Shown piece by piece: positions 1 to 62,638 of a stretch of DNA of 62,638 nt (position 1 is its first letter; every line of letters begins with the position of its first letter). The notes beneath the pieces are model-generated. The model was given only the letters and a program-made list of their open reading frames with translations. It was not told where the DNA came from and ran no database searches. Source of the DNA: Butyriboletus loyo (taxonomy: Eukaryota > Basidiomycota > Agaricomycetes > Boletales > Boletaceae); NCBI GenBank assembly GCA_038093515.1, contig JBBPSI010000149.1, positions 1 through 62,638 on the forward strand, in the 5' to 3' direction. Position numbers and translations under genes: made by a program.

Positions 1-1303
1 GCCTCCCTTCTGACTTTGATAAGATGAGATCAACATCAACCTGCTAGCAACGCTCCACCAAACTCCAAGTCGACGTTTTCACTTCCCCCTCCAAAGTCGT
101 CGTCCACATCTACATCCACGTCCTCCCTCTCCCTTCCTGCACCCTCAAGTTTCACTTCCACGACAAACGCAAGGGCAGTACAGCACCGCCGAAACGAAAA
201 CGAACCAAGAAAATCGCCATCAACCTTCCTCCTCCTGAAGACGACGAGGATGATAGTCTACTAGCGAAGAAGCCCCGGGCCGCATCGGGCGCAGGCGGGG
301 GAATCGATGCCGGAATGTCCTCCCTCCTCAGCATGCTTCCCGCGCCGAAACAGCCAGTGCCTGTGATCGACAAGAAAGAAGAGCGCGTACTCGGGGGTGG
401 AGGTGGACCCGGGCTGGTGTTTCGTACTCCCAAGAATGAGGCACGGCATCACGACACCGCTGGTTTCGCGAGCACGGAAGAACCCTCTGTCAGTGCAGGG
501 GAGGTCGAAGGACCTGTTGATGTTTCTGGGCCATCGACGTCGTTTGTTCCTCCCTCCCTACAAAAGGGCAAGGCGAACGTATCCCTCGAGAACGAAGGTC
601 CCTCCAAAATACCCGTTCCGGTATCCATGCAGCCCCTGAAATCAGCCGCCCCGCCCGTGGACTTCTTCTCGCTAGGTTCAAGCACGCCTCCCGCCAGATC
701 TACACCCACACCATCCACGTCCTCCGTGCCAACCATCACGAGCGCACCGTCCACGTCAGCATCGTCTTCGTTCTCCGTAACTTCCGCCCCTGCCATTTCG
801 ACCTTCCGACCACCTTCGCCCACGTTGGACGATCCCTACCCGGGTTATCACCAGCTTCCCTCTGGCGCATACGCCTCTTACGATGCTGAATACTACACCT
901 CCCATGCCCACAAATAATGCCAGACATATCCGTGCGCTCGAGAAATCTCAGCACGAGTCTGAAGCAGAGGGTGCTCGGGATGTCGATATGGCTGCGGAGA
1001 TGGAGAAGGCACGTCGGGAGATCAAGGAACGTGAGGATGGGAAGGCGTTGACAGCGGGCAACGCTGAACTGAACGAGAATGGAGAACCCGCGATGCCCAA
1101 GATGAATGTCAAAGGTGCCAAGCTAGGCGCGGTGGCAAGGTCGAGGCATCAACTGACAACTTTGCTGACTGAGGCATATTTGAACCGGGAGGCATTAGAT
1201 TGCGCAAGGCCGGAGGAATAGGAAGGAAGCCGGCAACACGTACGGTGAGTGCTACGCCCACAGTATATTGTTGAGGTTCAACGTATTCAATCTAGGTTTC
1301 TAA
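1..1303 (+). pseudogene. PRCC-like protein, frameshifted (5' end outside window)
   Basis: This resembles the fungal PRCC / MAD2B-interacting protein family: proline- and serine-rich N-terminus, a segment like SLLSMLPAPKQPVP near 318-360, an acidic patch, and a conserved C-terminal block ending N-T-Y-G-F. Family members are nuclear and linked to splicing and the mitotic checkpoint. The reading frame changes at least three times. The LPPPK-type N-terminal part is in frame 1 (about 79), the LLSMLPAPK part in frame 3 (up to 917), and the HIRALEK part back in frame 1. The last codons need another shift near 1197, after which I-A-Q-G-R-R-N-R-K-E-A-G-N-T-Y-G-F-stop is recovered through a 51-nt intron (1245-1295). 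Conservation across several frames says this was a real gene. It is either a pseudogene or carries assembly indels. Confidence 0.6.
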
Positions 1304-1428
1304 TATCTCAATTTTCGGGAGACGTATGGTAGAATACTGAGTGTATGTATAGTATCTACTAGAGGAGAGGTAGGATGCTGTGCTTGGGTTGTACGACACT
1401 CCTCATTTATTCACAGATAGCACTGTCG

Positions 1429-3250
1429 ATATCAGGCGCTCGCTTCGCCAGTCTCAAAACCGACCCCCGGTTCCGCCGCCCCCCAAAAACACCACTCCAA
1501 GGTCATCCTAGACGATCGCTTCAAACATCTCTTGGGAGACGAGAAAAAGCGTAAAAAGAAGAAGAGTGCGAAGCAAATTCCTGGTGCGTGCACGCCGTAT
1601 AATGATTCTCCATCGACGACTCGTTGGCGGTTAAACACCACCCACACTGCATGCCCCACAAATGACAGCAAGAGTCGACAAATATAGTCGAACGGTATCG
1701 GAGACGCAGGAAAAGGACGATTTGCGGCGGTTTTATAAGCTTGAGGCGGAGGATGGCGCGGAGGATCCAGCTGTTGTGCAGACCGTTATCGATTATGCGC
1801 GCGGTGCCGCTCTCATGGAGTCGTCAGACGAGGAAGAGGAAGACAGAGGTCTACCACCCCGCGTTCCTTCAGCGGACGGGAGCGACAGCGACGAATATGG
1901 CTTCGTCTCCCTCGGCGCTGAACCCAAGAAGTTGGGAGAGGACGAGGGAGACGTCGATATCGATCTCGACGAAAACACGATTACTATCCTTGACGCACAG
2001 GTTGCAAGTATGCCAAGACCTTCCCGGACCGGGAAGGAGGTGCAGACATCCAGCAAACGAGGAGACTGGCGGTGGTCAACCTCGACTGGGACTACGTTCG
2101 TGCTGTCCACTTGTACAAGATCTTTTCGTCGCTCGTATCTCCCACTGCACCTCTTGCATCTGCATCCACCTCACATACCGAAAAAAATCCAACTTCGGCG
2201 ATCAAAGGTGGCGTGAATGTGGTCAGAGGAAGACTACTAAGTGTCCGTGTTTACCCAAGTGAATTTGGAAAAAAGCGGATGGTCAAGGAGAAGAAAGGAC
2301 CGCCTAAAGAACTCTTCATGAAGAAAAACAACAACGTGGAGGATGAGGGGATCGACGAGAAGACAATCATTCAGACAGGCATCGAAGCAGATTATGATGA
2401 GGATGCTTTGAGAAAGTATCAACTGGAGCGCTTGCGGTACGTCCCTCATTCACGTGTCTTCCATCTATTGGCCCCTTTCTCGCTGGCTAACGAGCGTTAA
2501 GAACAGCTACTACTATGCTATCGTCGAATGCGACACGGTAGAGGCTGCTGCTCACATATACGACGAGCTCGAAGGAACCAAGCTAGAAAGATCTGCGAAC
2601 GCGTTCGACCTCAGTTTTGTCCCGGACGACATGACATTCGACGATGAGCCACGGTAGTTGCTACGCACTTTCCGAGTCAATCTAGTCGCTAAATCGAGTT
2701 TGCACGGTATTCAGAGATGAAGCTGCCCAGCCTTCAAACGCGCCTTACAGGGTGGTCGAATTTGTCACCGACGTGCGTACCCGTAATGTTACTATTTTCC
2801 ATAAACACTAACTCGACGCTAGGCCCTTCGCCACTCGAAAGTAAAACTCACGTGGGATGACGACGACCCGGAACGAAGCTATATCTTGCGTCGCCCGCTG
2901 ACGAAGCAAGAGATCGAAGAGGCGGACTTTCGTGCATACGTTGCTTCTTCCTCGTCTTCCGAGGGTGGCTCCGAAGATGAGGGGGACTCTGAGGAGAGTC
3001 GACGAGAACTGCGTAAAACGAAGAAGGAAGGTAAGAGATCCAAGAAGGCCAAGAAAGATAAACTCCGCTTGCTCCTCCTTGGCGGAGACGACGACGAACT
3101 ACCAGAGGGATGGGGTGATGCTTTCGACAACAAGGCGAGTAGGGGAGAGAAAGTGGAATAGGGGGCGATAGCGATGTAGATATGGGACTTACTTTCATGC
3201 CACGCCTCAGCCAGACGATACCCGAACCCCCTGGTCCGGTGAAGTACGAC
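1429..3250 (+). pseudogene. ESF1: ESF1-like pre-rRNA processing factor, frameshifted
   Basis: ESF1 is a nucleolar protein needed for early 18S rRNA maturation. Recognisable blocks in order: RFASLKTDPRFRR (1438-1480), LDDRFKHLLGDEKKRKK (about 1510-1560), DKYSRTV (1677), TRRLAVVNLDWDYVRAVHLYK (2057-2120), a YYYAIVECDT block after an intron (2511), SKVKLTWDDDDPERSY (2837-2882), LLGGDDDELPEGWGDAF, and a VDMxxTFMPxLS end (3176-3213). The frame changes near the C6A5 run at 1486-1496, near 2008, and between 3160 and 3180. The codon where the start would be expected (1429) reads ATA. The usual lysine-rich C-terminal tail is not seen. Four or more short introns are intact. This is a pseudogene or an indel-rich assembly stretch. 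Confidence 0.65.
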
Positions 3251-3344
3251 ACCGAGGGCGAAACCCACGCTCATCCCCGTCTCCCGCTCACGCTCCCATT
3301 GCCTCTGTCTCTGCTCCCTCCGTCCCCTCCGTCCCATCCGCCCT

Positions 3345-3405
3345 TTCTCCCGCCTCTCCCGCCTCTCCCGCCTCTCCCGCCTCTCCCGCCTCTCCCCCGT
3401 CTTCC
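3345..3405 (+). repeat. 9-bp tandem repeat (CCCGCCTCT)n
   Basis: About six perfect tandem copies of a 9-bp pyrimidine-rich unit. The unit is a multiple of three, so it would encode a Pro/Leu-rich run. It lies between the decayed ESF1 end and the start of the deubiquitinase-like sequence. Confidence 0.85.
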
Positions 3406-4043
3406 CCTGCGTCGTCGAGCATGTGGTCTCCGAAGACGATGACGGGGGCGCTCTATCGCGCCTGGTATCATCATCTCCCCCCGTGCCCGTCCTCCAGATG
3501 ACATCATCCGGAAAGCACTCGTGCTCCCCTCTTCTCCTCCCTCCTCGCCTCCCACTGAGGTCCTCCCCGACCGCGCCCGATCACATAGATGCCCCTCCTC
3601 GGCCGACATCGAAACGACCCTTGCAACATCCACCGCACCAGATACTTCCGTCCCCGCTTCCCCCGTCTCTACGAATACATTTTTTTCTGCCGCTGACCCT
3701 CCCGCACAAACCAAGTCAGATGAGTCTCCACAACCGGTTCGCGTTGTCCCGCCTCAACCAGACATCGCTCCAGAATTAGTCCCGTCGCTACGAAACAATC
3801 AGTCGAGCCGCCTAGCACGGAACCTCCTGCCACCCCGGCCCCCAGCCAACCCAGCTGCTTTAAAACTATCATGGGTATGTATCCCTCCTCCGGCAAGCTA
3901 CCGCATCCTCTTCAAAATCCAAAACCCTTCCGACCTCTGCGTCGTTGGTTTCTCCATCCCTGCATTTGCTCTTTCCGCATCATCCACCATGTCACCCGTC
4001 TCCCCAAGCAAGGAAACTGAGCTGCTGTCTCTCCTTACATCCA

Positions 4044-4206
4044 GGTCGCTCGCAACGAGGTAGATTAGTTGCTTTCGGACACGAAAATAACCATTTGACA
4101 CAAACCGAGTCACCGATTACTCGCATGTTTGGCGGGAAATTCTACGCGTGCTTCACCAGAAAGACTCGGTTCTGGTCGAAGACTGGCGTTCGCTGCGGTT
4201 AGACAT
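4044..4206 (+). repeat. Inserted diverged copy of deubiquitinase intron+exon (copy 1)
   Basis: This stretch matches 4572-4751 along its whole length with scattered substitutions and two short gaps. Shared landmarks are GGTCGCTC, the AGATTAGTTGCTT segment, ATGAAAATAACCAT or its variant, ACTCGCATGTTT and CGAAGACTGGCGTTCG. It replaces the place where the catalytic cysteine region should be. Confidence 0.85.
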
Positions 4207-4571
4207 GGCAAGGGAAAGCTGTTGATCGTACAAACAGCGGCTATGGTGACGAGGAAGACAATCCGATAAACTCCTTTATCCCTACGATGCACTCAAGGAA
4301 ACGAAACGATTCGATCACATGCGAGTAAGTCAGTATCATATATGCTTATGTCCTTTGACTCGATCTCTTTCAGGGCGGTCACCAAGAAGATGCGGAGGAA
4401 TTTTTGGGCTTCTACTTGGACACGTTGGAAGAGGAGCTCCTTTCCATATCCCCCTCGCTTGCTTCCAAAACGGAATCGCATCTTGGGTCACAAAACGGCC
4501 ATGCGGCCCAGGAGGGCGGACCGTGGCTCGAATTCGCCAAACGCAACCGAATGGCTGTCACACGCATGGTA

Positions 4572-4751
4572 GGTCGCTCACAACGAGGCAGATTAGTTGC
4601 TTACGGACATGAAAATAACCATGTGACAGGCCAAGTCCACCGAGTCACCGATCACTCGCATGTTTAGCGGGAAATTCCGCTCGACACTACGCGTCCCTCA
4701 ACAAAAAGACTCGGTTTTGGTCGAAGACTGGCGTTCGCCGCGATTAGACAT
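4572..4751 (+). repeat. Deubiquitinase intron+exon, likely source (copy 2)
   Basis: Copy in the expected context. It begins inside an intron (donor just after the ATG at 4566-4568) and continues into the exon coding SPITRMFSGKFRSTLRVPQ. An in-frame TAG-like difference from copy 1 is seen near the MF-S/G position only when read in the wrong frame. Confidence 0.8.
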
Positions 4752-5726
4752 TCAGGTTCGTTTCCTTACTTTTGTAGCGCTACTATTACATCGGCTAACC
4801 TGTTTTCTGTAGCGCGAATAGATTCATACGATCAAAGATGCCCTCGCATACATTTCTTCACCGCAACCCGTGCAAGTTACTTCGGTCACTAAGCCTGGTG
4901 CAACTCTGGACGCGACACAAACGGTGCACATCGACGCACTCCCTCCGATTCTTATCCTCCATCTGAAATATACGATGCGAGTGCAGGCGGCGTAGCTAAA
5001 GTTGGCAAGCAAGTGTCGTTTTCATCCGAGTTGGACGTTCCCAGCGGTAGGGAATTTATTCCTGACGTCCAGTCTGCATGATCGTAATATTTTTCTTGTG
5101 TATAGAGGTAATGGCTCCGGGGAAGAAACTCCACGGGACGCGGTATAAGCTCTTTGGTGGTAAGCACATCTCCGGCCTCTGCACCGCGATACTGACCCTT
5201 TACTACACATAGTACTGTACCACCATGGTCTCTCTGCCTTGGGCGGACACTACACCCTCGACGTGCTGCATCCTAATATTGATGATATGGTGGGTACGGG
5301 ACCGATGGTGAAGCCGCGCGAAGGATGGATACGTATAGACGACGAGCTCGTATCGGATGTGAGACCCAAGGACGTGTTTGGGACACCGAAGCGGGACTAT
5401 CGGTGTGCGTATTTGTTATTTTACCGACGTGTCGGGACGAGCGTGCGGAGTTGATCAGAAGCGTGAGGGAGGTCTTGAGGTGGAACATGGAGCGTGCACA
5501 ATGACGGGACTCACAGTAACATGGACTGCAGAGCCTTTCTTTTTCTTTGCAGTACATGTAGGACACGTTTGCTCACTGGTCGTCGTATGTTTTTTTCTCT
5601 GCTATTCATTGTTCTCGAGGGTTTTTGGTCACATCAGGACCGATACATCTCATCCATCAAGTGTTGAACACTCGAATGTTGAGCCGAATTTGTCGGGACT
5701 GTTAAAGTGGTACAGGGATGAATTCG

Positions 5727-6484
5727 GATCTGGAATAGTGCCCCTATTGTCTTGGTTGCACATCTTCTATGGGTTGTCTTTTGCTATGGAGGAATGTCCA
5801 GGTTGTTCATGCATTTGAATGTCACTTCCAGTTTGAACTGTGGTGCCAGGGACAGGCAGTGCATGCATTTACAGTGGTGGTGAGAGTTTGCTTCTTCAGT
5901 TGCATATAGTTGTGCAGTCATGTGAATGAAGCATCATGATCTCAATGCTCATGTTCTTCCATTGATTGGTACTGCAGTTGCAATACATGAGCTCCACAGG
6001 ATACTGGTAGCTTCATTTGTCACACAAATTATCCTATGCCCATCTTTGAGAGAACATCCTTTTTGATCTACCAAACATGGTCAACAAAAGGTGATCAAAA
6101 AATAGTGTTTCTTCAGGCCACCTCACTGTATGCACTTTTCAGTTGAGTGAAAGACTCAGCACAATCTGGCAACATCAACTGGCACATAACATTATTCCAG
6201 TTCTCAATACTGTGATTGTGGAGGAAAATATGTGACAGAATGTTAAAGAACTTTGATGAATGTTTTGGAAGGTATGTACAAAGGTTGAACTTTGTGGAAA
6301 AACAGAAGGAAATGGAAGATTCTGGGTCAGGCCAGACTATCAGTACAAATGTGGGGAAAGTAAACAGATTGCAGGAAAAGAGAAAGAAAGGATAGGGTAA
6401 GTCATCTGGCAAGTCATAACATGTTAGCTATGCATTGGCCTATGCTGTAAGACAAGTTAGTAGGTAGAAAGTTCTGTCACTTCA
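5727..6484. other. Gene-free CpG-free flank downstream of the GTPase gene
   Basis: No convincing coding frame on either strand. The stretch contains no CpG at all and is AT-rich, like the gene to its right. It is probably the 3' UTR and downstream flank of the minus-strand GTPase gene. Confidence 0.5.
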
Positions 6485-9400
6485 CTACCTACACAAAGGG
6501 TGCTGCTTTATGATGTCCATGACAAGGTCCACTTTTTCATCTGTAGATTTGGTGGCAAAATGTTTGGATAAGATCTCATCCAGTTTCTTTGATATCTGAG
6601 CAGATACCCCAGATGCTTTATACCTTTCTTCTGCTAAGGCAAAGGGATTTTCAGATTTATTTTGGACCAGAGTGAAGGAATATTGAAGAAGTAGTATAAG
6701 GCCTATGAAAAGATATCAAGGTTATGAAAATTCAAAATGAATTAACTTACCAATGCCACGTTGCAGAACTATTCTCTCAGTGTTGGTTCTCTTTTTGAGC
6801 TGAAATACATAAAGAGTTAATACAGTAAATGTATTTTCATGATTGTACATGCCACCATGGTCTTTGCCTCTGTTGGTTGAAGAGAACTCTGAAATGAATT
6901 GTTGTAGCAAATTCCTAGTATGATCAAATGATAAATGATTTACCAGGGAGGACTGAGGGTTGGTGACAATCTGCATGATGTCAATTGCAATATAAAGACC
7001 TTCAAGTTAAAAACTGACACTCTGATCAAATTATGAGTACAATATTTAAACAATCACATAGATGTCTTACCTCCTAAATGTGAATAAAGCATAAAATTAA
7101 ATAACACAAATAATATTGCATGGGAAAATAAGCTTACATCCTATAGGAATGATAATCAATTAATAGCTGCATAACTATTATAGTAGCAAGATAATACTTA
7201 CCAGCTAAGCATACCAGAAGTTGTGAAATAATAGGGTTATATTGGAGTTTCAACATAAATAGAGGTTTCATAAGCAGAATGTAGATTTCAATTGTGAATG
7301 AGATCACTTACATTCTATTTGGAAGAAAACATGAGAGGCAGGCATGCATATATCAGTAATACACATTGGAACAACATATCATGTGATTTACCCTCTGGAA
7401 GGAAGAGTAAAGTGGGCAGATAAATCAGATTCATTCTCCAATGTCAGGTCAGATCACTCACTGCCTGTTAATGAGAAAGCAATGAAAGCAATGAACATGA
7501 ATTAATCAGCAATGAACATTTTCACATGCATACAAAGATGCTCACAAACTAGTATCCATATAGCCATAGAAGCAGACAGGTGAACCATCAGAGAGAAATC
7601 AGCAACAGCATCTGGCCTAGAGTCCATATGAGACCACATACATCCTGTGAAAGAAAGAGCAGCAGGGAGGATACTTCTTAGCAGAATTTTCATTTTAAAT
7701 GCACATCAGACAACTTACTTCCTATCAATGGAAGAGCACAAGGAAAGCTCATCAACAACATTGTTCTTTCAAATCCATATTAGATCACTTACTTGCTATC
7801 AAGGGAGAGGAGCAAGAGGGATGCTCATGAGCAACTCTATATTTTGAATTCACATTACATGACTTACTGCCTATCAATGGGAGAGAAATAGGGGGAATGC
7901 TCATCAGTACCATCTCCAAATTCACATCTGGCCACTTACATGCTATCAATGGGGGGAAATAGGAGGAATGATCATCAGCACCATTCTCATTCCAATTCAC
8001 ATCCAGCCACTTACAGCCTATCAATGGGGGGAAATAGGAGGAATGGTCATCAGCACCATTGTCATTCCAATTCACATCCAGCCACTTACAGCCTATCAAT
8101 GGGGGGAAATAGGAGGAATGGTCATCAGCACCATTCTCATTCCAATTCACATCCAGCCACTTACAGCCTATCAATGGGGGGAAATAGGAGGAATGGTCAT
8201 CAGCACCATTCTCATTTCAATTCACATCCAGCCACTTACATCCTATCAATGGGGGGAAATAGGAGGAATGGACATCAGCACCATTCTCATTCCAATTCAC
8301 ATCCAGCCACTTACAAGCTATGTATCAATTGGGGAGAAATAGAAGGAATGGTGATCAGCACCATTCTCATTCCAATTCACATCCAGCCACTTACAAGCTA
8401 TGTATCAATTGGGGGGAAATAGGAGGAATGGTCATCAGCACCATTCTCATTCCAATTCACATCCAGCCACTTACAGCTATCAATGGGGGGAAATAGGAGG
8501 AATGGTCATCAGCACCATTCTCATTCCAATTCACATCCAGCCACTTACATCCTATCAATGGGGGGAAATAGGAGGAATGGTGATCAGCACCATTCTCATT
8601 CCAATTCACATCCAGCCACTTACAGCCTATCAATGGGGGAGATACATGCATGCACATTCTCATTCCAATTCACATCCAGCCACTTACAGGCTATCAATGG
8701 GGGGAAATAGGAGGAATGGTCATCAGTACCATTCTCATTCCAACTCACATCCAGCCACTTACAAGCTATGTATCAATGGGGGAAATAGGAGGAATGGTCA
8801 TCAGCACCATTCTCATTCCAATTCACATCCAGCCACTTACAAGCTATGTATCAATGGGGGGAAATAGGAGGAATGGTCATCAGCACCATTCTCATTCCAA
8901 TTCACATCCAGCCACTTACAAGCTATGTATCAATGGAGAGAAATGGTGATCAGCACCATTCTCATTCCAATTCACATCCAGCCACTTACAGGCTATCAAT
9001 GGGGGGAAATAGGAGGAATGGTCATCAGCACCATTCTCATTCCAATTCACATCCAGCCACTTACATCCTATCAATGGGGGGAAATAGGAGGAATGGTCAT
9101 CAGCACCATTCTCATTCCAATTCACATCCAGCCACTTACAAGCTATGTATCAATGGGGGGAAATAGGAGGAATGGTGATCAGCACCATTCTCATTCCAAT
9201 TCTCTTATTCCAATTCACATCCAGCCACTTACATCCTATCAATGGGGGGAAATAGGAGGAATGGTCATCAGCACCATTCTCATTCCAATTCACATCCAGC
9301 CACTTACAGGCTATCAATGGGGGGAAATAGGAGGAATGCTCATCAGCAGCATTCTCATTTCAAATTCACATCTGGCCACACACCAACTATCAATTGGAGA

Positions 9401-12400
9401 GCAGCACAAGGGATACTCATCAGCACCATTCTCATTCCAATTCACATCCAGACACTTACAGGCTATGTATCAATGGGGGGAAAATAGGAGGAATGGTGAT
9501 CAGCACCATTCTCATTCTAATTCACATCCAGCCACTTACAGGCTAAGTATCAATGAGGGGAAAATAGGAAGAATGGTGATCAGCACCATTCTCATTCCAA
9601 TTCACATTCAGCCACTTACACGCTATCAATGGGGGGAAATAGGAGGAATGGTGATCAGCACCATTCTCATTCCAATTCACATCCAGCCACTTACATGCTA
9701 TCAATGGGGGGAAATAGGAGGAATGGTGATCAGCACCATTCTCATTCCAATTCACATCCAGCCACTTACATACTATCAATGGGGGGAAATAGGAGGAATG
9801 GTCATCAGCACCATTCTCATTCCAATTCACATCCAGCCACTTACATACTATCAATGGGGGGAAATAGGAGGAATGGTCATCAGCACCATTCTCATTCCAA
9901 TTCACATCCAGCCACTTACATGCTATCAATGGGGGGAAATAGGAGGAATGGTCATCAGCACCATTCTCATTCCAATTCACATCCAGCCACTTACAGCCTA
10001 TCAATGGGGGGAAATAGGAGGAATGGTGATCAGCACCATTCTCATTCCAATTCACATCCAGCCACTTACAAGCTATGTATCAATTGGGGGGAAATAGGAA
10101 GAATGGTGATCAGCACCATTCTCATTCCAATTCACATCCAGCCACTTACACGCTATCAATGGGGGGAAATAGGAGGAATGGTGATCAGCACCATTCTCAT
10201 TCCAATTCACATCCAGCCACTTACAGCCTGTCAATGGGGGAAAATAGGAGGAATGGTCATCAGCACCATTCTTATTCCAATTCACATCCAGTCACTTACA
10301 GGCTATCAATGGGAACAATGCTTATTAGCAGCATTCTCATTTCAAATCCACATCTGGCCACACACCAACTATCAATTGGAGAGCAGCACAAGGGATACTC
10401 ATCAGCACCAATTTCATTTCAAATCCACATCAGACCACTTACAAACTATCAATGGGAGAGTAGCAGGAGAGATGTTCATCAGCACATTCTCCTTTCAATC
10501 AATATTAGTCCACCTACATCCTATCATTGGGAGAGCAGCAGGAAAAAACAGAGGAAAAATACCAATCCATAACAGGATGCTCATCAGTATCATTCTTACA
10601 TTAAATCCATGTAAGACCACTTACATCCTATGAATATGGGAGTAGAGGAGGCATGTGTGTCAACAAAACTTTCACTTCAGATGTATTTACCATAGATTAC
10701 TTACTTGCTATGAATGAGAGTGCAATATGAAGGATGTTTATCATCAGCTATCTCATTTTAATTCCACATCAGAGTCCTTACAATCTTTCAATTGAAGAGC
10801 AGTACAGGGTGGATTCATCAGCAGTGCTTGGATTTTATATCCAGAGAGAAAACTTACCAGCTATGAAAGGAATGTACAGCATATAGGCCCATAGTCAACA
10901 CCTTGTTTCAGAATGCATACTTGATCACCTACAAACTATCATGGAAATGGCAGTTGTTGAGATGGACACAAAGTCATCAATAAAGTTATATTTTTCATCC
11001 ATATGCCACTTACTTTCTTTATATTAATGGATATGAAAGTATTAGTTTTGTGTCTTTCAGGTATAATCAGACCACTTACTTCCTATCATATTACATCAAC
11101 ACAAACATCAATCTGTTAGCCAGATTCTTTCTTAGTGCATTTCAGATCACTTACTCTCTAATGATACCAAAATAGCAATAGGCATGAACAAATCCATTAT
11201 TAATGTGCTGATTTGCATGTATTCCTGTGTGACTTACTCCCTTTGAAATCAAATCCTTGATAAACAGGAACTCATATTTTCAAGTCTGCATTAGATTACT
11301 CACCAGCTATTAATGCAAGAGTGATAGAATAGGTTAAATGATTTTTTTGTTTTGATATACCACTTACACCCTGTTAGTATGTGAGCTTATCATAACTTCA
11401 ATGCATAATGTATCACATACTCTCTTCATGGACAGAATTAAACAATCAATCAGTAAGCTCTTTTTGATTTCATGTTATGTTAATTACCTAGCCATCCATC
11501 AATATCATTCAAGCATAATAATATTTTCATCCCAATAATTTTTGAATGACTTAAATTCTTACCTTTGTGTGTGGAAACCAACTTGCCAATGCTTCACCCA
11601 GATTGAGATTTTGCTTTTGAGCAGTCCTGGACTCAGCATAAGGTACCAAGACACTTCATGGTATCAATATACTATGCTTTACACCCAGAACATGGTTCAC
11701 TTACTGTCTGACTGCATACTCAATGCAGAGCAGGATATTCTTTTCCTGTGCTGTAACCAACAACATCTGCAGTGATGCATCATTCAATGCAGCTGCAGTC
11801 TCTCTCAGCAATGTGTGACATCCTGTGTCAGATGTATCCATGTCTGGAAATATGATTAATACAAGAGAATAGAGATGAGAGCATATATGTACAAACTTTC
11901 CAGCTTCACATATGCCTGTGGGGGGAATACCATATTGCTCAGATCCTCCCATATATTTCTCTTGGCAAAGATTTCTTCAGCATGCTGCCTCTGCTTCACA
12001 AGTTGATCTTCTAGAGGCTGATTTAGATAGTTAGGCTGAAATGCCTGTATGATAAGTGCATCCCATTTGGTAAATAGCACAATCACTGGCACTAATACCC
12101 AAACCAATCAGCTCAGACAGCATTATCATGAAAAATTATCACCTTTTCTGGTGTCACATTCACAGAAGAACCTTTCTTCTGCAACAGTGATAGCACGATG
12201 ATGTTGATCCATTGGAATGCAGTACCTGCTTGTATAAGAGTCATCAGGACCTAGTAAAATAATGCCCACTCACCAGATGGCATGAATTCGCTTTTCAAGG
12301 AAAGTTGTACTGGCACGCTCCGTGATGAAGTCCTTTGTCTTGTCGAACTCATCCTCACGACCAGCCTCAAAACCAGCAGAGTCATGGAAGACAAATTTCC

Positions 12401-13040
12401 CGTTGCTTTTGAAAACCATCTCATAATTGATATCATGGAGTCCACGCTGTGAAACACGAGACGGCTTGCAAAAGCACTGCAAATGACATGGACGTAGCCA
12501 TGACACTCACCTCCCTGGATCCCTGGATCGCAAAGTCAACCTGATCACACGTCAACGGCATTAGCATCCGGTATATCTCAGCTTTATCAACCCTACCTTT
12601 TCCCCTTGATGGTGGATCTCCGGATCTTCCGTCGCGTTGCATATGCTCTGAAGGATGGTCGTCTTGCCGGCATTCGCCCTGCCGATGATGAGGATTCTAA
12701 ATCGTCCAAATTTCTCCATGAGATCCGGGTCAACATGTTGCATGAACGTCCGCATGTCGGCAGCACTCGAGTTATCGGGGTGCGGCTCGAGAGAGGTAGG
12801 ACCTGTGACCTGTTCCTTGGGCGCATCTGAATCTTTGTGCTGTATCTCAAGGGCCAGAGCATCGGCGCCTTTGGCTTGGGTCAGGAGAACGTCTGAATCG
12901 CTGGGGACTGCGTTGGGTTGCATATTGTGTGTATGGGAATGCTGGGAACTTGAAGGCGCCGCAGACGAATCTCTACTGGCGAAGCCGGATCGGAGGCGTC
13001 GAATTCGTTGATTTAAGGCCTTCATCGCGGGAGTGGCCAA
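6485..13040 (-). CDS. P-loop GTPase with a long run of single-codon exons
   Basis: G-domain protein of a family common in Agaricomycetes. G1 is GRANAGKT, G3 is DSAGFEAG, G4 is FTKWDAL; a HAIWYCIPMD segment lies between G3 and G4. Ordinary exons on the minus strand: 13040-12597, 12540-12511, 12446-12274, 12225-12143, 12091-11897, 11843-11705, 11626-11563. They join in frame and end with SWFPHTK in phase 0. Next come about 58 exons of one codon each (11423 down to 7071). Normal exons resume in phase 0: 6970-6944, 6914-6849 (ending RPWWH), 6799-6751 and 6702-6485. These code for TERIVLQRGIGLILLLQYS and a C-terminus ending KQHPLCR-stop. The predicted length is about 550 residues. Substrate and role are unknown. 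The conserved ends imply a working gene; inclusion of the microexons is inferred from splice signals. Confidence 0.8.
7071..7939 (-). other. Single-codon exons, diverged downstream flank (11 units)
   Basis: Same AG-NNN-GT arrangement after the array in transcript order. Lowest coordinate and codon: 7868 GCA, 7793 CAA, 7719 GAA, 7642 GAT, 7546 TTT, 7462 GCA, 7392 AGG, 7312 AAT, 7202 CTG, 7138 GAT, 7071 GAG. Donors are GTAAGT, GTATGT, GTGAGC, GTGAGT, GTAAAT, GTAAGC and GTAAGA. The three units nearest the array still resemble its consensus; those below 7650 do not. The last intron (7070 down to 6971, acceptor CATGCAG) leads in phase 0 into the 27-nt exon 6970-6944. Confidence 0.7.
7940..10302 (-). 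repeat. Tandem intron-codon array, 75-bp unit, about 32 copies
   Basis: The standard unit is 75 bp: a 72-nt intron (donor GTAAGTGG, a CTGAT branch-like site, a C/T-rich tract, acceptor TTGATAG) plus one codon. Lowest coordinate and minus-strand codon: 7940 CAT, 8015 GCT, 8090 GCT, 8165 GCT, 8240 GAT, 8315 CTT, 8395 CTT, 8475 CT only, 8549 GAT, 8624 GCT, 8688 CCT, 8763 CTT, 8841 CTT, 8920 CTT, 8990 CCT, 9065 GAT, 9140 CTT, 9233 GAT, 9308 CCT, 9384 TTG, 9460 CCT, 9540 CCT, 9620 CGT, 9695 CAT, 9770 TAT, 9845 TAT, 9920 CAT, 9995 GCT, 10070 CTT, 10150 CGT, 10225 GCT, 10300 CCT. Introns are nearly identical while the codon varies. The long open frames across the array in other frames follow from a unit divisible by three. 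Confidence 0.9.
10303..11562 (-). other. Single-codon exons, diverged upstream flank (15 units)
   Basis: Each unit reads acceptor AG, exactly three bases, then a GT donor, on the minus strand. Lowest plus-strand coordinate and minus-strand codon: 11421 AGA, 11368 GGT, 11304 CTG, 11238 GGA, 11155 AGA, 11080 GAA, 11014 AAA, 10933 TTT, 10858 CTG, 10782 ATT, 10705 CAA, 10625 GAT, 10518 GAT, 10443 TTT, 10366 TTG. Donors are mostly GTAAGT, with GTAAGG, GTAGGT, GTGAGT, GTATGT and GTGTGT variants. Intron bodies between 10600 and 11420 share little with each other or with the core array, yet the AG-NNN-GT spacing holds. No codon is a stop. One expected junction (11482-11489) has acceptor and donor abutting with no exon between. 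Confidence 0.7.
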
Positions 13041-14565
13041 GAAAGCCCAGAGATGAATGAAACACGACTGGATAGCTTTGGAGGTGGTGGATGCGAACGC
13101 TGGACACCGTGCTGTTGACGGGAAATGCCGCGCACTACCTAATCGAGCAAAGATAGCCCCTTTTTCACTTAAGGGTTAACAGTCAAACAGAAGAAACTTT
13201 GTAGTGCGGAAGAGTCGTAGAATTACTCCATTCAAGAGGAGTGGATGATATATACATACCTTTGGAGGTGCGTCCCAGACTGTAAAAGGCGCAAAAGGCA
13301 AATGCGAGTGGGAAGCGGTGAGCGTTGGCATGAAACGTGCGTCTGGTATATCGCGTTCTTCTTTTCTGTATTACTATCTCAGTTGAGCGCACTGGCTCAG
13401 CCACTGTTCGGTGAGAAGACTGAACATGTAACTTACATGCCACACTCCTCAGAACAGCGGCCCTCCGAAGATCCTGTCTGAATCGCGCGAAGATGCTCGT
13501 GCATATACAGTGGGGTTAGTGCAAGAAGGTCAATTTAGACCATCCCTGGGGTTGGGACACCGTACTGACGTGCCAAACAATCGTGCTGTCGCCACTTGTC
13601 ACTCGCGGGTGGCTTCCATCATATGTTGTCCCCTTATGTGTAGCAACGACAGCGTACGAAAGTTTACTGTTGCACTACTATCCATTGTCATCCCGAACGA
13701 CAGCGGGCAGCCTTGATCTAACCTACTAAGCTAGTACATGAAAGACTCGGAAGCGCAATGACAAAGGCTTCGCTTGCCGGTGGGGGACGCTCGGTTGCAA
13801 GATTTGAAGAAACTTTCAACTACAGTTCAAGCCCGTGTAACTGGGCAACATCCATCTCGAACAGATTCCAGCGTAACCACGAATATGATATTGTCCCGCC
13901 AGGTTCATCCAATACCTCGGTCTACTTTCGAATCTGACTAGGCGAGTAACTCTACTCCGCTGGCATCAATATCATTTCATCATGATGGTCCTAAAAACCT
14001 CTCTTTCCTTGGAAAAACTTTGAACGCGACTTGGAAGAGTCAGAGCAATGTCGTCGTCAACGTTCACCAAAAGCTTTGTCACCCAGAGTCAGGTGAGGGA
14101 TCGGAATGAAAGAAAGAACGAACAACTTGCAATCTTTGAGTTAAGAATAAGAATGGGACGCAAGTCCCCTGGGAAGAAAACGTACGGTTGTATCATACAA
14201 GCTGTGGAGACTGGTGCAAGCGAAATCCATTGTATTCGGCACGAGCTTCTCAGATTCAAACTCAGAACTGTCCCTAGGACTGATCAACACGACGAGTTTG
14301 AATTGCAGGGTGCTCTTACTGCTGAAAGACGTCGGATGCAGACTTGTAGTGCTCATACTGAGAGACGTTGCGACTACAGCGAATAACGGGACGATCGTGA
14401 CAATCGTAGGACTATGAAAAGAAACGTGATGCAATCAATGGCGGTGTGTTGTTTTTATCCATATTCTGCTGCGGTGGGGGCTTGGCCTATCAGCAGGAAC
14501 TTCTGAATGTGACTCTTCTGCGCAGCCCTTGACGGTGAGAGTCAATAAAAGGGACCTGATGCGCA
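13041..14565. other. Intergenic region between GTPase and sedolisin
   Basis: This holds the presumed upstream region of the minus-strand GTPase gene and the region where the prodomain start of the plus-strand sedolisin should lie. Short open frames are present, but none shows a family motif or consistent splice structure. I see no promoter motif I would defend. Confidence 0.5.
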
Positions 14566-16790
14566 CGAGCACCAGATGTTCTCTATCTGTTCGCACTGAT
14601 GGCACCCCATCCCGAGACGCTGGATGTGGTCGGCGAATGGTTGTCTTCACATGGCATCGAGGAAGAACATCTTTATCGTTCATCGGCGCAAGACTGGGTT
14701 ACCATTCGCGTCCCAGTTTCCCTTGCGGAGGAAATGCTGGACACGGTGAGCTTTATGATTTTCTTCCTATCTTAATACCCACACGGAGGAATCCAGAGAT
14801 ATGACATCTACATTCACTCGGACAGCGGCGAAAGTGTCGTGAGAACGACCAGCTACAGTCTTCCAGAGAACTTGCACCGACACATTGAGCTGATCCAACC
14901 TACAACAATGCTCACTCGCCTCAGGCCGTTCAGGAGTACTCTGCATTGGTCAACCATGGCGTCGGCTGGCTTGTCAAGTCCGTCCACCGGCACGCTTACC
15001 GGGCCGGCCGGAAACCCAGTCGATGCCAGCTGCAACAGCACGGTATGACAGTACGATGTGGTATCTGGACCCGTCCAACGACTTGGTTCCATAGATTACT
15101 ATCACCTGTCTCAGACAACTTTACAACGCTGTCGGATACAACACCTCTGCCACAAACGGCAACAAGATCGCGATCACCGCTTACGCCAAAGAGTACGCCA
15201 ACAACCAGGATTTGCAGCAATTCTTTCAGCTGGATAACCCTGCAGCATATGGGTCCAACTATACCTTTGTGTCCATTAATGGTAGAAATATCTTATACTT
15301 GGACAACAACCAGCTTGCTGACAATATGCTCCAGGTGGCTTGAACAACCAGACTTACACAGCTGCTGGCATTGAAGCTAACTTGGATACTCAGTTTGCTT
15401 ATGGACTGACGTACCCGACTCCCGCAACTTTCTACTCGACTGGCGGTTCACCTCCTTACATTCCTGACGCAGTCACTCAGATAGATTCTAACGAACCATA
15501 TGCTAACGTTTGTTCCGTCTCTTATCCACTACAGTATTTCGCCTGAGTTCTATCATCGTTGATCACAGTGGTTGGACTATTTGTTATCTCAAGAACACCT
15601 CCCTCAGACGATCTCGACCAGTTATGGCGACAGCGAGCAGACAGGTACCTTCGTCGAGTTCCTTGGCTGGCGTACTCTGACCACAGACAGTCCCACGCAG
15701 CTATGCCGTCCGTGTCTGTTCTGGTTTTGCGTCCCTTGGCGCCCGCGGCGTCTCCCTCTTGTTCGGGTCCGGTGACGGCGGTGTCGGAGATGGGGATGCA
15801 GACCTAGCGACTCAAAAATGCTTCACCAACACTGGAACCAGCAGGACTGTATTCCTCCCCCAGTTCCCCGCCGCTTGCCCATAGTGAGTGTTCCACAACG
15901 AGGTTGTAGCATACTCTTATTGGTTTCAAATGCACGCAGCGTGACATCCGTCGGAAGTACCAATTACATTCCTGAAAGTGCGGCCTTGTTCTCTGGGGGA
16001 GGGTTCAGCAACTATGTGTGTTGATCTTGATAACCATTTTCTACCGTCATGCTGATCAATTCTGTCACCAGTTCTCTCGACCCGAATACCAGGATGTGGC
16101 AGTACGCAAGTACTTGAAGACACTCGCTCCCGGAACTTATAAGGGTCTGTACAACCCGTGAGGTTTTTCTCACTTGTTTGCACGACCAAAGCTAACGAAC
16201 GATGTTCTAGCAACGGCCGTGTAAGCACCCATTCATCCCAAATGACGGATGTAGCCTAGACTCTGCCCATTCATACCTCCTGCACAGGGTATCCCCGACG
16301 TCGCTGCGCAAGCGTTGAACTTTCTCATCGTCCACCAAGGCAGGACCCTCCGTGTCGTCGGGACGTCCTGTGCCTGTCTTCGTCACCATACTCAACGATG
16401 CGCGGATGAGTGCTGGTAAGCCTGCGTTGGGCTTCTTGAACCTGTGGCTATACGAGTCGGGGTACGGTGGATTGAACGACATCACGAAACCCTGGGTGTG
16501 GCACGGAGGACTTCAATGCAACTGTCGGTTGGGATCCCGGTACGTCCATTGTTTTTGTCCCACCCCACCTTGGCGCGTCGCTGCTTTCGGGTCATTCTCA
16601 GTGGATACCGGAGCGGACAGATCTACAAATCAATATGTGGAAATGGGCCACCGAGTTTGAAAGTTGATTGACATGACCTCCATCTAGTGACCGGTCTCAA
16701 CACGCCCAACTTTGAGAAGTTGTTGAATGGCCGCTTGAATCACACACTTTTTGGAACGAATATGGTAGGACACAAAGGACTTTTGCGTGG
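14566..16790 (+). pseudogene. Sedolisin (tripeptidyl-peptidase, S53), N-truncated and frameshifted
   Basis: Secreted acid serine-carboxyl protease family. Visible in order: the end of the prodomain (ALMAPHPETLDVVGEWLSSHG, 14594-14655), the linker TTSYSLPENLHRHIELIQP, catalytic Glu and Asp in AGIEANLDTQ (about 15366-15393), [25 protein letters not shown], the oxyanion Asp in [23 protein letters not shown], and the Ser motif VVGTSCA (16350-16370). Just after GTSCA the frame shifts: the expected S-P-VFVTILNDA continues one frame over. A second shift lies near 16490, where NPGCGTEDFNATVGWDP is recovered in another frame. No signal peptide or start exon is visible upstream. It is most likely a pseudogene; two sequencing indels are the alternative. 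Confidence 0.65.
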
Positions 16791-16799
16791 ACGTATAAC

Positions 16800-17259
16800 T
16801 TGCGACTGCACATGGATGTGGAGTTACTAGTTTTTATATGAAAAAAATGGCGATTTGGAGCCATCATGGTCTCGTTTGCATGTCATTGCTGATCAACTTG
16901 ACTGTACCGTGGTCCCGTTTCGAGAGTCATTTTTGAAGTCTCGGGTCCCCTGTACGCTCCGGCTGAGCTGGCACGAGCCTGAGTCCGGACTGTGTAGTAT
17001 AGGTTCGGAGTAGTGTACATCCATGCCTCGGTCCTGGAACATCCGATCGACATGACGCAAGTTCAAAACGGTATGGAGGACGTTTGATGATGGATGGTCG
17101 TTTGTCAAGAGCGCGTACCGCTAACCAAGTTCAAGTTCAAGTGAGGCCACTTGATGACCATAGGCCAACGTGACCGTGACATAACGCGACGCGTTTCATT
17201 TCCCAGCCATCGTACTACACTGAATCTGTGCCAACTTTAAACTCGGGAACGAACGATAA
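16800..17259. other. Intergenic, no feature recognised
   Basis: Lies between the sedolisin remnant and CMR1. No supported gene; it should contain the CMR1 promoter and 5' UTR. Confidence 0.4.
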
Positions 17260-19575
17260 ATGACAGAAATATCAGCCTAGTAAGCAATCGCCCCGGCAAC
17301 GCATGATACCAGCGTATCTAACACGACTCGATACAGCGAAAAAGAACGCGAGGCAAACATTGCCCGCAATCGTGCTCTTTTGGAACAACTCGAGCTCAAG
17401 GATGCCGTCGCGACCCTCGGCGTGCCAACCAAGCCAAGGCCCGCTCCAAAACCTAAAGCAAAGCCAATTCCGGCCGCTAAGAGGATCAAGCGCGAATGGA
17501 CAGAGGAAGCGCCGCCGCGTCGACAGAGTGCACGCCTACGGAAAGTTGAAGACGTGGTCGACCCCAATGAGACCCATGCGCAGAAACGGAAGCGCATGGC
17601 CGAAGCTGAGGAGCGCCAATTGAAGGAGGAGGAGGAACGTATCTTGGCAGAAGAGCAGGCGCGTTTGGCGAAGCGTCCCAGGGCGCAGGATCTTAACCTC
17701 GCCGTGCTCACGTCATCCGAGGAACTGGTAGATGAAGAGATGAGCGCTTTACGACGTTCGCTGCAGGCCATCACGAACAAATCTATTCCGAGGAGTACAG
17801 GAAACGTGGATGCATGGGTATATGAAGGCGACAAACGTGACGAGAAGGACGTGCAGGAGCTGAGGAAGAGGCTTGGAAAGATGAAAATTATTTCGAGAGC
17901 AAAAGTGACGCAAGATCGTGTCTATTGTGCGATATATCATCCGGAACCCACCAAGGACCTGATATTTTTTGGAGGTAAACGAATTGGGCTTGGTTTGTCT
18001 CTCTCATGACACTTTCATAGACAAGCACGGGCAACTTGGCATTTGGGATGCACGGGCCCCCACTGAGGAAGTGGCAGACGAAGACGACGATGTTACCCAT
18101 GCTAATGGAGAGTCAGGGGGTAAGTATTGGCGTCTTCAGCAACACTGGCCTGCCACCGCCAAATCCTCCATTTCGTCTATAAGGATAGACCCAATAGACT
18201 CACATAGCGTAGGTCTGCTCCATCTCAGCCTGTAATCACTTTTTCTCATCATCTACCACCAGTTATACACGACATCTTACGATTGTACTATTCGACAATT
18301 TTCTTTTGTCTCAGGCATTTCCCATCAAATATACTCTTCTTCGGACGCCCTGATCACTTCTCTTGAACTGATCCCTTCCGGGCATGAAATGTGGATATCC
18401 GATGCCTCTGGAGGCGTGACCCATTTAGATCTTCGGGAAGGTCCCAGTCGTGCTCGCTGGTACGGGCTGTCGGAACAAAAAATAGGGAGTGTCAGCATAA
18501 ACCCAACTAGTCCCCATCTGATCTTGACGGCTTCAAACAGCCGGTCTTTAAAGTAAGAGAATTCGCATTTCGTCTCTCATCCTTGATCAACTTGCGGGCG
18601 CAGGATATGGGACACTCGAAAACTAGATGCCCTCACGACCCGAAAACATGGAGGTGGTGGTGCCACTTCACCCTCATCCTCACCACCATCTTCCCCTTCA
18701 AATCCCTCTTCTGATCCCCTCGAATTCGACTTTGATAGGATCCAGAAATTTATCGAGTCGAAAAAAGGGAGCGGCGCACTTCGCGGCGAGCACGCTCACG
18801 GAAAATCTGTCACCTCGGCGTACTGGGATCCCAGAGGGCGAAGTATCGTGAGCACCAGTTACGACGACACCTTGAGGAGTGGGTACAGGCTCGACAGTTC
18901 GTGCTGGTTTAGTGCTGACGATGTTGACGGGCAGTTTGGGAGCTCGACGCGGGGAAGTACGATTCTTCTCCCGTCTTCCCTGCATTTACGCCATTCAGTC
19001 GAATAAGACACAATTGTCAGACTGTAAGCAGCAGGCATTCGCTTGTTTCTAACGTTGGAGACCGGTGATTGACGCTTGTGTTCAGGGGAAATGGTTGACG
19101 CTTCTGCGCGCCATATGGAGCCCCAACCCGAATGTCTACCCCCATTTCACGGTACGTAGCATCCATCGAATAAACATGGTTGAGCCATCATACCGACCTA
19201 CGTGATGTACATCAGGTCGCGAACATGGATCACTCCCTCCAGATTTATTCCTGCAAAGTACGTCTTTTCCATCGACTCGAGACGTCTGGGTACCCACTGA
19301 CATTCATACCTCCGATTGCCCATTTACTGAATGACTATCCAGGGGGAACTCGTCGCCAAGTTGTCAGACCCAGAGTGGTATGTCTCCCATTCATTCATCT
19401 TTTTTTTTTTTAGACGCCTTCGTCTCATCGAGCGAGCGATCCGATCTGGACGCTACTATGTAGGATCACTGCGACTCAGGCTGTCACGTGTTCACATCCG
19501 AGCGTTGTCGAGCGGTGTGCGACGGGCAATGGAAGCGGGCGCTGTGTGTTGTGGGCGCCGCCCGATTTGGAGTAA
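17260..19575 (+). CDS. CMR1: CMR1-like WD40 DNA damage-binding protein
   Basis: CMR1/WDR76-type WD40 propeller that binds chromatin and takes part in the DNA damage and replication stress response. The start is ATG at 17260. A 20-nt coding start (MTEISAY) joins by an intron to EKEREANIARNRALL. A basic N-terminus with SARLRK is followed by a charged coiled-coil-like stretch (AEAEERQLKEEEERILAEEQ). WD blades show as IFFGDKHGQLGIWDAR, YTTSYDCTIRQFSF, HEMWISDASGGVTHLDLREG, HLILTASNSRSLKIWDTRK and STSYDDTLRIWELD. The conserved RHNCQTGKWLTLLRA is followed by NPNVYPHFT. The C-terminus is SVVERCATGNGSGRCVLWAP and TAA at 19573-19575. About nine introns, all short. No frame problem found. Confidence 0.88.
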
Positions 19576-20608
19576 GCAGCTGGGATCTGGCTGTATGTAC
19601 TTGGATGTTGTAATGTATTGGCATGTTGTCGGATCTGTCGTCGTCGTTTAAGTTCGTTTGTGATTCTGGTTGGTTGTTGTTCGTTCTTCGTTCTTCGGCG
19701 TGAAGGCTCGCCCCTAGGCCCCTGAGGGTTAAATACGTTAGCTCCAAAGGGCCGGTTTCGTGGCCTGATTGTTTTTTTTTTTTTGGCTGAAACAACTTGG
19801 GGTACATACCGAGACATGGTCTCGTTTCTTCAATAAATAACGGCAACGATGTGCGGGTGTGAGAGTGAGACCGGCGCTCGCTCTTTGGAACGGTAAAAAC
19901 GGCGTTCGTCGACCAGACTCGGAAACTCGGACAAAGTTGCAAAAGTTTGCGCCGTACTTGTCGATATCAGCAGCTAGGGGAGCACCGACTTGCCAAGACA
20001 AAGGACCCCCCCATGAAGAGTTGAGTTGTGCCGCAGGGCCAGACATTCCTAACGGTCCACAACGAACTGTACAGTGGTATATTCATATTAAAAAAAGATA
20101 ACGAAAACATCGATCTATCGGGGGAAGAAGGCGAGGGGAAAGGGGGGAGCATAATAAAGAACGAACCGACCGTGTCACACAACGTAACGCATGATGACGT
20201 TCATCCGCTTGTACCAAGGTTAATTATGGGGAAAAGGAGACGTGAGATAGACGATGGAAAATTCGAGGTCCGTACCACATGATTGTACATGTCTTTCTTT
20301 TTTCATCGAGCATTATGCTCATGTCATTTGACAACGAGCCATTGGGGGAGTTGGTGGTCGAGGAAGAAAAGGCGAAGAAGATCAGATGAGTACGGAAAGC
20401 TCGGGAATAGAGGATAGTAGAGATGGATGGGACGGACTGTGTCATCAAGTCTCCATCATTCATCATTCACACACAACGGTTCCTATCCTCAACCCTCCTC
20501 TCTCTTTCTCTCGATGACATGTCCTGAGCCAGAAACCTGCAAAAAACCATCCACTCATCGCGACCTGCAACGTTCGCAAAGAAGACCAAGACCGACGCAG
20601 GAAACAAC
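19576..20608. other. Intergenic between convergent CMR1 and BuGZ
   Basis: Short homopolymer T runs (19401-19411, 19771-19784) and small open frames without family features. It should hold the 3' ends of two convergent transcripts. Confidence 0.45.
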
Positions 20609-22139
20609 CTAGAGGAAATCCTCGGCTCTCGCACGCTTCTTCCCTCTCATTTCCTCCGGAGCAAGACCTGCAACTACTGATGGTGATGACGCAGTGTTTG
20701 TCGATTCCTTGGCAAAGTAATATCTAGCTGTATGTGTACGTTTCTCTTCCTGTGTAACGTACAAGAATTAGCATCGATTGAGGCTAAATAAAGGAAGGAA
20801 ACGTACGGGAGAGAAATTGGGATCTGCATACTTGAGTTCTGTCCTTTTCTTAAATGGTGTATATTTTTGCTCCATGGTTGCATTTGGAAGTACAAGGGGC
20901 GGTGGCTGATTTGGGGCAGATAACGACCCAGCGGGATGAACCGGTTTTGTCTGCGGCACTGGTGTGGGCGTGCCACTCCCCACGACAGGGATGGTTGGCG
21001 TCCCTGCTCCATTTATGCCAGAGGCGGGGAAAGGCGAACCAGCAGGGATAAATGCCGGAGGCGGCCCGAGCGGCGGACGAGACATGCCTGGTGTGAAGGG
21101 AAGCGTACCTTGAGGAAGCATACCAGGTGGGGGAGGCATCACGCCTGGAGGGGGCATCGGAAACCCAAGCGGTGGATGTCTAGATGTTATCATGTTACAC
21201 GAATACGAGGCGGAAGAAAATTGTCAGCATCGATTAAACAAGATCCAGACAAACCTTATAAGTGAGGTATGGACTTACCCAAGTGGAAAATTGGGTATAC
21301 CAGGTACACCAAGGAAGGGGAGAGGGAGTGGAGGTGGCGCACCTGGGAATACCCCTGTGGGAGGTGCACCTCCTGGAGGGATGAAGGGAACGTGTGGCGC
21401 ACCTGGAACTATCCCAGGGGATGGCGTTGGCATGACAGACATGGGAGGTGCCGCATATGCCTGAGGTGGTGCGCCATACACTGCTCCACCCTCAGACGCA
21501 TTCGGTGCAGTAGCCGAAGTAGCATCACCGGAACCAGCGCCCATGAGCGCTTTATGGGCTTCAAGCTGAGCACGAAGTTCTTCTTCTGACAAAAGCTTAT
21601 TCTCTACTTTGGGTCGTTTGGGCTGTGGTTGAGAAATTGAACCTGCCGCAAGGCCCAGTTCTATCTCTTTGCGACGTTTATAGTCTGCTACGTCGGGTGC
21701 GGGTATACCCTCCATGCCAAAAATTTCAACTTCGTAGCCATCACGACCAGGAAGGGCATTCTCAATTCGTGGGAGGCTACAAGAGAAATATGGATGTAAG
21801 ACCAGTGACGGTTGGAAAGCAAGAAAATATGCTTGCTTTTCAGGTTCGAGTTTATGGACTTGTTGGATGTGAACTGCAAGACCTCCTGCGGTGTTCAAGC
21901 GACGAGGACACATGTTGCACTTGAAATGCTTTGCCTTCTGGTGCTGCATGAGAACTTTACAGCAGTGTGAGTCAGGTTGGCGCTCGTATTCAGTGAGAAA
22001 ACGCACCTTTCTCGTCCTCGAACTCTCGTTCACAATACCAGCACCATGGCCGAATGATCTAGCAGTCAATCGGATGAGCTTTGACTAACTTTGATGGACT
22101 GTGAGATGGACTGACCTGCTTGCTCTTTTTCTTTGCCAT
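20609..22139 (-). CDS. BuGZ / ZNF207-like zinc finger protein
   Basis: BuGZ proteins are nuclear and spindle-associated, bind BUB3, and influence pre-mRNA splicing. The start is ATG at 22139-22137. MAKKKSKQ joins through an intron to IIRPWCWYCEREFEDEK (first C2H2 finger), then VLMQHQKAKHFKCNMCPRRL and GGLAVHIQQVHK (second finger). The signature GRDGYEVEIFGMEGIPAPDV follows. The rest is proline/glycine-rich low-complexity sequence (PPGGAPPTGVFPG, MPPPGVMPPPPGMLPQ) typical of the disordered region of this family. The C-terminus is RYYFAKEST then KKRARAEDFL and a stop at 20611-20609. At least five introns. It is complete, with no frame problem. It is divergent with SF3B2. Confidence 0.88.
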
Positions 22140-22341
22140 CTGGTCGTTGTAGCGGAGTAACGCGGTTGCGGAAAAAAAAGCGGACAAAGGAAGCGCTTCG
22201 GAGACTCGCTCGGGCTGGGGCGTGGGAAAGCTGTTTGACCCCGTGACTCCTCCATCGACTTACGTAAAGAAATTCGTTGTTTGCAAGTCTCCCTCGACGT
22301 CGGGAACTCGCTCGTCATTTACGTCCGCAAAACACAAAACT
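22140..22341. promoter_or_regulatory. Short bidirectional intergenic region between BuGZ and SF3B2
   Basis: About 200 bp separates the two divergent start codons (22139 and 22342). An in-frame ATG at 22222 precedes the chosen SF3B2 start; I treat it as 5' UTR because the family starts closer to 22342. No core promoter motif is obvious. Confidence 0.45.
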
Positions 22342-24465
22342 ATGCCTTCTGCAGTGAATGGTATAATCGAAATTGCTGCTACAAACGCAAAGGCCATTAA
22401 ATCGAAAAACCAGCTACGCCGCGCCAAGGCAAAGCAGAAGAAGACTACTGCTGCCTCGAATCAGACGACACCGGCGAGTCCCTCTCCCCTATCAGTGTGT
22501 TGCTCGTTCAAGGTGGCTGATGGTTCATGCAGGAACTAGATGGTACCGCCTCGAATGGGGACGTCTCCGTGAAAAGAGAGCGCTCAGGAGACTTTGTTAG
22601 TGACAATGTCGAGTACGTGGTTGAGCAGCTGGATAGCAAAGACCCGGCCTTCGAGGCCTTTTCCGACATCTTTGCCAAGTTCCAGGCTCCCACCGACTAC
22701 TCGGAGGTGCGTCATCTGCAATACCCAATCTTCCGGGAATACCAGATTGATTCCCTTCCGTCTAGGTTAAAAACTCCGAGCCCACCAAAGGAGAAGTTAT
22801 TTACTCGGACGACGATATGGCTTCCGACGCAGGTTCGGATAACTCAGACGCTCCCAAAAAACCTCTTTCGAAAAAGAAGCAACGTAAACTCTCCAGACTT
22901 ACCATCGCCGAACTCAAACAACTCGTTCCGAAACCCGAAGCAGTCGAGTGGACTGACCCTTCCGCCGCGGATCCAAGATTACTTTTGCATCTCAAATGTT
23001 ATAGGAATACCGTACCTATCCCCGCCCACTGGAGTGCCAAGAGGGATTATCTGCAGGGCAAGAGAGGTATCGAGAAACCACCATTCCAGTTACCGGCATA
23101 TATCGCAGACACTGGCATTGCCACAATGAGGGATGCAATCAAAGAGAAAGAAGCGAATATGTCACTCAAAGCGAAGACGAGGGAGCGGGTTCAGCCCAAG
23201 ATGGGAAAGGTTGATATTGACTATCAGAAACTGCACGATGCGTTTTTCAAGTTTGCAACGAAGCCTGTCACCACAGGCTTCGGGGAAATGTGAGTGCGCC
23301 CTCGTTTCGTTCATGGTGATATATCGACCTGGGCTGCCTTCTTGCACAGGTACTACGAGGGCAAAGAGTTTGAGACCTCATTAAAGGAGAAGCGCCCTGG
23401 CGATTTGTCACCCGAGCTCGTGGAAGCCTTGTCCATCCCACCCCTAGCACCTCCCCCATGGCTCATCAGCATGCAGCGATTCGGCCCCCCGCCGAGTTAT
23501 CCAACACTTCGCATACCAGGTTTGAACGCGCCCATACCAGAAGGCGCGCAGTGGGGTTTCCATCCAGGTGGTTGGGGCAAGCCTCCTCTAGACGAATACA
23601 ACCGACCACTTTATGGTGATGTCTTTGGCGTCTTGCCCAAAGTTAGTGACGTTAACGTACGTACATGGATTGATCGGAACTACGATGCTGTTCATTCACG
23701 TAATACGATTCTCACAGATTGGCGAACCAATTGACAAAAATACGTGGGGTGAACTTGAACCCGAAGAAGGTAAGCACCTATTACCAACCCTAATGCAGCG
23801 GGCGTAATACTTAGTGAACGACTTGCAGAAGAGGAAGAAGAGGAGGAAGAAGAATCAGAGTCGGAAGTCGAAGAAGCACCCGAGGCAGCTGCCCATACAG
23901 ATGGCTTGCAGACACCCTCGGGTCTGGAAACGCCCTCAGGTCTCACGTCTGTCGTATCGACTGTTGCAGGGGGACTCGAGACCCCCGATTTCTTGGAGCT
24001 CCGGAAGACAGCACCACCGAGGGAGAGAGAGGAAGATACAGGTCCACGTTCGTTGTACCACGTTGTTCCAGAGAAGCAAACATCGTTGCGGGGTCTTATG
24101 GGAAGCGACCGAGGATACGATGTTGCTGCTGTTACTGGATCGTCTGGAGCGCCTATACCCGTCTTGGGAGACGAGAGAGGGACAAAGGTATGTTTGCATT
24201 CGATATTCTGGTCCTCTCGGTTGACGAGTGGGTGATATTGTAGCGGAAAGCAAATGGCGTGGAGGTTTCGCTGGACGCCACCGAGCTGGAGGGGCTCTCG
24301 GAAGAGGAACTCCGCCGGAAGTACGAACAGCACTCGCGTGGATCAGCTGGTGTTGCCGGATCGAAAGAAGACTTTTCGGATATGGTGGCAAAGGAGATGG
24401 CGAAGAAGAAACAAAAGATGGACAAGGAACGGGAGATGAAGAAGGGCAAAGAATTCAAGTTTTGA
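22342..24465 (+). CDS. SF3B2: Splicing factor 3b subunit 2 (SAP145 / CUS1)
   Basis: U2 snRNP component that contacts pre-mRNA near the branch site. A lysine-rich N-terminus (SKNQLRRAKAKQKK) and an acidic segment lead to KKPLSKKKQRKLSRLTIAEL. The core domain follows: VEWTDPSAADPRLLLHLKCY, VPIPAHWSAKRDYLQGKRG, FQLPAYIADTGIATMRDA. The PSP domain reads RFGPPPSYPTLRIPGLNAPI and GAQWGFHPGGWGKPPLDEY, then GEPIDKNTWGELEP. A glutamate-rich run precedes TPSGLETPSGL and LRKTAP. The C-terminus is MAKEMAKKKQKM to GKEFKF and TGA at 24463-24465. Introns are short and in phase. Complete. Confidence 0.92.
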
Positions 24466-24966
24466 TCCAGCACGTTGTAGTCTCTCCATAACGCTCATCC
24501 TTGTTCGCATGCATCTGGACGTAGTTTCTGCTGATATTTTTATTTCGTTGAACATGAGGTCGGATCAATTAACACTGGGAATGATGGAGGAGTAGGGCTG
24601 TGCCGCCGGCGGGCGCGGGCCTGTCAGCTGGAAAAAGTCGACATGCGACGTTGAGTTAGGACCCAGCGATCTTCCATCAAGCCGTTTCACTTATCTTCCA
24701 TCTGTCCAACACCGTAGGGTCTCTGAGGCGATGAGCACTTGAAGCTCGACACTCACACGCAGCGACTTCGTTGTTTAGCTACCAGCAGGTTGCTCGTACG
24801 TATTCCGAAGGACCGTCCGACGAACGAACTCTCGTGCCTGCTTTCTCTTTTCCCCAAACGCTCGTTGTTTCTACTCGCCGTTTACGCTTCTTCATTGCCC
24901 TGTTCCGGGTGGTACGCAAGATTAATATTCTCGGGACTGCTAGGAGAGCCGACTCTTGCAGGAAAG
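24466..24966. other. Intergenic upstream of the arrestin gene
   Basis: No supported gene. Presumed 3' end of SF3B2 and promoter or 5' UTR of the arrestin-domain gene. Confidence 0.4.
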
Positions 24967-27900
24967 ATGTCTAGCGTTAGGATGTGCGAGCGATCTCTCT
25001 CAAATTACCTCCTTCTTGACTTACGTGGTTTTGCAATCAAGTGCCCTCCAACCACCTCCCAACGTCGACTTTGTAGTCGGTGAGTTCATTGCACCTTGGG
25101 TTTTTCTGGATGTTGACATTTTGTACCTGTTGTCTTGCCTCTGCGGCTGCGTTGGGCAATGTTTTTTTTGAACCTCGCACGTGTCTTTGGGGTGACTGGC
25201 GTACAATACACGGTGGTTAGGCTATCCTGGAATTCCACCCGGCGTCAGGGACCGGCCACAGGCTGCAGTCAAAGGGGTACGTTTGTTCTTTTTCGACAGG
25301 CTCTACGCTTGCTCCTGACCCACTTCCATCCCCTACGTCATCCAATCAACTTTCAATTTCGTTATTATTGTCACTTTTTATTCAAATTATAAACCACGAC
25401 CGACAATTATAATCTGACCTGCCAAACCCTTGTTCCACGATGCGTGGTAGGCTGTCGAAGTCCGCGTGGGGCCCGCAGGCGCCAAAGCCAAATGGGTACG
25501 CGTTGAGCTCAAGAAGATCGAGACACTTCCAGGCGGAGGCCAAGCGAATTCGTACTTTGACCATGTCGGCCCTAGCCCCATCTCACTTTGGCAATCGAGT
25601 GAAGATTACTCTGTGTTACAATCTGTGCGCGACGATATGTCGTTTCTGTGCTTGGGCGTTGCTGATAACGAGATGATGATAGCAAGATCTTCCTTTCTTG
25701 ATTCGGATTCCGGAGTCCATACCGCCTAGTATTGCGTTGGAGAGAGGTGGTAAGCCAATTTCTCGTGTAGCTTTCCTTCCACCCCATGTCATCGGAATGT
25801 TCCCTATAGCTGGTATTCGATACGAACTTGTCGCAACAGTATGCATACTCAGCAAAAGGTGAGTACTCTACTCGATAATTTTTTTCCTCTCTAACCACTT
25901 CCAGTGGTTTCTTTCGCCGTCGCAAAACGGCTGTCATATCACAAGCAACAACGATCATAATTGACAAACATGAGCTACACTCCACTTGGCCGGTCTACTC
26001 ACAGCCCGAATCACGTTCCGTCCATCAAGAAGGGGTCCATCTCACCGTTGACCGTGGACGAACATGCTATGGACCCGGCGATCGTGTCTCCGTCACGGCA
26101 ATTCTCAAATCTGATGCCGTCCACCCTGTCGTGCTTCGTGGATTCGAGTTCACGTTGAAAGAAACCACCATCTTTCATGCCGGTCCTCAGGCAACTTCGA
26201 GACGGAGTGGGCCTCAAGCCAAGGTAGCTAACATTGGCGAACAAAAGGTCCCGCTGAACGTGACATTGTATAATGGCACACAACACAAAGCCGAGTTGGG
26301 GTGTTTAATCCCTAATACACACACGACGACCACGTTGAATGCGGCGAGACATATTGACATTACTTATGTCGTCATTGTGAGGGCGTGGATTGGGTCGATG
26401 CAGAGTATCATGATGGAGTTGCCTGTCATTGTGTCAAATTGGCCTCGGTGAGTAGACTCGGTTCTAACTCCATCCGAGCATAGGGTCGACTGACAAATTG
26501 TCCTGATTGTAGGAACGTATCTGAAGAAGCTATCAGGTGCGTTGTTAGGACTCTTTTCTCCCCATATATTATGTTGATTAACCCTTCTTGCTGGCTTTCA
26601 CAGACGCATCGGCCATGCACCCAGTCTATGTGTAACCTCACCCTCGAGCCCGGCAGCGACTGTACCTATCACTACCTCTCGACCACTGACAGCCGAGTCC
26701 TACAACCAAAACGCTTCCCTCTGGGGTGCCAACGAATTCAGCACCAACGCCCGCTCTCCACCTGCACCGCCCAAACAGTCCGTTCAGTACAGTACCGCAC
26801 CGACGGGACACAATGGCACTGCAAACGCACAACTAGACGCGGACGAAATTGGAGCTCTTGTCGGTGGTTCTAAAGCGAAAGTGGCGGGGACCATTGACCA
26901 TCCTGGATACGGTTCTTCGAACCGACCAACTTCCCGAGGTGGACTGGGAGGTATCCAAGAAGATTCCCCCCTGGGTGGCGCTGGTGCAGAGGGAGGCCAT
27001 GGCGTTGCTGAGCCGCGGCCGGGACGAAGACGACCGAGTGCAAACGCTCAGAACCGGTTGACGATCACGAATATCAGTGAGAAGGACGCCGCTGAGGGGA
27101 TCAACCCTCAGGTGTCAAGGGTTATACCACCGACGACGCCTCCTTCGCGCGCCACGCAGAAGGGGTATCCTACTGCTGAAGACGAGAAGAAAATGCTGTA
27201 CGAGGATGCCGTTGCGAAAGTGAAAGTGGTACAAGGGGCAGCTCTGATGGCGAATGCAACAGCGGCTAGCGATGTGAGATTGACACTTTCTTCACTTGAT
27301 CTTGTGTTTCATGCGAACTGACTGATAATCAGATCCCGTCTGGTGTGAATCCTGTCACCACTCCCTCATCCAAGAAGTCATCCGCTTGGCCAACGGCGGA
27401 AATAGAAAAAATCAGATTGTTTGAACATGCTCAGGCAACTGCGAAGCGTACTCAGGCGTATGGAGTCTCCTCGCCATCTATCCATAGCCGCAGCAGCTCA
27501 GAGGCGAACTCTCCGGGTCCCCGCGACAAGTCATTCTCGTCCAGCGTCGTGCCGGGCCCCGCCATCCCAGCTGGAGTCGTCTTGTATCAACAAGCAGTCT
27601 CATCTATATCGTCCAACGCCAATAACGGCTCTAGCATGCCCAACAGCCGGGTCGCGCCACCTTCTCCTCCATCGTCGATCTCGCGGATACCCCACTATCC
27701 TTCGGCTGAAGAAGAAAAAGCGGCGCTGAAGCGTTACCACGAAGCCAAGCTCGCTGTGGACCGGAACCAGAACACACAGTTTGGGTCCAGGGATGGTATC
27801 ATTACTGGCTCCTCGGCTGGGGCTACTGCACCCGTGGACTATGATAGTCTGTACCCACAGCCGGACGGACAGGGCCATGCGGGCGGGTCGGACATGCCGC

Positions 27901-28706
27901 CTCCGTTTGATTTGTCGGGTAGCAGCAGTCAACCTCACTACCTAAACGAGAAAGAGAGGTTGAGGAGACATCATGAAGCCCAGGACGCTGCAGCCCACGC
28001 TGCCCAGGCACAGGCACAGGGTCAAGAGCCCCCTTCGCCCCCGTCGCAGGTGTTAGAGGCGCCCTCGTATGCTGGCCCGCCGCCTGAAGAGAGTAGGTTG
28101 TCGGAGAAGGAGATCTTGAGAAGGAGGCTCGAAGAGCAGGACAGAGTTGCACTTCTTCTGCAGCAGCAACAGCAACAACAGGAACAGGAACGATCGATGG
28201 TTTCACGGACACCCTCACGTGTCAACGGCACTCGCGCCCCACCCGTCCCGCCCACGGTGAACGGTTTTAAGCCGTTGACAGCGGCTGAGGAGAAGGCGCA
28301 ACTACGTGCCAAGTACGAAGCCGAGGAACAGGCATCGGCCAACGGCCACGCAGTAGACGCAACCCCGTCCCGCCACCCGTATGCTGCTGCAACCCCTACG
28401 AGCTCGGCGCCACCACCTCCATTGATGCCACGTCCTCCCACAGAATACATTCAAGAAACACAAGAAGCTGATCTACGCGGACGGTACTACGATAGCCTAG
28501 GTGTGGGTTTGGCTAGCGCACTCGATGTTCTCACGCCCGTGCCGGCGCGGATAGCCCATCCGGTGTCTAACCCTCACCTGAACATACGGCCATTTTCCCC
28601 GTTCGATGCTGGGCTGGGATATGATACACGGGCGGTGACGTCGCCCGCTCCTGTTCATGGCCATGTCCGGCCTCCCCCTCCGCCACCCCCAGCAGCGCAA
28701 TACTAA
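24967..28706 (+). CDS. Alpha-arrestin-like protein with C-terminal EK-rich repeats
   Basis: Fungal arrestin-related adaptor. The arrestin-N part reads CPPTxxNVDFVVG, then GYPGIPPG, DRPQAAVKGAVEVRVGP, AKWVRVELKKIETLPGG, PISLWQSSEDYSVLQ, LIRIPESIPPSIALERGAG and IRYELVATVC. The arrestin-C part includes IIDKHELHSTWPVYSQPESR, CYGPGDRVSV and AARHIDITYVVIV. A serine/proline-rich tail follows with at least six diverged repeats of type (S/T)AExEKxxLxxxxEA (for example YPTAEDEKKMLYEDA, WPTAEIEKIRLFEHA, YPSAEEEKAALKRYHEA, LTAAEEKAQLRAKYEA) and polyproline. It ends PPPPPAAQY at 28706. Exon 1 needs a one-base frame change near 25060 to join the conserved VDFVVG block, so either that base is an error or the true first exon differs. 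The family recruits ubiquitin ligases to membrane cargo; the target here is unknown. Confidence 0.75.
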
Positions 28707-29357
28707 CATCTCTCCATGTGTCATCTATTTCTCTGATATTTGATAACATATTATGCTTTTTTCTCCCTTGCTCTTCTGTTCTTCGTTGATATCCCCTTTG
28801 CCCGCCGTCGGTACGCTAGTCACGCTCGTTCGCTTTTCTGCATATATATATTCACTCTCCCACCAATCCCTGATCGTTTCTTCCATCGAAGCCACCTTTT
28901 CGATATTCTTTATGTGACTTGCTCTCTCTTTCACTGATGTGCTTGCCCACGATATGATCATTCCCGTCTACCCGCCATCTGTTCATCATTTGTCATTCCG
29001 ATATGTGTTACATTACTGTTATATGTGGGTCGCTACTATATATATATATCTCCCTACGCTGTGTTGTAATGTCGGACGAAGCTTCGCTCGGGATGCTGGA
29101 TGACCGGGTTGTGTGCGTGCATGCTTTCCAAGTTTCTGCAATGTGAATCTGATCGTCCAGAGCTACAAGGATCGTGAATCTTCCCGTTGTTTGTCGGGAA
29201 TTACAAGTAATACATCACGTCCGGACTCTGGGGCTGATGGTATACGACGCCGACATCGTTATCCTACACACACGTACGATCGAATGTCCTGGCTAACCAC
29301 CACCACTATATATATGATATGCCTACCCTCCTCCTTCTCCTTCTCCTTCCCTCACCC
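28707..29357. other. Intergenic between convergent arrestin and oxidoreductase genes
   Basis: Pyrimidine-rich sequence with a short TA dinucleotide run (29036-29049). No supported gene. Confidence 0.45.
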
Positions 29358-31814
29358 TCACTGACCCGACACAGGGAGAGGGATTCTAAACCCACCAGTC
29401 AAATCCATCACCCCCTTCAGATCGTACTTCTCTCTCGACCGTCTCAGCCCCTCCAGATTCCCACGATAAACATCCTCCACGCTCGTCGCCTCCGCGAGCG
29501 CCGTACTGATAAAGCACGGAAGACCTCTCGAGGCAGGACGCTCCGCATGCACCTTCTCTCTCAGTGCTTTAAGCGTCGACTTCATGGTCTCGATCCAATA
29601 CCCGTCGTTTTCCTTGCCCTCCCACGTAAAGTAGACGATGATCGGGCAGTTGGGTTTGGTGCTTTCGTGGGGCCAGGCAGAGGGGGTGGCTTTGTTGAAC
29701 ATGTCCTTGGTGAACGGCCATAAGCCAATGCCGACACGCGTGCCCTTATATTTCGCGATGTCTTTGGACGCTTCCTGCAAAGTTTTAGGGAGAGGGGGGA
29801 GGGGGGGGAGGGGGAGCGCGGGTCAGTAACCAATGGGTGCATGCACATGCGGTAATATGCTTACGATCGATTGTTTTTCGATTTCGTCGATGATACCTGG
29901 CGTGAATTCGTCGACCATCACGTTACCCCAGCGACCGCTGAACGAGAATGACGTTCGTGAACGCGCGCACGCTGAACGGAATTTTCAAGTAAATACCGCG
30001 GAAACTGGCTAATACCAACCATGGGCCGCTTAGGCCTGGCTGATTCCTGAAACCCTGAGCCATCGCCTACGAATTGGGTTATCGCGAGAAGCTGCCCGCT
30101 GTTTGACGTCATTCATGTGGACGACGTTTCGTGACGAGAATATCATCACATATGCGAAGAAACGCACCCCATGAGAACGTTGTACTTGGGTTCTTCGGTC
30201 TTGGTCTTGTGCTGTTCCAGTTCCTGCGGAAGCTCACCCAGACCATATGTCTCATTTTCTAACGAGCGGAGCGTATCGGCCACGTAGAAGGAACTAGTCT
30301 CAGTGGAGGACTCAGATCCCTCGTAGTAGGGAAACGGAGACGTTTTCGGTTTGGGTAATGGGTCGCCGTAGTTTTCAAAGGTGTGTTCGATCGCCCTCAA
30401 TTCTTTGAAAGGGTCTTCGGCAGGCAGGGTGCCATCGTATACACAATGGACTGTCAAAAGTCTCTGCAAGACACAAGACAAACAGTGTAACTGTCAACAA
30501 AATTTGAGATGATGCCAGAACGGACCTCGATACCGCCGGGAATATTGTGGTGTCTGAACGTAGCCTCGATGTTTGCTCGGTTATTTGTTTCCTTGACGAA
30601 GTTAGCGATGGCATCTTTGACGACTTTGTAGTCTTTTCCTTTGTACGTGAGCTGAAAATCCTATATACAATATATGAGAGAACATCAACGGGGTGTGCGA
30701 GGCAGAAAAAAAACGTACGTAGTATTTCCCTTGGTCATGAGCTTTGAGCGTGAATTCGGTGATTATGCCAAAGTTGTTGCCTCCTCCCTAACGAGTGCAA
30801 GACTTCAAGCTCAGCCAAGAGCGTATTCGAGAAGAACTGTTGCGCTCTACCTTGATTACTTCAAACAACTCCGAATCTTCCACCGCGCTTACCTCTTTGA
30901 ATTCTCCATTCGGAAGGACGAGTTTCGCAGCCTCAATGTTGTCCACTCCCAACCCGTATTGGCTCGTCTTGGTCGAGTACCCACCGCCTAGCATCCAGCC
31001 TGTTACCCCGATCCCCGCGAGACCTGAACCACCGACGATGTTGAGGTTGTGAGGAGCCAGTGCGCGATATAATTCTTCGAAGAGACATCCAGCCCCGACG
31101 TCTACGAGCCTTTTCTCCTTATGAACAGTGATCTTGTTGAAGCGAGCCAGGTAGATTTGGATACCCTCAGTGGAGCTAAACCCAGGATTAGTGGAGTGTC
31201 CACCGCATTTGATCTAGAGACGAGAAAGGAGCATGTTATTGAAGTTCTGAAGGTGACAAGCAAAAGAGAACTTACCGCGAAGGGAACACGGGTATCTGCA
31301 ATGACTTTGACCTGGCATACTGCATGTTCATTTTGCTGCCAGATCGCTCCCGGAGACTTTATCTGGGGGGACTTACAATCGACTGCAGATCCTTGGTTGA
31401 TCCAGGCTGGACAGCGCAAGTTGATATCTCCGTGCTGCTATTGAAGTAGTGAGCAACGCTGGCTTTGTAGCCACTTCCACCTGCGGAGTAAAATACATAG
31501 TAGGTTGAGAGTAAATCAGAAGTTCAACATGTATGTAGCCTTCCGTACCGAAAGGAAAGAACTGAGATCTGCCTTCGCTCGCATCACAAATGACTTTGAT
31601 CTTTGCGATGGCGTTTTGCATTGCAAGGTTACCAGATAGCTATGAAGGGCAAGAAAGTGAGAAATATCGTGGCAGCTGAATCAGAAGTCGCAAGGGTAAC
31701 GATGCTTACTGGCATTTTGGTAGGTTGGATTCGAGCAAGATCGGCGACGGAAGGTGGGAGACGCTCACTGATCGTCCCAGCGAAGGCTGGATCATTTATA
31801 TCCACGATGAACAT
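29358..31814 (-). CDS. FAD-linked oxidoreductase (PCMH / berberine-bridge type)
   Basis: FAD-binding PCMH-type oxidase. Read on the minus strand: GYKASVAHYFNSSTE, CAVQPGS, the FAD-binding KCGGHSTNPGFSST segment, VDVGAGCLFEELYRAL, GWMLGGGYSTKTSQYGLGVD with VLPNG, NNFGIITEFTLKAHDQG, then a substrate-domain half ending YDLKGVMDLTGGFRIP and a stop at 29360-29358. At least eight short introns. The N-terminus is uncertain: I use the ATG at 31814 because an in-frame stop lies just upstream, but a short upstream exon with a signal peptide is possible. A decayed second copy lies at 34634-36090. The substrate cannot be told from sequence. Confidence 0.7.
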
Positions 31815-32430
31815 TCCACAGAAGCGATTGTTCGGATCGATAAGAGAACCTCATTGTGATCCAGGGGTGGTTCTAGAACTTCGCTCCTATCCAATCCGAC
31901 AACTGGGATGAAAAGGCTGGTTTCGTAAATAACGAGAGCTCTGACCTTTCTCCACGTTGGTAGGCTTATGCTCCGAATCTTTACTCGATCTTTCGGTGCA
32001 TGTCATCTATGAGGTGGGGTCACATTGCGAGCGGAGAAAGGTCGACTTTATGATGGCGGCAAGTTGACTGATAAAAGTCTTCTTGGCACGCGGACCCAAC
32101 TTGAGCCTGGACCCTACCGAATCTCGGAACTGGCGCTAAAGAACAGCGGCACCGATTTTTCTGAAAATTCTGGTCAGAGGAAGCGGTACCGACTCCAGAT
32201 TCACTGGGTTTCATTTCAATAGTGACACGCTTGAATCGCAGCCCCAAACCTAGCTAATTTCAGGGTCGCCGCCGTGCTGAGCTATCTAATCAGCGGGCAT
32301 TGTGCGAATGCCCCCCGGGCGAACCGAAGAGCTAGATATAGATCTGACGTTGTTCGCCGCACGTACCTCAGTTTTGGAGATAGTGTGCGCCCAAGACTAG
32401 GAAGTGGCTTTTAACAAGGTTGTGTCCCTC

Positions 32431-33419
32431 TTATGTCCGCATGAACTCCATCAGTTGATCCCACACTGGCTGACCTTGATGAAATATTGATCCTTGCTGT
32501 GCCTTGATGGTACATGTTAGTATTATCATAAACTCGGAATGGACGCGCTGGCAATGGGCTCGTTCCGCTTTCATGACCATGTCGCTCACTACTGAGGCTT
32601 TTGGTACAATCACGCCGTTTACTGGTTCATACAAAATCGGTTTAGATGATTCCAGCCCACCTACTGTCAAAGCTGTCCCGAAAAGTGCGGTTGCAAAGGT
32701 ATGGTAGTCCTGATCGTCCAAGTAGTTGGCGTGTCATCGCGCGTATTCCAGTGGACTGTACAAAACTTCGATAATGCCCCAGATTGCTACCGATTGTTCG
32801 TGAACGACGGCAAGAACGATTACAGTCTGAATGCCCCAGAGAGTAAGACTGGCATTTTTGCCTCTGAGGGTAGCCCTGCCTCCTCGGACTCTCACGTGTG
32901 GCACATTTTGCGCTTTCCGGACGGGTATTACTAGTGAGTACCAGAACTTGTAACTACAGCGCATGCTCGTACTTGGTCCACAGTATCCAAGATATACCCA
33001 CTCGTAGGGCATGGAAATTGAATGGAACAGCCGTTAAGTCGTTGTACCGATCCGAAGGCACTTGTTTGCTGATGCTAAATCATCGTCATATAGATTGAGC
33101 TTGCTCCCCTGCCCCTTGGAAATGATGGGCTTGAGCCATTCAAATTTAGTTTCGCATTCTCTGGCTGAATAGTTGTCGGTCGTCTTGTGGACGTTGTATC
33201 CGGGTGACCGATCTTGAACATGTAACACTATCATTACGAGTCGTTCAATCCAATTTCTATTTCGCTGGCTGAGTAGTAGACTAGCAATAGACATGATCGA
33301 TACCAGGCTTCATACTGATGTACGACTGTAGAAATCCAGACAAGTGTTAGGAATCCAAGCACAAGAATAAGAGCCCGGTCGGCTTCCGAACTAGTGGAAC
33401 TCACTTGAAGAGGGACCAA
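32431..33419 (-). CDS. Unrecognised, possibly membrane protein fragments
   Basis: Several minus-strand open segments follow one another, with hydrophobic stretches such as ILVLGFLTLVWISTVV (about 33360) and TVIVLAVVHEQSVAIWGII (about 32800). A last segment begins DYHTFATALFGTALTVGG and ends near 32431. Possible introns connect them, but I could not build one frame I trust. I do not recognise the family. It could be a small multi-span membrane protein or a remnant of one. Confidence 0.25.
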
Positions 33420-33471
33420 ATTCCGCAGTAGATAGTCCGAACGTTCATCGGTTAACCGACAACGTACCTGG

Positions 33472-34356
33472 ATGCTCGGTATTTGCTTTTCCTCTGTTAC
33501 AACCTGGCATTTTCTTATTCTTCCAACCCGAAGTCGTCGGTCTCACAGGCGGTATAGCAACCGGAAAATCAACCGTCTCCGTACTTCTTGCTTCTCATGG
33601 CGTCCCAATCGTCGATGCGGACCTAATTGCGAGACATGTCGTCGAGCCCGGCACTCGCGGGCACAAACACATCGTCAAGGCGTTCGGGAAGGGTGTCCTC
33701 TTGCCCTCGTCTATGAAGCCGACACGCTCAGGTTCAGGTTCGGATTCAGACGACCGAGACTGGTATACCCGCCCCATCGACCGCAAGAAGCTCGGCAGCA
33801 TCATCTTCAACGACGAGAAGCAGCGGAAAATTCTGAACGGAATCGTACACCCCGCCGTCACACGAGCGATCCTTTGGGGCGTTCTCAAGGCTTGGCTGAG
33901 AGGCGAAAAAATCGTGGTCGTGGACGTTCCGCTGTTGATCGAAGGAGGCCTGTGGAAGTGGATGGGCAAGGTCGTTGTGGTGTACTGGTACGTCAGCGCT
34001 GTCACTCTCTTGTCTCGTATGCTGTTTCACCATCTCTGTTGCTCGCTAGCTCCCCGGAACTCCAACTTCGACGTCTCATGGCCCGGGACAAATCTACTCG
34101 CGCTGATGCGTCTTCTCGACTCGACTCACAGTTTTCAATCACTTCCAAGGTCGCATACGCCGACCTGGTCGTCGACAATTCAGGCTCGCTCACGGATCTC
34201 GATGGAGAGGTGATGTCATGCCTCGGAAAGCTAGAGAGGGCGGTGGGGTGGGGGTGGATGGTGAGCTGGCTACTCCCGCCAGTGGGTTTGCTGAGCGCAG
34301 TCTGGTGCCTTTCATGGAGGGTTTTTAAGAGGGGGAGGAGGAGAAGGAGGGGATAA
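33472..34356 (+). CDS. CAB5: Dephospho-CoA kinase
   Basis: Catalyses the last step of coenzyme A synthesis, phosphorylation of dephospho-CoA. The start is ATG at 33472: ATG CTC G is joined across a short intron ending CCCGAAG to give MLVVGLTGGIATGKST, which carries the P-loop GGIATGKS. The substrate motif VDADLIARHVVEPG follows, then FNDEKQRKILNGIVHP and VVDVPLLIEGGLWKWM. After a second intron (donor GTACGTC near 33988) come CSPELQLRRLMARD and LDSQFSITSKVAYADLVVDN. A hydrophobic segment (WMVSWLLPPVGLLSAVWCL) and a basic tail end at TAA 34354-34356, consistent with membrane anchoring seen in fungal homologues. Confidence 0.9.
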   Translation: MLGICFSSVTTWHFLILPTRSRRSHRRYSNRKINRLRTSCFSWRPNRRCGPNCETCRRARHSRAQTHRQGVREGCPLALVYEADTLRFRFGFRRPRLVYPPHRPQEARQHHLQRREAAENSERNRTPRRHTSDPLGRSQGLAERRKNRGRGRSAVDRRRPVEVDGQGRCGVLVRQRCHSLVSYAVSPSLLLASSPELQLRRLMARDKSTRADASSRLDSQFSITSKVAYADLVVDNSGSLTDLDGEVMSCLGKLERAVGWGWMVSWLLPPVGLLSAVWCLSWRVFKRGRRRRRG

Positions 34357-34633
34357 ACATTGCACGGACAAGGACACATTTTGTACGATATGTTACCAGC
34401 TAATTTTTTCTGCAAGCTTGAACCTCCGAATCATGTGAGAACATACGTGGTTGAACAGGTCTGTTTGAAAAACACAGGTCGCCACTAACAGTAACTCACC
34501 ATGGACTTCGTGGCACGAAATCAACATACATCATATGCGTAATTGTACAACTACTACATAGTAACTTGTACGCCTGCTTGTCTTGTTCGTTCATCGCATT
34601 CGCTCGCTCCTCAGGCCTCATTGGCTACCCCAC

Positions 34634-36090
34634 TCAACGCACGAGGAAACCTAAAATGTCTATGACACCATTCTGATTGTATTTCGTTCTCGGTTGTTTC
34701 AAGGTATCGAAATTATCGCGGTATAGATCCTCGGCGGTCGTCGCTTCCTCGGGCGCCGTGTCGATGACATACGGCAGACCTTTAGATGACAACTTCCTCA
34801 AGAATCTGTTCCTCCAGGGTCTTCTCAAAGGTACCGATCCAGTAATCATCGTATCATTTTTCTTGCCCTCTCGTGTAGTATAATCCTGGAACATTTGGGA
34901 CACATGGTCAGTACCGTTCGGGAATGCGGGTGCGGTTGCGGAATACGATAGATTTTTTTTCGATTTTCATCGATAATACGTCGGGGTAAAATCATCGACC
35001 ACAACGTTACCCACCGGCCAGGGGCACGTTCATGAAAACAAAGCTACCCTAGATGGAACTTGCCGTGAAATCTGACTTGTGCCAGCCTTAGGTGGCTTGG
35101 GACGGTCCAGAGGTAAACATGCAAATGCCGATACAATCATGAAAGCGAATTCCCACTCGCGTCCTTGAATCGTCTTGAAGCTCACTCGGAATGTCGTATG
35201 TCCCATTATGATACGAGTGGCGTAAGTCGGTCAACAGGAAGGAGCAGCCCTTGAGGAGGCGATAGATTCTATTGGCGAAAAGCTATCATTCTCCTCGAGA
35301 TAAAGAGGCACTACGCGTACCATTACTGCTTTGGTAGAGCTTATTCAGTTCTGCGAAAGGATCTTCACCGGGATAGGTGCCTCATACGCGCAATGGACTA
35401 TCGGCGTTACCTGTAGGATGTAGCATCAGAAAACAGAACATCACCAACTTTTACCCTTGAAGGGGGGCCGGGGCAGACAGACCTCAGGATCGGCGGTGCC
35501 GGATTTACTATCATCCCTTAACGAAGCATCGATATCTGTGTTATGACCTTGTTTCTCGTCGATCTCGATTATGGCTGCTCTGACTTGAGTAAAGTAGTCT
35601 CTGTAAGTGTGCATAAGATCCTGATTAAAATAATACAGTAAGAGAAGAAAATGGAGAGGTGAATGGGAGGTGATATTCCCCTTGGTCATGAGCTTTGAGC
35701 GTGAATTCGGTGACTACACCACATTTGTTGCCTCTTCCCTAGGAAGCCAAGAGACAGAGCCAAACTATGGATTGTGCTGTACCTTGAGAGTACAGAACGA
35801 ACTCGGGTTGTTCGTCTCGTTGGCGGTTGGAAGGCTTGACGGACGTCCCTTTTTCTCCACACTGAATACCACACGCATCGACCTCGCATGTGCAGGATCC
35901 TGTGGCACAGTGATGTGTTTACGACTGGCGAAAAGCTCTTCCAAAATTGGATTTCTCGGAAGTAACCATCGCCAACAGTCAGACCGCAATATGCATGTGC
36001 CGGATGTGCACTAGTCGTGAATGAAATCCGTTCATGGGGGTGAAGCAAACCTTGGTAAAACAGGAGTGAAAGGGTTTTATTCCGCATTTC
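34634..36090 (-). pseudogene. Decayed second copy of FAD-linked oxidoreductase
   Basis: The C-terminal piece KGLPYVIDTAPEEATTAEDLY to GVIDILGF parallels RGLPCFISTALAEATSVEDVY to GVMDLTGG in the gene ending at 29358. The stretch 35679-35740 is almost identical at DNA level to 30727-30790 (the block holding GAGCGTGAATTCGGTGA). Stops and frame changes break the rest, and the FAD-binding half is largely gone. Dephospho-CoA kinase sits between the two copies. Confidence 0.7.
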
Positions 36091-36829
36091 ATGACCGAAA
36101 AAACGAATGAAGTAGGAAGCGACAACAGAACCCTGCTCGCCATCCTCGAGTGGTAGTACGACTCACTCGAGTGCTCGTTTAGCTATTTCCGACACTTCGA
36201 GCGTGATTTTCCCCTTCGACAACTCTCAGGTAAGCACTACAAGGACGATGATATGGGTGGAGTGTGCATCGGGGTGAGAACAGGCGCCAAAGATGGTTAT
36301 AGGTTAAGATATCGATAAGGAGGCACGTGCATGCCATGCGACAATGGCGTACCGTAAACGGACGAACGGACGTCCTGTTTTCCATCACCCTGATACCTGG
36401 TCAAGTATGTTTTCGGAGATAGGTTGGTGGTCGAGGAATGGTGAGCACTTGGGCGAAACGTTTGAGAGTGCGATACTGATGGGGACCCAAGCGTCGAGTG
36501 AAAATAGTTCGTCCTTCAGCACCGTTCACCGACAGCAAGTAAAGCCGATCGAAATCGATGGTCGAGGGATCATCTTCTCAGTTGTCTTCCTCGTTGATGG
36601 GCAGCAGTGGCGAGGTGAAGATCCCACGTTAGAGGTAGGTATCCGGGGCGATGAACATCGCAGTGTCACAAGATGGGTCGTGAGTGGGAAGTGTACCGTC
36701 GGATTTGGTCAACTCGCGCGCTGCCAACTACCCCGCCAACAAACGACTATCAGCTTGGGGCGACCACGTTGCCAATAAGATAGAAAGGGAAATAAAGAAG
36801 AGAATGCTAGTAGTAGCTGCTAGCACTCT
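36091..36829. other. No supported gene
   Basis: Open frames up to about 140 codons exist on both strands, but none shows a family motif. It is possibly the 5' remnant of the WD40-TPR-HET pseudogene that follows. Confidence 0.3.
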
Positions 36830-39541
36830 CTTTGTTATTTCCCATTCTACATGTCTTATTGACAATGCCCTCTATCAGTGCGTCTCGTATTTTTTTTCTC
36901 CTTTGGAATCGGATTCATCTACGTCACACGAAAGGCGTTCTCTCTCTTGGAATCGAAGTTGCCGGACTGATGAGTGCCACTCTGCAGCGAGTGTACACCC
37001 GATGGACGCCTCATCGCCACTGCCATGTGGTGGCCCCAGTCCATTCAGATCTATGACAGTCAGGACTATGGGACGTCCCAATCAAAGTCCCCTTGTCCCA
37101 CAACCAATCCCTTGCTTGGACAAGCGATAGAAAGCAGTTCTTTGCGTTATCTTGCGATGGCCAGATCAATTGTCTCGACGTGTATCGCGCTAGCAAGCAA
37201 CAGTACATTCATCGAAGCTTCCGCAAAATCATCAGTCTCGTTCTAGGACACCACGACACAAACAAATCGGGTCTATCATCAAGCATATAGTTCGCGTCGT
37301 GTCCATCGCGATCTCATCCAGCTACAACCTTGCGATGGGCGGAGGCCAGCCTACAATCACTCTTCACGGTCTCTGGCATCCTTACCTCACCCAACTCTGA
37401 TGATGTAAGTTCACTTTCATCAATATTCGTTCCGTGAGACTAACCGTTCAGCAGTCCCACAACCAGCTCTCCGATTCCCAACACAGAGCGGATAGCCTCA
37501 TGAAAGCATCCATGCCAACCCGAAGCGCCCTGCATTGACATTCCTGTCGATTAGACACCAAAATTGCCCACCCCGAAAAAACCGCCCAACAATTCCGCAC
37601 CCAGCATTCCGATTCACAGCACAGAGTGGATAGCCTCGTCCAGATCATTCGTGCACATGAGCAGAAAGATCATTGCGCAGCCCTGTATGCCGAGGGTTTC
37701 AGAGTCGACGCTGCGCTTTCTCTTCTCGATATCACCAACACCTCAAGCGAGGAGGTCAGAGCCAATAGGCAGATCATGGGTTGACTGGCTAGTGAGTCTT
37801 GGCGTCGTGCATCAGGATAATAATGTATTCAACTTTTACCATCAGAGTTCGAGGACCAGTGTATTTCGACGCTGGAAATAATGGGACACAAGACTGCCGC
37901 CGAGAAACAGGATGAAGGCGCTGCGGCCTACTCTACAGCGTTGTTACTCACTCCTTCGACCCTAAACACCTTATTCATCGAGTGGGCGAACAGTGTCGAC
38001 TCGTAGTTCGGTCAACGAAGCATTGAGTGCCGCTGCCAAGGTAGGCTCTACGTGATCGTCTGAAGCTGGACGTTGAGACAGTCTCTTCGGATCAGTTCAA
38101 CTTCGTCATATACCGGGTGATCTGTGATGTTGATATTCCCGAAAAGGATGGTCGCATGTCGGAGGCAATTGAGTGTTTCTGACAGATGCAAAGCGAGCTG
38201 GGAGAGGACGGGATCAACTACGATGAGCGAGCGCAGTGGGAATTCGGTGAGTGGTTGCGTCCGCAATACCGCCAAGGCTCGTTTGATCGTTCCATACAGG
38301 CTTTCGACGGCGATGTACAGAGAGGCTGGAGAGACTCGGCGACGTCGCAATAGACTTTCGTGACTACAATGTAGCTGTCCAACACTTCTGTCACTCGACC
38401 CAGTGGATCGCACGAAGATCCACGTTAAGTGGAGCAAGGTACGAGCATTGGTGAACCCCGAGTCTCCCGGTGAATGTACTCGCGGTGAGTCACCTCCTCA
38501 ATATCAGTCAGATCACCATTTATTGATGGACGTCAATTATTTGCCGGTATATCGATGCCACACTTACGATTCGGCGCATCGTCGAGCAGACCATTTGCTA
38601 CATGCCGCGCATACTCATCGACACCGCCACCGGTGGTCTGTACGACAAGACATAGCAAGCGACAGCATTCGAAGCACTTCCGATCTATAACGAGCTGTCG
38701 TCGATGACGACGGAGCTAGACTATGGGCGTATTTTCAGACTGGTAAAAGGGTTCTATCGATATGTGATGCTCTCACACAGGTGAAAGTACGATGAACTTC
38801 TGCTTCAGAGGGTCAGGGGCATTTCGGGTGGTGTCTCGTCGGACTCTCAGCTCCCCGGTGGTCTCCGCCGGATCATTTGGAACACTCGAGCATGGACATA
38901 CCAAGAATAATATGTTGCTGCCGAGACTGTCCAGTTCTACACCGATGACTGGAAGCCATACCTTGGCTTGACTTGTTCAACCACAAAGAGTCGCCTGCCA
39001 TCATTTTGGAGATGCAACAAGCCACAGGAGTTCCTGTACAGGAGATGGCTATACTTCATCCTGGCTTGGACTAAGCGCGCGGGTACCCACAATAACTGCC
39101 TACCGATCGACCTGAGGGTCTACAACCAACTCGTGCCGCCACACATCCCTCAACCCAATGCCCATCGAGATGGACAACACAGCCACTGTCCTGCGCTCAT
39201 CCTTGCCCGACCTCTCCCTAGCTGTGATGCTTCATAACCACCTCCATGGACTCCACTCGCCTTCTCTTACTGCCAGTCGACTTCGACTTCCTGACATTGT
39301 CATTCGCCTTATCAAATTTGACCACATCTCGGGTCCGGATCCTGTGACGAACTTCCATGTATATCGTGCCATGACGTCCACGTTTGGGGACATGGAGATC
39401 AAGATAGCTGTTCACGGCTGGGATGAAGGATATCTGTCTCGTCCACCCATGGATCCGCCACTGCTCGACCAAGAGTTCTTGGTTGGCGTGGCCGCACTTG
39501 ACAGAACAACACAAGCACTCGTCTGCAGGGTGCATGTTTAA
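36830..39541 (+). pseudogene. WD40-TPR-HET type gene, dead
   Basis: Three domain types follow one another. WD40-like blades: YTPDGRLIATA, SLAWTSDRKQFFALSCDGQI, CIALASNSTFIEASAKSSVS, then KQIGSIIKHIVRVVSIAISS (36970-37340). TPR-like helices: LSLLDITNTSSEEVRANRQI (about 37720), AYSTALLLTPSTLNTLFIEW, and GRMSEAIECF followed by an in-frame TGA and QMQSELGEDG (38147-38210). HET-like box: IIWNTRAWTYQE, an in-frame TAA, then YVAAETVQFYTDDWKPYLGL (38870-38970). The final open piece ends at 39541. Multiple frames and stops make it a pseudogene. HET-domain genes act in self/non-self recognition in filamentous fungi. Confidence 0.6.
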
Positions 39542-39880
39542 CTGACTCAGGGGAGACAATGTCAATTGTTTGTTTGTTGTATGATAAGCGATGAAGGGTT
39601 CGAGTAGATGGACATGCGGAACCTTGCCATTTCTGTTTCATGAATGTTGGATTGAGATAAGTTTTTTCTTTCAAGTCACATCATACCAGACTCGGATTGT
39701 GACCAAATTGTGGCAAACAAAGGCATTCGGGACGAAATTCTGGGTTACCGTACTTCTGGAAAACAATAGAAAATGTGGCGGACCGATGTCGAACGCTGTC
39801 GATCAATCGATTGTGGGTGCTTCGAAGTTGGCGATATAAAAGCGGGCTTGTCAAATGGCTGAGTGCAACAACTTGACAAC

Positions 39881-42800
39881 ATGCCCCTCGAGAGTCTTCC
39901 AGATCGCTTTGATGCCGCCACTCATCAAGAGCTCGACAAGCAGGTAGAGAAATTCATCGGAGATGTCTTGGGTGACGTCTCCGATCTGAATTCCATTCCT
40001 CAATATTTCTTTCTCCTTCATGAAATTGCTGCATGCTCTAACGGTGACTTGGACACAAAGCTCCTTAGTTTGGCGTACGCAAAAAATCTGGTCAATACCC
40101 ATGGAGAGTTACGAGATATGCTCAATTCTGCTTGGAAGCGCAAATCATACCGCGAGATTCGAAACCTGGGTGCGTGTCTTCAATATCCATGTGGAATATT
40201 TGACGATTCGTTGGTTAAGCCATCCTCAAATCACCAGCACCCGCAGCACAAACTAGTTAGTCCACTACATCTGATCAGAACCACTAACATCCTGGGATAG
40301 ATGTAGGCCAAGGCTTGTCAGGGTCCTTTGAGGCGAAGTACCATGGCGCAGCTGTTAATGGCTTCTACGAATATTTGACACACAACCAGAAGCTGTTCGA
40401 GGCAGATGGGCGCGCTTCTCGGTACTACGCCAAGCTCTGCTCCATCGTTCAGAGTTCAGGAACTGGAAAATCAAGGATGCTAACTGAGGTAACCGCGTGC
40501 TCATTTTCGCAACCATATATGGTGGCTGAATCAGTCCTCAGTTGAGAAAGAAGGATGTGATAGTGATTTACATGAGCATGCGCGAGGAACAGGATGTCGT
40601 GGGTTTCCCCGCGCGTGATCCAATTCCAGCAGACCTCTTGACCAATTTCCCCTCCAATTTGGAGGCATACCAAACCGTCTGCTATGCGTTCCTCACTGCT
40701 TTGTTTGGTACGCTCGAGGAGTATCTCTCGAGCAACTACACCACTCGCCATACCAAGGCAGGGATCATGCATTGGGTCGACCAGATGTGCGATATGAGCG
40801 ATCCTCCCAAGTCCACTGCCAGGACCGATTTCTTTCAGAGATTCGCTGAAAAATACGAAAAGGTGCGCATATGTTGTTCTGCACCCTGAATCTGATTCGA
40901 CAATCTTCTCCAGATACATGCTGATCTCGACCAATTCCTCCCCAAAAAATTCAGTGCAACGACAAAGGCTTCCTCCATGTCGAATGCTGATAGAGCCGCC
41001 GACAAGGTCACGGACGCAGAGGTTGATAAAACTACTGAGAAGCTTCAAACGCTCTCCTTATCTGGTAAATATTTCAACTAGTGTCGAAAACGTCATAGCT
41101 ATATAACGCGGTCAGGACGAAGTCAAAAACCTCATCCACTCGTTCCCCCACTTTCTCTAATTTTCTTTGCGCTGCCTACAGGAAAGTCGGCGCCCGTCTC
41201 GAGAGCATATTCCCCGACGCTCACTACGTGCCAAAGCTGGTAATCGCAATCGATGAAGCTCACCCTCTCACCAGAAGCATTGGAGGTCAACATGGATATC
41301 GTCCGGCAGACGTTTTTTATAGAGCAGTGAGCAATTACACGCATGCAGAGAATCATGCTGTCTGGGTCGTATTCGCCTCGACGACTTCCAAGGTCGCTGA
41401 CTTTTCGCCCCCCAATCAGAAATGTAAGTGTGCCGATGTCCTGACGAGCTTGCTGATCATCTGCCGTCTCAGATAATTCTTCTCGTTTCGCCATAATTGG
41501 CGAGCGGCTTTTCCCACCTTACACTCAACTGGGATGGGACCAGAATGCATTGGGGCTCGGGGAAATTGGAATGGAGGATGTTTCAAGGCTAGATCACATC
41601 CTGGGTTATGGCAGACCCTTGTAATGCCCCTTCCCTTTCAACTTGTTATCGCTGTTTACTTAGTACCTAACCCATCCTCGATGGCGGACAGGTGGTCTTC
41701 TCTCAAGACCGCGCATGGCGAAGTGTATGAACTATTGGGCACGGCGTCCTCGAAGTTATATGGCCCTGGACGTTTCGATCCAACAAATACCACCCACGTG
41801 CTCGCGATATTGGGACAACGATTTTGTTTGGATTTCACGTTTGGGCACCCAGATTCGGTCGAGCATCTGGAGAAAGGTGTGGCGAGCCACCTACTCATAT
41901 GTCTTGGGACGATATTGGACCGGACTTGAAGGTTTACGAGATATCCATCCGAACCCCTCTTGTCGTGCGTGGCCGCAGCTGATCTGCATATATCGGCTGG
42001 AAAGCTAGGTTCCGCTCTGCAGACCCTGTTGCAGACGGTTAAGTCCGGTATGATCAACATGGCGAGCTGGCGAGCCGATTACTTTGGCTTCTGGCCAAGG
42101 ATTTGTTCATCCGGACGCAGGCAAAAAATGTGGTGAAGAAGATGCCAACGATATGGAACGAGCATCTCGCGGACTGCCAAATGATACCCGTCGTGGATTA
42201 TCTCGAATTCATCTTTGGGCCCAAGATATGGGACGAGGAGAGCACTCAAAGATCGCTCGCACGCAAAGCGTTCGAGAATGCGTATCTGAATTTCTCGCAC
42301 TGGGTATGCATGGATGCAAACATGGCCGGATCAAAGCAAGGGAACGAATTAGGGTTTGTCTTCAGAATTCCCTTTTCATGGCGTAACATCAGCTCTGATA
42401 ATCCACCATGTAGCTTGGATGAGTGGACGCTACGCCACTGGCAGAGGACTAGTGCAGTGCAGTGTTGCCATCAACAACCTCTCATCGACAAGGTCATACC
42501 CATCTATTTTAGAGGCGGGCCTGAAACAACGTCAACGGAATCGCGGATGTCGCAGATTTTCATTTCTGACAAGGCTCCAAGTCGGGACTCGAAGCATTCC
42601 AAAGACGTCTTACACGACATCACCCGCAGAAGTCAACATCTGAGCAGCCAAGCCAAAAAGCATGATGCTGATTCTCTTCCTTATATCGCGATCTTCGCTG
42701 ACTTTAATCAACCACCATCGTTCTCCGTTACCTTCCCTGAGCGGGGCGTTGATGATTGCTGTCTGCGTATCTACGCTGCCGGTGTCGATACCACCACCTA

Positions 42801-43005
42801 TCCATTCTTGACCAACCGCTTTACGCTCATGGACACTCTGCAGAACCTCGCGCATTTACAGCAGATGCACGAAACAGAAAGACCTTACATGGACTACCTG
42901 AATGCCCAGGTGAAGTTTGGGAGCACGGCAACCCCCGAGCACATGCTATGGGAGCACGGGAGGGATGTTCCGGATGTGGGCGGAAAATCCGCCCGACGAA
43001 CCTAG
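39881..43005 (+). CDS. Large P-loop NTPase, basidiomycete family of unknown function
   Basis: The start ATG is at 39881 (MPLESLPDRFDAATHQEL). Walker A is SSGTGKSRML (about 40457) within KLCSIVQSSGTGKSRMLTE. VIVIYMSMREEQD follows, then a long helical region, and Walker B LVIAIDEAHPL (41239-41271). The end reads FQNYxx-type sequence RHWQRTSAVQCCHQQPLIDK, SQIFISDKAP, CLRIYAAGVDTTTYPFL and AQVKFGSTATPEHM, then a stop at 43003-43005. Introns are short. The join between about 41060 and 41165 is unclear and may need a frame change, so intactness is not certain. I know of this family in Agaricomycetes only as uncharacterised genes. A decayed inverted copy lies at 47481-50110. Confidence 0.6.
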
Positions 43006-43253
43006 GTCGAGCTCGCGTTGTAATATCATTCATTGTCTCTGGGATCGTAACAACTTTGGTGTACGTGCTATGACCGCATGTAAGTCATTTGGTGCGCTAG
43101 ACGGTTCAAATTCGCGAGGAGGTATCGTTGTCCGACTTGATAGACAACATCCGTAGGATCGAAGTACAGTAGTCTTAGCTTCTAGTACTGCCAGTACCAT
43201 GACCCATAAGGATTTGACACATCCGTAGTCTACTAGCTTCTGACTGTACGTCG

Positions 43254-45423
43254 ATGCTTGTGATCCTACGTCGCGCTCTCGCCTCGCATACATCTCAATT
43301 ACGACCATCCGATAATTCTTCTGTTCACTCATTGTCAACTGCTTTGATGGTACAAACTAGACGGGCGACTCAGCTGGCTGCTAAAGAAGAGCCCAAGCAC
43401 AAGCCGGTGGACGTTAGACCACCGACCAAAGGAGAGCATACGAGGCAGCCACTCAAACGTGCTAGGAAAGAACACCAACCAGACGAGCGAGTACCGTCGT
43501 CGGTCGCCGCAGCAGCAGAACCTAAAGAACCTGAACGTGAGTCACGACGGGCCCAGATTGCCTTGGTGTTTCGGAGCAGACTTGAATGCACACAGAGAAC
43601 GACGCCAATGCTAGTCACGGTCCTACGAAACGACCGCGCAAAGCGCAGTCAAAGAAAGCACACCCTAACCCCAAACCATCTGATTTCGCTTCGCGTGTGT
43701 CTTCGGCATGGAAAGTTGGTGCACACGTCTCTGCAGCTGGGGGTGTGGAAAACGCAATCGTGAACGCGGCGCGTGTCAGGTGCGGGGTCTCCGGGTCTCC
43801 TCTGTTTCATTTCGTTCTCGGACGGTAATGACTTGATACATATACATTCCTCGCAGGGCCAACGCGTTTGCTTTATTCGTGAAATCGCAACGCAAATGGT
43901 CTTCTCCACCTCTAACAGACGAAAACGTCGCGTCTTTCAAAGCACGCATGGTCGAGTTTGGGTACGACCCGAAGTACGTTCTTCCCCACGGAAGCTACCT
44001 CGTCAATCTTGCAAACCCTGACGAGTGAGTACTGAATATGCGCCCGCGGAGGGGTTCATTCACCGGGTTGAGTATGATGTATAATCTAGAACGAAACGCG
44101 AAAAATCATACGAGTGCTTTATGGATGATCTCAAGCGATGTGAACGACTCGGCTTGATGTTTTATAACTTTCAGTGAGTTTTGATCCTCGTTCTTCTCGC
44201 CATTGACCGCATATATGCTACTGTTGCATCTGAAAAGTCCAGGTTCCACTGTCGGGAATGCAACGAAAGAAGAATCGATAGCTCTTATAGCTCAATGTTT
44301 AAACAGGGCGCATAGGGAGACGTTGTCTGTGACGACTGTCATTGAGAACATGGCAAGTTCTGTCTTTCGCTCTCATTTACTTCCTTGGTCTTCCTGATCG
44401 AAAAGACTGAGCCGGTGATGATGACATGCTTTTGCTAGTCTGGTGCCAAGAACATTATAGGTTCCCAGTTTACGGAGCTGCGAGATATCATCGAACAAGT
44501 CGAGGACAAGTCGAGAGTTGGAGTATGTCTCGATACATGTAAGTACTTGGCATGGAACTGTGAAGTTGCTGATGCAATTGTGGATAGGTCATATGTATGC
44601 AGCCGTGAGTGATCTTGTCACCCCATTCGAGACCTAGATATTGATGTAGTGGGGTGCTACGTAGGGCTATGATATCTCTACGAAAGCAGGCTGGGAGTAA
44701 GTTCCATCTTGATCTGTAAAAGATCTCTTTTGATTGCTTGGCACTTTGACGACCGGCAGCACGACGAGTGAGTCCAGGATTACACGCGTTCGTAGACTTA
44801 TTTGGAGCCTGTTGATAGTGGCGACGTTTGACGAACAAGTTGGACTGTCATATCTCTGTGGGATGCACCTGAATGATTCCAAGACACCCCTCGGATCAAA
44901 GAAGGATAGGCACGAAAATATCGGACTGTACGTCGTCACCTACCAAAAGGTCGTTCTGGTTCATCCATTTTCTCATCCATTTTTTGATTGCATCCGTACC
45001 TTTTGCCGAACGTCCAACGACCCACTTGGCAGGGGTACACTCAAGCTTTCAACGTTCCTCACGATTCTCTCGGACCCTCGGGTCCAAAATATCCCTCTCA
45101 TACTCGAAACCCCGACGTTCGAAGCTGTGGAGGTGTGGGAGTGTGAGATCAAAGTGTTAAATATGTTGTCGGAGGTTGGGGTGGGTTCAGGGGCCTGTGT
45201 GAGGGAAGATGGGGGCACAAGAGGAGAGGAGATGTTGAAGGAGATGGTATCTGACATTCGGGGTGTCATCCAGGAATACCGCGACCACAAGGAAAAGGTC
45301 GGGAAGAAAAGCACATCAGGCACGTCCAAATCGAAAGCGAGGCCACGGAAACGCAAGACGACAGACGATGAGGCGGAGGATGAAACCGCTGGATCCGATA
45401 TTGCACAGTCGTGCACTGAGTAG
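43254..45423 (+). CDS. APN1: AP endonuclease, endonuclease IV type
   Basis: Base excision repair enzyme that cuts 5' of abasic sites using a trinuclear zinc centre. Seen: [92 protein letters not shown] and IPLILETP. These carry the usual His, Glu and Asp ligands. Exon 1 joins by an intron whose acceptor is CACACAG (about 43595) to N-D-A-N-A-S. The first ATG (43254) gives an Arg/Ser-rich start ([17 protein letters not shown]) that looks like a mitochondrial presequence; an alternative start is 43347. The tail is lysine-rich (KARPRKRK), a likely nuclear signal. Many introns. Complete. Confidence 0.88.
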
Positions 45424-45677
45424 GTGGTACGAGTGTGGTATTGTGCATCATATGAACGCATTTTCTCCACTCATCTACACGGTCAATCAAAAGCTACAGA
45501 GCCACGGGTTTTGTCCTATACACCAAAATAAGTATCGGAGGCACATATTCGTCCTCTTTTCGCCCCACAGTCGTACCCCATATGTTCTATAACCGGTTTA
45601 CAGAACATCGCCTGCATACTAGAGTTTGGCAATGAATGCAGCGCTGCGGCCAACGAGTCAGCGCACAGCATCCAAAG

Positions 45678-47165
45678 TCACATGCAGACGAGACTGGCAC
45701 TCACCATCAAGAAAACACCCAAGAGGTCACCACACTCCTCGCACTGCCCAGGTCCGTGTCTGTACCTCCATAAATGGACCTGACATCCGTGATTTTCACG
45801 CAGCTGCTCCATCCGTCGATGAACCCGCTCCACATGTACCACTGGTTGCGCCTGAGCCGCCCGATTCCCAAACTCATTGCGCACCCTTCTCTCGGCGTCG
45901 TACAAGAGGCGATCTTCATCCCACTGGCGACAACTGCACGTTTTCCATCGTGCAGAGCACAGATAGCAAAACTGTGTCAAACAACGACAGGTGATATGAT
46001 AGCATCCCTGGCTGAGCTCGACGATAGCGTGACACCCTGGACACGTCTGCCAATTGTTCGCCACCGCCGTTTCTCGTAGTTCAAGCATTGAATGGTGTTC
46101 GGAGCAGTCTTCTCCCGGATGCGCGTTATTCTTGCACTGAGAGCAGGAGATGGTGTCACAGTTGTTGCAGGTGACATCTCGCTTCATATCTCCTGACGCG
46201 CCGAGGAACGTGGAGCATCTTTGGTTGGAACAATACACCCGTGATCCGGCGGGTACTGAGTATTCGCAACGCTTTCTAAGGAATTGAAGGTAGAGGGAGG
46301 ACGAAATGAACCTGAAAACGCCGTCCGTCAACGGGAGTGGTCGTTGACAGCACCGCAGCGGGTGGAGGCTCTCATCACGCAGAGATGTTTCGACGAGGCT
46401 CACGATACAGCCTCGACAATAGCGGTGCGCGCAGGGTGCTTTAAATGAACGACTCGCAACGACGTCGTCCCCGCAAATGACACATTCGAGATCTACGTCG
46501 GGGTTCCTGGTCCTCGAATCAGTTATGTTTACGTTCAGGGAGACGAGTCTCACTTGGAGGATTGGATGGGAAGGGTTTTGGAAGCCTCTGGGGTGGTAAT
46601 GACAATATTTCCCATGCCCGCGTTGATGGCTTCCGTGTCCTCCTCCGTGGTGTTACTAGTATGTCCACGGTGCGCGGGAGCAGGTTCTCTAGGAATGGTC
46701 AACGGACGTCGATGAAGTACAAAGTCACGCTCAGATTGACCTAGCAGATCGAACCAAGGTCCGTCCCATAATTCGTTGCGACAGTGTCTGTCGTGGCAAA
46801 TCATGCCCTCCTCCAAGGGCGATAGCTGCCCGATGGTCATCACGCTCAGCCCATTCTAGATGCGCAAGTCTCCACAGTTGACGCGCGTCGGATTCGATGG
46901 CGTGATCGATGCTCGAAGCAAATTGGTGGTCGCGCAAGACGCCGATGCGCGCGTTCAAAGAGGCAGCTTGGAGGCCAAACGCGATGTCTTCGTCGCTACG
47001 CGGGGCGCCCTCGCGTGCCTTGCGTTTCTGGGTGGCCTGGACGGCAGCTATATCATTGAGTACCAACTCGGCGATGAGGAGCTCCGACGCAGTGTCGGGG
47101 ACTCGTTCGTGGCTCCGGTGGGACTCCATGGTAGAGCTTCCGGTCAGCCTCGTGGTGGTGGGCAA
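45678..47165 (-). CDS. RBR-type E3 ubiquitin ligase
   Basis: RING-between-RING ligase. Exon 1 (from 47165; alternative start 47129) is helical: LLIAELVLNDIAAVQATQKR. A 52-nt intron leads to EPAPAHRGHTSNTT. RING1: CVICGDD, CAHRYCRGCI and CCQRPLP. IBR: YCSNQRCSTFLG, CNNCDTISCSQCKNNAH. RING2: CPGCHAIVELSQGCYHITC and FCYLCSARWKTCSC; the Cys in GCYH matches the catalytic position of parkin-type ligases. After RING2 comes ENHGCQVHLWRY and CEECGDLLG. The C-terminus is uncertain: the frame ends at 45678, but one frame over the sequence continues with Cys and Arg residues more like family tails. Confidence 0.82.
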
Positions 47166-47338
47166 GGAGAACGGGAAATTGCAAGGCCAGCAAATCTCCT
47201 AAATTTCGAATCGGGATAGGGGGCGACCCACACTGTCGTCGGAGTACTGGGCCTGAAAGAGGTTAGTGTCGCCACTGCCAAGAATGCAAAAAGGAAACAA
47301 AGGGCTGCCAGTGACAAAATCAAAGGACGCGGGCGCAC
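47144..47338 (-). CDS. Small ORF with N-terminal hydrophobic segment
   Basis: 64 codons. It begins MRPRPLILSLAALCFLFAF and continues AVATLTSF, a clear signal-anchor or signal-peptide shape, then SKFRRF and a proline-rich end. It overlaps the start of the RBR gene by about 20 bp. It could be a small secreted or membrane protein, or chance. No family recognised. Confidence 0.2.
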   Translation of the reverse strand: MRPRPLILSLAALCFLFAFLAVATLTSFRPSTPTTVWVAPYPDSKFRRFAGLAISRSPCPPPRG

Positions 47339-47480
47339 AACTAAGATGGTAGTAGCCTAACAAGCGCTATAAGTGAAGTATCGTAAAAAAAACCGAGTAC
47401 AAGCGGCCTTCAGGCCAGGTACGAGTAATATGGGTGGCCGACAGACTCCAAACCAGTCGGCCAGAAATTACAGCACAAGA

Positions 47481-50110
47481 TCAAGCTAGGACCGTCGGGC
47501 GGGTCTCCTTCGCACATTCGGGACATTGTTCCCGTGTTCCCATACCATATGCTCGGGAGTGGCCGTACTCCCAAACTTGACCTGCGCATTTAGGTATTTC
47601 CTGTAAGGTCGTTCTGTTTCGGGAATTTACTGAATGCGAACGAAGTTCTGAAGGGCCGTCATGAAATGCATATGTCGCGGTTTCGACTCCCGCAGCGTAA
47701 ATACGCAGAGTGGTTATCAACATCCCTCTTGTGAAGCTAACGGAGAACGAGGCTGGCTGATCAAGGTCGGCCAAGATGGCGATGTATGGAAGGGACTCGC
47801 GATCGGAGACAGACGCGCTTCCTCATTCGCCACTGAGATTTTTATGTCGTCGGGTGATGGACCGCAAAACACCCTTCGATTTCGTCGATTCTCGAGCCTT
47901 GTCGGAGACCGGGATCTGCGCATTTTTCGTATGTGTTTCCTTGAAAATACATAGATGGATATCACCTTGTCGGGGTTGTTGGTGGCAGCACTACACTGCA
48001 CTCGTCCTCTGCTAGTGGCGTAGTGTCCACTCCTCCAAGCTATATGGTGGATCATCAGACTCACGTTACCTTATGTAAAGGAATTCCGAAGACTGACTCT
48101 AATTCGTTCCCTTCCTCCGATCCAGCGATTTCCGCGTCCATGCATACCCGGTGCGAGAAATTCAAATACGCATTGTCGAACATTTTGCGTGAAAGAGATG
48201 CTTGCGTGTCCTCTTCGTCCCATATATGCGATCCGAAGATGAATTCGAGCCAATCCACAACCGGAATCATTTGACAGTCGGCGAGATGCTCTTCCCATGT
48301 CGATGACATGCTGGTGGCCACGTTCTTCGCCCGTGTGCGAATGAGCAAGTCCTTGGCCAGTAGCCACAGCAATCAGCTGGCCAGTTCGCCGCGTTGACCC
48401 ATATCAATCATGCCAGAGTTAACAACCACCAGCAGAGTGTTCGAAACAAGCTCCAGATTCTTAGGCGCATTGCGCAGATCTATTGCGGTCACGCACGACA
48501 GGAAGAGTTCGGATGGGTAACTTGTAAACCTCCAGCTGTGGCCCAATGTCACCGCAAGTCAGATCTGAAGGTCGCTCGCCACGCCGTTCTCCAGATCATC
48601 TGTAAGGTGGGAAAAGCTTCCCACCCTTGATGGCAACACCGTCGGAATCATCTGAAATACGGATGAGCCGGGGTATCAGAACAATGTGAATATATATATT
48701 ACAGACGTTTCTGATTAGGTGGCGAAAAATCAGCGACCTTGGAAGTCGTCGAGGCGAAACCCACCCAAACGGCATGATCATGATGGTATAAATACTCGTT
48801 AACAGCCCCGCACAAAACATCTGCTGGGCGATATTTCTTGATGCACTGGACTGAACGGGTGCGCCTCGTCGAGAGAGATCACCAACTTGGGCTGGTCTGA
48901 ATCGCCAGCAAAGACACACGTAATACAAGCAGCCATTTTTCTGTGGGCAGTAAAAAGACGCTCAGTGACATCAGGTAGATCAGCGGCGGGCCTGTGGTTC
49001 TGCGTTGGACTACATTACTCAGCTAGGACGTCTGCGACGCCAGCTGAAATATTTACTTGAAAGGGAGAGCCTCCCCATATTATCGGCGGTCTCTCCAACG
49101 TCAGTTCGTGTGCCCAATCAGCCGCTTCATCAGGATCCGGGATGGAAGAAGCCTCTGCTGCTGCGCCAGAGCGTTGTTTGAGGGTACGGACGAGATCAGC
49201 ATGAGCCTACAGCATACTGTGAAATCAGAATTATGATACAGAATAGCCTACTCACCTCTTATTTTTCATCGAGTTTTGTGAAGAAATCAGCCCTGGTGTG
49301 GGGGACCCAAAGCATGATGCCCGCCTTAGTATTGCGGGTGGCGTAACCTTTGAGGGATATCCCTCGAGAGTACCAAAAAGGGCGGTGAAGAACACATAAC
49401 AGATGGTCCGGTACCCCCTCCCAGTAGGGGGGAATTCGGTCAATGGGATCGGATCGCGGAGGGAAACCTAGGTTGTCCTTCCCCCCGCGCAAGTTCTCAG
49501 CTAGGATCGACCTAGCCACCACAGACGTATGTGAAAAAATGACGTTTTATCTACCTCAGTTAATATTCTTGATTTACCAGTGCCTGGGGCTCTGGACAAT
49601 GGAACAGAACTTGGCGTAGTACCGGGGATTGAGCGCGGTCTTGAATAGCTTTTCGTTGTGTGTCAAATATTCGTAAAAGTCGTTAACAGCTGCGCCACGA
49701 TACTTTGCCTCAAAGGACCCTGATAACTTTCGACGTGGTTCTAATGATGGACGTCAGCCGTGGTTCTGGATAACTGTTGTGATGGGAAGTACATACCCTC
49801 ACCAAGATCGGCTACTGTTATGGGTGTGGGTACTGGAGGTTTCGGCACCGGTTGTGGTGCTTTGAGAATGGCTGGCAGAATCATAAAGCCATTGGTAGAC
49901 CGAGATCGAAGACACGCACCAAGGTTTCGAATGTCGCGGTATGGCGACGTTCCCCTGCGGAAGCGAGCTTATCTTGTGACTCTCCATTGGTGTTGATAAG
50001 TTTTTCTGCCTTCATTGATCCAAGGTACTTGATGTTCAAGTGTTCCTTACTGCTCTCGACGATAGCGTTAAGAAAGATGGAAGAGGGACCACACTGCTTT
50101 TAGGCGCAAG
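47481..50110 (-). pseudogene. Inverted decayed copy of the large NTPase
   Basis: Homologous to 39881-43005 but on the other strand. Matches include SFEAKYRGAAVNDFYEYLTH (about 49770-49700), NTKAGIMLWV, LLAKDLLIRTRAKNVATSM (48369), HLADCQMIPVVDWLEFIFG and LRIYAAGVETATYAF (47700-47650). The Walker A region reads SIVQSPRHW-stop in its local frame; GTGKS is recovered only one frame over, so the P-loop is broken. Other stops are present. Confidence 0.7.
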
Positions 50111-50840
50111 GGCTTCATTCACAAGATATTCGCTGCGTCTATGTGGAGGTGGTCAACAGTCTTGGAAGCTTAAGAGGCGAAAAAGACATCGGGAAAGTTG
50201 TCTTTTCGCCTGGTTATCTGGATTTGAAATTGAACTGAGCACAGGCCCGTTGATGACTGATTCTCTCCTGTGTCGTCTCGGTCGCGTGACGAGTCTCTAT
50301 GAGTGTTGCATACACTCTAGCGTAGGGTTAGTAGTCGATCGAGTACTGGTTCAGGTCGTCTGAACGTGTTGCTCTCGAAATGTCGTATGTGATAACCAGA
50401 AAGGGTAGAACAGGTTGTGAATATGCCCCTTTATCACCGCTATCATCGCCAGAAACGTGACAACGCGAGGAGGATTTAATAAACGTGGCATGCGACGGCC
50501 GATGCGAGTGCCTGTACGGTGAGCTTTGGAGTCCATTTGTACATTAGCGCGTCACCTGCTCTGTCGTGATACAGTTGCGCACGCGGGGAGAACGAAAAAA
50601 AATGTGGATGGTTCTTGTAAACTTTGGACGTCGCTTTTCTTGTGGATAGCGATATCGAACACGACGGCTCGCTGCTTCACAAATGCGTTCCTTCGGGGGG
50701 TTCACCGATGATGGCGCTAAGCAGAGCCTGGTATACGTCGGAGTGCGAACGGGATAAGTCGCCTGTGAAGTTGACTAGTAACACAGCCACATTCACCGGA
50801 TCACCCTTCACGCTGGCGTTCCCGCTGGCAGGTCAGCTTC
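50111..50840. other. Intergenic, no supported gene
   Basis: Lies between the decayed NTPase copy and COA1. It should hold the COA1 promoter. Confidence 0.35.
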
Positions 50841-51688
50841 ATGTCAACGTTTGCTCGGGCAACTCGCTCACTTGCACCACGTCGTGTTCTTTTTTCTGAA
50901 CGACGCACATATGCAACAGCCACTCAACTTCCCCCCCCACCCCCTCCTACAGAAGAACCTCGCACCGAGACCTTTTCAGCCCCATCCAAACCCAAACTCT
51001 ATTACACTCGTCCTTCTCCACGCCACGACTTGCCCCAAATACAGGTACCAGTTATCGCTGTCGTCCTATGAAGAGACTAAAGTACGCTCGTGCAGAAACG
51101 ATGGCCGTTTATTCTCGCATTTGCCGCACTCGGGGCATCCGGATGGGCTGCGTTCCTCCTCGTAGCGATGAACCAAGAACGTCTCTCGAGTTCCGTCGTA
51201 CGCCAGATTTTGCAAACCGTACGACAGGACAAGGAGTTGCAGGATGCTTTGGGTGACGCTATACGGTTCGAGCCGACATGGTACCTGAATGGCGACCCCT
51301 GGATCAGCGGTTCTGTGTGTCTCGTTTCCCCTCCATGTTTGGTGTGTCGATTCTGATGCCGTGCGCTCGGGCAGGTCAATCTCCCACAGGGAAACGTCGA
51401 CGTGAGCTGTCGATTAAAAGGTCACCGAGGTTAGTTTAGCGTGTCTTTGTTCGTCAAACAGGATGGCAGTTTTGAGGTCATTATAGGAAGCGGAACGCTG
51501 TACTTTACAAGCATTCGCAAAGCGAAAGGACAAACGTTCACACCTCGTACGTCTTGCATTGACATCTGAGGGAATCTGTATTGAGACCTGATGCTTTTGC
51601 AGTGCGATTCAGGGTCATCTGCGACGATGGCAGAGTCGTTAACATTACTCCGCAGTCCAGTGGCACGTCTGGATCGCAGACACAATGA
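50841..51688 (+). CDS. COA1: Cytochrome c oxidase assembly factor 1 (COA1-like)
   Basis: Inner-membrane protein of mitochondria that takes part in early assembly of complex IV. The N-terminus MSTFARATRSLAPRRVLFSE is rich in Arg and Ser, as mitochondrial presequences are. Then comes a proline run, and after an intron KRWPFILAFAALGASGWAAF, a single transmembrane span. The domain continues VRQDKELQDALGDAIRFEP, GDPWISGS, VNLPQGNVDVSCRLKG, GSGTLYFTSIRKAKGQ and LRFRVICDDGRVV. It ends TGA 51686-51688. The join between CRLKGHR and GSFEV (about 51428-51470) does not close in frame with canonical GT-AG, so a small exon boundary or one base is uncertain. Confidence 0.8.
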
Positions 51689-52010
51689 ATGAATGAATCC
51701 AATTCTAACTTTTATTTGGTTGACCCTGGCAGCTGAGAATGTTCATGTTTGTTTGCAGTTCATTACAGACTGTAGTAAGTACTGAGCATGTGTCAATTGA
51801 TCTGCTGGGTACCGATCGGGACGAGGGGGCGTTGGTGCCTGTCCGTGGCCGCAGCATCACCCACGGCTGTGGAGTCATGTCACAGATTGGTGCCTGGGTG
51901 ATTGCTAAGTGAACATACGGACACCAATCAACAGCCCGCAGCATGATGAGTAAGATCTCTCCTTTCGTGCATATAAAGGAGGCCAGTTCGGGCTTGACAT
52001 TAACCGCGTC

Positions 52011-52961
52011 ATGGACAACATCAAAGTATTGTCAATTGGAGGGTCGAGGAACATTGGCTACTTTTCCTCGGTAAGACTCCTTGGTATGCATGGTACTATC
52101 CACATGTCTTGCGATGCGCTGAACGATGGTGATCAGATTTAGGGGCTACGGTCACCTTCCTCTTGAGAAAGCCTGGCGTTTTTGATGACGACGAAACAAT
52201 TCAAAAGTATGTTCGTACCGAAAAAGCAAGACTTGTTCAAGGCGATGCACTAGTCAAGGAGGACGTCAAACATGCTTGGGTGGCCGCCCAGGGAGTCGAC
52301 GGCAAACCCGTCGACTTTCTCCTTTTCACGGTCGGTAAGCTGCACCATTATCAACGACCCCTTGTTCGATCTCACGCGCATTTATCGCCACTTGACAGGC
52401 GGGACACCCCATTTCGCACTTACCAAAGGCTTCGTGGTCTCCCCTCCCAATCTCGTGACTCAGTCCCTCCTCAACTGTCTCGAAACCCTCCCAACTCCAC
52501 ACCCCAACATCATCGCCATCTCCTCTGCCGGAACCACTCGCGTCGGCCATCACAGGCAACCATTTCTTCTCAAGCAGTTCTACACCTACTTTTTCGCCGT
52601 CCCGCACGCGGACAAACGTGGCGCGGAGCAAGCGCTGGCGTATTGTGCGGGTTGGGAGTGGAAGACGGAGGATAATCCTGGAACGGAGGTACTTGGTGGG
52701 GATTGGAAAACGAGCGTGGACTTGCCGGTCCCAGGGACGTTGAAAAACGTTGTCATGGTGCGGCCTGCGCTGTTAACAGACGGGGCGTGTCGTGCGGATA
52801 CTTGGGACAGCTCAGCGAGTGGGGAACCTTACATGGTCGAAGTAGGGGACCTCGCGGGGCGGTGGACGGTTTCGAGGAAGGACGTGGCACATTTCCTGGT
52901 CGAGAAAGTGGTCAGGCATTGGGACGAATGGGAGGGGAAGCGCGTTAGTATCGCTTACTAG
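52011..52961 (+). CDS. NAD(P)-binding Rossmann protein (NmrA/SDR-like)
   Basis: The start ATG is at 52011: MDNIKVLSIGGSRNIGYFSS, with the GGSRNIG dinucleotide motif. A short intron (donor GTATGC near 52084, acceptor GATTTAG) gives VRLLGATVTFLLRKPG. Continuing: LVQGDALV, VDFLLFTVG, a second intron, GTPHFALTKGF, IIAISSAG, and a C-terminal half with VVMVRPALLTDG and WTVSRKDVAHFLVEKVV, ending RVSIAY and TAG 52959-52961. The architecture fits atypical short-chain dehydrogenases or NmrA-like sensors. The substrate is unknown. Confidence 0.8.
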
Positions 52962-53055
52962 GGTCTGCCCGGCTTGCTAGCTATGTTTATCCTTTTAGTT
53001 GCGATACGACGGTGGGGCGGGCCATTCAGAAGAAATATGTTACATGACATAATGT

Positions 53056-56000
53056 AGGAGTTAGTAATACATTCTGACGAGTTAATCAATGAAGACGTTA
53101 GTAATTTCTAGCGTGCTGATGTACCTCAAGGGTATCGGGGGTAAGGGAATGAAATGTCGACAGATTCAACGATTTCATCAGCAGTAGGCCGTTCATCAGA
53201 TACCAACTTACTTGATCACCACGCATTTAATGGAGAGATGCGGAGCCAATCCGGAATTTGGTCGTTGTCGCGGGCTTTTGTCCCACTCCACTTCTATTCG
53301 TCATTCTTCCGGCAAGACGGGCAGCGGCGGGTTAAACCGCCAGAGGAGCCCGAGGCCGTGGTGCGCGACGCATGGCCAGAGGAGGGGGACCGGTAGGCGT
53401 AACGCTGCGTTGGCACCACAGGACACGATGACGTGTTTGACTGAGGGGGGAAGGTAGTTTCAATTTGGATGCTCCGACGCGGGTTTGCGGCGGAGGCGCC
53501 TACCCAGAAAACGACATATCTGGAAGTATGGTCGTCATCCACTGCCATATGCATACATGGCGATGATCGGACTAGATATCAGCCTCCTTCATCCTGTATC
53601 GGTTTCACTGAGAGCGATGACGCCTGCGTTGCGCTGGCGCCATCACCTGTGTAGATTCCAGGGGGGCTGTCCTTACTGGCAGCAGTGAGATGCGTATTCG
53701 GAGTGTTGGACGTTCAAGCGGGGCCAAGGTCGCGGTTCAGAGAGCGACCTGAGAGTGAAGCCGGGCTAGACTCGACGGATACAAGATCAACACCCGGTGC
53801 ACCAATACATGTCCACGAGCTTCGTGCTTGCATGTATGCATGGGCGTGCGACGGCGGCGCGTGCAATCGGGGTAGAGTCACTGTGCAACTTAAAGTCAGC
53901 CAGCGGCCAAGGAGATACGACGCGCGATCGGAAGTTCCATGGTGACACCGCGTTCGCTGACACCAGCATCTGCTGATTTCTTGGTTAATGGGACGAAGGA
54001 GGTCGACTAGGAGCTGGGAGGCGAATAAGCATAAGCGCCAACGACACGAGGCACCTGCGCGTCTGAGAAGGAAGAAACGTACCTGTGCAGTTGAACTCTC
54101 TCCAGAGTCCATACCACCGCTCGACTTAACACTTTGCTTCTTGACACTACGAAACCTACGAACGTGCGCCATTGGAGAGGATGTCGTCAGAGCAGAACAG
54201 TACGTGTCAGTTCTCAGGAGTGATAATAGAATGCTAACAGTTCAGTAAGACCATACGATAGTGCTTGACACCGATCGCTCTGATTCAGTGTGGGCAGTCA
54301 CTTTTCACCCCGATGGAATGCATTTATTAAGCGGGAGTAACGATGGGATTTGGCGATGGCGAGTTGCAGACGGCCATGAGGTGGGGAAACAACTGGGAAT
54401 GAAAGTGAACGCCATTTCGGTATCGAGGGATGGCAAACGAATAGTCTGTGGAACTACGAAAGGGGCAAGTGTATGGGATGCCAAAATCCAGGAAAGAATG
54501 ATCAAGGTGGAGGGCACGAAGGATGTGACTTCTGTAGACATCTCGCCTGACGCTACCAGGTTTGCCATTGGGACTGGACTTGGCAACAATGCAGCGAGCG
54601 CCGTCTGGAACATCGTCACTGGTGAGAGATTAGTTGGCCCACTCAGATATGACAGTAGTGTCATAGGGATTAAATTCTCCCCGGATGGTGAACGCATTGC
54701 CACTGCCTGCAGGACTTCCATCTGTATCTTTGACAGTCGCAATGGTGATCAACTCATCACCATCGAGGTTGAAATGGATTCCCAAAATCTTGGAATCACT
54801 CCCCTCGTGTGGTCAAACAACAGACAGCAAATCTTTGCCATAACTCACAACAAGACGATCCAGGCTTTTGAGGATTCCACTGGGTCCCTACTAGCTGAAT
54901 CGCAGTCGCTCACTGATAGTGACTCGAGCCTCCGACACTGTATCGCTCAAGCTGCCAATGGGAAGTTCCTCGCTTCTTCCCTGCCACATTCCATCTCGTT
55001 CTGGGACACTTCGACACTTGCTCGTATTGGCCCAGTCATCGACGACACTGGATTACGATCAATTGCTCTCTCCGCAGATTGTGACTATGTCGCTACTGGC
55101 AGAAGAGATGGGAAAATCATGATTCACAATCTCAGTGATATCCTTCCAGGCTCATATGGCCCTTTCCATGTAAGTATCTCTGCATTTACAATGTTGAGGA
55201 ACTTGTCGCCCTGTTACTGAGGAATTCACTGACTCCTACATTCCCACACAAGGAACAACCCACAACCACAAATCCGCACCAGTCGGAGAACCACGAAGCC
55301 GTTAACGATGATCCACTGGAGGTAAGACTTTGACTGTTTCCTTTTCGACGTTGGTATTCATGACGCCACCAGGCTGAGGTACTGACTAGTGCACCTGCAC
55401 CCGTATTTGACTACGATGAGGTCTGTACTGATTTTACTGGACTCTTCCTTGCGTACTGACGTCGCTGCAGCCACCATCGCCGGTGTCCCAGGCTCCCGAA
55501 GTGCGTGATCCGGATGAACATCGCGACACTGCCGCGTCATCTGGCGGTATTCCGATGGTTAAAAGGTGGCTGCAGATGATGAGGAAGGGGGGTGACAAAC
55601 GCCAGAGTTCCCATCAGCCAGATCACCTTTCCAGAGAATCCGGTCGGGCTGCGACTCCGAAAGCTCGTTCCAATTCACCAGCAATAGGGAATACTGCGAA
55701 CCAGAGACCTTCGTGGATGGCTGCAGGTCAACGTGTCCGGGTCAGTGTTCTCTTCTTTTTTAGACAATGGTGTGCGGTGTGTCTGACGGACCATCCCAGC
55801 GAGCGGTCGCAAAACCCGTAGTAAAGGTTCGTTGATTGTTTTTATCTGGTGCCGTCACTCATCCTGCGTAACAGCGTACGACAATGACCAAAACTACTAG
55901 AAAGAGTAAGTCGAACAAGGCCGCCTCCAGTAGCAGGCCAGGTCAGTCGAATGCGAAGAAAGTAGACTCTGTATGCGTTTGTCGTGACGATAGATACGTC

Positions 56001-56605
56001 GTGACAGCTCACTTTTTTATTAGGGACAACCAGCGACCGAGGCGTCTGAGTCGTCGGCCACACCACAGGGAGTCCATGTCATGGTGCGCATTCACTCTTT
56101 CGATTTTGATTGCTAGACTTACGGAGGAATACAGCAGCAAGAAGCAGGCGACGCTACTGATTCCGAAGTCGGCCATTCGAACCAGGACGCCTCCGGTAGC
56201 AGACAAGGTCATCCAGATCGAAACAACACTGGCGCTGTGTGTCTTTTTGGTGACGGTAGATCACAATATGATAGCTCACTTTTGATTAGGAAGAAAACAA
56301 TCCATCTCAACCATCAACTGCGAGGGTCTACGCAACTGTGCGTGTACATTTCCTTGGCCTATTCTGTTTGGCTCACAGCGGATCACATCAGCGCGAACCA
56401 GGCGGCGGTAGCGTTTCGGTCACATTCAGGTTACGGTTACCAGCATGGATTTGGTGTTTTAGCACAGCTACTACCGATGGTGGGGCGCATGGACCAGGTG
56501 ATTCGGGTGTAGATACCGGGGGGGATTCATGAGCTTTAGATATTTACCATACAGTTCTTGTTCGTCGAGTTATTTATGTAAATCACAGCGTTCATGACTC
56601 TCACT
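53056..56605 (+). repeat. Direct segmental duplication, copy A
   Basis: Matches 57838-61475 across its length with scattered substitutions and short indels. Shared landmarks are the opening TAGTAATA block, the TCCGACGCGGG block (about 53471), the ACATGTCCACGAGCTTCGTG block (53806), the WD40 gene and the closing TAGATATTT block. The orientation is the same. Confidence 0.85.
54181..56532 (+). CDS. WD40 repeat protein with low-complexity tail (copy A)
   Basis: The start is ATG at 54181. MSSEQN joins across an intron (acceptor GTAAG near 54246) to NHTIVLDTDRSDSVWAVTFH. Blades: HLLSGSNDGIWRWRVADG, NAISVSRDGKRIVCGTTKGA, VDISPDATRFAIG, IKFSPDGERIATACRTSICI, SIALSADCDYVATGRRDGKI. After blade seven (HNLSDILPGSYGPFH) several short exons encode a Ser/Pro/Gln-rich tail (PPSPVSQAPEVRDPDEH, GNTANQRPSWMAAGQRVR, TTRKSKSNKAASSSRPG). 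The very C-terminus is uncertain between two frames (56512 or 56532). It is similar to WD40 regions of fungal NLR-like genes, but no NACHT or NB-ARC domain is present. Confidence 0.7.
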
Positions 56606-57837
56606 AGTGACGCTCGACAGTGGCCCCTGCTCCATTCTCGCGACCCGCTGCCTCGCTACTTTCCTCCAGTCTCATACATACTTGACTGAAGGTAAGCTAC
56701 AACTCTGCAGGCCGACGAACCTATAAATGACATTTTTGGCTTGTACACCATCTAATACCGACTCGTCTTGGATTCCCCCATGCGCATCTCTTCAGGCTCA
56801 TGTCACACCGAGACCTTGGCGAACCTAAAGTCGAAACGACACAGTACGCGCCAACGTTCACGAATCATTACCCGTTTGTTTCTTCGGGCCCTCTCGTCAC
56901 CTCACCTCGTATCCTCGTGTCTGTTCCCAGCATCCCTCGTTTCTAGCTTCTCTGTACCACGTGGTCGCACAGGAAATAAAAGGAACCCCCAGTTCGTCGC
57001 GATCATCGACGAGCAGATACAAAAACGGGCTGAATCTCAACCGATGGAAGACCATTGTTGTCTGCTTTAGCGTGTGTCCACTATCAAACTGGTCAGCCTC
57101 GTCCTTTTTTTTTTTTTCGCTCGTATGAGCGTTAAACGTGAGTACCAACGCCTTGAACCCCGAAGCTGCTGGATAAAAACGACCGCCTGTATTGATCAGG
57201 AATATTCGTCCGATCTGCTAGTTCCTGGCTGTTTGTGATACGCAGCTGGATTTTATTCTTGACCAGTCGTGGACGATCAACGATCATCCCCCGCAAGCAG
57301 TGGCCTTCCTATTCAATGCCCACGAATACCGAGTACTTCCTTGTCGTCGGCGAGTATGAGCATGGCAGCCAGAGTCCTGTGTTCAAGCATGGATCCAATC
57401 CATCTACGGCGGATTCGCACACAGAACGCGCCGCTCAACATCACCTTTGCCAACTCTGTTACGGTTTGGGATGGTGCACTGGATCCCAATGTGGGCTAAC
57501 AACCGTTTGGCGCACGAACATGTACTCATGCATCATTGGTAACAGAACCTCAACGGTGGAGTCTCATGATGACACAGAGTGGGATCTTGGGGTGACTGAC
57601 CCTTTATCAGTGCGGGTCCGAGCATTAGGATTAATTGTATTCGATCATGTGAGGCATCCCTTGCAAGAAACCCGTCGTATAGTGCCTCATTCCGTCGGAG
57701 AAGTCCTGGACCCAAGTCGTGTAGCCTGATTGACGGTGACCTTTTCTCTTCCTTTCCTCGCTATAGACATTCCCGACAGCTACAGATAAACATTCCCTCT
57801 GTCATTCGCGAAGCTACGCGCCTCATCATCGGTGTCG
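56606..57837. other. Unique spacer between duplicated segments
   Basis: A T(15) run lies near 57104. A fragment near 57240-57350 reads like coding sequence (LDFILDQSWTINDHPPQAV), but stops follow in every frame and I do not recognise the family. It is possibly a remnant of an older gene. Confidence 0.35.
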
Positions 57838-60800
57838 GGGGTAGTAATATATTGTGACGATTTAGTCAATCAAGACGCTAGTACATCATAGCGTGCAAAT
57901 GTACTCTGAGGGTATAGGAGGCAAGGAAATGGAAATGTCGAAGCACTCAACGATTTCGTCAACAGTGGGCCATTCGACAGACAGCAACTAGCTGACAAGT
58001 TAAAATTGTTGAACTGACAGATACCAACTTCATCACCACGCATTCAGTAGTGAGATGTAGAGACAATCCGGGATCTGGTCGTCGTCCCGGGCTTTTGTCC
58101 CGTTCCACTTTTATTCGTCATTCTTCCGGCATGACGAGCAGCGGCGGGTTGAACCGCCAGAGGTGCCCTTTGAGCCCTGACTCGGAAGTAACTGAGAAGC
58201 CTGAAGTTGGGGCGCACAATGCATGCCTAGAGGACGGGGACCGGTAGGCTTAACCTGCGTTGGCCTTTGTGGACACGACGTCGTGTTTCACTGCGGGAGG
58301 AACGCAGCTTTAGTTCGGGTGCTCCGACGCGGGCTTGGGGCGGAGGCTCCTACCTAGAAAAACGACATGTCGCGGACGTGTGGTTGTCATCCACTGCCAT
58401 ATACATAGATGGCGGTATCTGTGTGCGACATCGGATCAGATATCAGCCTCCCTCGTTCTGTATCGGTTTCAGTGAGAGCGATGACGCCTTGCATTGCGCT
58501 CGCCCCATCATTTGGTGTATGTTCCGGGGTGCTGGCCTTGATGGCAGCGGTAGGATGCGTATTTGGAGTGTTCCACGTTCAAGCGACTGCGGGGAGTTAC
58601 AGGTCGCGATTCAGAGGGTGACCTCAGAGTGAAGCCGGGCTAGACTTGGCGGATACAAGATCAATACCCGGTGCACCAATACATGTCCACGAGCTTCGTG
58701 CTTGCATACCTGCATGGACGTGCCAGTGCGGCGGCGAGTGCCATCGAGGTAGAGTCCTATAACTTAAATTCAGCCGAGAAGACACGACGATAGCAAGTTC
58801 CCAGTAAGACCACGTTCAATGACACTAACATCCGCTGATTGCCTGGTTAATGATCATCCGTCGGCTAGCTGGGAGGCGAGTAAGAATAAGCGCCAACGAC
58901 ACGAGGCACCTGCGTGTCTGAGAAGGAGAAGGGAGAAACGTGCCTATGCAGTCCAACTCTCTCCAGAAATCCATACGACCGCTCGACTCAACATTTTGGT
59001 TCTTGACACTACGAAACCTACGGACGTGCGCCATTAGAGAGGATGTCGTCAGAGCAGAACAGTACGTGTCAGTTCTCAAGAGTGATTATAGAATGTTGAC
59101 AATGCAGTAAGACCATACGATAGTCCTTGACACCGGTCGCCCTGATGGGGTGTGGGCAGTTGCTTTTCACCCTGATGGAACGCATTTATTGAGTGGCAGT
59201 TACGATGGGATTCGACGATGGCGAGTTGCAGACCACCAAGAGGTGGGGAAACAACTCGGAATGGACTTGAACGCTATTTCAGTGTCAAAGGACGGCAAGC
59301 GAATAGTCTGTGGAACTGCGCAGGGAGCAAGTGTATGGGACGCCAAAATCCAGGAAAGAATGATTGAGGTGGAGGACACAAACTTCGTGGCTTCTGTAGA
59401 CATCTCGCCCGACGCTACCAGGTTTGCCACTGGGATTTCAGGCGGCGACAATGCAGCGAACCTCTGGAACATCGTCACTGGCGAGAGGTTGGTTGGCCCA
59501 CTCCGGCATGACAGTACCGTCATAGGGATTCAATTCTCCCCGGACAATGAACGCGTTGCCACCGCCTGCAGGACTTCCATCTGTATCTTTGACAGTCGCA
59601 ACAGTGATCAACTCATCACCATCAAAGTCGAAATGGATCGCCAATATCTCGCAGTCACTCCCCTGGTGTGGTCAAACCACGGACAGCAAATTTTTGCTGC
59701 AACTCGCAACTCGACAATCCAGACTTTTGAGGTGTCCACTGGGTCTCTACAAGCTGAATCACAGTCGCACACTGACAGTAACTCGAGCCTCCGACAGTGT
59801 ATCGCTCAAGCTGCCAATGGGAAGTTCCTCGCTTCCATCTCACCACATTCCATCTTATTCTGGGACACTTCAACACTTGCTCGGATCAGCCCAGTCATCG
59901 AGGACACTGAAACGTTACGATCAATTGCACTCTCCACAAATTGTGGCTATGTTGCTACTGGAAGAGAAGATGGAAAAATCATGGTTCGCAATCTCAACGA
60001 TATTCTTCCAGGCTCATATGGCACTTTCCATGTAAGTATTTGTGAATGTTGAGGAGCTTGTCCCCTGTTACCGAGGGAAACCGCGCTGACTCCTGCATTC
60101 CCACATAAGGAACAACCCACAATGACAAATCTGCACGAGTCGGAGAACCACGAAGTCGTTGACGATGATCCACTGGAGGTAACACTTTCACTATTTCCTT
60201 TTGACGTTGGCATTCATGACGACACCAGGCTGAGGTGCCAATTAGCGCACCTGCACCCGTATTTGACTATGATGAGGTCTGTATTCACTTTACTGGACTC
60301 TTACTTTTGAATTGACGCCACTGGAGCCACCATCGCCGACGTCCCAGGCTCCTGAAATGCATGATCCAGATGAACATCGCGATGGCGCCACGTCATCTGG
60401 CGGTATTCCGATGGTTAAAATGTGGCTGCAGACGATGCGGAAGAGGGGCGACAAGAGCCGGAGTTCCCATAGGCCAGATTATCTTTCTAGAGATCCCGGT
60501 CGGGCTGCGAATCCGCAACCTCGTTCTAATTCACAGGCAAGAGGGAATACTGCGAACCAGAGACCTTCGTGGATGGCCGCAGGTCAACGTGTGCGGGTCA
60601 GTGTTCTCTTCTTTTGTAGACAGCGGTACACGATGTGTCTGATGAACTATCTCAGCGAGCGGTCGCAAAACCCGTAGTAAAGGTTCGTTGATTGTCTAGC
60701 TTGTTTTTATCTGGTGCTGTCGCTTATCCTGTGCTACAGCCTACGACAAAGTCCAAAACTACTAGAAAGAGCCATTCGAACAGGGCCGCCTCTAGCAGTA

Positions 60801-61475
60801 GGCCAGGTCATTCGGATGCGAAGAAAGTAGACTCTGTATGCATTTATCATGACGATAGGTTACGTCGTGGTAGCTCACCTTATTCATTAGGGACAACCAG
60901 TGACCGTGGCGTCTGAGCCCTCGGCCACACCACAGGGAGTCCATACCGTGGTGCGCATTCACTCTTTCAATTTTGATTGCTAGACTTACGAAGGAATGCA
61001 GCAGCAAGAAGCAGGCAACGGTACTGTTTCCGATGTTTCCGAAGTAGGCCAACATTCCAACAGGGACGCCTCCGTTAGCAGACAAGGTCATTCAGATCGA
61101 GGGAACGCTGGCCCTGTGTGTCTTTTTTGTAACGATAGATTACAACCTGATAGCTCACTTTTGATTAGGAAGAACAAGTGAACAATCCATCTCAACCATC
61201 GGCCGGGAGGGTCTACGCAATTGTGCGTGTACGCTTCCTTGGCTTATTCTGTTTGACTCACAGCAGATCACATCAGCGAGAACCTGGCGGCGGTACCGTT
61301 TCGGTCATATTCAGGTTACCCGCATGGATCTGGTGTTTTAGCACAGCTACTGAAGATGAGGCGCATCGACCAGGTGATTCGGGCGCCGATACCAGGCGTG
61401 ATTCATGAACTTTAGATATTTGCCATACAGTTCGAGTCATCCAAATCGTACAGCGTTCATGACTCTTGCTATACT
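57838..61475 (+). repeat. Direct segmental duplication, copy B
   Basis: See copy A at 53056-56605. The spacer between the copies is about 1.2 kb and is not repeated. Confidence 0.85.
59043..61408 (+). CDS. WD40 repeat protein with low-complexity tail (copy B)
   Basis: Paralogue of the gene at 54181-56532 with the same exon layout. The start is ATG at 59043. The main exon holds GVWAVAFHPDGTHLLSGSYD, NAISVSKDGKRIVCGTAQGA, SVDISPDATRFATG and IQFSPDNERVATACRT, then RNLNDILPGSYGTFH. Tail exons parallel copy A. Differences from A in the coding part include whole-codon gaps (for example A has NNAASAVWN where B has DNAANLWN, and the last exon lacks six bases), which suggests selection kept the frame in both copies after duplication. 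Confidence 0.7.
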
Positions 61476-62452
61476 CGTTAATGGCTGCTCTAATCTCACG
61501 ACGCGCTGCCTTACTCATCCATCCATCGATCTAGGTACATACAATCTCGTATACTCGACTGGACGACCGCGCTGGCGAGTTGGACTATTGCCCGGCCTGC
61601 CTGTCAAAGCCCTCTTTTTTTTCAGCATTGGACTCGGAACCTATAAGCAGCGGGTTGTTTGAGCCTCCGTCATTTTTTTAAAAAGGTACCAAGTGATGAT
61701 CCGTGTTAATTACTTGCGTGAGCCTGATCATGGCCTCCCTTCTGGCTTTCAATTTTTCTCTTCCTGATAATACGATACGAGCGATGAGGAACCACGTGCT
61801 GTTTCATCGATAAAGGAGGCGGGGAATGGCGAACTGGCTTTTGTTATTCGCAGCACCATAAAGAGGAGTTCATCGTATTCACTGTCAGTTCTTCAAAACC
61901 CTTGTTCTTAGACCCGGGAGCTATGAGGGGATCCCCATGATGTCTGACGCACTGAATCAAATGAATCAGATTCCAGTTGCATTGCTCAGAGTAGCGACCC
62001 ATCCGACCCGTTGGTGGAGGTAAATTCTAGGACCTACGTGGGCTCGTTCCCGACGTGCTTATGACCAATTTATCATCTGACCGTGACACCACTGTAAATG
62101 AAGTGATGCCGTCCCAACCCATAATTCACTTCCATTCTCGTGCGCACTTCCGGAGGGAGCCTTGGTCGCTTGTCAGGATCGCTAGAAATCGCGGCTCGAC
62201 GCTAACACACGATGTGTTGATTGCTAGAGCAGAAAAGCTAAGTAATATAGATCAACAAAATGAAAGAACTGTACCTAGAGCAGAAAAGCAGGTTTCCCTT
62301 GAAAGATAAGACAATTCAAACTTCAACAAGTACTTAACCTATGATGCATTATATGATGCGACACTGAAATGGAAGTGGCCTTGGTGGACGATACAGACGA
62401 TGGTATTATAGTGACCCCGTCACTTACTTAAACCCGAAAAAGAAAGTAAAGA
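61476..62452. other. No supported gene
   Basis: Lies between copy B and the chitin synthase fragment. The downstream exons expected for the chitin synthase are not visible here on the minus strand. Confidence 0.4.
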
Positions 62453-62638
62453 TCACAAGATGGCAGCTTCGCCATCGCCACTCGGCCAGGACCATGTACG
62501 CAGACAGAAAAGCGTAAAACAACCGGGCAAACAGGTGATGGAACCAAAGAGCGACTCGAAAGCCTTAGCCATGTGGTGCGAGACGAAATATTCGTAGACC
62601 TGCATCATCGTGATGATGGACTGCTTGGGATTCGACAT
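62453..62638 (-). CDS. Chitin synthase, partial exon (5' part outside window)
   Basis: Minus-strand frame reading [39 protein letters not shown] and FTLFCLRT. This is the catalytic-domain block of fungal chitin synthases, plasma-membrane enzymes that polymerise N-acetylglucosamine for the cell wall. The upstream part runs off the window. A donor (GTACATG) follows CFTLFCL at about 62500, but no exon matching the next conserved block is seen in the following 1 kb. The gene may be truncated here. Confidence 0.7.

Follow-up and report, generated by a model that had tools for sequence, protein, structure and literature searches.

Candidate single-codon exons chained within a GTPase gene family of Butyriboletus loyo

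The GTPase gene and its chain of short exons

On the minus strand of the stretch of DNA analysed here (the window: 62,638 nt, contig JBBPSI010000149.1 of the Butyriboletus loyo assembly GCA_038093515.1) lies a GTPase gene whose ordinary exons are parted by a long chain of very short ones, every one of which has an acceptor, a donor and an intron of its own. Its features, in the order of transcription, are as follows.

12597..13025, minus strand: GTPase exon 1, with the start codon and the P-loop GRANAGKT
12511..12540, minus strand: GTPase exon 2
12274..12446, minus strand: GTPase exon 3
12143..12225, minus strand: GTPase exon 4
11897..12091, minus strand: GTPase exon 5, TKWD region
11705..11843, minus strand: GTPase exon 6
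11563..11653, minus strand: GTPase exon 7, ending in SWFPHTK in phase 0, the final ordinary exon ahead of the chain
11424..11562, minus strand: first chain intron, containing TAG/GTAATT, a possible zero-length recursive site
10443..11423, minus strand: old 5′ part, 14 single-codon exons (RGLGREKFLIQDDF) with diverged introns between them
7868..10368, minus strand: young core, near-identical introns mostly of 72-77 nt and hypervariable codons, mostly NNT
8475..8476, minus strand: two-base exon CT, the sole off-length exon of the window chain
7071..7795, minus strand: old 3′ part, 10 single-codon exons (QEDFARNLDE) with diverged introns between them
6944..6970, minus strand: exon IVTNPQSSL, phase 0, the first ordinary exon past the chain
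6856..6888, minus strand: exon SSLQPTEAKTM, with a weak donor (GTGGCA)
6751..6799, minus strand: exon LKKRTNTERIVLQRGI
6485..6702, minus strand: last exon, with the conserved C-terminus (LILLLQYSFTLVQ...HPLCR) and the stop

The anatomy of the chain can be read directly from the DNA. Between 11563 and 6970 there are 57 three-base exons and one two-base exon, exactly the number given in the preliminary description, and the three-base exons extend from 11423-11421 (AGA) to 7073-7071 (GAG). Its further claims, that both outer junctions are in phase 0 and that 57 codons without a stop keep the frame, also hold: none of the 57 is a stop codon, and the seven upstream exons, 57 codons and four downstream exons join into a single open frame of 545 residues, a model that excludes the two-base exon (8476-8475), whose inclusion would break the frame. 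The AG/GT site inside the first intron (11562-11424) was left out of the exon count; its TAG/GTAATT is also present in the seven paralogues compared alongside. This site is the only feature related to stwintrons, and the chain units themselves are not stwintrons, as 57 of 57 have an uninterrupted donor and acceptor of their own.

Purifying selection acts on the ordinary exons, dN/dS being 0.32-0.43 in each of five comparisons. Part of exon 1 matches the Pfam families Arf and MMR_HSR1 weakly, below the cut-off, and a piece of exon 3 gave no Pfam match; among relatives in the Pfam scan, P0001, P0004 and P0016 pass the cut-off for the MMR_HSR1 (PF01926) G-domain, and P0003 falls 0.1 bit under it.

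The pattern AG-N3-GTRAGT occurs 46 times in the 4593-nt chain, against 0.09 expected under a first-order Markov model, and each other AG-to-GTRAGT spacing from 0 to 12 occurs once or not at all; the other 58 kb of the window hold three matches on both strands. The pattern by which units were found itself requires AG and GT, so splice-site counts are biased. About 32 units at the centre belong to a 75-bp tandem repeat, so that their splice sites are not independent. The 57 recurrences first described stand as a count, but not all of them as independent sites. The donor GTAAGT is found in 44 of 57 chain introns and in 2 of 10 ordinary introns of the same gene (P 0.0009). In 44 of 57 units there is also a branch-like CTRAY, at about 14-62 nt upstream. 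Ten overlapping readings 4 nt downstream (eight TAA, one TGA, one TAT) were discarded; they are mechanical, the result of codons with a final A followed by GTAAGT or with an AG inside.

Recurrence of the chain in paralogues

The chain recurs at the same place across the family. In the 30-Mb genome, chain units follow exon 7 in 12 of the 12 upstream paralogue ends found and precede the last exons in 12 of the 12 downstream ends found, a copy at dS about 0.5 among them. The proposal that the chain sits within one GTPase gene is borne out in its architecture, and the junction is shared by the paralogue ends found. Among the matches listed for the unit or pair pattern, all are at GTPase loci except a chain fragment on C164, for which no flanking exon was found. 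Random spread of introners into coding sequence was set aside: it would not yield a fixed 3-nt spacing, and the listed matches, but for that fragment, lie in the GTPase family. The unit pattern was not found in IMG/VR or in a set of prokaryote genomes.

An antisense protein of 25-residue repeats, which would make the introns an illusion, is barely credible and was rejected on unit lengths and frames. The 75-bp period is divisible by three and plus-strand ORFs of 390 and 334 codons lie over the array, but only 31 of 56 units in the window, 8 of 42 in paralogue C6 and 4 of 21 in paralogue C158 have such a length. Moreover, in nine arrays (C8 omitted) the longest open frame takes up 9-39% of the array, amounting to 93 codons in C6, and the frame of the variable bases shifts inside the ORF in the five exons examined.

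There is no stop among 486 three-base exons (405 in ten loci and 81 in eight partly covered loci). In C6 alone there are 0 stops in 43 exons, where shuffling of the codon columns predicts 2.9 (P 0.02); the absence is not significant in the seven other loci tested (P 0.08-0.86). With one locus of eight individually below 0.05, we gave up stop-codon absence as proof. The constant exon length of 3 nt was likewise abandoned as main proof; it is weak evidence per base, because the intron indel rates are estimated to predict few indels in such small exons. There are three off-length exons, a 2-nt one in the window and 1-nt ones in C159a and C111; including any of them would shift the frame, which counts against splicing through. 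C159a also has a stop in an ordinary exon, and a retroelement-like insertion of 8 kb interrupts the C8 chain; some of the copies may therefore be dead.

In aligned end units of seven paralogues, variable columns number 0 of 42 for the acceptor AG, 6 of 120 for donors and 262 of 1564 for intron bodies. A comparison of the window with C6 matches up 15 end exons in the same order, AG-N3-GT being preserved, while 230 of 753 aligned body sites of the paired introns differ and 11 of 13 have changed length. The best alignment score is that of the intron's own partner in 13 of 13 cases; mean mismatch proved too blunt a test of this pairing (0.305 paired, 0.345 mispaired). These data bear on the possibility that the chain is a neutral 4.5-kb intron satellite, skipped whole, whose unit holds both splice sites by chance. 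Such skipping would also keep the frame, both outer exons being in phase 0, and the core is indeed a 75-bp tandem repeat. We nevertheless consider it very unlikely, as the old, diverged units retain acceptor and donor while their intron bodies drift, and a neutral satellite gives no cause for the variability, described below, on exactly two bases after AG.

A transcript search for the chain codons (model residues 345-544) found no match at E 0.01 in 4461 candidates. A C-terminal profile built from the window gene and four paralogues found 10 proteins, apparently last exons translated from genomic DNA. P0003, P0004 and P0009 have contiguous linkers on contigs of about 1.5-1.7 kb that look like spliced RNA. 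Chain residues match the linkers of these transcript-like relatives weakly: 2 of 15 comparisons reach P ≤0.05 (C411-P0003, 0.001; C159b-P0003, 0.024; the other 13 range from 0.06 to 0.89), and an F-x-N-L motif near the chain end is suggestive, in comparisons that are mostly not significant.

Codon variability and its interpretation

Introns of the young core are 96-99% identical, and yet the codons between them are hypervariable. Exon positions 1 and 2 are the most variable columns in the arrays of the window, C159a, C159b and C111, and the third position in the core is nearly always T. In 18 units of the window core, entropy is 1.39 and 1.53 bits at exon positions 1 and 2, against a mean of 0.055 and a maximum of 0.85 bits in the introns; among seven window introns that do not differ at any of 72 bases, the codons are of six kinds. 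Minimum spanning trees have these two positions changing at about 10-26 times the intron rate per site in the same four arrays. The contrast is weaker in C46, C8, C158 and C6, where the rate is 2-17 times that of introns and some intron columns are at least as variable as exon columns. Codons of the old 5′ part, on the other hand, are mostly common to close paralogues.

The introns evolve in concert between some loci. Among the window, C159a, C111, C159b and C46, the nearest core-intron distance per site is 0.0037 for window-C159a and 0.0083 for window-C111; flanking chain introns of seven paralogues have a mean pairwise distance of 0.043-0.090, although the two measures differ. Pairs involving C159b and C46 lie at 0.02-0.08 and so are not homogenised.

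The view in the preliminary description, that the chain must be spliced through or skipped whole, is supported, and codon hypervariability amid near-identical introns speaks for the former. We consider it probable, from the sequence evidence, that this run of single-codon exons is real and spliced through, the product being a hypervariable linker diversified by selection. The unit is a small but complete intron with three coding bases attached, and the spliceosome would remove the introns of about 70 nt singly, leaving one codon at each step. Removal would probably proceed in order, because an acceptor and a donor 3 nt apart can hardly be bound simultaneously. The predicted product is a linker of about 40-57 residues joining the GTPase body to the C-terminus. 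Arrays would change length by tandem duplication or loss of whole units, keeping the frame, and units are homogenised within paralogues and between some of them. Positive selection may have diversified codon positions 1 and 2, and the T in third place, which most core codons have, excludes stops. Variation of single codons beyond that of introns points to a fast-changing protein segment.

Two further possibilities concern how the codons are used and how they came to vary. In the first, which we regard as rather unlikely, single-codon exons would be skipped or included randomly or under regulation, yielding many in-frame linker lengths and sequences. All window exons but one are a single codon, so combinations keep the frame, and off-length exons are harmless only when skipped; adjoining acceptors and donors would make skipping likely, and schistosome micro-exon genes are described, in the excerpts cited, as working in this way (PMC4350168). 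The near-optimal donors of most units, however, favour constitutive use. In the second, distinctly unlikely, a process that respects the boundary would replace selection, either mutation targeted to exons or conversion that copies introns and spares codons. The contrast is extreme enough to suggest this, pairs of identical introns between paralogues (window, C159a, C111) sharing their codon in 19 of 155 cases, and in two of the three off-length exons precisely the two variable bases seem to have been lost, with T left. Against it, codons travel with intron subfamilies in places: all seven CTT exons of the window, and one CCT, follow the ACATAG form of the acceptor, and in C111 one identical intron accompanies GGT three times. 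Ordinary unit duplication thus occurs.

Related systems and significance

If the linker of the spliced-through chain is as predicted, it may have a recognition-type role. A tentative extension, drawn from sequence and short of our main reading, is a eukaryotic diversity-generating locus, in which the spliceosome would build a hypervariable segment codon by codon from frame-safe, exchangeable unit cassettes with codons that are mostly NNT and so never stops, for recognition by the GTPase family; its target may be non-self, a partner or a parasite. As far as the cited excerpts describe them, het-d, het-e and het-r (HNWD) of Podospora anserina are paralogous WD-repeat genes with variable repeat numbers, homogenised within and between loci and with few hypervariable codons per repeat (PMC1805685, PMC2873952). 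The bolete family likewise comprises paralogous fungal genes with variable-number arrays, homogenised units and few hypervariable codon positions; homogenisation within and between loci holds for window-C159a and window-C111, and few hypervariable positions are seen in the window, C159a, C159b and C111, less clearly in C46, C8, C158 and C6. On the same excerpts, the HNWD unit is coding WD-domain sequence, whereas the bolete unit is an intron with one coding codon, and HNWD genes act in allorecognition, while recognition is a proposal here. Nor is the family one of STAND NTPases with WD40: a Pfam scan of four relatives, whose models may be incomplete, gave G-domain and other P-loop matches and no WD40 or NACHT at E 0.01.

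Exons of schistosome micro-exon genes (MEGs) are larger than 3 nt. Much of the MEG protein is described, in the excerpts cited, as lying in very small, phase-symmetrical exons that evolve fast (PMC4350168). The bolete chain resembles this in that part of the protein is encoded by tiny, phase-symmetrical exons, that skipping would keep the frame and that evolution is fast, the likeness being one of architecture (57 phase-0 three-base exons and one of two bases); it differs from MEGs as there described in that nearly all exons are 3 nt, stand consecutively by the tens between near-identical introns and lie within a GTPase gene. In plants, cited excerpts report a 1-nt exon in Arabidopsis APC11 (PMC4674806) and microexons (PMC8831610), all of them standing singly or as an adjacent pair, and conserved GTRAGT donors at 1-nt exons. 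These show that a spliceosome can include exons of 1-3 nt; there they are isolated or paired and conserved, whereas the bolete exons form hypervariable arrays. Published intron gain by duplication across an intron-exon boundary is similar in that duplication creates a new intron, but is one event, against dozens of repeats with a 3-nt exon here. In the open-licence literature, judged by titles and the beginnings of abstracts, no paper described single-codon exon arrays.

Standard annotation may miss such chains. The model of the closest annotated relative (Butyriboletus) ends 14 residues past SWFPHTE, that of Chiua ends 7 residues past WFPHVK, and in Lanmaoa the C-terminus is annotated as separate small proteins, so other bolete genomes may conceal the same chain. 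Should the codons be used, more than 50 successive splicing events would serve one short stretch of protein, a run far exceeding the microexon runs described in the excerpts compared. If this is true, the family would offer a new route to variable protein surfaces, in which the recombining repeat is the intron and the variation is a single codon.

Single-codon exons within a GTPase gene

The preliminary description had proposed a chain of 57 three-base exons and one two-base exon on the minus strand of the window, none of them a stop, and listing every position upheld this count.

Chain exons of the window, minus strand (first base, codon)
Three-base exons: 11423 AGA; 11370 GGT; 11306 CTG; 11240 GGA; 11157 AGA
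Three-base exons: 11082 GAA; 11016 AAA; 10935 TTT; 10860 CTG; 10784 ATT
Three-base exons: 10707 CAA; 10627 GAT; 10520 GAT; 10445 TTT; 10368 TTG
Three-base exons: 10302 CCT; 10227 GCT; 10152 CGT; 10072 CTT; 9997 GCT
Three-base exons: 9922 CAT; 9847 TAT; 9772 TAT; 9697 CAT; 9622 CGT
Three-base exons: 9542 CCT; 9462 CCT; 9386 TTG; 9310 CCT; 9235 GAT
Three-base exons: 9142 CTT; 9067 GAT; 8992 CCT; 8922 CTT; 8843 CTT
Three-base exons: 8765 CTT; 8690 CCT; 8626 GCT; 8551 GAT
Two-base exon, between 8551 GAT and 8397 CTT: 8476 CT
Three-base exons: 8397 CTT; 8317 CTT; 8242 GAT; 8167 GCT; 8092 GCT
Three-base exons: 8017 GCT; 7942 CAT; 7870 GCA; 7795 CAA; 7721 GAA
Three-base exons: 7644 GAT; 7548 TTT; 7464 GCA; 7394 AGG; 7314 AAT
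Three-base exons: 7204 CTG; 7140 GAT; 7073 GAG

The list derives from 71 raw pattern matches, of which four (10488, 8658, 7913 and 7021) were excluded for poor donors and ten for lying 4 nt past another match (eight TAA, one TGA, one TAT); these ten, overlapping a donor or exon, arise mechanically. At paralogous loci of the same genome, 18 overlapping readings of this sort were excluded on contig C6 (14 TAA, two TGA, two TAT), as were matches within an insertion on contig C8. The introns separating three-base exons in the window measure 50-151 nt, the longest spanning the two-base exon, and 25 of 56 have a length not divisible by three. Chance would hardly produce this arrangement: AG-N3-GTRAGT occurs 46 times in the 4593 nt of the chain region against 0.09 expected, while every other AG-to-donor spacing from 0 to 12 occurs there once at most.

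Also as the preliminary description had it, a GTPase body precedes the chain and C-terminal exons follow it in frame. Seven ordinary exons (13025-11563, minus strand) encode a P-loop GTPase weakly resembling MMR_HSR1/Arf, and four more run from 6970 to a stop ending at 6485 (minus strand). Splicing these exons in silico together with the 57 single codons yields a single open frame of 545 residues, in which part of the junctions (exons 3-7) were placed by phase and by match to the Butyriboletus protein. Among the best 120 of 852 protein matches, the closest relative is from Butyriboletus roseoflavus (66%, covering 80% of the query), and others come from further Boletales (Imleria, Chiua, Boletus, Rhizopogon, Suillus, Pisolithus) and from metagenomes, which makes a bolete the most likely source of the window.

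Two further observations concern the window. Within the first intron of the chain (11562-11424, minus strand), an acceptor abuts a donor, TAG|GTAATT, in all eight copies compared (window, C8, C159a, C159b, C46, C337, C111, C6); from its sequence this is a candidate zero-length recursive splice site. Separately, 3346-3396 is a perfect 9-bp tandem repeat (TCTCCCGCC, 5.7 copies).

Paralogous chains in the same genome

The genome (30.3 Mb, 420 contigs, the window being C149) carries upstream exons of this gene on at least C149, C152, C46 (twice), C8, C337, C159 (twice), C111, C75, C6 and C351, and the last exon on at least C149, C159 (twice), C411, C8, C233, C274, C46, C158, C254, C6 and C395. In all 12 upstream ends exon 7, ending in WFP.., is followed by chain units, and in all 12 downstream ends chain units precede the last exons, C274 having one unit before the contig runs out. 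Ten of these downstream ends have a match to the [IV]VTNPQSSL exon; C6 has a diverged counterpart by eye, and a search of the C395 end found none. A genome-wide pair-pattern search returned 269 pairs, against 20 in a reversed control, and those in the first, listed part all fall in loci of the GTPase family, on C6, C8, C46, C75 and C111.

Six loci have both ends on one contig, with 57 three-base exons in the window, 52 in C159a, 42 in C159b, 40 in C46, 43 in C6 and 44 plus an insertion in C8. Assembly breaks interrupt several chains, and misassembly may have altered the number of units in long arrays. C6 is a distant paralogue (dS 0.49, dN 0.17 over 326 codons) with units of its own type, mostly 77 nt, and C158 and C254 carry a third type of about 68-71 nt. 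No stop was found among 405 three-base exons at ten loci or 81 at eight further loci; TGA matches after a chain fragment on C164 and past the chain end in C351 lie outside the counted chains. The ordinary exons have dN/dS of 0.32-0.43 in five comparisons, and purifying selection acts on them.

The C8 chain is split by about 8 kb (C8:65.5-73.4 kb; L016, L017) with open reading frames that by eye include zinc-knuckle gag-like, integrase-like and chromodomain-like stretches, an insertion resembling a Gypsy-like LTR retroelement. The chain stops after seven units in C351 and after eight in the second C46 copy. Chains begin or end abruptly beside similar-looking unrelated matches at C46:2.8-4.3 kb, C351, C164:34.5 kb and C411, perhaps through another insertion.

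Variable codons between conserved splice sites

Because the central units form a tandem repeat, satellite expansion is the alternative to be weighed besides chance. We measured entropy in units of modal length near the consensus. In the window core (18 units of 75 nt), exon positions 1-3 have 1.39, 1.53 and 0 bits, and introns a mean of 0.055 with a top column of 0.85. Exon values of 1.79, 1.88 and 0.37 in C159a, 1.79, 1.86 and 0 in C159b, and 1.27, 1.85 and 0 in C111 compare with intron maxima of 0.94, 0.95 and 0.95, respectively; C6 separates partly (1.98, 1.48 and 0.99 against 1.50), and C46, C8 and C158 (8, 7 and 9 units) show no clean separation. With minimum spanning trees, the per-site rate of change at positions 1-2 comes to 10-26 times that of introns in the window, C159a, C159b and C111; the ratio is about 6-17 for C46, C8 and C158, and 2-3 for C6. 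Seven identical window introns accompany GCT twice and CAT, TAT, CCT, CTT and GAT once each, and another five accompany four codons. Between loci, 155 pairs of identical introns link the window, C159a and C111 (54, 49 and 52), with the codon agreeing in 8, 8 and 3; the seven remaining locus pairs among the five loci compared lack identical introns. Of 171 core codons pooled from nine loci, 155 are NNT, and 14 residues are encoded.

At the older, diverged ends of the chains (seven paralogues per side, both sides summed, 11 mixed-label columns set aside), variable columns number 0 of 42 in the AG, 6 of 120 in the donor and 262 of 1564 in intron bodies, which have 264 gap columns besides; the splice-site counts are biased, as the unit-finding pattern requires AG and GT. 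Nearly all homologous units are present in every paralogue; the exceptions noticed are a unit that C159b has lost, a C8 donor that reads GCAAGT and the off-length exons. Variation at the first two codon positions equals or exceeds that of intron bodies: 0.108 and 0.042 against 0.043 on the N side, 0.19 and 0.21 against 0.090 on the C side, with position 3 invariant in 20 columns.

In the comparison of the window with C6, 15 end exons have counterparts in the same order. Of 753 aligned sites in their intron bodies 230 are different, and length has changed in 11 of 13 introns. Mismatch offers little contrast between mispaired introns (0.345) and true pairs (0.305), but the pairing is real, since each of the 13 introns has its own partner as best by alignment score (among 9 or 4 compared). 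The codons differ at 15 of 30 sites in positions 1 and 2 and at 4 of 15 in position 3. Ordinary coding sequence changes mainly at codon position 3; here the donor, or the need to avoid stops, probably constrains that position. Taken together, the codon variability and the conservation of splice sites are beyond what a satellite can explain.

The proposed linker

Three protein relatives (P0003, P0004, P0009) are unbroken open reading frames 432-446 residues long; their contigs measure 1529-1691 bases, and spliced RNA is the easiest interpretation. Where the chain sits they carry an uninterrupted linker, some tens of residues long, and the F-x-N-L close to the end of this linker is comparable to the D-F-A-R-N-L-D-E that ends the window chain. 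Shuffling of chain residues gave P of 0.001-0.89 over 15 comparisons; as only two reach P ≤0.05, the resemblance is a lead only. Annotated proteins from Lanmaoa asiatica (P0121-P0123), Butyriboletus (P0001) and Chiua (P0010) end within 14 residues past WFPH.. or comprise little beyond the C-terminal exon, the pattern that gene predictors would leave if they failed to cross a chain there too.

A spliceosome is able to incorporate exons only one to three bases long (PMC4674806, PMC8831610), and the second of these papers reports conserved GTRAGT donors for 1-nt exons. In the chain, the introns would be removed in order. Two variable bases lying exactly between acceptor and donor, with homogenised introns around them, are what diversifying selection on translated codons combined with concerted evolution would give. 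That these two processes occur together is documented for the Podospora het WD-repeat genes (PMC1805685, PMC2873952). On this reading, the linker would form a variable surface of a GTPase.
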